Source: Clostridia bacterium (lineage in GTDB: Bacteria > Bacillota > Clostridia > Oscillospirales > CAG-272). From it: a DNA stretch of 33,075 nucleotides. Positions 1 to 33,075 of this stretch are shown in pieces. Where the stretch lies: positions 1 through 33,075 of the forward strand of contig JAGBEE010000041.1 in assembly GCA_017937135.1 (NCBI GenBank). The letters are read 5' to 3'. Numbering within the stretch: position 1 is the first letter of the stretch; the number at the start of each line of letters is the position of its first letter. A program made the position numbers and the translations under genes. Below the pieces are notes generated by a model that did not search any database, was not told the DNA's origin, and was given only the letters and a program-made list of their open reading frames with translations.

Positions 1-207
1 AGTGTAACAATACCGAGTAGCGTAACATCAATAGGATACAAGGCATTCTATAATTGCACCTCACTTACAAGTGTAACAATACCGAGTAGCGTAACATCAA
101 TAGGATACAAGGCATTCTATAATTGCACCTCACTTACAAGTGTAATAATACCGAGTAGCGTAACATCAATAGGAGAAGATGCATTCTCTTATTGTAATTC
201 ACTTGTA
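1..207 (+). repeat. 69-bp tandem LRR-coding repeat, first two copies identical
   Basis: Copies begin at 1, 70 and 139. Copies 1-69 and 70-138 are identical base for base. Copy 139-207 differs at the third positions of some codons and in the residues between IG and AF. 69 bases is exactly one 23-residue LRR_5 unit, so gain or loss of a copy keeps the reading frame. Confidence 0.95.
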
Positions 208-2523
208 TATAATGAATACGATAATGGATATTATTTAGGAAATGAAAGTAATCCATATTTAGTACTAGTAAAAGCAAAGGATACATCAATAACATCCTGT
301 ATTATTAATGAAAATACAAGATTTATACATTCAACTGCATTTTCTGGTTGCACCTCACTAACAAGTGTAACAATACCTAATAGCATAAAATCAATAGGAA
401 ACGATGCATTCGCTTATTGTGACTTACTTACAAGTGTAACCATACCCGATAGCGTAACAGCAATAGGAAACGATGCGTTCTACAGTTGTGATTCACTAAC
501 CAGTGTGATAATAGGAAATAGTGTAACATCAATAGGAGACTGGGCATTCTATGGTTGCGACTCACTAACAAGTATAACAATAGGTAGTGGTGTAACATCA
601 ATAGGAAAATATGCATTCGAAAATTGCACTTCACTAAAAGAAGTGCATATAAGCGATATTGCAAGCTGGTGCAATATATCATTTAGTGATGGTTCTAATC
701 CATTATATTATGCAAAGAAGCTATACATAGATAATGAACTTGTAACTAATCTTGTAATACCTGATAATGTAACATCAATAGGAGATGGTGCATTCTTTTA
801 TTGCACCTCACTAACAAGTATAACAATTGGGGATAGCATAACATCAATAGGATATAGTGCATTCTGTGATTGTACCTCACTTACAAGTCTAAACTATCTG
901 GGAACAATAGAGCAGTGGTGTAATATATCATTTAGTAATTATACTTCAAATCCATTATGTTATGCAAATAAGCTATACATAAATAATGAGCTTGTAACAA
1001 ATCTTGTAATACCAGATATAGTAACTAAGATAAATAATTATGCATTCTATGGTTGCACCTCACTTACAGATGTAACAATAGGAAATAGCGTAACATCAGT
1101 AGGATACGATGCATTTTCTGGCTGTACCTCACTTGAAAGTGTAACAATAGAAAATAGCGTAACATCAATAGTAGGCTCTGCATTCCGTGATTGCACGAAC
1201 TTAACTGAAATAAAGTTCAATGCAACAGCAATGAATGATTTCAGCTCAAGCAACTATGTATTTTCTAATGCAGGAAAAGACGGAAACGGAATAAGGGTAA
1301 TAATAGGTAAGAATGTAACAAAAATACCTGATTACTTATTTTGTCCATATTATAGTGATTCTTCATATTCACCTAAAATAACAAGCGTAGAATTCGAAGA
1401 GGGAAGTGTATGTGAAATCATAGGAAACTATGCATTCTCTGGCTGTACCTCACTTGAAAGTGTAACAATAGGAAATAGCGTAACATCAATAGGAGACTAT
1501 GCATTCTATAATTGCACTAACTTAACAGAAATAAGCTTCAAAGCAACAGCTATGAGTGATTTAAGCCAAGATAACAGAGCATTCACTAATGCAGGAAAAG
1601 ACGGAAACGGAATAAAGGTAATAATAGGTAAGAATGTAACAAAAATACCCGCTTACTTATTTTACCCTGAATATACTTTGCGTTCACCTAAAATAACAAG
1701 CGTAGTATTTGAAGAAGGAAGTGTATGCGAAAGCATAGGAAGTAGTGCATTCCGTGGTTGCACTTCACTTACAAGTGTAACAATAGGAAACAGTGTAACA
1801 TCAATAGGAAGCAATGCGTTCTATTGTTGCTCCAAGCTTGCAGCAGTATATAATTCATCCTCACTTAATATAACCATAGGCTCAACATCTAACGGATATG
1901 TAGGCTATTATGCTAAAAAAATAATATCAGGAGAATTCGAAAATATTGATGGCTATATTTTCCAAACAATAGATGGCAAAAATTGCCTTGTTAGCTATGT
2001 TGGAGAAGAAACAGAGCCAACCTTACCCGAAAGCTATAACGGTAATAATTATGAAATATATCAGAAGGCTTTCTATAACAATAATAAAATCACTAAGGTA
2101 ACAATACCTAATAGCGTAACATCAATAGGAGGTAGTGCCTTCTATAATTGCGCCTCACTAACAAGTGTAACTATACCAAATAGCGTAACATCAATAGGAT
2201 ACGATGCATTCTCTAATTGTACCTCGCTTACAAGTATAACAATACCAGATAGTGTCACATCAATAGGAGAGAGTGCATTCGAAGATTGCACCTCACTAAC
2301 AAGTGTAACAATACCGAGTAGCGTAACATCAATAGGAAGCTTTGCATTCTATGGTTGCGACTCACTAACAAGTATAACCTTTGAAAACACAACTGGTTGG
2401 TATGTAACTAAAACAGGCGCTACGAGTGGAACAAATGTAGATGTAACTAATGCTACAACAAATGCAACATATTTAACGAGTCAATATTATGATTACTATT
2501 GGTATTGCAATATAACAGAATAA
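1..2523 (+). CDS. BspA-like leucine-rich-repeat (LRR_5) surface protein, 5' end outside window
   Basis: The frame is open from the first base of the window to TAA at 2521-2523 (840 residues seen), so the gene starts upstream and its signal peptide is not visible. It is built of about 23-residue units with the pattern SVTSIGxxAFxxCTSLTSVTIP, the signature of the BspA/LRR_5 family, known for cell-surface adhesion and host contact. Longer inserts interrupt the units: a segment with SWCNISF and LYIDNELVTNLVIP occurs twice near 640-1020, and a segment with NAGKDGNG and VIIGKNVTKIP occurs twice near 1200-1800. The C-terminus (GTNVDVTNATTNATYL, then YYDYYWYC) has no LPXTG sorting signal, so the mode of surface attachment is unknown. 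A perfect palindrome ends the transcript. The family call is secure; the ligand is not inferable. Confidence 0.93.
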   Translation, partial: SVTIPSSVTSIGYKAFYNCTSLTSVTIPSSVTSIGYKAFYNCTSLTSVIIPSSVTSIGEDAFSYCNSLVYNEYDNGYYLGNESNPYLVLVKAKDTSITSCIINENTRFIHSTAFSGCTSLTSVTIPNSIKSIGNDAFAYCDLLTSVTIPDSVTAIGNDAFYSCDSLTSVIIGNSVTSIGDWAFYGCDSLTSITIGSGVTSIGKYAFENCTSLKEVHISDIASWCNISFSDGSNPLYYAKKLYIDNELVTNLVIPDNVTSIGDGAFFYCTSLTSITIGDSITSIGYSAFCDCTSLTSLNYLGTIEQWCNISFSNYTSNPLCYANKLYINNELVTNLVIPDIVTKINNYAFYGCTSLTDVTIGNSVTSVGYDAFSGCTSLESVTIENSVTSIVGSAFRDCTNLTEIKFNATAMNDFSSSNYVFSNAGKDGNGIRVIIGKNVTKIPDYLFCPYYSDSSYSPKITSVEFEEGSVCEIIGNYAFSGCTSLESVTIGNSVTSIGDYAFYNCTNLTEISFKATAMSDLSQDNRAFTNAGKDGNGIKVIIGKNVTKIPAYLFYPEYTLRSPKITSVVFEEGSVCESIGSSAFRGCTSLTSVTIGNSVTSIGSNAFYCCSKLAAVYNSSSLNITIGSTSNGYVGYYAKKIISGEFENIDGYIFQTIDGKNCLVSYVGEETEPTLPESYNGNNYEIYQKAFYNNNKITKVTIPNSVTSIGGSAFYNCASLTSVTIPNSVTSIGYDAFSNCTSLTSITIPDSVTSIGESAFEDCTSLTSVTIPSSVTSIGSFAFYGCDSLTSITFENTTGWYVTKTGATSGTNVDVTNATTNATYLTSQYYDYYWYCNITE
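1198..1800 (+). repeat. 321-bp in-frame module duplicated within the LRR gene
   Basis: The segment starting at 1198 (NLTEIKFNATAMNDFSS...) recurs at 1519 (NLTEISFKATAMSDLSQ...), an offset of 321 bases or 107 codons. The stretch around 1270-1328 is almost identical to 1591-1649. This is an older and larger-scale duplication than the 69-bp one. Confidence 0.85.
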
Positions 2524-2537
2524 TATGTATTAAATTA

Positions 2538-2569
2538 AAAAGTCAAGGCTAAGCTTAGCCTTGACTTTT
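2538..2569. terminator. Bidirectional intrinsic terminator between convergent genes
   Basis: A perfect 32-base palindrome (arms AAAAGTCAAGGCTAA and its complement, centre GC) has A-rich and T-rich ends on both strands. It lies between the LRR stop (2523) and the stop of the opposing SleB-like gene (2579), so it can serve both. Confidence 0.9.
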
Positions 2570-2578
2570 CATATTAGC

Positions 2579-3403
2579 TTAATAATAAAACGCGTGGTTG
2601 CCAATTTGCGCATAGAGTCGTCTGTTTTGGCAAACCCAGCAATGTGGAACAATGCTCGGATTTACAAAGTATAGAATACCCGTGTTAATAGAATACCCCT
2701 CAAGACAAATCTTTGCTGCAATTATGCTTTGTGCATTTGGCGCTTTATAAATCATACCATTAGCGGTTGGACTAAACTGTGTGCCATTTTTCTTATCGAA
2801 AATAACTCCATAAATTGTATTAGGAAAATAAGAGCTTCTGACACGGTTTAATATAACGTTACCAACAGCAATTTTACCCTTTAAAATTTCACCACCACTT
2901 TCAGCGTTTATAATTCTTGACAGCCAATAAACCTCATCACTACGATAGAATTTATCCCCCGATAAAATTCCACCACTACCTCTTGTAATATAGAATGAAG
3001 AGTTATAATTACTCCAGCTAATTTTTGCATCAAATGCCTTAGCCATAATAAGAACAGGGGCATACATAATACCATATCTCATATAAATTGGCGTAGGAGT
3101 GTACAAATATCGACCATTTGCCACAACATAATTTGCTCCGTCAGTTACAGTCATATATAATTTTGATGACTGAATAGTTAATGTTCTTGTAGAGTAATTA
3201 TATGTAACCTTAGCGCTTGAATCCATAGAGGTTGCAAATTTTCTCACACCAACAAAGGTAGTATTGTCCTTTATTGTTACATTACCGTTAAATTGTGAAT
3301 TGTCTATAAAAACTCCAACGCTTTGTCCTGTGGCATTGACGCTGAAGGCAAGCGCACAGGCAAGTAAGGAAAATAATAAAACAAATGATAATGCTTTCTT
3401 CAA
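2579..3403 (-). CDS. SleB-type cell wall hydrolase with copper-amine-oxidase-N-like domain (spore cortex lysis)
   Basis: Secreted protein of about 274 residues. After a signal peptide (KKALSFVLLFSLLACALAF) comes a domain of about 110 residues resembling the copper amine oxidase N-terminal stalk (DNTTFVGVRKFA; YAPVLIMAKAFDAKISW). The C-terminal Hydrolase_2/SleB domain follows, with its typical start LSRIINAESGGE carrying the presumed catalytic Glu, then GKIAVGNVILNRV and QFSPTANG. The family cleaves muramic-delta-lactam cortex peptidoglycan during germination or acts in wall turnover. Start choice: the ATG at 3424 has no Shine-Dalgarno, while TTG at 3403 has AAAGGA seven bases before it and gives a textbook signal peptide, so I prefer TTG; ATG at 3424 or 3469 remains possible. 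A forespore-like promoter upstream fits the TTG start. Confidence 0.85.
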   Translation of the reverse strand: MKKALSFVLLFSLLACALAFSVNATGQSVGVFIDNSQFNGNVTIKDNTTFVGVRKFATSMDSSAKVTYNYSTRTLTIQSSKLYMTVTDGANYVVANGRYLYTPTPIYMRYGIMYAPVLIMAKAFDAKISWSNYNSSFYITRGSGGILSGDKFYRSDEVYWLSRIINAESGGEILKGKIAVGNVILNRVRSSYFPNTIYGVIFDKKNGTQFSPTANGMIYKAPNAQSIIAAKICLEGYSINTGILYFVNPSIVPHCWVCQNRRLYAQIGNHAFYY

Positions 3404-3433
3404 AAAACCATCCTTTCTTTTCATAATTTGGTG

Positions 3434-3463
3434 AGTAATGCTCGAACATTTACAATAATATTG
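3434..3463 (-). promoter_or_regulatory. Weak candidate sigma-G-like promoter for the SleB-like gene
   Basis: On the minus strand CAATA (3459-3463), an 18-base spacer and CATTACT (3434-3440) resemble the GHATR / CATWMTA pattern of sigma-G promoters, with mismatches at the last two -10 bases. A start site near 3427 would leave almost no leader before ATG 3424 but a normal leader before TTG 3403. Confidence 0.3.
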
Positions 3464-3512
3464 TAGCATTGGAAGGAAATTAAATCAAGGAACAATATTT
3501 TCCAAGCAAAAG

Positions 3513-3539
3513 AAAAATCGCACACATGGTGCGATTTTT
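3513..3539 (-). terminator. Intrinsic terminator of the SpoVB-like gene
   Basis: Arms AAAAATCGCAC (3513-3523) and GTGCGATTTTT (3529-3539) around a 5-base loop, followed on the minus strand by a T-rich run. It lies 10 bases beyond the stop of the flippase gene. Confidence 0.8.
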
Positions 3540-3548
3540 TTGAAATAT

Positions 3549-5132
3549 TTACCTGTTTACAAGCCTTTTTGCAAGCTTTATTTCATCACTTGAAATAGCC
3601 CCGCTGATTCTTGAGAATATAAGATACAAAAGGGCAGTTAGGGCAATTTGACAAATTAAAATTCCTTTTCCAAAAACCAAATTTCCAAATAGGCTATCAA
3701 AAAGCCCACTGTCAAAAAGCAATCTTATTAAAATGGTGGATAAAATTATATTTAATAGTGGCTTTCCAACCCATTTTATAACGGGCGTGTCAATTTTAGT
3801 AATGCTTATTAAGCGCATTATACTAAAGGATGTATTAAAAAGCTCCATTATAAATATAACGACAATATATCCAGTAATTCCCATATTTGGCAGCAAAACT
3901 AATATTAGCAAAACACTAATAAATGAGTCAATAATATTTACTCTCATTGTGTAAATCTGCTCACCAAGACCCTTAAGCATTGAGTCAACAGCACCATCAA
4001 GATACATAAGAGGAATTAAGGGGGCAAGTAGCCTTATAAATTCGCCTGCCTCGTTACTCCCGTAGAGAAAAATGCCTATTTCGTGTGAAAATGAGATAAA
4101 TATCCCACTAACTCCCAAGGAAAAAATAAGCGAAAAATAAAAAACTCTTGATACAATATACTTAATTCTACTAAAATCCTTAGCCTCAAACGCAGAGGAG
4201 AGCTCAGGAACTAAAAGAGAGGAAAATGCTCCAAGCACCGAGGAGGGAAACAGTAAAACAGGAAATACCATTCCGTGTAAAACGCCGTAGGACGCAAGTG
4301 CATCCTTAGCGCCAATGCCACTTTTTTTAAGTCCCCAAGGAATTGCCAAATGCTCAATAGTTAGTAATGCGCTTCGCACATAAGCACTAATCGCCATTGG
4401 AAACGCAATTGAAAATACTGAAAATTCTTCTTGTGTCGCATCAGCTCTTCTTTCGACATTAAAAGAGAATATTCCTCTTCCCCAGTAGCATTTTCTGCCT
4501 ATATTTGACAGCTTTTTATCCACTCTATCGCCTTTTTTTGATAATAAATCAACATTTCCAACATTCTCGCTTTTTTTCTCCCTATGCCTCTTTCTGTCGA
4601 TTATGTATAAAACAAATGAAATAATACACGAAAAAAGCTCGCCTATCATTCCACCAAGCGCAATAGCCATTATTGCATATTCAACACCTGCAGGCATAAA
4701 AAGTGAAATACCAAAGGAAATTAGTGAGATTTTAACTCCTTGCTCAAAAAAGCTGATTATAATATTTTTGTAAACACGTCTTACAGCGCAAAAATAACCA
4801 TTTAATGCGCTGGATAATGAAATGGGAACAAGAGAAAGAGCCATAAGCTTAAGTGATGGGATAACTCGCTTGTCACCAAGTAAAAGCTCAGCAACACCCT
4901 TAGCGCTTGTAAACAAAATTATTGTAGCAAGCAGGGAAAAGAATAGACAGTAAAAAAATGCTTTTCTCATGATTTTACCGACACGTGAGTCACCATTTTT
5001 GTCGAGAACAGTCATATTATCATTGTAGGGCAGAGAAGCCGAAACAAGACGCACAACCGCTAAGTTAATACCCGAGGTGGCTAAGGTTATTGCAAATGAA
5101 TATACTCCCGATGTCAGTGTAAAAAGCCCCAT
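3549..5132 (-). CDS. SpoVB/MurJ-like lipid flippase (MOP superfamily)
   Basis: Polytopic membrane protein, 527 residues from the first ATG. The sequence GAEGMGLFTLTSGVYSF with the following LATSGINLAVVRLVSA is typical of SpoVB-type polysaccharide-biosynthesis proteins, which flip lipid-linked wall precursors and in Bacillus are needed for spore cortex. A charged cytoplasmic loop of about 50 residues (around 178-235, rich in K/R/E) separates the two transmembrane halves; FPMAISAYVRSAL begins the second half. The ATG used here lies inside the conserved first helix region: in-frame homologous sequence runs 40 codons further upstream to 5252 with no ATG, GTG or TTG. The gene is therefore either started from a non-standard codon (ATA at 5252) or damaged. 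The convergent SleB-like gene and the SpoVB resemblance suggest a sporulation role, which is an inference. Confidence 0.85.
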   Translation of the reverse strand: MGLFTLTSGVYSFAITLATSGINLAVVRLVSASLPYNDNMTVLDKNGDSRVGKIMRKAFFYCLFFSLLATIILFTSAKGVAELLLGDKRVIPSLKLMALSLVPISLSSALNGYFCAVRRVYKNIIISFFEQGVKISLISFGISLFMPAGVEYAIMAIALGGMIGELFSCIISFVLYIIDRKRHREKKSENVGNVDLLSKKGDRVDKKLSNIGRKCYWGRGIFSFNVERRADATQEEFSVFSIAFPMAISAYVRSALLTIEHLAIPWGLKKSGIGAKDALASYGVLHGMVFPVLLFPSSVLGAFSSLLVPELSSAFEAKDFSRIKYIVSRVFYFSLIFSLGVSGIFISFSHEIGIFLYGSNEAGEFIRLLAPLIPLMYLDGAVDSMLKGLGEQIYTMRVNIIDSFISVLLILVLLPNMGITGYIVVIFIMELFNTSFSIMRLISITKIDTPVIKWVGKPLLNIILSTILIRLLFDSGLFDSLFGNLVFGKGILICQIALTALLYLIFSRISGAISSDEIKLAKRLVNR

Positions 5133-5252
5133 TCCCTCTGCGCCAATTTTTCCAGAAATAAAAATATTAAAGCTTACCGAAATTGAACGAATTAAAATTG
5201 ACGCGCACGAGAGAATAATAGCATTAAAAAAATACCGTTGAACTCTGTTTAT
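5133..5252 (-). other. Untracked N-terminal coding extension of the flippase with ATA where ATG is expected
   Basis: Reading upstream from ATG 5132 the frame gives INRVQRYFFNAIILSC, then ASILIRSISVSFNIFISGKI, then GAEG. This matches the usual first transmembrane segment of SpoVB proteins. The first codon after an in-frame TAG (5253-5255) is ATA at 5250-5252. Five bases before it is GGTGAT, a usable Shine-Dalgarno, and a TATAAT-like box lies at 5271-5276 on the minus strand. One G-to-A change of an original ATG would explain all of this. Confidence 0.6.
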
Positions 5253-5297
5253 CTATATCACCACACAATCATTATATTGTATGTAACAAAATAAAAA

Positions 5298-5322
5298 AAC
5301 AGACTGCAAAGCGCAGTCTGTT
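5298..5322 (-). terminator. Intrinsic terminator downstream of the alpha-mannosidase
   Basis: Stem ACAGACTGC/GCAGTCTGT (5299-5307 with 5313-5321, extended by one A-T pair) and a 5-base loop. On the minus strand it is followed by a run of seven T residues. Confidence 0.8.
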
Positions 5323-5329
5323 AAAAAAA

Positions 5330-5480
5330 TTATTTTACAATTAGAGTTACTATTTCAACTAAGCCTTCCCTAGCGGGGAAGGGGGACCGCTAAGGCGGTG
5401 GATGAGGAGAGCATTTCACAACAACCTCAACGTTAAGCCAAACTAAAGCCCTTATTTTACAATTAGTGTTATTATTTCAA
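5330..5480. repeat. 29-bp direct repeats of the mannosidase 3' end flanking a palindromic REP/MITE-like insert
   Basis: Bases 5452-5480 (the last codons and stop of the mannosidase gene) recur at 5330-5358 with 27 of 29 bases the same. Between them lies an insert of about 93 bases with two hairpins: CCTTCCC/GGGAAGG at 5364-5382, loop TAGCG, and ACCGC/GCGGT at 5386-5399. Its GC-rich style (GGGGGACCGC, GGTGGATGAGG) differs from the A/T-rich surroundings and matches the kind of short interspersed repeat I know from gut Firmicutes. That family identification is from memory. Confidence 0.75.
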
Positions 5481-8400
5481 ATGGCTTTACATCAATTGTA
5501 ACGCTATTATTCTTTATGTTAAGTCTTTTAAGCTTTTTCTCGCTAAGATTACCAATATAAGCCTCATTTACATCAAAGCCGAAGCTTACTAATGCTCTTG
5601 TGTGAGAATTTTTAGCCTCATAAAGACGAATGATGGTCTCATCTGAATATTCAGCCTCTTTAATAGTCTCTATTATTACATTGTCAGAGGAAACGCTAAC
5701 CAATGAATATTCACTTGGCAAGGCTCCCGTGCCAGTAGCTTTAACAGCAGTCATTGGCAGATTCAAATCATACGCATATTTAACAGTATCACAAGAAGCA
5801 AGCGCATTTTTGTGAGGATAAATAGAGTATGTAAATTCGTGAATACCAATATCGTTTACGTGGTCTGGATAGTTATCAGGGTTCATAGCTGACTTAATAA
5901 GAGTAAGTCGCATATCAGAGCCGTGAATATCGTGTCCATACTTGCAGTTATTAAGAATACTTACGCCATAATTACCCTCAGAAAGATCTGCAAACTTATG
6001 TCCGCAAACCTCAAATTTAGCGTGGTCCCAGGAGGTATTAAAGTGGGTAGGACGCTCAGTAGTACCAAACTGAATTTCATAGCTTGCCTTATCTGCGTTT
6101 ATATCAACAGGGAAGGAAACCTTTAAAATTTGCTTTTTCTCGCGCCAATCGACCTTAGTCTCAAAATCAATTTTCGGCATATCCTCATAGAACCAAGCAA
6201 TTTGACAAATTTCACTATCAAAGTGCTTCTTTTTATACTTAATACCGGTTCTTGACCCGTCAACGATAACCTCGGCACATAACACATTCATAATAGGATA
6301 TTCCTTGTCGTTTGAAGAGCGCTGAAGCTCCCAAGCAGGATAGTTATCAGGGTAGTCCTCGAATGCAATAAGCTTATTTGCTAAACAGCCCTTCTTAATA
6401 ACCTCACGGTGATTTTTCTTATCGTAAATAGAAACGATATTGTAATTTTCATCAAACTTTACGGTAAAGTATTTTGTAAATACGCTTCTGCCCTTAACCT
6501 CGATTGAGTTTTTTGTATCTGTATTCTTTATAACCTTATAGCCCTTACCGGGAACATCCTTTACAAAAACACTCTTGCCATCAATTTGTACAACAGAGGA
6601 ATTTTTAAAGGAATGTGGGTTAAATACAACATATCCATCCTCGCACACATTTGAAGCGACGTAGTCAAATGCGTTATTTCTGTGCTTGCTTGTGAAATCT
6701 CTTATTTCTTGATAATCTCTATCGCTTCTTTCATAAACCTCAGGAATTGAAGAGCCGGGGATAATATCGTGGAATTGGTTAGTGAGAAGCGTTTCCCACA
6801 TATTGTGTAGCTCCTTTTTAGGGAATTTACTAACCTTTAATTTGTCAAGCATTACACAAAGCGCCTCTGTGTCAAGAAGCAAAAATTCACATTGTCTGTT
6901 GTTTTTCTTATTTTTAGCAATAGATGTATATGTTCCTCTATGGAATTCAAGATACAATTCGCCCTGCCAAGAGGGAAGCAATTCAGGATTTTTCTGAATT
7001 TTCTTTTCAAGATTATTCAAAAAATCACCTGCAAAGCCAATTTTCGACTGTGCAACCTCAGGCACACCTGCGCTTGTACGCTTTAATACCTCAAGCATAT
7101 GGTCGGTAGGGCCACCGCCACCATCGCCAAAGCCGAATGTAACTAAAGCTTCATTTGTAAGCGCCTTTTGCTGATACCTGTTCCAGCTACCATCAATGAA
7201 TGAAAAATCAGTTGGAGGACAGTAGGAACAGCCTCTTTCGGGCACGCGTCCCTTCTTTTCCTCTTGCGCCGTCATAAAATATGTATTGATGCACTCACCA
7301 TCAATGCCCTTCCAGCTAAATATGTCATAAGGCATTGTGTTAGTATCGTTCCAGCTAATTTTCGAGGTAACAAACCAGTCAACCTCGCTCTTTTTAAGAA
7401 TTTGTGGAAGAGCAGCAGCGTAGCCAAAAACGTCAGGTAACCACAAAACCCTGCTTTCCACACCAAACTCATCACGGAAGAAGTTTTTGCCGTATTGAAC
7501 CTGTCTTACCAAGCTTTCACCACTTGAAAGGTTGCAGTCAGCCTCAACCCACATAGCGCCCTCAACCTCCCATCTTCCAGCCTTAATCATAGCCTTGATT
7601 TGCTCGTAAAGCTCGGGGGACTCCTCCTTAACCATCTTGTAAAGAACAGCCTGTGAGGACATAAACTTATATTCTGGGTATCTCTTCATAAGCTCAATAA
7701 CAGTAGAGAAGGAGCGTTGTACCTTTTCTCTTGTTTGCTCTAAGGACCAAAGCCAAGCTACGTCAATATGTGTGTGACCGATACAAATTGACTTTACATC
7801 TTGACTTTTACAGTACTTGCCATAAAATTCCTTTTGTAAAAGCTCATTTGCCAAGGAAACAGATGAATAAAATTTATCGCTTGGCATCCTTAGCATATAA
7901 ATTTCTTTTGCAGCCTTTTCCAAAATAGCCACTGTATTTTGATATGAATAAGAATTTTCATCTAAAAAATCAACAAGCTGAAATGGCACAGCCATATCGT
8001 AATAAAGCTTTTTAACAGCTTGATTTTCAACCACCATATTAACGTCAAGACGCAAATTTTGTCTCCAATACTCCATACCAGAATAAGCATAGAGAATAAC
8101 GTCATAGCTTTCCTTGCCACTAACATAAAAATAAGTATGGTTGGTATCAAGACCCTGCTTTATTTTGCCATCAACATATACAATAAATTGAGGGTTAGTT
8201 GCATCCCAACCACCAAGACCGGTATCAACGGTAACCTTTATGTCCTTTCCTAACATATCATTAGGAACATTTAAGGAAAAATGGAACCAAACGTGCTTAT
8301 CGCGCTCGTATCCCCAATTCATTCCCTTTAAAAATGGCTCAAAATCGCTTGTATCAGGTAAAGACGAGCCAACCTTGTAATCGCAATTTTTATATGTGAT

Positions 8401-8493
8401 ATTTTCAACAGGAACAGATTTTTCAACTATAAATTTGCTAAGCTCATTTAATACAACTCGCAAATTACGTACAGATTCATTTAAAGGCTTCAT
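5452..8493 (-). CDS. Alpha-mannosidase, glycoside hydrolase family 38
   Basis: 1013-residue enzyme with no signal peptide, so probably cytoplasmic; it removes alpha-linked mannose from oligosaccharides. An N-terminal beta domain (about 35-155) precedes the catalytic (beta/alpha)7 domain with the GH38 zinc motif IGHTHIDVAWLW (about 238-249), then WVEADCNLSSGESLVRQ, and the nucleophile Asp in WLPDVFGYAAALPQIL (about 354). A mid domain with LLTNQFHDIIPGSSI (zinc/active-site His-Asp pair) and long C-terminal beta domains follow, as expected for a full-length bacterial GH38 of about 1000 residues. Start: ATG 8493 is preceded by AAGGAG at 6 bases; the upstream TTG at 8511 lacks this. The gene stands alone between its own promoter and terminator, and ends in a duplicated segment (see the 5330-5480 repeat). 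Confidence 0.95.
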   Translation of the reverse strand: MKPLNESVRNLRVVLNELSKFIVEKSVPVENITYKNCDYKVGSSLPDTSDFEPFLKGMNWGYERDKHVWFHFSLNVPNDMLGKDIKVTVDTGLGGWDATNPQFIVYVDGKIKQGLDTNHTYFYVSGKESYDVILYAYSGMEYWRQNLRLDVNMVVENQAVKKLYYDMAVPFQLVDFLDENSYSYQNTVAILEKAAKEIYMLRMPSDKFYSSVSLANELLQKEFYGKYCKSQDVKSICIGHTHIDVAWLWSLEQTREKVQRSFSTVIELMKRYPEYKFMSSQAVLYKMVKEESPELYEQIKAMIKAGRWEVEGAMWVEADCNLSSGESLVRQVQYGKNFFRDEFGVESRVLWLPDVFGYAAALPQILKKSEVDWFVTSKISWNDTNTMPYDIFSWKGIDGECINTYFMTAQEEKKGRVPERGCSYCPPTDFSFIDGSWNRYQQKALTNEALVTFGFGDGGGGPTDHMLEVLKRTSAGVPEVAQSKIGFAGDFLNNLEKKIQKNPELLPSWQGELYLEFHRGTYTSIAKNKKNNRQCEFLLLDTEALCVMLDKLKVSKFPKKELHNMWETLLTNQFHDIIPGSSIPEVYERSDRDYQEIRDFTSKHRNNAFDYVASNVCEDGYVVFNPHSFKNSSVVQIDGKSVFVKDVPGKGYKVIKNTDTKNSIEVKGRSVFTKYFTVKFDENYNIVSIYDKKNHREVIKKGCLANKLIAFEDYPDNYPAWELQRSSNDKEYPIMNVLCAEVIVDGSRTGIKYKKKHFDSEICQIAWFYEDMPKIDFETKVDWREKKQILKVSFPVDINADKASYEIQFGTTERPTHFNTSWDHAKFEVCGHKFADLSEGNYGVSILNNCKYGHDIHGSDMRLTLIKSAMNPDNYPDHVNDIGIHEFTYSIYPHKNALASCDTVKYAYDLNLPMTAVKATGTGALPSEYSLVSVSSDNVIIETIKEAEYSDETIIRLYEAKNSHTRALVSFGFDVNEAYIGNLSEKKLKRLNIKNNSVTIDVKPFEIITLIVK

Positions 8494-8524
8494 AAAAAAC
8501 TCCTTTTGCAAAAATTACACGTAA

Positions 8525-8553
8525 ATTATACCATACATACCATTAAAAAGCAA
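8525..8553 (-). promoter_or_regulatory. Sigma-A-type promoter of the alpha-mannosidase
   Basis: On the minus strand: -35 TTGCTT (8548-8553), 17-base spacer, perfect -10 TATAAT (8525-8530), about 30 bases before the start codon. No clear operator or catabolite (cre) site was identified. Confidence 0.75.
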
Positions 8554-8560
8554 TAAATAT

Positions 8561-8589
8561 TTGATTTTTTGTCGGTTGTGTGCTATGAT
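8561..8589 (+). promoter_or_regulatory. Sigma-A-type promoter of the tcdA-like gene
   Basis: -35 TTGATT (8561-8566), 17-base spacer, -10 TATGAT (8584-8589). It is divergent from the mannosidase promoter, with only 7 bases between the two -35 boxes. Confidence 0.7.
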
Positions 8590-8619
8590 ATCTATATGAA
8601 ACTAAAAGGGAGGGATATT

Positions 8620-9309
8620 ATGCAGGAGCTTTCACGCACAAAAATGCTTTTTGGCGAGGAAAATGTCGAAAAGCTAATTAATAAAAAAGTAATAGTATTC
8701 GGTGTTGGCGGAGTAGGTGGCTACGTATGCGAATCACTTGCAAGGAGTGGCATAGGACAAATTGACATTGTAGATAACGACACAGTATCCCTGTCTAATA
8801 TCAACAGACAAATAATAGCCTTGCACTCAACCGTTGGCAAAAGCAAGGTAGAGGTAATGAGGGAAAGAATGCTTGATATCAACCCAAGCATTAAGGTTGA
8901 AACGTATAACACATTCTTTTTGCCAGAAAACAGTTGTGAATTTGATTTTTCAAAATATGATTACGTAATAGACGCTATTGATACAGTAAAGGGCAAGGTG
9001 GAGCTTGCGGTAATATGCGATAGCTTGAATATACCAATAATAGCCTCAATGGGTGCAGGAAATAAAATAGACCCACTCGGCTTTAAGGTTGCTGATATTT
9101 ATAAAACAAGCGTATGTCCACTTGCAAGAGTAATGCGCGCTGAGCTTAAAAAGCGTGGTGTAAAAAAGCTAAAAACAGTTTATTCCGAGGAAAAGCCATA
9201 CAAGCAAGCTGCTAACGAGAGGGAGCGAATCCCAGCATCGTGCTCGTTTATCCCGTCAGTTGTAGGGCTTATAATCTCAGCTGAGGTAATAAAGGATTTA
9301 ATGAAATAA
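8620..9309 (+). CDS. tcdA: tRNA threonylcarbamoyladenosine dehydratase (TcdA/CsdL, ThiF-E1 fold)
   Basis: 229-residue E1-like ATP-binding protein. TcdA converts t6A37 of ANN-decoding tRNAs to the cyclic form ct6A, using ATP to activate the carboxylate. Visible features are the Rossmann motif FGVGGVGGYV (27-36), the acidic DIVDND strand end, SLSNINRQ (57-64) with the ATP-contacting Asn/Arg, YVIDAIDTVKGK, and the C-terminal stretch SCSFIPSVVGL common to TcdA proteins. The start at ATG 8620 is fixed by GGGAGGG 6-7 bases upstream; earlier in-frame codons overlap the promoter. Length is close to the usual 240-270. The only other sensible reading is another member of the HesA/MoeB/ThiF family, but the overall pattern favours TcdA. 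It ends at a terminator shared with the opposing gene. Confidence 0.88.
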   Translation: MQELSRTKMLFGEENVEKLINKKVIVFGVGGVGGYVCESLARSGIGQIDIVDNDTVSLSNINRQIIALHSTVGKSKVEVMRERMLDINPSIKVETYNTFFLPENSCEFDFSKYDYVIDAIDTVKGKVELAVICDSLNIPIIASMGAGNKIDPLGFKVADIYKTSVCPLARVMRAELKKRGVKKLKTVYSEEKPYKQAANERERIPASCSFIPSVVGLIISAEVIKDLMK

Positions 9310-9339
9310 AAAATCAAGCTCAACCGAGCTTGATTTTTT
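9308..9339. terminator. Bidirectional terminator between convergent genes
   Basis: A perfect 14-bp stem (arms AAAAAATCAAGCTC and GAGCTTGATTTTTT) with loop AACC, A-tract and T-tract on either side. It abuts both stop codons (9309 and 9340-9342). Confidence 0.9.
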
Positions 9340-10632
9340 TTATATTCCAATATCCTTAGTGCACTGTCCTTGAATCCAGCTAATATCATAAACCTTTTCT
9401 CCATAGGTTAAAAATTCCTTAGCGACACCAGCCATATGCAAGCTGTGTAGCTCGCTTGGAGAAACAAAGCCTAAAAATTTATTAGTATCATATTTATCCC
9501 AATTATAAAAGTCTGTAACAATATATTTTAGCTTTGCACTATATACAGTTTTTCCGTTTCTTTGATAAACTGAAATATCTGTAATTTCAATAGATGAAAA
9601 ATATGAGCCAAGAGCATATTTGTAATCTCCACTCAAATTATGATAAAGGCTTTCCTTTGCTTGATACAGCTCGTAGCGCTTACCACATCTTGCAATCGAT
9701 TCACAGGCTCTTAAGGCCTTGTCAATGTCGAAATTTCTGTTATAGAGGGCAGTTTCGTCCTTCATAAACTCATCAATATTAAAATTATAACTATTACCTG
9801 ATCCACCTAAAAAATGTGATAACAGCCTTGATGCATTTTCACACGATAAAACCTTGCCACCGGTAATTATTAAATTGGCGCGCTTGATAATGTCGTCAAT
9901 TGTATCCTGTGACAATTTTTCAGTATTATAATCATTTGTCGAATTTTCTTGTTGCTTTAATCTGTCAGCGCTTGGCTCAGCTTGTACATTGCCAAAGCCG
10001 TTTATTTCCTCTGGTTCAGTTACAAAATCGTTATAGCATACAAATTTAAGCTCATCATACTTCGTTTTTATTCCGTCTGGCTGAATATAATAAGTATTAT
10101 CGTTAATAATCATATATGCGCAAAATAAAAACTCAATATTTGTGTGCTTTTCCTCAATTTGAGAAACATATGAGTCAATAACATTAAGACCTATGCCATT
10201 GTAGTTAAAAAGCGTTATACTATTATTTACTACATCACCCTTTGAATTCAGTGGTAATTTGCCCCTTAACTGCTCCTTAGTTGCGATAATTGTGCCAATG
10301 TATATTTTTGAGTCATTAAATTCCATAATAGCTTTAATTATATCACCGTGAATATAATAACTTGTTCCAATTACGCTACTGCTTATTGAATATCCAAGAG
10401 GCTCAATTAGCTGGTATAGCTCTTGCGAGTGCCTTGTGCCACATTTTTTACATTCTAAATCTACCGTGCCACCATATATAATATTTTCAGAGCTTAAATC
10501 TATTACCTTGTATTCGCATTCACAGCTTTTGTCAAGCTCAATTGCTGGCTCCGTGTCAATTGCAAGAGCATATATTGCAAGCAAAAGCATAAGCATACAA
10601 GCAAAAAATAAAGATAGCTTAAATTTTTTCAT
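9340..10632 (-). CDS. Secreted protein of unknown function with Cys-pair motif and possible toxin-like C-terminal module
   Basis: 430 residues; not recognised with certainty. Residues 1-24 are a signal peptide (MKKFKLSLFFACMLMLLLAI). Two close Cys pairs, CEC (37-39) and CKKC (61-64), could bind a metal. Residues 200-260 look like a low-complexity linker. The C-terminal 120 residues (about 300-423) form a separate module with YALGSYFSSIEI, LKYIVTDFYNWDKYD, SPSELHSLHMAG and EFLTYGEKVYDISW. From memory this order of motifs resembles C-terminal modules seen on Firmicutes polymorphic-toxin and Rhs-type proteins, but I cannot verify it and no catalytic residues are assigned. It is a single-gene unit with its own promoter. 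An SD-like AGGTTAGGT precedes ATG 10632. Confidence 0.75.
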   Translation of the reverse strand: MKKFKLSLFFACMLMLLLAIYALAIDTEPAIELDKSCECEYKVIDLSSENIIYGGTVDLECKKCGTRHSQELYQLIEPLGYSISSSVIGTSYYIHGDIIKAIMEFNDSKIYIGTIIATKEQLRGKLPLNSKGDVVNNSITLFNYNGIGLNVIDSYVSQIEEKHTNIEFLFCAYMIINDNTYYIQPDGIKTKYDELKFVCYNDFVTEPEEINGFGNVQAEPSADRLKQQENSTNDYNTEKLSQDTIDDIIKRANLIITGGKVLSCENASRLLSHFLGGSGNSYNFNIDEFMKDETALYNRNFDIDKALRACESIARCGKRYELYQAKESLYHNLSGDYKYALGSYFSSIEITDISVYQRNGKTVYSAKLKYIVTDFYNWDKYDTNKFLGFVSPSELHSLHMAGVAKEFLTYGEKVYDISWIQGQCTKDIGI

Positions 10633-10663
10633 TATATACCTAACCTTAATTATTTATAATTTA

Positions 10664-10692
10664 ATCTTACCACCTATAAAAATTTTTGTCAA
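10664..10692 (-). promoter_or_regulatory. Sigma-A promoter of the secreted-protein gene
   Basis: On the minus strand: perfect -35 TTGACA (10687-10692), 17-base spacer, -10 TAAGAT (10664-10669), about 30 bases from the start codon. Confidence 0.7.
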
Positions 10693-10700
10693 CATTTTTC

Positions 10701-10729
10701 TTGCACATGCGTATAAATTATGCTATACT
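10701..10729 (+). promoter_or_regulatory. Sigma-A promoter of the Xaa-Pro peptidase gene
   Basis: -35 TTGCAC (10701-10706), 17-base spacer, -10 TATACT (10724-10729), about 30 bases before ATG 10761. Confidence 0.7.
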
Positions 10730-10760
10730 TAAAAGGAAAAATAAGCATATGAGGTAAGAT

Positions 10761-11822
10761 ATGGAAAAAAGGATAAATGAACTAAGAAAGCATTTTGAGG
10801 GGCTTGAAATTGATGGAGCCTATATAACCTCCAAGACAAATCACAGATATTTCACAAAATTCGATAATGGCGATGGAGCTCTTTTAATAACCAAGCAGAA
10901 CGCGTATGCCTTTGAGGACTTTCGATATATAGAAATAGCAACAAAGCTTTTAAGTGATAATTATACAGTTGTACAGCCACGTGGCAAGCGTAGTGAGTGG
11001 CTTGGCGAAATTTTGAAAAAGGAAGGCATAAAAAAGCTTGGCTTTGAAGATAATTCATTAAGCGTCAGCGCGTATAAAAGGCTCGATTCCGATATTGAGT
11101 GCGAGCTTTTACCGCTTGGAAGCACTATTGAAGCTATGCGCGAGGTAAAGGACGAGTGGGAAATATCAAAAATACAAATGGCGCAGGATATTACCGATAA
11201 GGCATTTGAACACATTCTTGGTATTCTTTCAACCGACATAACCGAAAACGATGTCGCTGCCGAGCTTGAATATTTTATGCGTAAGCACGGTGCCGAGGAT
11301 AAGAGCTTTGAAACAATTTCAATAAGCGCCAAAAAGACATCACTGCCCCACGGAGTTCCAGAAAACATTAAAATTCAAAAGGGCTTTTTTACAATGGACT
11401 TTGGTGCAACCGTTGATGGTTATCATTCGGATATGACAAGAACCGTTTGTATCGGTAAGGCTGATAACGAAATGAAAAAGCTTTATAACACAGTCCTTGA
11501 AGCCCAGCTAAGAGCGCTTGAATTTTTAAAGGCAGGCGTAAGCGCAAAGGATGCCGATAATATTGCCAGGGAAATAATTAACAAGGATTATAAGGGATGC
11601 TTCGGGCACTCGTTGGGACATAGTGTAGGACTTGAAATTCACGAGCTGCCTGCGCTTTCGCCAAATATGGACAAAATTCTCGTTAATGGGAACATAGTTA
11701 CCGTTGAGCCTGGAATTTACATACCAGGAAAATACGGTGTAAGAATTGAAGATATGGTGGCAATAATGGATAATGGAGTAAAAAACTTCACAAAATCGCC
11801 TAAGCACCTAATAGAAATCTAA
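10761..11822 (+). CDS. Xaa-Pro aminopeptidase-like peptidase, family M24B
   Basis: 353-residue cytoplasmic metallopeptidase that releases N-terminal residues preceding proline. A creatinase-like N-terminal domain (about 1-125) precedes the pita-bread catalytic domain. The five metal ligands are all present: Asp213 (MDFGATVDG), Asp224 (YHSDMTRTV), His287 (FGHSLGHSVGLEIHE), Glu316 (VTVEPGIYIPG) and Glu330 (YGVRIEDMV). The length is the usual 350-360. SD GAGGTAAG lies just before ATG 10761. The gene lies directly upstream of efp, a common order in Firmicutes, but a separate promoter between them means they need not be co-transcribed. Confidence 0.93.
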   Translation: MEKRINELRKHFEGLEIDGAYITSKTNHRYFTKFDNGDGALLITKQNAYAFEDFRYIEIATKLLSDNYTVVQPRGKRSEWLGEILKKEGIKKLGFEDNSLSVSAYKRLDSDIECELLPLGSTIEAMREVKDEWEISKIQMAQDITDKAFEHILGILSTDITENDVAAELEYFMRKHGAEDKSFETISISAKKTSLPHGVPENIKIQKGFFTMDFGATVDGYHSDMTRTVCIGKADNEMKKLYNTVLEAQLRALEFLKAGVSAKDADNIAREIINKDYKGCFGHSLGHSVGLEIHELPALSPNMDKILVNGNIVTVEPGIYIPGKYGVRIEDMVAIMDNGVKNFTKSPKHLIEI

Positions 11823-11861
11823 TGTTTTTATAGAAAAAAGTAAAAATATTGTATTACCTAC

Positions 11862-11890
11862 TTGAAAAACCAAATAATTTATAGTAAAAT
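11862..11890 (+). promoter_or_regulatory. Sigma-A promoter for efp
   Basis: -35 TTGAAA (11862-11867), 17-base spacer, -10 TAAAAT (11885-11890). About 75 bases of leader precede the efp start. Confidence 0.55.
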
Positions 11891-11969
11891 ATATCCATAT
11901 AATATCAAGTCGCGATTGTGGCGGATTGCAACTTAAAATATTAAAACGCCAAGAAAAGGAAAAGAATTT

Positions 11970-12533
11970 ATGTTAACAGCAGGAGATTTCAGAAACGGCG
12001 TTACCTTTGAAATGGAAGGTAAGGTTTATCAGGTTATCGAATTTCAACACGTAAAGCCAGGAAAGGGTGCCGCTTTTGTAAGAACAAAATATAAAGATGT
12101 AGTTACAGGCGCAATTCGCGAGACATCCTTTAACCCTACTGCAAAATTTGAAAACGCAGTGGTAGAGCGTAAAAAGCTCTCATACATCTATAACGATGGC
12201 TCACTTTACTACTTTATGGATATGGAATCCTATGAGCAAATTCCGGTTGACGAGAAGAACCTTAGTGACAACTTTAAGTTCGTTAAGGAAAACGAGCTTT
12301 GCACAGTATCCTCATACAAGGGTGAGGTATTCTCAGTAGAGCCACCAACATTTGTTGAGCTTTACATCACAGAAACAGAGCCAGGCGTGCGTGGCGATAC
12401 AGCTACAAACGTAACAAAGGCTGCAACTCTTGAAACAGGAGCAGTAGTAAGAGTTCCAATCTTTATCAACGAGGGCGACCTTGTAAGAATTGATACAAGA
12501 GTTGGCGAATATCTCGAAAGAGTAAACAAATAA
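11970..12533 (+). CDS. efp: Translation elongation factor P
   Basis: 187 residues, the normal EF-P length. EF-P binds between the P and E sites and relieves ribosome stalling at polyproline. All three beta-barrel domains are present: an N-terminal KOW-like domain ([26 protein letters not shown]), a middle OB domain ([20 protein letters not shown]) and a C-terminal OB domain ending VGEYLERV. The tip lysine is Lys32 in KPGKGAAF. No gene for a known modifying enzyme (EpmA, YmfI) is in the window. SD AAAGGAAAAG precedes ATG 11970. The next gene starts 23 bases downstream without a terminator, so the two are probably co-transcribed. Confidence 0.97.
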
Positions 12534-12556
12534 TCATAATTTAGGAGGAATATAAA

Positions 12557-12976
12557 ATGGAAATGGATATTCTTGAAAAATGCGCTTATATCAAAGGACT
12601 TGCAGAAGGACTTAACCTTGATGTAAACACACCTGAGGGAAAGGTATTAAACGCAATTATCGACTTGCTTTCCGACATCACAGCAACTGTTGCTGATATG
12701 GATGATGAGGTTGCAACACTCGGTGACTACATTGAAGAAATCGACCATGACCTCGGCGAAGTAGAGGAATACCTCTATGATGAAGAATGTGATTGCGAAT
12801 GCGATGATGATTGTGACTGTTGCGACTGTGAGGATGACGAGTGCGACTGTTGCGATTGCGAATATATGGAGGCTATGTGTCCATCCTGTGGCGAAAAAAT
12901 CTGCTTCGATAATGAAATCGAGCCAGAGGATTTGATTTGCCCAGCATGTGGAAAGGCTTTTTCCGAGGATAAGTAA
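12557..12976 (+). CDS. CD1247-N-domain-like protein with Cys/Asp-rich centre and zinc ribbon
   Basis: 139 residues, very acidic. Residues 1-75 form a helical domain (LEKCAYIKGLAEGLNLD; EGKVLNAIIDLLSDI) matching what I know as the CD1247 N-terminal domain of Clostridia, a family of unknown function. Then comes a stretch of alternating Cys and Asp/Glu (CDCECDDDCDCCDCEDDECD) and a C-terminal zinc ribbon (CPSCG ... CPACG). The total is 17 Cys. Strong SD GGAGGAATATAAA precedes ATG 12557. It follows efp closely and ends at a terminator. The Cys/Asp tract could hold several metal ions, but this is only inferred from composition. Confidence 0.85.
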   Translation: MEMDILEKCAYIKGLAEGLNLDVNTPEGKVLNAIIDLLSDITATVADMDDEVATLGDYIEEIDHDLGEVEEYLYDEECDCECDDDCDCCDCEDDECDCCDCEYMEAMCPSCGEKICFDNEIEPEDLICPACGKAFSEDK

Positions 12977-12987
12977 TTTATAACAAG

Positions 12988-13014
12988 AAAAACACCTGAT
13001 TTTCAGGTGTTTTT
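12988..13014 (+). terminator. Intrinsic terminator of the efp operon
   Basis: 12-bp stem AAAAACACCTGA/TCAGGTGTTTTT with a 3-base loop, running into T residues, 11 bases after the stop codon. Confidence 0.88.
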
Positions 13015-13027
13015 TTGTCAAAATCTA

Positions 13028-13056
13028 TTGCAAGAATTGTTATAATATGTTAAAAT
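13028..13056 (+). promoter_or_regulatory. Candidate sigma-A promoter of the epimerase operon
   Basis: -35 TTGCAA (13028-13033), 17-base spacer, -10 TAAAAT (13051-13056), 28 bases before ATG 13085. A second TATAAT-like box at 13041 has no well-placed -35. Confidence 0.5.
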
Positions 13057-13084
13057 TGTAATAACAAAAAATGCGAGGTGCTAT

Positions 13085-13903
13085 ATGAAACTTGGTACAA
13101 TGGTAAATCTCGACCAAAACGTAGTCGAGAAAATCAAAGATGTAAAAAAGTACGGTCTTGAATCATTTCAGCTTTGCGCTTGGAACTTTGATTTTATGAC
13201 TGATGAGTATGTAGAAAAGATTCTTTCAGCAACAAAAGAAACAGGACTTGAAATAAGTGCTGTATGGTGTGGCTGGGAAGGTGCGGCAACATGGGATTTT
13301 GTAAGAGGACCCATGACTCTTGGTATCGTTCCTACATATTTTAGAGAAAAAAGAGTTGCAAATCTTAAAAAAGGCTCCGATTTTACAAGGAAGCTTGGCG
13401 TTGTAGATATGGTAACTCATATGGGCTTTATTCCAGAAAACCCCAATACTGACGAATATCGTTGCGTAGTTAACACAATAAGAGAGCTTGCAGAATATTG
13501 CAAGGCTAACGGACAATATTTGCTTTTCGAAACAGGACAAGAAACACCGATTACATTAAAAAGAACAATTTTAACAGTTGGAACAGGAAACCTTGGAATC
13601 AATCTTGACCCGGCAAATCTTCTTTTGTATGGTAAGGCAAATCCTTGTGATGCAGTAGATATTTTTGGAGATTATGTAAGGGGAGTACACGGTAAGGACG
13701 GAGAATATCCTACTGACCCGGCTTACTTGGGAGTTGAAAAGAGAATAGGTGACGGACGTGCAAACTACCCCGTGCTTATTAAAAAGCTCAAGGAGCACGG
13801 CTACAATGGCTCTATAACCATTGAACGCGAAATTGATGGCGATAAGCAAGTAGAGGATATACTTTACGCGAAAAAATTCTTGGAGGACATAATAAATGAA
13901 TAA
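13085..13903 (+). CDS. Sugar phosphate isomerase/epimerase-like TIM-barrel protein (AP_endonuc_2 family)
   Basis: 272-residue TIM barrel of the xylose-isomerase-like superfamily, which interconverts ketoses or inositol derivatives with a divalent metal. The four metal-site residues can be followed along the barrel: Glu in YLLFETGQE, Asp in GINLDPANLLLYG, His in VRGVHGKDGEYP and Glu in GSITIEREI. Substrate is not deducible. SD GAGGTG lies 6 bases before ATG. The last 8 bases overlap the next gene, a Gfo/Idh/MocA oxidoreductase; such pairs often act in sequence on one rare sugar or inositol. The direct overlap makes translational coupling likely. Confidence 0.9.
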   Translation: MKLGTMVNLDQNVVEKIKDVKKYGLESFQLCAWNFDFMTDEYVEKILSATKETGLEISAVWCGWEGAATWDFVRGPMTLGIVPTYFREKRVANLKKGSDFTRKLGVVDMVTHMGFIPENPNTDEYRCVVNTIRELAEYCKANGQYLLFETGQETPITLKRTILTVGTGNLGINLDPANLLLYGKANPCDAVDIFGDYVRGVHGKDGEYPTDPAYLGVEKRIGDGRANYPVLIKKLKEHGYNGSITIEREIDGDKQVEDILYAKKFLEDIINE

Positions 13904-14879
13904 GCTTAGAATAGGACTTGTAGGCGTTGGCGGAATGGGTGGATGCCATTTTGACAACTATATGGATGTTGACGGTGCTGAGTTAGTTGCAGTATGTGAC
14001 GTTAGAAAAGAGGTTGCTGAGAAAAAGGTTGGCAACAGAAAAATTAATATTTATACAGACCTTGGAAAAATGCTCAAAAAAGAAGAGCTTGATATGGTGG
14101 ACATTTGCACTCCAAGCTATATGCATATGGATATGGTAATTAAGCTTCTCAAAAAAGGATATCACGTTCTTTGCGAAAAGCCAATGACCTTGAATAATGG
14201 TGACTGCAAAAAAATCATAAAGACCTTGAAAAATACAGATAAAAACTTTATGGTTGCTCACGTAGTAAGATTTATGGCTCCATACAAATATTTGAAGAGC
14301 GTAATTGATTCAAATGAGCTTGGTAGTCTTATAAGACTTGATATGAAGCGTATTTCATCTATCCCAACGTGGAGCTGGGAGGACTGGATGAGAAAGGAAA
14401 AGCTCAGTGGTGGAGTAGTAACAGACCTTTCTATTCACGACCTCGACTTTGTACAAAGCATATTTGGTATGCCTAAAAAGGTTCAAGCAGTTCATTATAA
14501 GATGAAGAACAATAACGACTGCATTGTAAGTAATTTAATTTATGATAACCTTAGCGTATCCTGTGAGGGAACATGGTATAATACAGATATTCCATTCCAA
14601 GCTAAATTCTTGGCAGTATTCCAAAACGGATATGTTCAATTTGATAACGGAAAGCTCGTTAAAAATGGCAAGGAAATTACTCTTGGCTCATATAAAAGAG
14701 ATGGCGAGGATATTGGTATAAACGTTGGAAATGACAATGGTTATTTCAATGAAATACAATACTTCATCGACTGTGCAAACGAGGGCAGAAAGCCTGACTT
14801 TATAACACCAGAAAGCTCAGCAAAAAGCGTAGAGCTTGCAGACCTAATTAAGAAAAAGGCAGTAGTAGTTAACAAATAA
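13896..14879 (+). CDS. Gfo/Idh/MocA-family NAD(P)-dependent oxidoreductase
   Basis: 327 residues. N-terminal Rossmann domain with GLVGVGGMGGCHFDNY (about 7-22) for dinucleotide binding, DICTPSYMHMDM, and the family's EKP motif in HVLCEKPMTLNNG (Lys takes part in catalysis). The C-terminal alpha/beta sheet domain has GGVVTDLSIHDLDF, with the His that usually completes the active site. It probably oxidises or epimerises a sugar or inositol through a keto intermediate. ATG 13896 lies inside the end of the previous gene, with GGAGG about 12 bases upstream. A hairpin terminator follows, but the next gene starts only 54 bases on. Confidence 0.93.
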   Translation: MNKLRIGLVGVGGMGGCHFDNYMDVDGAELVAVCDVRKEVAEKKVGNRKINIYTDLGKMLKKEELDMVDICTPSYMHMDMVIKLLKKGYHVLCEKPMTLNNGDCKKIIKTLKNTDKNFMVAHVVRFMAPYKYLKSVIDSNELGSLIRLDMKRISSIPTWSWEDWMRKEKLSGGVVTDLSIHDLDFVQSIFGMPKKVQAVHYKMKNNNDCIVSNLIYDNLSVSCEGTWYNTDIPFQAKFLAVFQNGYVQFDNGKLVKNGKEITLGSYKRDGEDIGINVGNDNGYFNEIQYFIDCANEGRKPDFITPESSAKSVELADLIKKKAVVVNK

Positions 14880-14881
14880 AT

Positions 14882-14913
14882 AAAAGAACTCAAGGCACAC
14901 CTTGGGTTCTTTT
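14882..14913 (+). terminator. Intrinsic terminator/attenuator between oxidoreductase and solute-binding protein genes
   Basis: Stem AAAAGAACTCAAG / CTTGGGTTCTTTT (one T-G pair) around a 6-base loop. The following gene starts 20 bases downstream with no promoter in between, so partial read-through is likely. Confidence 0.75.
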
Positions 14914-14932
14914 GTTAAATAGGAGAAGAATA

Positions 14933-16732
14933 ATGAAAAGAGTATTATCAATAATTTTGTTTTTTGTTTTTGCTTTGAGCTCGCTTTTGTCCTGCGGACA
15001 AACAAAGGAACCAATAGAATCAAATAGCGAAGCAAGTGGTGGAGAAAGTACTGATACGGACCAAACACAAAGTTCAACACCCACACCTGATACTATCAAT
15101 TGTAATCACAATGTTGTAAAAACAGTAAATGGAAAAGAGCCTACCTGTATAGAAACAGGACTAACTGATGGAAAAAAGTGTGCTACCTGTGGGAAAATCT
15201 TGGAAAAGAGACAGATAATACCAACAATTTCACACATATATGTAAACAACTATTGCAAAATGTGTGGAATAGAATATGTCCCCACGCTTGAGGAGTTAAT
15301 AAATGGAAACGAAAAGGTAGACACAAAGCAGGTTATATTAAATGATTGGGAAGGCAAAACACTAAATGTTCTTGCAACCAACTGGTATGGGGCGAAAGGA
15401 ATGGTTAATGGTTGGTCAGAGCCAGACCTCACAGTTAATGGCTATGATAATGATGGTACATCTGTATGGGGTACAACCATCAACAACGCTATTCTAAAAA
15501 GAAAAGAATTCGTCAAGGAAACATATGGAGTTGAGCTTAAGTTTATTGTATCTTATAAAGAAGCAACAATGTCAAACCAATTATTCGAGGCAAATAAGCC
15601 TGAGGCAATAGAAAAGTATCACATCGCTATGCCTCGTATTTTTGAGGCTCAACAACTCGTTCAAAACCAAGTAGTATATGATTTATCCAATAGCAATTTT
15701 ATTGATTTTTCAAAACCATACTACAACCAAATAGCTCACGAGGCGTTTACGGTAGCAGGACACACCTTCTTTGCAGCAGGTGATTTCTCATTCCTTGACG
15801 AGCTTACATCATATGTAATTTATTACAATATGGCAATTAGTGATAATGTTGAAAATTTCCCAGACCTTTATCAAACAGTTAAGGAAGGTAAATGGACCAT
15901 TTCCGAAATGGCAAAATGGGCAGCAACCGTTATCGATGATAATGGTGCAAATGCTGGCATATGGGAGGATGACGATACATACGGCTTTGGTGCAACAAGC
16001 CTTACACACTTTTTCCAAACAAGTGGAATAACACAAATCGGAGTAAATAACTCATCCTCTAACCCTTCCGACTATCAATACAAATTATCTCTTAACGAGG
16101 ACCCAAGCTTAATAGAACAGCTTGTTAATCAGCTTAGCACGCTTCTTGATAATGAAAACAGCTGGTCAAGAACAAACTGGATGGGGAGCTCTCGCGCAAT
16201 GGAAGAATCCTTTACAAACGGAAAACTTTTGTTCTACAACGAAATAATGAAAAATATATATAAATTGCCTGCGCAGAGCGAAAGCTTCAAATTGGGCGTT
16301 CTCCCAATGCCAAAATTAAACGAAAGCGAAAGCTACTACACACCATGTGCTAATCAGTCTACAGTAATGTGCATTCCAAAATGCACACCTGACAGGAATA
16401 TGTCAGAATATTTCTTAGATGTTCTTTCCCACACAGGTCAAGACTATGTTATGAAGGCATATTATAGTGACCTCAAAACAAGGATTTACCAAGGAACAGA
16501 AGAGGGCAGAACACCTAATGACAGTATAGAAATCATTAAGAATTACATATTGAATAATATTATGTACGACCTAGGATACATCAATAATACGTTGACATTT
16601 GTTCAAAACGATACCATAGCAGACATATTAAATGCCGATGCGTTCTCAGAGTCCTATAATGAATATGTAGGTTATGCGCTTGAAACGGTTTCAAAATGGA
16701 ACAATTGGTATGATGCATATAAAGAACAATAA
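14933..16732 (+). CDS. ABC transporter extracellular solute-binding lipoprotein with Cys/His stalk
   Basis: 599 residues. Type II signal peptide with lipobox LSSLLSC (Cys21 lipidated), then a Ser/Thr-rich linker. An unusual Cys/His segment (about 52-115) follows, with CNHNVV, PTCIETG, KCATCGKIL, and NYCKMCG, two zinc-ribbon-like repeats. The remainder is a large periplasmic-binding fold (DWEGKTLNVLATNWYG; YDLSNSNFIDFSKPYYN; FFAAGDFSFLDELTSYVIYYN; KLGVLPMPKLN) typical of family-1 sugar-binding proteins. SD AGGAG with ATG 14933 fixes the start. No permease or ATPase gene is in the window, so it must pair with a transporter elsewhere. Context with the two sugar enzymes upstream suggests a carbohydrate ligand. 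Confidence 0.88.
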   Translation: MKRVLSIILFFVFALSSLLSCGQTKEPIESNSEASGGESTDTDQTQSSTPTPDTINCNHNVVKTVNGKEPTCIETGLTDGKKCATCGKILEKRQIIPTISHIYVNNYCKMCGIEYVPTLEELINGNEKVDTKQVILNDWEGKTLNVLATNWYGAKGMVNGWSEPDLTVNGYDNDGTSVWGTTINNAILKRKEFVKETYGVELKFIVSYKEATMSNQLFEANKPEAIEKYHIAMPRIFEAQQLVQNQVVYDLSNSNFIDFSKPYYNQIAHEAFTVAGHTFFAAGDFSFLDELTSYVIYYNMAISDNVENFPDLYQTVKEGKWTISEMAKWAATVIDDNGANAGIWEDDDTYGFGATSLTHFFQTSGITQIGVNNSSSNPSDYQYKLSLNEDPSLIEQLVNQLSTLLDNENSWSRTNWMGSSRAMEESFTNGKLLFYNEIMKNIYKLPAQSESFKLGVLPMPKLNESESYYTPCANQSTVMCIPKCTPDRNMSEYFLDVLSHTGQDYVMKAYYSDLKTRIYQGTEEGRTPNDSIEIIKNYILNNIMYDLGYINNTLTFVQNDTIADILNADAFSESYNEYVGYALETVSKWNNWYDAYKEQ

Positions 16733-16751
16733 AACAAAGTATAACAAAACC

Positions 16752-16778
16752 AAAGGCCCAAGAAAACTTGGGCTTTTT
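16752..16778 (+). terminator. Intrinsic terminator of the solute-binding protein gene
   Basis: Stem AAAGGCCCAAG / CTTGGGCTTTTT with AAAA loop and trailing T residues, 20 bases after the stop. Confidence 0.88.
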
Positions 16779-16793
16779 CGTTGCTTTTTATTG

Positions 16794-16822
16794 TTGACAA
16801 AAGAATAGTTATACTATATAAT
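16794..16822 (+). promoter_or_regulatory. Consensus sigma-A promoter of the GTPase operon
   Basis: Perfect TTGACA (16794-16799), 17-base spacer and perfect TATAAT (16817-16822), ending 43 bases before the GTPase start. It is the strongest promoter match in the window and suggests constitutive expression. Confidence 0.85.
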
Positions 16823-16865
16823 ATTTGTATTGTATGTTATAATATTTTGAACAAAGGAGAAGTAA

Positions 16866-18281
16866 ATGGAGAAACAGCCAGCATCAAAAAACTACTTTTT
16901 TGACAAGGGATATAGAGACGTTGGAAATATAATTAAAAAAGCTTGGAAAAGCGCATATGCTCCTTTAAAAGAAGAGGTAGGTAGAATAGGTGATATATTT
17001 GAATCAAATATCACATGTGGAATAATTACATCAATAGCCGACATAATACTATTTCCTGTAGTAACCGTAATATATATGGCGGCAACAATTATTTTTTCAG
17101 CCTTGCTTATATGCTCATTTGCGATAGTAGGTTTTTTCGCATATCTATTTTATTCAATATTGTATTTAACAGACACGTTGTTTTGTGTTTTTAAAAGAAT
17201 TTCGAGTAGCTGCTCAAAATGTCAGTCTAAATTTCTATTGCCCGTATATGAGTGCCCTCATTGTGGAGAAAAGCATACCAAGCTTCGCCCAAGTAGCTAT
17301 GGAATACTAAAAAGAAAATGCTTATGTGGCTATAAATTACCAACAACATTTTTCAATGGCAGACAAAAGTTAGATGCAAAATGTCCAGTCTGTAATGAAA
17401 ATATAAAGGACGGAGGACATCATAGCGAGGTTACTATTCCAATTGTAGGTGGACGAAGTGCAGGAAAAACATGCTTTATAACTCAGGCTATAAGCGCACT
17501 TGGTAATGAAGCATACAAATTAGGATTAGACTACAAATATTCACCAGTAGATAGTGATGATGACTACATACAAACTGTAAATAGTATGAATGCAGGCTAT
17601 ACACCTGATTCGTCAAATAACCTTCGTTTAAGATATTATCAGTTTTATCTAAGTCCAAAGGAAGCAAAGATAAAGAATCTTATTTCACTATGTGATATAG
17701 CAGGAGAGGTTTATTCTAACAGAGAAAATCTTAATGACCAAATTGGCTACAAATATGCAAACGCATTTTTGATGATTGTTGACCCACTTAGTGTAAGTGG
17801 ATATGCAAAAGAGATGCAAGCACGGATAAATTTGGTTGAATATGGTTATAGCAATGACCGTTTAGATGAAATTTTAAGCTTACTTACTGCAACACTTGAA
17901 AATATGTTTTGTATATCAAGTAGCGATATGCTAAAAACAACCGTTGCTGTGGTATTTAGTAAGGGAGATATCCCCGGACTTGATGAAAAGATAGGAAAAA
18001 GTGCCATAAAAAAATATATGAAGGATAACAACGTAAGCAACAAATACGACGCGCAAAACGCAGTATGCGAGGAGTTTTTGAAGAATTACGGAGAAGCGAA
18101 CTTCTTAAACACCTTGAAATCAAGATATAAAAATGTTCAATTTTTTACCTCATCAGCTCTTGGTCATAATCAAAATGGTAAGGCTTTTGTATCAGACGGA
18201 GTACAGGACCCAATTTTATGGCTTGTTGATAGCGCTTGCCCATCTATAAATTTAAAGGATAGATGGGGCAAAAAGCTTTAA
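16866..18281 (+). CDS. Membrane-anchored zinc-ribbon P-loop GTPase-like protein
   Basis: 471 residues. Order: amphipathic N-terminus (1-50), hydrophobic stretch for two or three membrane passes (about 52-108), two zinc-ribbon-like units (CSKC 116-119 with CPHCG 130-134; KCLCG 151-155 with CPVC 173-176), then a P-loop domain. Walker A is GGRSAGKT (195-202), the switch II/Walker B equivalent is LCDIAGE (275-281), and a G4-like FSKGD is at 364-368. This layout resembles the GTPase families (double-GTPase type) found in predicted bacterial conflict systems, but I cannot place it in a named family. Nucleotide binding is well supported and GTP preference is inferred from the G4-like motif. SD AAAGGAGAAG precedes ATG. 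It heads a three-gene unit with two membrane proteins. Confidence 0.85.
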   Translation: MEKQPASKNYFFDKGYRDVGNIIKKAWKSAYAPLKEEVGRIGDIFESNITCGIITSIADIILFPVVTVIYMAATIIFSALLICSFAIVGFFAYLFYSILYLTDTLFCVFKRISSSCSKCQSKFLLPVYECPHCGEKHTKLRPSSYGILKRKCLCGYKLPTTFFNGRQKLDAKCPVCNENIKDGGHHSEVTIPIVGGRSAGKTCFITQAISALGNEAYKLGLDYKYSPVDSDDDYIQTVNSMNAGYTPDSSNNLRLRYYQFYLSPKEAKIKNLISLCDIAGEVYSNRENLNDQIGYKYANAFLMIVDPLSVSGYAKEMQARINLVEYGYSNDRLDEILSLLTATLENMFCISSSDMLKTTVAVVFSKGDIPGLDEKIGKSAIKKYMKDNNVSNKYDAQNAVCEEFLKNYGEANFLNTLKSRYKNVQFFTSSALGHNQNGKAFVSDGVQDPILWLVDSACPSINLKDRWGKKL

Positions 18282-18327
18282 TTTCAAAAATTAAACTTAA
18301 AAATGATTTAATAAAGGAAACAAACTA

Positions 18328-19266
18328 ATGATACTTTTAATTATATTGGTGTGTGTCTTTGGTCTGGCTGCTGGCGGCTTTAACTATGTTTACGCAATAG
18401 TTACTAGCAGGTCATATTACACCCAAGAGGATGACAGATTTGCTCTGTTCATAGGACTTTCGGCTGTGGACGTGGCTATGCTTGTATTTGAAATAATACT
18501 TATCAAAAATCCAAATGCGATATTTACAGGCATTCACTGGGTATGGATTCTTGTTATTGGAATATTATTATTTGCCGGAACGGTTGCATTAGGAATATAC
18601 CTGTGTGTTACTGAGGATATTTTTTGGACGTTTGAGCGCGCAAAGTGGTATATGGGAGCTATTCAGGTAGCAGTAGGCATACTTGTTTTAATTCTTATGA
18701 TAGTAGGCTTAAGCACAGCAAAGGGAAAAACCTACGAGGTTTCCTCGGTTGATGATTTGGAAATCTTAGATAATCTCCCTGGTACAGAGGAGCCTTATAT
18801 CATACAAATAACATCCGACCTTGATTTTGAAGGCATAGAGCCAAACGAAAAATATGGAACAAGCTATAATACCTACATAATTGAGGGAAATGGACACACT
18901 ATAAGCAATATCAAATACGAAAAAACCTTAGAGGAAGAATATACAGCGTTCTTCGAAATGAACACAGCAAAGAAAGATACATACAACTCATCAAAAATCA
19001 AAAATCTTAATTTTGACAACTGTGAGTTTTATATAACCCCAAATTTCTACAATGAAGAAAAGCACGAGGGCAAAAAATGTCATTTTTATCTTTTTGGTGA
19101 CGAAACAAAATCTCCTGTTGAGCTACAAAACGTCATAATAACACGTTCAATTGTGTATGCACTAAAAGGAGAGGAGAATCCTCTTAGCGTAAGTAACTCG
19201 GTAATAGGTGATATATATCCGACAGATGGCGAAAATATAGATTTAAGAGTGATAAGGGAGGAATGA
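18328..19266 (+). CDS. Four-pass membrane protein with C-terminal beta-helix-like outside domain
   Basis: 312 residues, family unknown to me. Four predicted transmembrane helices (about 1-26, 39-60, 70-93, 108-129) are followed by a soluble domain of 180 residues. The domain opens with KGKTYEVSSVDDLEILDN and has SDLDFEGI and IIEGNGHTISNIKYE. That pattern is typical of GLUG-type or right-handed beta-helix repeats of secreted proteins, so the domain is probably outside the cell. SD AAAGGAAAC lies 7 bases before ATG 18328. The next gene starts 1 base after its stop, indicating tight coupling. Confidence 0.8.
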   Translation: MILLIILVCVFGLAAGGFNYVYAIVTSRSYYTQEDDRFALFIGLSAVDVAMLVFEIILIKNPNAIFTGIHWVWILVIGILLFAGTVALGIYLCVTEDIFWTFERAKWYMGAIQVAVGILVLILMIVGLSTAKGKTYEVSSVDDLEILDNLPGTEEPYIIQITSDLDFEGIEPNEKYGTSYNTYIIEGNGHTISNIKYEKTLEEEYTAFFEMNTAKKDTYNSSKIKNLNFDNCEFYITPNFYNEEKHEGKKCHFYLFGDETKSPVELQNVIITRSIVYALKGEENPLSVSNSVIGDIYPTDGENIDLRVIREE

Positions 19267-19267
19267 T

Positions 19268-20365
19268 ATGGTATATCTTATTCCAGCATTTTCAATAGGA
19301 ATCGTTTCTGCTATCGCTCTTAGTAGCTATATGCACGTTGTTTTATCGTTTTTGATTTTTAGTTACGCCTCTTTATGTGTTATGACGTTTATAAAAACAT
19401 TGTACGATGGTAATAATGTTATTTTAACAGGAGATTATGTAGGGGATATAGTCAGTGAGGAAACTTGGTTTTTATTCCCATTAATGATACCAATATTTGT
19501 TGCATCAGTGGTAGCAGCACCTGTTATGTGCTTATACAATTATATTGAGGATGAGTATGAAACGACATCGGTATTTGTTGGCATCATTTCTATTTTGTCA
19601 GTAATGCTTTTGTTTCTTCTTGTTCTGTTCATAAGTCCACAAACTGCATATGCCCTTATTCCATGCGGAGGGATAATCCCCTTATATATCGTTCTTAGCG
19701 CAGTGGTTGTGGTACTAACATCAGTAGCACTACACGAGGAGGGCTTTTCAACCCTAACAACAGTACTTTTCTATGTGGGCGCAGGACTTATGATAGTTCT
19801 TATGATAATTGGCATTAATGTCTCAATGAATAGAACCTACTATATTTCCGATGCAAATGATATGAGAGGCTTCGCAAACTCCCCAACAAGCTATGAAACA
19901 GTATTCATTGTAGAAAATGACATCGATTTTGAAGACGAGGATACAAGCTGGTTCGGAGGAATGGAGAGCTTTGAAGGAATATTTGAGGGAAATGGTTACA
20001 CATTTTCGAATATTAGCTTTGACGGATATTACAATGGAGAAGGAATGGGACTTGTAGCCTATAACGAAGGAGTTATTCGCAACATTAACTTTAAAGATTG
20101 CTCATTTTCTGTAAAAAATGATATAGAAGGCTCTTCCTTGAATTTTGGAATCATTTGTTCTGTAAATAACGGAAAGATTTCCAATTGCAATATTATAGAT
20201 TGTCAAGCCAAGGGATATAAATATTATAGTAGCTCATCCTCACAAACCTCATTAAAGGTCGGCTATAATTATGGCACCTTAGAAAACGTTGAGGTAACCT
20301 ATACAAGAGAAGAGGACCCTGAATTTTATAATACAGATGCATATAAATGGTTTAAAATCAATTAA
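19268..20365 (+). CDS. Polytopic membrane protein with C-terminal beta-helix-like domain, related to the preceding product
   Basis: 365 residues, family unknown. Five or six hydrophobic helices between 1 and 183. The outside domain (about 187-365) has the same opening as its neighbour: YYISDANDMRGFAN, ENDIDFED, IFEGNGYTFSNISFDG. Further beta-helix rungs follow (VAYNEGVIRNINFKDCSF; NGKISNCNIIDC; NYGTLENVEVTY). Strong SD GGGAGGAATG at 5 bases overlaps the end of the previous gene. It closes the operon before a large hairpin terminator. The two products probably arose by duplication of the beta-helix part, while their membrane parts differ. Confidence 0.8.
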   Translation: MVYLIPAFSIGIVSAIALSSYMHVVLSFLIFSYASLCVMTFIKTLYDGNNVILTGDYVGDIVSEETWFLFPLMIPIFVASVVAAPVMCLYNYIEDEYETTSVFVGIISILSVMLLFLLVLFISPQTAYALIPCGGIIPLYIVLSAVVVVLTSVALHEEGFSTLTTVLFYVGAGLMIVLMIIGINVSMNRTYYISDANDMRGFANSPTSYETVFIVENDIDFEDEDTSWFGGMESFEGIFEGNGYTFSNISFDGYYNGEGMGLVAYNEGVIRNINFKDCSFSVKNDIEGSSLNFGIICSVNNGKISNCNIIDCQAKGYKYYSSSSSQTSLKVGYNYGTLENVEVTYTREEDPEFYNTDAYKWFKIN

Positions 20366-20425
20366 AAAAGGTGAAACATTATGCGTGTTATCCGTCAAGG
20401 AGAACACGCATAGTTCACCTTTTTA
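20364..20425. terminator. Large hairpin terminator between convergent GTPase operon and spoVA operon
   Basis: Two stacked stems: AAAAAGGTGAA/TTCACCTTTTT (outer) and TATGCGTGTT/AACACGCATA (20380-20389 with 20403-20412), followed by T-rich DNA on the plus strand. It overlaps the last bases of spoVAE (stop at 20423). Confidence 0.85.
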
Positions 20426-20791
20426 TTTTTTTGGCTTGCTTGAAAATACTAAGGAAACTAAAAATCCAAAGCACAGCGCTCCTGCAATTCCACCAGCTGT
20501 TTGTCCAAGACCGCCTGTTAATGCACCCAAAAGACCGTCCTTGTTTACAGCCTCTCTTACACCCTTTGCAATAGTATAGCCAAAGCCCGTTAGTGGTACA
20601 GTAGCTCCTGCACCGGCAAAGCTAACAATATATTCATAAACACCTATACCTGTTAATAAAACACCAGCGCATACATACAAAACAAGAATTCTCGCAGGAG
20701 TGAGCTTTGTTTTGTCAATAAGGACCTGAGCAATTACGCACAAAAGGCCACCGACAATAAATGCCCATAAATAATTTAAAAATATATCCAT
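20423..20791 (-). CDS. spoVAE: Stage V sporulation protein AE
   Basis: 122-residue membrane protein with four hydrophobic segments and the family motifs LLTGIGVYEYIVSFAGAGA and TVPLTGFGYTIAKGVREAV. Together with SpoVAC and SpoVAD it forms the channel complex that moves dipicolinic acid into the developing spore and out during germination. It lies 2 bases after spoVAD on the same strand. Length matches known SpoVAE proteins (about 115-125). Third and last gene of the operon. Confidence 0.95.
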   Translation of the reverse strand: MDIFLNYLWAFIVGGLLCVIAQVLIDKTKLTPARILVLYVCAGVLLTGIGVYEYIVSFAGAGATVPLTGFGYTIAKGVREAVNKDGLLGALTGGLGQTAGGIAGALCFGFLVSLVFSSKPKK

Positions 20792-20793
20792 AA

Positions 20794-21789
20794 TTATTCG
20801 CTCCTTAGCCTTACTAAATGTGCAACAGCAGGAATAGTACCGCCTTGATAAAGTGACATGGGAGACATTAAAGCGCCCGTTCCGATAAATAAAACGTCCT
20901 TTAAAACACCCTTTTCAAGATTTGGAATAATATCAGCCGACATAACAACAGCGCTACATCCGCAGCCTGATGCGCCTGCATGCACATCTTGACGCTCACG
21001 GTCAAAAAGCATAAGACCACAATCGGTATGATTTTTTCTAATATCTACTCCATAGCCAAGCAATAAATCCTTTAATATTTCGCTACCCTCATAACCTAAG
21101 TCACCTGTGATAATTAAGTCAAAATCCTCGGGGGAGTGGTTAGATTGCAAAAAATATCTCTTTATAGTATCAATCGCTGCCGGAGCCATAGCAGCACCCA
21201 TATTGTTCACGTCTGAAATCCCCTTGTCGATTGCCTTGCCAAATAAAGCCTCGCTGATTTTAATCCTTCCCTCGTCGCCAAGGATGAAAGCCCCTGCGCC
21301 TGTAGCTGTCCATTGTGCAGTGGGAGTACGCTGACCACCATATTCCAATGGGAAACGGAATTGCCTTTCACTTGAGCAGTAATGAGAGGATGTCATTACA
21401 CCACAGCTATTAATTATACCACCACTATATAAGCATGCGCCAATTGCAAGCCCCTCAGCACAGGTAGAGCACGCACCATAAAGACCTAAATAAGGAATAT
21501 CAAAATTTGTAATAGAGTAGTTAGAGCCAACGCATTGATTTAATAAATCGCCCGCTAATAAAACGTCAAGCTCAGTGTCGATTAAACCGCTTTTTTTAAT
21601 AGCGCCACAAAGCGCACGTCTTTGCATCTCACTTTCTGATTTTTCCCAGCTATCCTTACCAAATTTATCATCCTGGCAGTATTCATCAAACAGCTCGCCA
21701 AGAGGACCACTATGCTCCTTATTTCCTACAACAGAGTAGGAGGATATTATTTTGGGCTCTCTTTTAAGCTTTATTATTCCTTGCTCCAT
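20794..21789 (-). CDS. spoVAD: Stage V sporulation protein AD (dipicolinic acid-binding, thiolase fold)
   Basis: 331 residues, thiolase-like fold without an assigned enzymatic role; in Bacillus SpoVAD binds dipicolinic acid. Typical sequences are SGPLGELFDEYCQDDKFGKDS, AGDLLNQCVGSNY, GLYGACSTCAEGLAIGA and HTDCGLMLFDRERQDVHAGASGCGC. Starts 1 base after the spoVAC stop; translation is probably coupled. Length is normal. Confidence 0.97.
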   Translation of the reverse strand: MEQGIIKLKREPKIISSYSVVGNKEHSGPLGELFDEYCQDDKFGKDSWEKSESEMQRRALCGAIKKSGLIDTELDVLLAGDLLNQCVGSNYSITNFDIPYLGLYGACSTCAEGLAIGACLYSGGIINSCGVMTSSHYCSSERQFRFPLEYGGQRTPTAQWTATGAGAFILGDEGRIKISEALFGKAIDKGISDVNNMGAAMAPAAIDTIKRYFLQSNHSPEDFDLIITGDLGYEGSEILKDLLLGYGVDIRKNHTDCGLMLFDRERQDVHAGASGCGCSAVVMSADIIPNLEKGVLKDVLFIGTGALMSPMSLYQGGTIPAVAHLVRLRSE

Positions 21790-21790
21790 T

Positions 21791-22234
21791 TTACCCCCCT
21801 ATTAAGGTAATTATATAATATATCACACCGTAAATCGCACCTGATAATGTGGCATAGAGAATAACTGGGCCGGCAATAGTAAAAATCTTAGCGCCCACAC
21901 CCATAATATACCCCTCTGATTTAGTATCAACAGCCTGAGATGCTACAGCGTTAGCAAAGCCTGTAATAGGAACGAGCGTGCCGGCGCCTGCTATTTTAGC
22001 AATATTATCAAAAACACCAATTCCGGTTAAAAGACAAGCGATAAAAATCAATGTGATTGAAACAAGCGTTCCTGATATCTCCTTCTCAAAGCCAAAATAA
22101 GTATATAAGTCATTTAATGCTTGTCCAATTGTGCAAATTAAACCACCAAACAAAAACGCAAAGGCGCAATTTTTTAAAATAGGAGATTTTTTTGCGCGTC
22201 CCTGTACATATTCTGAATATTCTTTTTCGTTCAT
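21791..22234 (-). CDS. spoVAC: Stage V sporulation protein AC
   Basis: 147-residue membrane protein, first of the spoVAC-AD-AE operon. Motifs: FLFGGLICTIGQALNDLY, IACLLTGIGVFDNIAKIAGA, GTLVPITGFANAVASQAVD. SpoVAC acts as a mechanosensitive channel for dipicolinic acid in Bacillus. ATG 22234 with AGGTGA at 5 bases is preferred over an upstream GTG (22243). The promoter region carries a sigma-G-like element, as expected for forespore expression. Confidence 0.96.
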   Translation of the reverse strand: MNEKEYSEYVQGRAKKSPILKNCAFAFLFGGLICTIGQALNDLYTYFGFEKEISGTLVSITLIFIACLLTGIGVFDNIAKIAGAGTLVPITGFANAVASQAVDTKSEGYIMGVGAKIFTIAGPVILYATLSGAIYGVIYYIITLIGG

Positions 22235-22264
22235 GTATTTCACCTACTTAGTTACTTGTAGAGT

Positions 22265-22293
22265 TAATTTGTGCAAAAAAATATAATTTATTC
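22265..22293 (-). promoter_or_regulatory. Candidate sigma-G (forespore) promoter of the spoVA operon
   Basis: On the minus strand: GAATA (22289-22293), 17-base spacer, CAAATTA (22265-22271), about 30 bases before the start codon. The -35 matches GHATR fully and the -10 matches CATWMTA at 5 of 7. spoVA operons are known to be read by sigma-G. Confidence 0.45.
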
Positions 22294-22304
22294 ACACATT
22301 TTTA

Positions 22305-22333
22305 TTGACAAAGAAGCTTTATTATAGTATTAT
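22305..22333 (+). promoter_or_regulatory. Sigma-A promoter of the mscS-like gene
   Basis: Perfect -35 TTGACA (22305-22310), 17-base spacer, -10 TATTAT (22328-22333), 33 bases before ATG 22367. Confidence 0.75.
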
Positions 22334-22366
22334 AATATATAGCAATTTTTATAAAGGAGAAAGAAA

Positions 22367-23185
22367 ATGGGAGAATTTCTTGAAAAGGTAAAAAACTTTT
22401 TTATTTCCGAATCAACAGTTAATTTAATTGTTAAAATTCTTATTGCTCTTGTAGTATTGATAATTGGTAAGCTTATCGTAAAGAGCATTGTTAAAAGAAT
22501 TGATAGCGGAAAAATTTTCAAACGCTCAACAAAAACAGTAAGATTGTTCTTGAAGCACTTAATTTCTATATCACTTTACATTTTAATCGCAGTTGCTATA
22601 ATATCAATTTTAGGCTTTGATGTATCAGCAATTTCAGCAGCAATTGCATCTGCTGGTCTTGCAATAGGTCTTGCTCTACAGGGTGGACTCTCAAATATTG
22701 CAGGTGGTATTATGCTTGTTGGCTTCAAGCCATTTGAGGTTGGCGATTTTGTAGAGGGTGCAGGTATTAGCGGAACAGTAACCGATATAGGACTTTTCTA
22801 CACAACTCTTACAACACCTGACAATAAAAAGGTGGTTGTTCCAAATGCAACAATGTCAAACTCAGTAGTAACTAACTACTCAGTTCACGACACAAGAAGA
22901 ATGGACTTTGATTTTACAATTGCTTATACAGCAAGCATTGATACAGCAAGAAAGGTACTTCTTGCGTGTGCAAAGTCAGATGAAAGAATATTCACCGACC
23001 CTAAGCCAGAGGTAATGATAACAGCGCACAACGATAGCTCAGTTACAATCAGACTTAGAGTATGGGTTAAGAATTCAGATTATTGGGATGTCAACTTCGC
23101 TATGATGGAGCAGGTTAAACGCTCATTTGATGAATTTGGAGTTGAAATTCCATTCCCACAGGTGGACGTTCATATCGCAAAATAA
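22367..23185 (+). CDS. mscS: Small-conductance mechanosensitive channel (MscS family)
   Basis: 272 residues. Three helices near the N-terminus (about 18-45, 58-85, 88-120), the last being the pore helix SAAIASAGLAIGLALQGG followed by LSNIAGGIMLVGFKPFEVGD, characteristic of MscS. Then a beta domain (DIGLFYTTLTTPDNKKVVVPN) and an alpha/beta C-terminal domain ending GVEIPFPQVDVHI. The channel opens under membrane tension and protects from hypo-osmotic shock. Length (about 270-290) is standard. SD AAAGGAGA. It is divergent from spoVA, whose product SpoVAC is also mechanosensitive; that proximity may be coincidence. Confidence 0.96.
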   Translation: MGEFLEKVKNFFISESTVNLIVKILIALVVLIIGKLIVKSIVKRIDSGKIFKRSTKTVRLFLKHLISISLYILIAVAIISILGFDVSAISAAIASAGLAIGLALQGGLSNIAGGIMLVGFKPFEVGDFVEGAGISGTVTDIGLFYTTLTTPDNKKVVVPNATMSNSVVTNYSVHDTRRMDFDFTIAYTASIDTARKVLLACAKSDERIFTDPKPEVMITAHNDSSVTIRLRVWVKNSDYWDVNFAMMEQVKRSFDEFGVEIPFPQVDVHIAK

Positions 23186-23190
23186 AAAAC

Positions 23191-23225
23191 AGGGGCTGTC
23201 GCATTTGAAGCGACGCCCCTTTTTT
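23191..23225 (+). terminator. Intrinsic terminator of the mscS-like gene
   Basis: GC-rich stem AGGGGCTGTCGC / GCGACGCCCCT (one bulged T) with 7-base loop and T-run. Confidence 0.88.
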
Positions 23226-23246
23226 AGGGATAGTGAAATGTGTGCC

Positions 23247-23307
23247 CAAGGCGAGATTCGTACACGTAGGCGTACTTCGTACGGTAGAGTGCGATGCTCG
23301 CGCCTAA
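23247..23307. other. Imperfect GC-richer hairpin element between mscS and clpC
   Basis: The block from GCCCAAGGCGAGATTCG to GATGCTCGCGCCT folds on itself: AGG-CGAG (23249-23255) pairs with CTCG-CCT (23297-23305, CG bulged), and an inner CGTAC/GTACG stem sits at 23271-23283. Base content differs from the A/T-rich surroundings. It is either a dispersed repeat or an RNA structure; nothing decides between them. Confidence 0.4.
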
Positions 23308-23327
23308 AAAACAGATGTTAAAATAAA

Positions 23328-23356
23328 GAGAGCTTGCAACAAAACCGCAAGCTCTC
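23328..23356 (-). terminator. Intrinsic terminator of the clpC transcript
   Basis: 10-bp stem GAGAGCTTGC / GCAAGCTCTC (23328-23337 with 23347-23356); T-rich DNA follows on the minus strand. It lies about 95 bases beyond the clpC stop. Confidence 0.75.
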
Positions 23357-23450
23357 AACCTTAAAATTTTACTAAAATAAATGTTTATACTTAATTTCAA
23401 GAGGGAATGTGTCCTTATTTGGTCTAAACTTATTGCAACATCCCCTTTTT

Positions 23451-25865
23451 TTATTTTACCTTGAAAATAAGCTCATCATTTTCGCAAAAAACAGACACGT
23501 TATCTCCTTTTTTAATCTCTTCCTTCAAATATTTGTAGGATAGAGCATTTTCAATATACGAGGTAATAACTCGTCTAAGAGGACGTGCACCATATACCTT
23601 ATCATAGCTTTTGTCTGCCAAAAAGTCAATGGCGCTTTCATCGAAGCTAAGCTCTATTCCTAACTTTTTTGAAAGCTCTTTAACCTCGTTTAGCATAATA
23701 GATGCTATTCTCCTTGTGTCGTCGAGAGATAGCTTGTTAAATATGATAATTTCATCAAGCCTGTTAAGAAATTCGGGTTGAAAATGTGTTTTTAAAGCAC
23801 TGTTTATTTTCTTTTTCATATTCTCATACTCCCCCTGTGCGCTTTGACCATAAGAGAAGCCGAGATTTTTTGGCTCAGTGATATTTTTAGCGCCAATATT
23901 CGAGGTCAAAATCATAATAGTATTTTTAAAATCAACCACTCTCCCTTGCGAATCTGTAAGAACACCGTCCTCTAAGATTTGCAAAAGAATATTGTAAATA
24001 TCAGGGTGCGCCTTCTCAATTTCGTCAAAAAGAACGACACTGTATGGGCGTAATCGAACTCTTTTTGTCAGCTGTCCACCCTCATCATATCCAACATAAC
24101 CGGGCGGAGAGCCAATAAGACGCGATATGCTATGCTTTTCCATATATTCCGACATATCAAGCCTAATTAAGCTGTCCTGAGAGGAGAATACAGTTTTGGC
24201 AATGCATTTAGCAAGATAGGTTTTTCCAACTCCGGTAGGACCTAAAAACAAAAACGAGCCAATTGGTCTATTTGGATTTTTAAAGCCTGTGCGTCCACGC
24301 CTAATAGAGGAGCACACAGCCTCTATAGCCTCTTTTTGTCCAATAATCTCAAGGGACAGACTTTTTTCAAGCTCACTAAGTCTTTCACTCTCACTTTTTT
24401 CAAGATTAGAAATAGGAATACCACTCCAAAGAGTAACTATTTCCTTTATATCTCTTTCGCTAACGAGAAGCCTATCCTTTAAGGCATTATCCCTTTTGGA
24501 GTTTTCCTTTTCAAGAAGGATTTTCTTTTCTATTTCGTTGTCACGAATTTCGGAGGCAAGCTCAAAATTCTGTGATAGAATAGCCTCCTCCTTGGCTTTT
24601 TTAAGACCCTTTATCTCCTTTTCAAGCTCTCTGATTTTTGGAGTTTTTGAAAAATGCTTCATTTTGACTCTTGAGCATGCCTCATCCAATAAATCAATAG
24701 CCTTGTCAGGTAAAAACCTGTCTGTAATATATCTTTTAGATAATGAAACAGCGCTATAAATAGCCTCGTCAGCTATTTTCACACCGTGAAAAAGCTCGTA
24801 TTTTTCCTTTAATCCAAATAGTATTTTTAACGTGCCATCCTCGCTTGGCTCGTTTATAACAACAGGCTGAAATCTTCTTTCAAGCGCCGCATCCTTTTCA
24901 ATATGCTTTCTGTATTCCTCTATAGTAGTTGCGCCTATTAGCTGAATTTGTCCCCTTGCAAGCATAGGCTTTATAATATTTGCCGCATCAACTGCGCCCT
25001 CTGCAGCGCCGGCACCAACAATAGTGTGAATTTCATCAATAAAAAGGATTAGAGAATCGTTATTTTTCAGCTCATTCATAACGCTTCTCATTCTTTCCTC
25101 AAACTCACCCCTGTATTTAGCGCCTGCAATCATAGAGGAAATATTCAAGGACACAATAATCTTGTCATTGAGATTTTTAGGAACCTCACCGTCAATAATT
25201 TTTTTGGCAAGTCCCTCGATTATAGCAGTTTTACCAACACCAGGCTCTCCAATTAAGCAAGGATTGTTTTTAGTTCTTCGTGAAAGAATTTGAATAAGCC
25301 TTTCAACCTCGTTTTCTCTGCCAATTAAAGGGTCGTATTTTCCTTCTCTTGCAAGAGTATTAAGATTATTACCATAAAGGGAAAGAGTAGGAGAGGAGGG
25401 TACAGCGTTTTTATCGGGTCTTTCGTCTGATGAATACGAATCAAGGAAGGTAGCCACCTCGTTTTTTAAAACCTGCAAATTTATTCCAAGCGACGCAAGT
25501 ATTTTTCCACCTAATGACTCCCCCTGCTCGCAAAGAGAATAAAGGATGTGCTCACTACCTATAAATCTTGAGCCAAATCGTTTAGCGCAAGCGCTTGATA
25601 ATTCAATGATTTTTTTACATTTTGGTGTAAAGTCACACACCTCATCATAGGATAGCTCACCTACTCCTGAAATATCGCACACCTTCGAGTGTACATCCTT
25701 ATAAGAAATTTTCTTTTCCTCAAGAATTTTGCATCCTAAGCAATCGTTACTTAAAATACCAAGCAATAAATGCTCTGAGCCTATGTAGGAATGCCCAAGC
25801 TCCTGCGCGCATTTTTTTGCTCCTGCTATGACCATTTCTGCTTTTTTTGTAAAACGGTTTACCAT
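23451..25865 (-). CDS. clpC: ClpC-type AAA+ unfoldase of the Clp protease
   Basis: 804 residues. Two Clp-N repeats (about 1-140; GHSYIGSEHLLLGIL and GSRFIGSEHILYSL), first AAA+ domain with Walker A GEPGVGKT (206-213) and Walker B LFIDEIH (274-280), a UVR-like/coiled middle region (about 405-460, FELASEIRDNEIEKK), second AAA+ domain with Walker A GPTGVGKT (542-549), and C-terminal domain. An LGF tripeptide (668-670) in the loop expected to dock ClpP is present. It unfolds substrates and feeds them to ClpP. Unlike in Bacillus, no ctsR, mcsA or mcsB is adjacent; it follows three spore-lysis-type genes. I saw no clear CtsR heptad operator upstream. SD AAAGGA. Confidence 0.95.
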   Translation of the reverse strand: MVNRFTKKAEMVIAGAKKCAQELGHSYIGSEHLLLGILSNDCLGCKILEEKKISYKDVHSKVCDISGVGELSYDEVCDFTPKCKKIIELSSACAKRFGSRFIGSEHILYSLCEQGESLGGKILASLGINLQVLKNEVATFLDSYSSDERPDKNAVPSSPTLSLYGNNLNTLAREGKYDPLIGRENEVERLIQILSRRTKNNPCLIGEPGVGKTAIIEGLAKKIIDGEVPKNLNDKIIVSLNISSMIAGAKYRGEFEERMRSVMNELKNNDSLILFIDEIHTIVGAGAAEGAVDAANIIKPMLARGQIQLIGATTIEEYRKHIEKDAALERRFQPVVINEPSEDGTLKILFGLKEKYELFHGVKIADEAIYSAVSLSKRYITDRFLPDKAIDLLDEACSRVKMKHFSKTPKIRELEKEIKGLKKAKEEAILSQNFELASEIRDNEIEKKILLEKENSKRDNALKDRLLVSERDIKEIVTLWSGIPISNLEKSESERLSELEKSLSLEIIGQKEAIEAVCSSIRRGRTGFKNPNRPIGSFLFLGPTGVGKTYLAKCIAKTVFSSQDSLIRLDMSEYMEKHSISRLIGSPPGYVGYDEGGQLTKRVRLRPYSVVLFDEIEKAHPDIYNILLQILEDGVLTDSQGRVVDFKNTIMILTSNIGAKNITEPKNLGFSYGQSAQGEYENMKKKINSALKTHFQPEFLNRLDEIIIFNKLSLDDTRRIASIMLNEVKELSKKLGIELSFDESAIDFLADKSYDKVYGARPLRRVITSYIENALSYKYLKEEIKKGDNVSVFCENDELIFKVK

Positions 25866-25923
25866 TCTATATTCCTTTCAGTATGGATTTACCATTATTG
25901 TTGACACAAAAAAGAGAAATATA

Positions 25924-26454
25924 TCAAAAAATTCTTGAATTTATCCTTTCATACTCATCAGCAAGCATATTAAAGGTTAAAGCGTTAATGACTGCATTTT
26001 CGTCCATAAGATTTTTTCTTTGTAAGGCTTTAATAGCATTTTGAGTAGGCAGGTCATAAGTGCCACTTAGTGCTATTTCACCAATGTCATCATGGTCGTT
26101 TCTTATTTCGTTTAGCATATGCTGAATTACAAAAACGATGTTGTCTCTATCTCCGGGCACAATTTCGTATTCGTCAAACATAGGAAAAATATGAACAGCG
26201 CGCGCAATGGTAGTTGCGTCCCTTCGAGCCTTGTCTATTGAAATAAGCAAATCCCACGTTGCTTTATCTAATGATCCCGTTGCCTCAAGCCCATATTTTT
26301 CCTGAAAGCCTCTTACAAGGCTTCTTGTATCATCGTCATAAATGCCACTTGGCTTAATTCTTGCTACGTTGTTTTCAAAGAAGTCAAGCTCCCTTAAAAT
26401 TCTTTGTATATTGAGAATGGCATTCTCTTCGTTTTCTAAATTATAATAAGCCAT
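25924..26454 (-). CDS. Protein of two peptidoglycan-binding (PG_binding_1) domains
   Basis: 176 residues with no signal peptide. Two repeats of the peptidoglycan-binding fold: residues about 10-70 (ILNIQRILRELDFF; SGIYDDDTRSLVRGFQEKYG; LDKATWDLL) and about 100-165 (VFVIQHMLNEI; GTYDLPTQNAIKALQRKN). Both have the typical G-xYD-xxTxxAVxxFQ pattern. It lies 16 bases from the SleC-like gene and likely works with it on spore cortex. The lack of a signal peptide fits a protein made inside the forespore or mother cell. Start ATG 26454 follows AAGGAG. Confidence 0.87.
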   Translation of the reverse strand: MAYYNLENEENAILNIQRILRELDFFENNVARIKPSGIYDDDTRSLVRGFQEKYGLEATGSLDKATWDLLISIDKARRDATTIARAVHIFPMFDEYEIVPGDRDNIVFVIQHMLNEIRNDHDDIGEIALSGTYDLPTQNAIKALQRKNLMDENAVINALTFNMLADEYERINSRIF

Positions 26455-26470
26455 TTTTACTCCTTACTTG

Positions 26471-27865
26471 CTACTCCAAATCATACCCTGGGTATTGGTT
26501 GCCAGAGGCTGTATATCCATCAAATAAATCCCTATATGTTGATGTAATCGAATCCCACGTGCTTGCTGAAACAATAGGCTGCTCACCAAGTCCGAAAATA
26601 TTTTTATAAGCTAAAACAGCAGCCTCTGTTCCAACGCCAAATACGCCATCAACATCAAGCTTAGGAATTTGTGTATATGTGTTACCTATATAGTTTAAGT
26701 ACTCCTGTAAGGCACGCACTCCCTCACCCTGTGAGCCAAGACGTAAAACCGTACCAGGATATGGAATAGTATTACTTGAAAAATATCCCTCAGGAAGAGA
26801 CTCTAATATACCCACGTACTCTCTATATAATCTATCCCAGGTTGCAATATTTACCTCTCCGGTTTCGTCAAGACCATACGCGCGCTGAAATGCAATTACA
26901 GCATCCTTTGTTCCAGCACCAAAAATACCATCAATAGAGATTCTTGGAATTTCATTATTATACTCGCCGATTAAAGAGAGAAGATATTGTAGTTCGAAAA
27001 CCTCCGACCCTGTATCTCCCTCCCTTAAAAATGAGTTAAAAATACCCTCAACCTCCTCACGTGCAAGACCCTCAGAGGATAAATCGTTTAGCCTTTTAAC
27101 AGCGTTATAGGTTCTTTGTATAGCGTACCATGTGTCCTTGCCGACTAAGCCGTCAACGTTCAAATTAAATACCCTTTGAAATTCCCTTACAGCATCCTGT
27201 GTTCCCTCATCAAAAATACCATTCACAGGGTAAATTTTGGGTATAGAAGGAAAGTTTTTTGAAATTCTATTTAGTCTTATTTGCACCTGCTGAACAGCAT
27301 TTCCAAGCGAGCCAAAGCCAAGAGTTCTGCCGTCCCAGGTCGATAAACGATCGCCAACAGGGGCATTAGTGACAATATTTATATTATCACCATAGTAATA
27401 TCTTAAAATATCATAGGGTGTATAGCCTTGCTCGGCAAGAGTAACAGTCCCCCATTGCTCAAGACCCTCACATTGAATTTCGCGTCCGTCGCAGTATGCA
27501 GTAAAGTAAGGCTCAATGCTATCACCCATAACTACATAATCATTAAAAATTTCATCGACTATTTGAGAAATATTTTCAAAAATATCGCGACCATTTACAA
27601 ACGACTGGTCAATGCCTATTGAGTTTGTAATGTCATAATCATAGCCACGTGAGCGATAATAATCAGTAAAAATTCTATTGAGCGCAAAGGATGTTTGTGC
27701 ATAAATATTTGCTCTTATAGCGCTTTCTGGCCAAGTTGGATAAATTTCACTTGATGCAACGTTTTTTATGTAATCAGCAAAAGTAACCGTCACATTTGGC
27801 GCATCAGAGCCGACAGGGCCTAAATGCACCGTTATATATTCAGGAATAACAGGTAAAACAGGCAT
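26471..27865 (-). CDS. SleC-like protein: SpoIID-like domain plus three peptidoglycan-binding domains
   Basis: 464 residues, no signal peptide. The N-terminal 170 residues resemble the SpoIID/SleC lytic region: EIYPTWPESAIRANIYAQTS, GIDQSFVNGRDIFENI, then PYFTAYCDGREIQCEGLEQW. They are followed by three PG_binding_1 repeats (about 185-250, 280-345 and 370-430), each with the DGxFGxGTxxAVxxFQ-like core. C. difficile and C. perfringens SleC combine a SpoIID-type domain and peptidoglycan binding and degrade cortex at germination, so a germination-lysin role is likely. The SleC pro-region appears to be encoded separately in the preceding gene. No Csp-type activating protease is in the window. SD AAGGAG lies upstream of ATG 27865. 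Confidence 0.83.
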   Translation of the reverse strand: MPVLPVIPEYITVHLGPVGSDAPNVTVTFADYIKNVASSEIYPTWPESAIRANIYAQTSFALNRIFTDYYRSRGYDYDITNSIGIDQSFVNGRDIFENISQIVDEIFNDYVVMGDSIEPYFTAYCDGREIQCEGLEQWGTVTLAEQGYTPYDILRYYYGDNINIVTNAPVGDRLSTWDGRTLGFGSLGNAVQQVQIRLNRISKNFPSIPKIYPVNGIFDEGTQDAVREFQRVFNLNVDGLVGKDTWYAIQRTYNAVKRLNDLSSEGLAREEVEGIFNSFLREGDTGSEVFELQYLLSLIGEYNNEIPRISIDGIFGAGTKDAVIAFQRAYGLDETGEVNIATWDRLYREYVGILESLPEGYFSSNTIPYPGTVLRLGSQGEGVRALQEYLNYIGNTYTQIPKLDVDGVFGVGTEAAVLAYKNIFGLGEQPIVSASTWDSITSTYRDLFDGYTASGNQYPGYDLE

Positions 27866-27874
27866 AAAATCTCC

Positions 27875-28288
27875 TTATAAGTCTGTATTGGGCGTTTCAA
27901 AATATCTTCTACCGGAATTAGGAATATAGTCGTTAGGTGCAGAAAATTCCGATAATGGAATTAAGCTAACACCCTGAAGCGAGGTAATTCCTTGAAAAAT
28001 AGGAACGTTTATATAATTGTTATCATAATAACCTGGAGCGCTTACCTCAATATTGTAGCTTTTAAAAGGAGCAATATTTCCTGGCTCGGTTGAAAGCTCC
28101 TTGCTTTTTGTACTGAGCACCACCTTTTCTGTGCGCCCGCTTTCGTCTGTTTTCAAGGAATAAATAACGTCACTTTGTGCTTCATTACCACCGTAAACTG
28201 TAACAGTAGCACCCTCGACAGGCAAAGCACCATTCGCAGTATTAACACTAACAATTAAAAAGCCCACGCTATCATTTTCATTATTCAT
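27875..28288 (-). CDS. Stand-alone beta-sandwich protein resembling the SleC pro-region
   Basis: 137 residues, no signal peptide. Pattern of a carboxypeptidase-regulatory-like beta sandwich: GFLIVSVNTANGALPVEGAT, VTVYGG, SLKTDESGRTEKVVLSTK, then SYNIEVSAPGYYDNN and GITSLQGVSLIPL. The same sequence plan heads SleC-type cortex lysins of Clostridia (from memory). Here it is a separate gene 9 bases before the SpoIID/PG-binding gene. Very strong SD GGAGGTG before ATG 28288. First gene of a likely four-gene run ending with clpC, with a forespore-type promoter in front. Confidence 0.8.
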   Translation of the reverse strand: MNNENDSVGFLIVSVNTANGALPVEGATVTVYGGNEAQSDVIYSLKTDESGRTEKVVLSTKSKELSTEPGNIAPFKSYNIEVSAPGYYDNNYINVPIFQGITSLQGVSLIPLSEFSAPNDYIPNSGRRYFETPNTDL

Positions 28289-28314
28289 ATATTCACCTCC
28301 ATATTCTGCTTATA

Positions 28315-28344
28315 TAATATGCAAAAAAGCTTTTGGTGCTATTG
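28315..28344 (-). promoter_or_regulatory. Candidate sigma-G (forespore) promoter of the SleC-like operon
   Basis: On the minus strand: CAATA (28340-28344), 18-base spacer, CATATTA (28315-28321), 26 bases before the start codon. The -10 fits CATWMTA at 6 of 7 and the -35 fits GHATR at 4 of 5. Its -35 overlaps that of the divergent queT promoter. Confidence 0.45.
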
Positions 28345-28370
28345 ACTTTTTAAAAAAGAGGGTATATAAT
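28342..28370 (+). promoter_or_regulatory. Sigma-A promoter of queT
   Basis: -35 TTGACT (28342-28347), 17-base spacer, perfect -10 TATAAT (28365-28370). The transcript would begin a few bases before the riboswitch. Confidence 0.8.
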
Positions 28371-28389
28371 CTTAAAAGAGCATAGCTCA

Positions 28390-28430
28390 GTGAGTTCGTA
28401 ACCATCCTCACTCAAAACAAAACTAAGGAG
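28390..28430 (+). promoter_or_regulatory. preQ1-I riboswitch controlling queT
   Basis: Stem P1 GTGAG (28390-28394) pairs with CTCAC (28407-28411) around the loop TTCGTAACCATC. An A-rich tail (TCAAAACAAAACTAAGGAG) follows, which in this class folds back into the P1 groove and the loop. The tail ends in the AAGGAG ribosome-binding site 7 bases before ATG 28438, so binding of preQ1 should hide the site and block translation. The gene controlled is a queuosine-precursor transporter, as expected for this class. Confidence 0.87.
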
Positions 28431-28437
28431 AAAACAA

Positions 28438-28935
28438 ATGAACAACAACAAAATGCGTCACTTGGCGCAATCAGCAATTATTGCCGCGCTTTATGTGGCG
28501 CTAACTTGGATTAGCAACATTTTTGGACTTGCAAGCCTTGCAGTGCAGGTGCGCTTGGGAGAGGCGCTTTGTATCTTACCCTTTTATAACCCCAGTGCAA
28601 TACCGGGCTTATTTATTGGATGCTTAATCTCTAATTTAACAATGGGCTCAACACCACTTGATATAATAGTTGGCTCTTTAGCCACCTTAGCGGGCGCATT
28701 TTTTGCCTCAAAAATCAAAAATAAGTGGCTTTGTCCCCTGCCAACAGTAATTTCCAACACCATATTTATTCCACTTGTAATAATGCTTTCATACATAGTA
28801 GAGTGGGACAACACGGTATATCTTTTAACCGTTCTCGGTGTTTTTGCAGGAGAGATGGTATCTGCGTATGCTTTGGGTATGCTTTTGGTTTTTGCAATTG
28901 AAAAAAGACCATCATTAAAATATTATTTAAGATAG
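28438..28935 (+). CDS. queT: QueT-family queuosine precursor transporter (ECF S component)
   Basis: 165-residue membrane protein with five or six helices. Family motifs: AIIAALYVALTWISN, VQVRLGEALCILPFYNPSAI, GLFIGCLISNLTMGS, PLDIIVGSLATLAGAF. QueT is the substrate-binding unit of an energy-coupling-factor transporter for preQ0/preQ1, precursors of queuosine in tRNA; the shared ECF energising unit is not in the window. Upstream preQ1-I riboswitch supports the assignment. The stop TAG lies inside the terminator stem. Confidence 0.95.
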   Translation: MNNNKMRHLAQSAIIAALYVALTWISNIFGLASLAVQVRLGEALCILPFYNPSAIPGLFIGCLISNLTMGSTPLDIIVGSLATLAGAFFASKIKNKWLCPLPTVISNTIFIPLVIMLSYIVEWDNTVYLLTVLGVFAGEMVSAYALGMLLVFAIEKRPSLKYYLR

Positions 28936-28960
28936 TGGGTAATTAACCCACTATTTTTTT
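28932..28960 (+). terminator. Intrinsic terminator of queT
   Basis: 9-bp stem ATAGTGGGT / ACCCACTAT with a 5-base loop and a run of T residues; the queT stop is within the left arm. Confidence 0.88.
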
Positions 28961-29007
28961 ATTTAAATTGTATAAACTAAAAGGCAGGTAGAAACAAGGA
29001 GAGAAAA

Positions 29008-29391
29008 ATGAAAATAAAAATAAATAACATAATAATTCTTTCATTAGGAGCAATACTATACCCGCTTATTGAAATTATATACCGAGGCTACAGCCACATA
29101 TCAATGATGATAGTGGGAGCAATTGCCTTTTTCTTTGTATATCATATAAACATTACCTTGAATATAAAAAGTCCTATATTTCGAGCCCTGTTTTCTGTCT
29201 TTTGCATAGTTTTAGTCGAGCTTGGCAGTGGAATTATAATAAACAGATATTTAAATTTAAATGTATGGGACTATTCAGGGCAACGCTTTTCGTTTTTAAA
29301 TCAAATATGTCTAAAATACGCAATACTGTGGTTCTTGCTCAGCCTTATAGCAGATAAATTTTGTCGTGTGATAAGTCGTTTTTTTGATTGA
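29008..29391 (+). CDS. Putative ABC-transporter permease-type small membrane protein (CmpB-like, PF06541 type)
   Basis: 127 residues, four hydrophobic segments. It matches the small CmpB-like membrane family through PLIEIIYRGYSHISMMIVG, LVELGSGIIINRYLNLNVWD and the typical WDYSGQ...NQICLKYAILWF ending. The function of this family is not established despite the permease label. SD AAGGAG 7 bases before ATG 29008. It has no partner ATPase nearby. Confidence 0.8.
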   Translation: MKIKINNIIILSLGAILYPLIEIIYRGYSHISMMIVGAIAFFFVYHINITLNIKSPIFRALFSVFCIVLVELGSGIIINRYLNLNVWDYSGQRFSFLNQICLKYAILWFLLSLIADKFCRVISRFFD

Positions 29392-29416
29392 TTTTTCATA
29401 TATTGTATGATACAAT
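29388..29416 (+). promoter_or_regulatory. Sigma-A promoter of the MBL-fold gene
   Basis: -35 TTGATT (29388-29393), 17-base spacer, -10 TACAAT (29411-29416); overlaps the stop of the preceding gene and sits 30 bases before ATG 29447. Confidence 0.65.
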
Positions 29417-29446
29417 ATATGTATATGGTAGAAAAGAGGAAAAACG

Positions 29447-30433
29447 ATGGCTAAGAAAAAGAAAAAATTTAAAAGCACCGTCATAAAGCTCGTTTTAACA
29501 ATAGTTCTTTTGGTGGTTGCATACTTAATTTATGCCTTTGGTGGATTCGGTAATAATGAAAATCCAAATAATGACACACCACCAAACTACGACATTCCAA
29601 GTGGCTTAGCAGAGTTTCACTACATCGACGTAGGGCAGGGCGACGCGATTTTGATAAGAGCAGGAGGTAAAAATGTTCTTATTGATACGGGAGATAAGGA
29701 CGGAGACAATGCTCTTGTCACATATTTACAGAATCACAAGGTAACAGAGCTTGAGTATTTTGTAATAACACACTTTGATGCCGACCATTTTGGTGAAAGC
29801 GTCGAGATCTTGCAGAATTTTACAGTTAAAAACGTTTTAATGCCAAATCAAGTAAAAACAACAAATCTTTACGAGAATTTCTTAACAGCGCTTGAGGATA
29901 AACCCGATGTAAATGTATTAGTGGCGCGTGAGGATGTTAAGATTGGCGATAAAATAAACGTAGGCGAGCTTGAATTTACTGTATTAGCACCACTAAGCGA
30001 TGAATATAAGGATGGAAACGATTACAGCGTAGTATTGATGGCAAGATGGGGCAAAAACAAGTTCCTCTTAACGGGCGATGCAGAGAAGGAATCGGAGGAG
30101 GAAATGCTTGCTAAGTATAAGGGTACGGAGCTTGACTGTGACGTATTCAAGGCAGGACACCATGGCTCAAAAACATCCTCTTGTCAAGGAATTTTGGATA
30201 AAGCATCTCCCCAATATATAGTAATAAGCTGCGTGTATGACGGACAAAAATATAGACACCCACACAGAACATCGCTTGATAGATTTATAGAATCAGGCGC
30301 AGAGCTATACCGTACCGACCTTCACGGTAGTGTGGTATTTACAACCGATGGAGAGAAGATAACAGTTAAAACCGAAAAAACCGTAACTGACAAAAATCAA
30401 CTCAGCTTCTCACCCGAAGACAATGCCGAATAA
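29447..30433 (+). CDS. Membrane-anchored ComEC-like metallo-beta-lactamase-fold hydrolase
   Basis: 328 residues. Lysine-rich N-terminus, one membrane anchor (about 12-31), Asn/Pro-rich linker, then an MBL domain on the outside of the cell. Metal motif THFDADHFGE (108-117), VGQGDAILI, VLIDTGD (77-83), LLTGDAEKESE and KAGHHGSKTSS are hallmarks of the ComEC/Rec2-type MBL domain. The channel part of ComEC is missing, as in the many stand-alone ComEC-like hydrolases of Firmicutes, which may degrade extracellular nucleic acid or teichoic-type phosphodiesters. Substrate unknown. Own promoter, strong terminator. Confidence 0.92.
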   Translation: MAKKKKKFKSTVIKLVLTIVLLVVAYLIYAFGGFGNNENPNNDTPPNYDIPSGLAEFHYIDVGQGDAILIRAGGKNVLIDTGDKDGDNALVTYLQNHKVTELEYFVITHFDADHFGESVEILQNFTVKNVLMPNQVKTTNLYENFLTALEDKPDVNVLVAREDVKIGDKINVGELEFTVLAPLSDEYKDGNDYSVVLMARWGKNKFLLTGDAEKESEEEMLAKYKGTELDCDVFKAGHHGSKTSSCQGILDKASPQYIVISCVYDGQKYRHPHRTSLDRFIESGAELYRTDLHGSVVFTTDGEKITVKTEKTVTDKNQLSFSPEDNAE

Positions 30434-30435
30434 AT

Positions 30436-30475
30436 AAAAATATACCCAACCTCAAACGAGGTTGGGTATATTTTT
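30436..30475 (+). terminator. Intrinsic terminator of the MBL-fold gene
   Basis: Perfect 18-bp stem (arms 30436-30453 and 30458-30475) with AAAC loop; A-tract on one side and T-tract on the other. Confidence 0.92.
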
Positions 30476-30662
30476 ATCGAAAAAATCAGAAAAATAAAAA
30501 AATTTTAAAAAATTTTGTAAAAAAACCGACTTTTTCAAAAAAGCGTGTGTTTATTATAGTAGAGCACCCGAAAGGGAAGGGGGAAGCTATGTCAAAATGT
30601 AAAAGAGTAAGTTAATAAAAATGTATTGAAAAAAATACCAAAATAAGGTAAAATAAAAATGA
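30476..30662. other. Gene-free A/T-rich stretch with a REP-like scrap and a promoter-like pair
   Basis: No reading frame of note. It holds a GC-rich scrap at 30563-30590 (CACCCGAAAGGGAAGGGGGA), sharing GGGAAGGGGGA with the repeat at 5376-5386. It also holds a promoter-like pair TTGAAA (30626-30631) / TAAAAT (30649-30654) with a 17-base spacer, just ahead of the Rhs tail fragment. Confidence 0.5.
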
Positions 30663-30800
30663 AGAAATATTTATTTAAATAGCAGATATTACGACCCAAA
30701 GGTTGGCAGGTTTATCAATGCTGACGATATAGGCGTAATTACAGCCACTCCCGAGGGCTTAACCGACAAAAACCTATATGGAATTAATGAGGTTAATTAT
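30663..30800 (+). pseudogene. Rhs repeat-associated core fragment (C-terminal end of core)
   Basis: Translating from 30663 in the frame of the next gene gives YLNSRYYDPKVGRFINADD then IGVITATPEGLTDKNLYG, the conserved end of Rhs/YD-repeat cores just before the variable tip. A TGA at 30660-30662 shows the rest of the core is absent. It runs without a stop into the ORF at 30801, so that ORF sits where an Rhs tip would be, though it has its own SD (GAGGT) and ATG. Confidence 0.85.
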
Positions 30801-31385
30801 ATGACGAATTATAATCTATATATAAATGATTCAATAAAATTAACACAAAAAAAGCAAATATCAGATTACATTTTAGAAATATTAGGAGACCTTTTTATAA
30901 TTTTTTTAATAGTGGTTTCAATTTTTATCCATAAAGTTCTTATTAGTGAAAAAATTTATGGCGAAAAATTTTATGTAGTATTTTCGCTATATATAATTAT
31001 ACCGTATTTTTTTCTGCATTCTATAATTGACAAAATAGATTATAAGAAATATTGTTTCACATTAAGCAATAAAGGGATAAATTTAACCAATTTTAAAGGG
31101 AAGTATTTTATTCCTTATGAAGAAGTGAAATCTAGTGGACTATTACATGAAGTAAAATATGGAGTTAAATATACATATTATATTTCTGTTATATACTTCT
31201 CCACAGAACAGCTTACAGATAAAGAACTTAAAAAACGAATGCGTGATACTGCAGCGATAAATGGTTCACGCAGATCGACTAAAAAACTAATATACATATC
31301 TTTACCCAAAGAAGAAGCGATAGAATTGCATAAAACAATGCAGAATTGGCTAAAGAACAATGTTAGCGATAATATTCTCAAATAA
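30801..31385 (+). CDS. Two-pass membrane protein with PH-like soluble domain, possible immunity-type protein
   Basis: 194 residues, family not recognised. Two hydrophobic helices (about 28-47 and 58-78). A soluble domain (about 83-190) with KYCFTLSNKGINLTNFKG, YFIPYEEVKSSGLL and IYFSTEQ resembles the bacterial PH-like domain of YcxB-type proteins. ATG 30801 has GAGGT 9 bases upstream, the SD lying in Rhs-derived DNA. The same layout recurs in the next gene. Small membrane proteins with such domains often follow Rhs or other polymorphic toxins as immunity proteins; here no toxin tip is present, so this is inference. Confidence 0.7.
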   Translation: MTNYNLYINDSIKLTQKKQISDYILEILGDLFIIFLIVVSIFIHKVLISEKIYGEKFYVVFSLYIIIPYFFLHSIIDKIDYKKYCFTLSNKGINLTNFKGKYFIPYEEVKSSGLLHEVKYGVKYTYYISVIYFSTEQLTDKELKKRMRDTAAINGSRRSTKKLIYISLPKEEAIELHKTMQNWLKNNVSDNILK

Positions 31386-31405
31386 TTGAGATTGTCTTAA
31401 ATGAT

Positions 31406-31421
31406 TTCAATTAACCGTCCC
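31406..31421 (+). repeat. 16-base dispersed repeat next to GC-rich DNA, first copy
   Basis: TTCAATTAACCGTCCC occurs identically at 32815-32830. Here it continues as CTGCCC, akin to the GTCCCCTGTC arms at 32171-32209. Both copies lie right after an immunity-like gene. Confidence 0.7.
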
Positions 31422-31496
31422 CTGCCCATACAAAGACACACCACCGCCTCTTGTCAACATAAAATATAATTGGTAATTGGGAGAACTAAAGGAATA

Positions 31497-32153
31497 ATGT
31501 TTGAATGTACATATAACGAAAATGGCATTTTGAAAACAGTAAAATATAAAGATAGTTATATAAAACATACAATCAAAACAATATTTATTATATATGTTGT
31601 TATGATTATACTGATCTTGGCTTTATTAATATTGTATTACAAGATTGGTTTTAGTATATATATACCAATTTTTTGTTCAGCTGTATTTTTGTTGGGTAGT
31701 GGTGTTTTTTGGATAATATACTTTGCACAAAAAAGATTTTCCTTAACATTTGAAGAAGACCAACTGTGTATAAAAGGGGGCCAAAAAAATGTGATTATTC
31801 CGTATTCAAGTGTAAAAACATACGGGGTTTTATATAGGGTTGGACCGAATAATTTAATAAGCGTGGTAATGGGTGTGTCAAACTCCTATTATTATTACTC
31901 AGACAGTAAAAGTACAGTTTTCTTTTCAACAAACCAAGGTAACAATCTTTCTAAATTATCACGCACGGTGATTACTGATATAGGACGACACCATGGTTTT
32001 TTCAAAGATAGTATATTTTATATATCTGATTATTCTAACTCGCTTGTTTTAAAACAATGCGTAAAAGCGATAAAATATCATACACACAAATACTCACCTG
32101 AAGTTATAAATATGGATAGAAAAGAATTAAAAAACAAAGCTAAGAAAGGTTGA
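31497..32153 (+). CDS. Two-pass membrane protein with PH-like domain, related in layout to the 30801 product
   Basis: 218 residues, family not recognised. Two helices (about 28-50 and 55-80), then a domain starting FSLTFEEDQLCIKGGQK with VIIPYSSVKTYGVLYRV and TVFFSTNQ. The order (helix pair, strand, IPYxxVKxxGxL, FFSTxQ) repeats that of the 30801 product, so the two are probably distant paralogues. Start chosen at ATG 31497, preceded by AAAGGA; an upstream TTG at 31470 lacks an SD. The Lys-rich C-terminus (KELKNKAKKG) is probably cytoplasmic. Confidence 0.7.
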   Translation: MFECTYNENGILKTVKYKDSYIKHTIKTIFIIYVVMIILILALLILYYKIGFSIYIPIFCSAVFLLGSGVFWIIYFAQKRFSLTFEEDQLCIKGGQKNVIIPYSSVKTYGVLYRVGPNNLISVVMGVSNSYYYYSDSKSTVFFSTNQGNNLSKLSRTVITDIGRHHGFFKDSIFYISDYSNSLVLKQCVKAIKYHTHKYSPEVINMDRKELKNKAKKG

Positions 32154-32170
32154 GTTACTAAATGAGACAC

Positions 32171-32209
32171 AAGACAGGGGACGAAAGACACACCCCCGTC
32201 CCCTGTCTT
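32171..32209. repeat. Palindromic GC-rich repeat (perfect 13-bp arms)
   Basis: Arms AAGACAGGGGACG (32171-32183) and CGTCCCCTGTCTT (32197-32209) around a 13-base loop. GGGGACG/CGTCCCC motifs of this kind are common in palindromes linked to IS200-like (RAYT) transposases; no transposase gene is present here. Confidence 0.75.
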
Positions 32210-32313
32210 CCTCAAATGTCATCAAAAATGAGAATAATTAGAGATAGGAATTATGAATTTAACACATTTTGTTTATTTTCATTTGAATTAATAAGAGAAA
32301 GGTTAGGTAGGTA

Positions 32314-32787
32314 ATGGAAATTAACTATTCTGGCATATGGAATCGAGTAGCGGTTTTAGGTGGCTCTATATTTATGTTAGGAATAATAATCTTATTTATT
32401 ACGTTATTCTTTCACTTTAAAGATGGAAATCCTTCAAATGATAAAAATTATAAGAAGGAGCTAAAAGCAAGTATAGTAATAAGTATACTTATCCTTACCA
32501 CAGCATTGTTATTCTCCTCTTTTTATATTTATAAAGCAATAAATCCAGATGTGCAAACATTTATAGGAGTATTTGAATATGAAGAAAAAGCATCTAGACG
32601 AAGCCTTGAAATTGGAATGTATAAGTATATGTTTTCTTTAGGAAATGAGGAAAACAAAAGAGCTTTATATTTAAACTCATCTGCAATGGAAGAGATTTTT
32701 CCTGAAGGCTTTGAAGGACAGGAAACATATAAAATATGGTATGAGTATGAAACCAAAATAATATTAGGCGTTGAAAAGATAGAATGA
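32314..32787 (+). CDS. Small two-pass membrane protein in the Rhs-tail array
   Basis: 157 residues, not recognised. Two hydrophobic helices (about 10-33 and 50-73) followed by an 80-residue soluble tail (FIGVFEYEEKASRRS; LYLNSSAMEEIFPEGF) with no motif I can assign. ATG 32314 is preceded by AAAGG and AGGTAGG. It is the third small membrane protein between the two Rhs tail fragments; by position it is another candidate immunity protein, but it does not share the PH-like signature. Confidence 0.65.
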   Translation: MEINYSGIWNRVAVLGGSIFMLGIIILFITLFFHFKDGNPSNDKNYKKELKASIVISILILTTALLFSSFYIYKAINPDVQTFIGVFEYEEKASRRSLEIGMYKYMFSLGNEENKRALYLNSSAMEEIFPEGFEGQETYKIWYEYETKIILGVEKIE

Positions 32788-32830
32788 AGAGGCGTAGTTA
32801 ATTGTCACAAATAATTCAATTAACCGTCCC

Positions 32831-33075
32831 GACACCTACAATGCTTGGGGCGAATGTACCACTATAGTAAATAATAGTAGTTATAGTGGTATAGCTCAAT
32901 ATAATCCATTCAGATACAGAGGTTACTATTACGAGAGGAGAGTGGCTATTATTATCTCAATAGTAGATACTACGATCCACAAACAAAACGCTTCCTAAAT
33001 TCTGATGATATAGGCGTAATTACAGCCACTCCCGAGGGTTTAACCGATAAAAATCTATATGCCTACTGTGATAAT
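32831..33075 (+). pseudogene. Rhs core fragment with frameshift, running off the window
   Basis: From 32831 the frame reads DTYNAWGECTTIVNN, then IAQYNPFRYRGYYYE. The expected continuation ESGYYYLNSRYYDPQTKRF, LNSDDIGVITATPEGLTDKN, LYAYCDN is found one frame over from 32938. A single missing base near 32936 explains the shift. The fragment begins abruptly next to the 16-base repeat. The last 58 bases of the core are nearly identical to 30723-30780. Whether the missing base is real or an assembly slip is open. Confidence 0.8.

Follow-up and report, generated by a model that had tools for sequence, protein, structure and literature searches.

A duplicated membrane double-GTPase encoded with twin GLUG-like membrane proteins, a possible input arm of a resident GAP1-N2 system in a Clostridia bacterium

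A three-gene unit of a spore-forming Clostridia bacterium encodes a membrane-anchored zinc-ribbon GTPase (gene 1) and two multi-TM proteins that each carry a C-terminal GLUG/beta-helix-like domain (genes 2 and 3). The unit is located in a stretch of 33,075 nucleotides (contig JAGBEE010000041.1, positions 1 to 33,075), which is referred to here as the window. Judged by sequence comparison, gene 1 is a lineage-specific duplicate of the membrane DO-GTPase from the GAP1-N2 operon on a different contig (C28) of the same genome. We tentatively propose that the unit is an extra sensory or input arm that feeds this resident GAP1-N2 system of the HSP70 theme. The GTPase family itself is known, and the new element is the pairing of a DO-GTPase2 duplicate with twin multi-TM GLUG-like proteins.

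The unit consists of three plus-strand ORFs of 471, 312 and 365 amino acids (gene 1, 16866..18281; gene 2, 18328..19266; gene 3, 19268..20365), which are separated by intergenic gaps of 46 bases and 1 base. A sigma-70/sigma-A type promoter, TTGACA-17-TATAAT, matches the consensus at 12 of 12 positions (16794..16822, plus strand). Fifteen further promoter-like sites lie between 16600 and 20600, each with a score of 9 or 10; the resulting 16 do not exceed chance, the mean in shuffled sequences being 17.1. A terminator-like hairpin identified by the terminator scan (16752..16777, plus strand) lies 3' of the upstream gene and 5' of the unit's promoter. At the other end, gene 3 is directly followed by a plus-strand hairpin with a folding energy of -30.2 kcal/mol and T-rich sequence behind it (20366..20423); this terminator is missing from the scan, which seeks a simple stem, because its stem has bulges. 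Ribosome-binding-like sequences were recognized by eye 5' of all three genes. Genes 1 to 3 are apparently co-transcribed, as a single promoter and a single terminator bracket them. The promoter, the two gaps and the large terminator had all been claimed in an earlier sequence-only reading of this DNA and were recovered here.

Gene 1 is, on the evidence of its motifs and profile match, a membrane, zinc-ribbon type double-GTPase of the predicted GAP1-N2 systems. It scores 52.9 bits against the Pfam DO-GTPase2 family (PF19993), for which the curated cut-off is 27. DO-GTPase2 proteins are defined by a P-loop and a Walker B motif with a conserved glutamate (DxAGE), and gene 1 possesses both, with GGRSAGKT at residue 195 (17448-17471) and DIAGE at residue 277 (17694-17708), in addition to a G4-like FSKGD at residue 364 (17955-17969), all within the plus-strand GTPase domain (17424..18278). 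CxxC pairs at residues 116, 130 and 173 mark the zinc-ribbon region (17211..17393, plus strand). The protein starts with a conserved N-terminal peptide of the KQPAxxxYFFxxGY type (16866..16925, plus strand), recognized in alignments. Hydropathy reveals one hydrophobic segment at residue 65 and no C-terminal helix; the segment, with bounds set by eye (17025..17186, plus strand), is perhaps a helical hairpin, and a low-confidence structure model (mean pLDDT 45.2) contains two long helices at residues 42-80 and 86-115. The C28 copy likewise has one hydrophobic segment on the same hydropathy scale. Gene 1 thus displays the features of the TM subtype of GAP1-N2 DO-GTPase2, namely N-terminal zinc ribbons and an N-terminal TM segment. 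The GAP1-N2 GTPase-centric systems and their HSP70 theme are a prediction of Kaur, Burroughs, Iyer and Aravind (2020; PMC7159879), and that paper already describes DO-GTPases whose N-terminus carries zinc ribbons and TM helices. The earlier view of the first product as a membrane-anchored P-loop GTPase with zinc ribbons, of a kind that occurs in predicted conflict systems, is therefore borne out, whereas its label as unrecognised is not, since the PF19993 score is about twice the cut-off and the subtype has been described. Nor did gene 1 turn out to belong to some unrelated family of established function, an outcome that would have spoken against the earlier reading.

Where does gene 1 come from? 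In the tree, it is the sister of the C28 membrane GTPase with support of 100/100, and its branch is long (0.67 vs 0.23), which could also reflect relaxed constraint. The two copies share 60% identity in the N-terminal peptide, 68% in the zinc ribbon and 69% in the GTPase domain but only 22% in the TM region (residues 21-110). A similar contrast between membrane segment and GTPase recurs between copies inside other single genomes, with identities of 44% and 92% for the pair of genome G680 and of 16% and 75% for copies 2 and 3 of genome G044. Between genomes, too, many pairs have membrane regions with little resemblance. As a check on gene conversion, four-fold sites were compared, and those of the window and C28 copies are not clearly alike, unlike those of the G680 pair.

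The C28 operon encodes an HSP70 plus vWA component, a zinc-ribbon/FN3-like protein, a soluble DO-GTPase2, GAP1-N2 and the TM DO-GTPase2, followed by a transglutaminase-like gene. The product of this last gene is homologous to a Transglut_core protein of genome G044, and the FN3-like protein has an fn3 match below the cut-off (17.0 vs 25). The genome, which is 93.7% complete, contains one GAP1-N2 match, located on C28, and the window ORFs include neither a GAP1 match next to gene 1 nor a relative of the C28 FN3-like protein. Gene 1 thus has no private GAP1 partner. The window unit resembles the HSP70-theme systems in that gene 1 corresponds to their TM zinc-ribbon DO-GTPase2 and such a system resides in the same genome, but it differs from them in that the GTPase stands beside two multi-TM GLUG-like proteins, without an adjacent GAP1, FN3, soluble GTPase or HSP70. 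The terms GLUG, beta-helix, pectate and right-handed are absent from the main text of PMC7159879. A search of open-licence literature found nothing relevant on GLUG with GTPases or on GLUG with beta-helix adhesins, and no bench tests of DO-GTPase/GAP1 systems.

Genes 2 and 3 are diverged sister proteins by alignment, sharing 27% identity (E 7e-16) and the EGNG.T.SNI pattern. Hydropathy predicts about four helices in gene 2 and about six in gene 3. These helices and the shared pattern agree with the earlier reading, but its GLUG/beta-helix assignment misses the Pfam cut-offs (Glug, 13.1 bits vs 20.5, E 0.13; Pectate_lyase_5, 13.6 vs 24.3, E 0.077). The label is supported indirectly, because a profile built from the pair matches secreted surface-type proteins, and two of eight that were scanned carry Glug at or over the cut-off; in one of them (L121), the Glug stretch falls within the part matched by the profile. 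These secreted proteins belong to the same bacterial family, and genes 2 and 3 match parts of them with their C-terminal domains. Of the eight scanned, two combine Glug with collagen and Flg_new and two contain PA14. They differ from genes 2 and 3 in that no more than two hydrophobic segments are predicted within the stretch covered, in most cases a single one close to the start. The gene 3 model is poor (mean pLDDT 46.4) with a strand-rich C-terminus, and of its 12 Foldseek matches, none of which is significant (best E 0.17), five fall on pectate lyases or a polygalacturonase. A sequence search of solved structures gave no match with E < 0.1, and BLAST detected no significant similarity between genes 2 and 3 and the accessory TM proteins encoded in other GAP1 operons. 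The GLUG-like domains are probably outside the cell, although positive-inside counts (4 vs 3 charges for gene 2, too few for gene 3) do not settle the topology.

The trio was found in one genome only, and thus co-conservation cannot be shown. A clear TM-type relative occurs in nine other genomes; in eight of them its gene is part of a GAP1 operon together with a soluble DO-GTPase, and relatives of genes 2 and 3 were not found beside these TM-type GTPases. Likewise, the combination of multiple TM helices with a GLUG domain occurs at none of the 60 listed places outside the source genome that match the domain, 17 of which have frames that run off the fetched stretch upstream. With the helix cluster absent from all 60 matches, the trio does not qualify as a conserved three-gene system, and the neighbourhood survey, which the earlier reading had itself named as a test of that claim, came out against it. 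The site of the trio, between an oxidoreductase gene (13896) and spoVAE, is empty in six of ten same-genus relatives examined. GAP1-N2 was detected in none of 14 genomes tested in the same genus, and the gene 1 GTPase is absent from the other same-genus genomes sampled.

In the input-arm model that we tentatively favor, gene 1 would be a duplicate of the C28 membrane DO-GTPase that retained the zinc-ribbon and GTPase parts while its membrane segment was exchanged or diverged, and genes 2 and 3 would be its dedicated membrane partners with extracellular GLUG/beta-helix-like domains. Binding of a surface or envelope ligand (a phage, a damaged wall or a foreign surface) to these domains may be relayed through the helices to alter the nucleotide state or pairing of gene 1, which in turn would act on the soluble DO-GTPase and GAP1 of C28 and thereby on a common chaperone/transglutaminase-like output. 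The model keeps the earlier idea of a sensor acting on the GTPase and makes it an add-on to the resident GAP1 system. The contact among the three products, the use of the C28 core, the outside location of the GLUG-like domains, the ligand and the output are all inferred. The gene families, the retained G motifs, the resident system, the lack of a second GAP1-N2, the duplication and the promoter and terminator favor the model, as do the GAP1 operons around other TM-type relatives, the absence of GAP1-N2 and of the GTPase from the same-genus genomes sampled, the contrast in identity between membrane segment and GTPase, and the surface-type matches of the beta domain. The single-genome trio, the unsettled topology, the poor models, the long gene 1 branch, the low resemblance of membrane regions between genomes as well and the ambiguity between sensor and effector roles count against it.

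Genes 2 and 3 may instead constitute the effector side, as variable membrane components that disturb the envelope, or adhere, once the GTPase upstream of them fires, a role also presumed for the variable components of GAP1-N2 systems. This alternative, which we regard as rather unlikely, draws on the TM-bearing variable components reported for GAP1-N2 systems in PMC7159879, on the unrelated small multi-TM proteins close to the TM GTPase in other operons of the family and on the lineage restriction of genes 2 and 3, which is frequent among effectors. However, neither protein matches any family above the cut-off, be it pore-forming or enzymatic, and an extracellular-type beta domain would suit binding more than killing.

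Two further explanations appear improbable to a similar degree. The unit could be a self-contained membrane device that operates independently of C28 and re-uses the duplicated GTPase with new partners, in keeping with its own promoter and terminator, its location on a contig other than that of the GAP1 operon, the longer GTPase branch and the example of genome G633, which has a divergent TM-type relative but no GAP1-N2 match. Against it stand a GTPase and zinc ribbon that remain so close to the C28 copy when the membrane part does not, and the GAP1 that accompanies eight of the nine other TM-type relatives. Alternatively, a stray GTPase duplicate may have landed by chance next to two membrane genes of the surface type, and the three may not work together. 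The spot is indeed variable, holding other genes in four of the ten same-genus relatives, including LRR-type and SPFH-type genes, and the trio was seen once, but the narrow gaps, the common promoter and terminator and the ribosome-binding-like sequence 5' of each gene argue against mere proximity.

If the unit is an input arm, it suggests that predicted infection-response systems can gain new ones. The re-issued membrane GTPase with its two probable extracellular partners and the contrast between conserved GTPase and variable membrane segment in several genomes point to the membrane GTPases as exchangeable input arms. More speculatively, and with considerable doubt, DO-GTPase systems may be receptor hubs in which one GAP1/soluble-GTPase core serves several membrane GTPase paralogues that keep their cytoplasmic GTPase halves alike and swap the membrane halves, each paired with a separate extracellular partner. 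In that case, the unit described here would be one in which such private partners, the twin GLUG-like proteins, can be seen. The trio also gives a search for the signal of DO-GTPase systems three defined proteins to start from.

The unit is probably not a mobile element, given that gene 1 has no match in viral contigs, plasmids or phages, that no tRNA and no Rfam match at the gathering score were detected and that no repeats flank the unit. The PADLOC anti-phage models returned no family for any of the three proteins. A 23-nt direct repeat inside the unit is the DNA that encodes EGNG in genes 2 and 3, and the base composition of the unit is near that of the window and C28.

The product of gene 1 (window 16866-18281), a 471-residue membrane-anchored zinc-ribbon GTPase, matches Pfam DO-GTPase2 (PF19993) over residues 190-404 (52.9 bits, E 5.2e-14; cut-off 27 bits) and contains the G motifs as well as three CxxC pairs; no NCBIfam or PADLOC family scored above its cut-off. 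The sequence-only reading had called the trio an unrecognised system, which is not upheld because the GTPase is recognised. Its description of the transcription unit was confirmed by sequence re-analysis: gene 1, gene 2 (18328-19266) and gene 3 (19268-20365) are separated by 46- and 1-base gaps and have a consensus promoter and a terminator. The promoter (16794-16822) matches at 12 of 12 positions, compared with 9 or 10 for the 15 other sites listed in the 4-kb stretch, and a terminator-like hairpin (16752-16777) separates it from the upstream gene. We regard the gene family and the layout of the operon as firm, and the trio is an unusual arrangement, in a single genome, of a recognised GTPase and a protein pair.

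Kaur et al. 2020 (PMC7159879) named the DO-GTPase2 family and assigned it to predicted conflict systems with GAP1. Their GAP1-N2 type has two zinc ribbons at the N-terminus of a GTPase and, where two GTPases occur, TM helices on one of them (four N-terminal and one C-terminal); gene 1 differs in having fewer predicted TM helices. Their second theme combines HSP70 and an FN3 protein with DnaJ or TPR. A later paper (PMC11237479) mentions a DO-GTPase in PSP operons in passing.

The window's genome contains three PF19993 matches, gene 1 and two on another contig, C28. The C28 operon comprises, in order, HSP70-vWA (truncated by the contig end), a zinc-ribbon/FN3-like gene, a soluble DO-GTPase2, GAP1-N2/GAP1-M, a TM DO-GTPase2 and a homologue of the Transglut_core gene of genome G044. 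These names rest on gene order and homologous operons; in Pfam, fn3 falls below its cut-off (17.0 bits against 25), GAP1-M just below (23.7 against 24), and the soluble GTPase just above (27.6 against 27).

Counting the window's genome, gene 1 matched in 2 of 145 relatives; at the level of the order, the class and the family the numbers were 3 of 394, 6 of 391 and 7 of 395 genomes. These samples overlap, and in the last three at most four first-look candidates were scored per genome. Viral contigs, plasmids and phages gave no match. Clear TM-type relatives occur in nine other genomes (G044, G412, G633, G680, G699, G995, G1011, G1037 and G1122), and in eight the operon that holds the gene also encodes GAP1 and a soluble DO-GTPase; the exception, in G633, lies near HSP70-like genes. 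GAP1-N2 was found in 9 of the 12 genomes with any GTPase match, including the window's (one copy), but not in G145, G572 or G633, nor in any of the 14 same-genus genomes tested. A named-collection scan with gene 1 added three loci: a Thermoguttaceae locus with three tandem TM types (L001:5765-10574) and a soluble-type gene, and two in which the match is confined to the zinc-ribbon surroundings. Three tandem TM genes also occur in G044, of the same family as the window's genome (L014:8622-13370).

In GAP1-N2 operons of the lineage (L053:3408-5954, L040:3536-6142 and L054:3205-4419), genes for TraG/VirD4/TrwB-type ATPases precede the soluble DO-GTPase (TrwB_AAD_bind, 130.6 bits for L053 and 144.1 for L040). 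A second gene, with nothing above cut-off in Pfam, follows the ATPase gene in L053 and L040 and is also present in L054, and its copies are mutually homologous. The two sections of Kaur et al. 2020 (PMC7159879) on these systems do not mention such genes. Downstream of the TM GTPase lie transglutaminase-like homologues (L013, L042, L054, L055 and L040), a 90-117 aa protein common to L042, L054 and L055, and a roughly 300-aa multi-TM protein common to L040, L054 and L055.

In a tree of 29 DO-GTPases, for which the programme warned about long branches elsewhere, the gene 1 product and the C28 TM copy are sisters with 100/100 support (branch lengths 0.67 and 0.23, respectively), which makes duplication within this lineage the most likely origin of gene 1. 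The two copies differ most in the membrane region (22% identity), against 60% identity for residues 1-20, 68% for the zinc ribbons and 69% for the GTPase. Among the 18 pairs with the most similar GTPase parts, a small set compared descriptively, within-genome TM/GTPase identities (%) were 44/92 (G680), 16/75 (G044 copies 2 and 3) and 20/56 (G044 copies 1 and 2); between-genome values were 55/67, 37/63, 36/60 and 46/59, but also 29/56 and 28/52. Pairs involving G044 copy 3 or gene 1 have a low TM identity (14-22%) against any genome. The G680 copies are in tandem (L042:9025-12186), and their nucleotide identity steps from 44% (residues 41-80) through 79% (81-120) to 83-96% further on, and most four-fold sites are identical; the step at about residues 81-120 fits a model in which the copies recombined or the membrane half was exchanged. 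In G1037, a decayed DO-GTPase piece with in-frame stops (L053, about 9914-10324) adjoins an intact copy.

The site between the oxidoreductase gene (13896-14879) and spoVAE is a variable spot; the GFO_IDH_MocA and SpoVAD families were identified in its surroundings. A SpoVAD match was present in 15 other genomes of the genus, and the spoVAD/spoVAE flank was fetched for 10 of them. The oxidoreductase gene and spoVAE directly adjoin in six; a protein like the window's LRR protein intervenes in two; one has three ORFs, of which the two scanned are an SPFH gene and a zinc-ribbon-like gene below cut-off, and one has a 528-aa ORF followed by the contig end. The window holds here (14880-20422) a gene at 14912-16732 and the trio, and no mobile-element signature was seen at the trio's site.

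Genes 2 and 3 form a sister pair (27% identity over 223 aa, E 7e-16), aligned across both the helices and the C-terminal domain; their Pfam matches are all below cut-off. Counting the window's genome, gene 3 as query matched in 14 of 145 genomes, and a two-sequence profile matched in 34 of 395 family genomes (at most five candidates scored per genome) and in 4 of the 12 genomes that carry a GTPase match, where the matches outside the window's genome lie on contigs different from that of the GTPase. All 41 other-genome rows of the family search start at model position 183 or later, in the last helix or beyond. At the 60 places outside the trio listed by these searches (41 family profile, 15 gene 3 query and 4 GTPase-bearing genomes, a few counted twice), none of the frames, 17 of which extend upstream past the fetched stretch, has at least three predicted helices within 150 residues; each has 0 to 2, mostly one near the start, compared with 4 and 6 for genes 2 and 3 on the same scale. 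No relatives with the same build were found in the genomes searched. Among eight matched proteins scanned with Pfam, two reach or exceed the Glug cut-off and also contain collagen and Flg_new domains, two have PA14, and four have no family over cut-off. In a Foldseek search with a poor model (pLDDT 46.4), 5 of 12 matches were pectate lyases or polygalacturonases (best E 0.17, not significant). The C-terminal domain is probably GLUG/beta-helix-like and outside the cell, a location suggested by its resemblance to secreted proteins; charge counts leave its sidedness undecided.

Our best, tentative reading at the level of the system is that the trio may serve the C28 system as a satellite input arm. 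Gene 1 would join a GTPase half that suits the shared C28 core to a new membrane half, and genes 2 and 3 would be its two private extracellular-domain partners; we infer contact among these parts, use of the C28 core and the identity of what is sensed. Two less likely alternatives are that genes 2 and 3 act as effectors and that the trio is an independent device.

Elsewhere in the window, three small predicted membrane proteins (30801-32787; G+C 25-29% versus 36% for the window), the first without a Pfam match, were perhaps acquired, and 505-2523 encodes a BspA-type leucine-rich-repeat protein (LRR_5, 400 bits).
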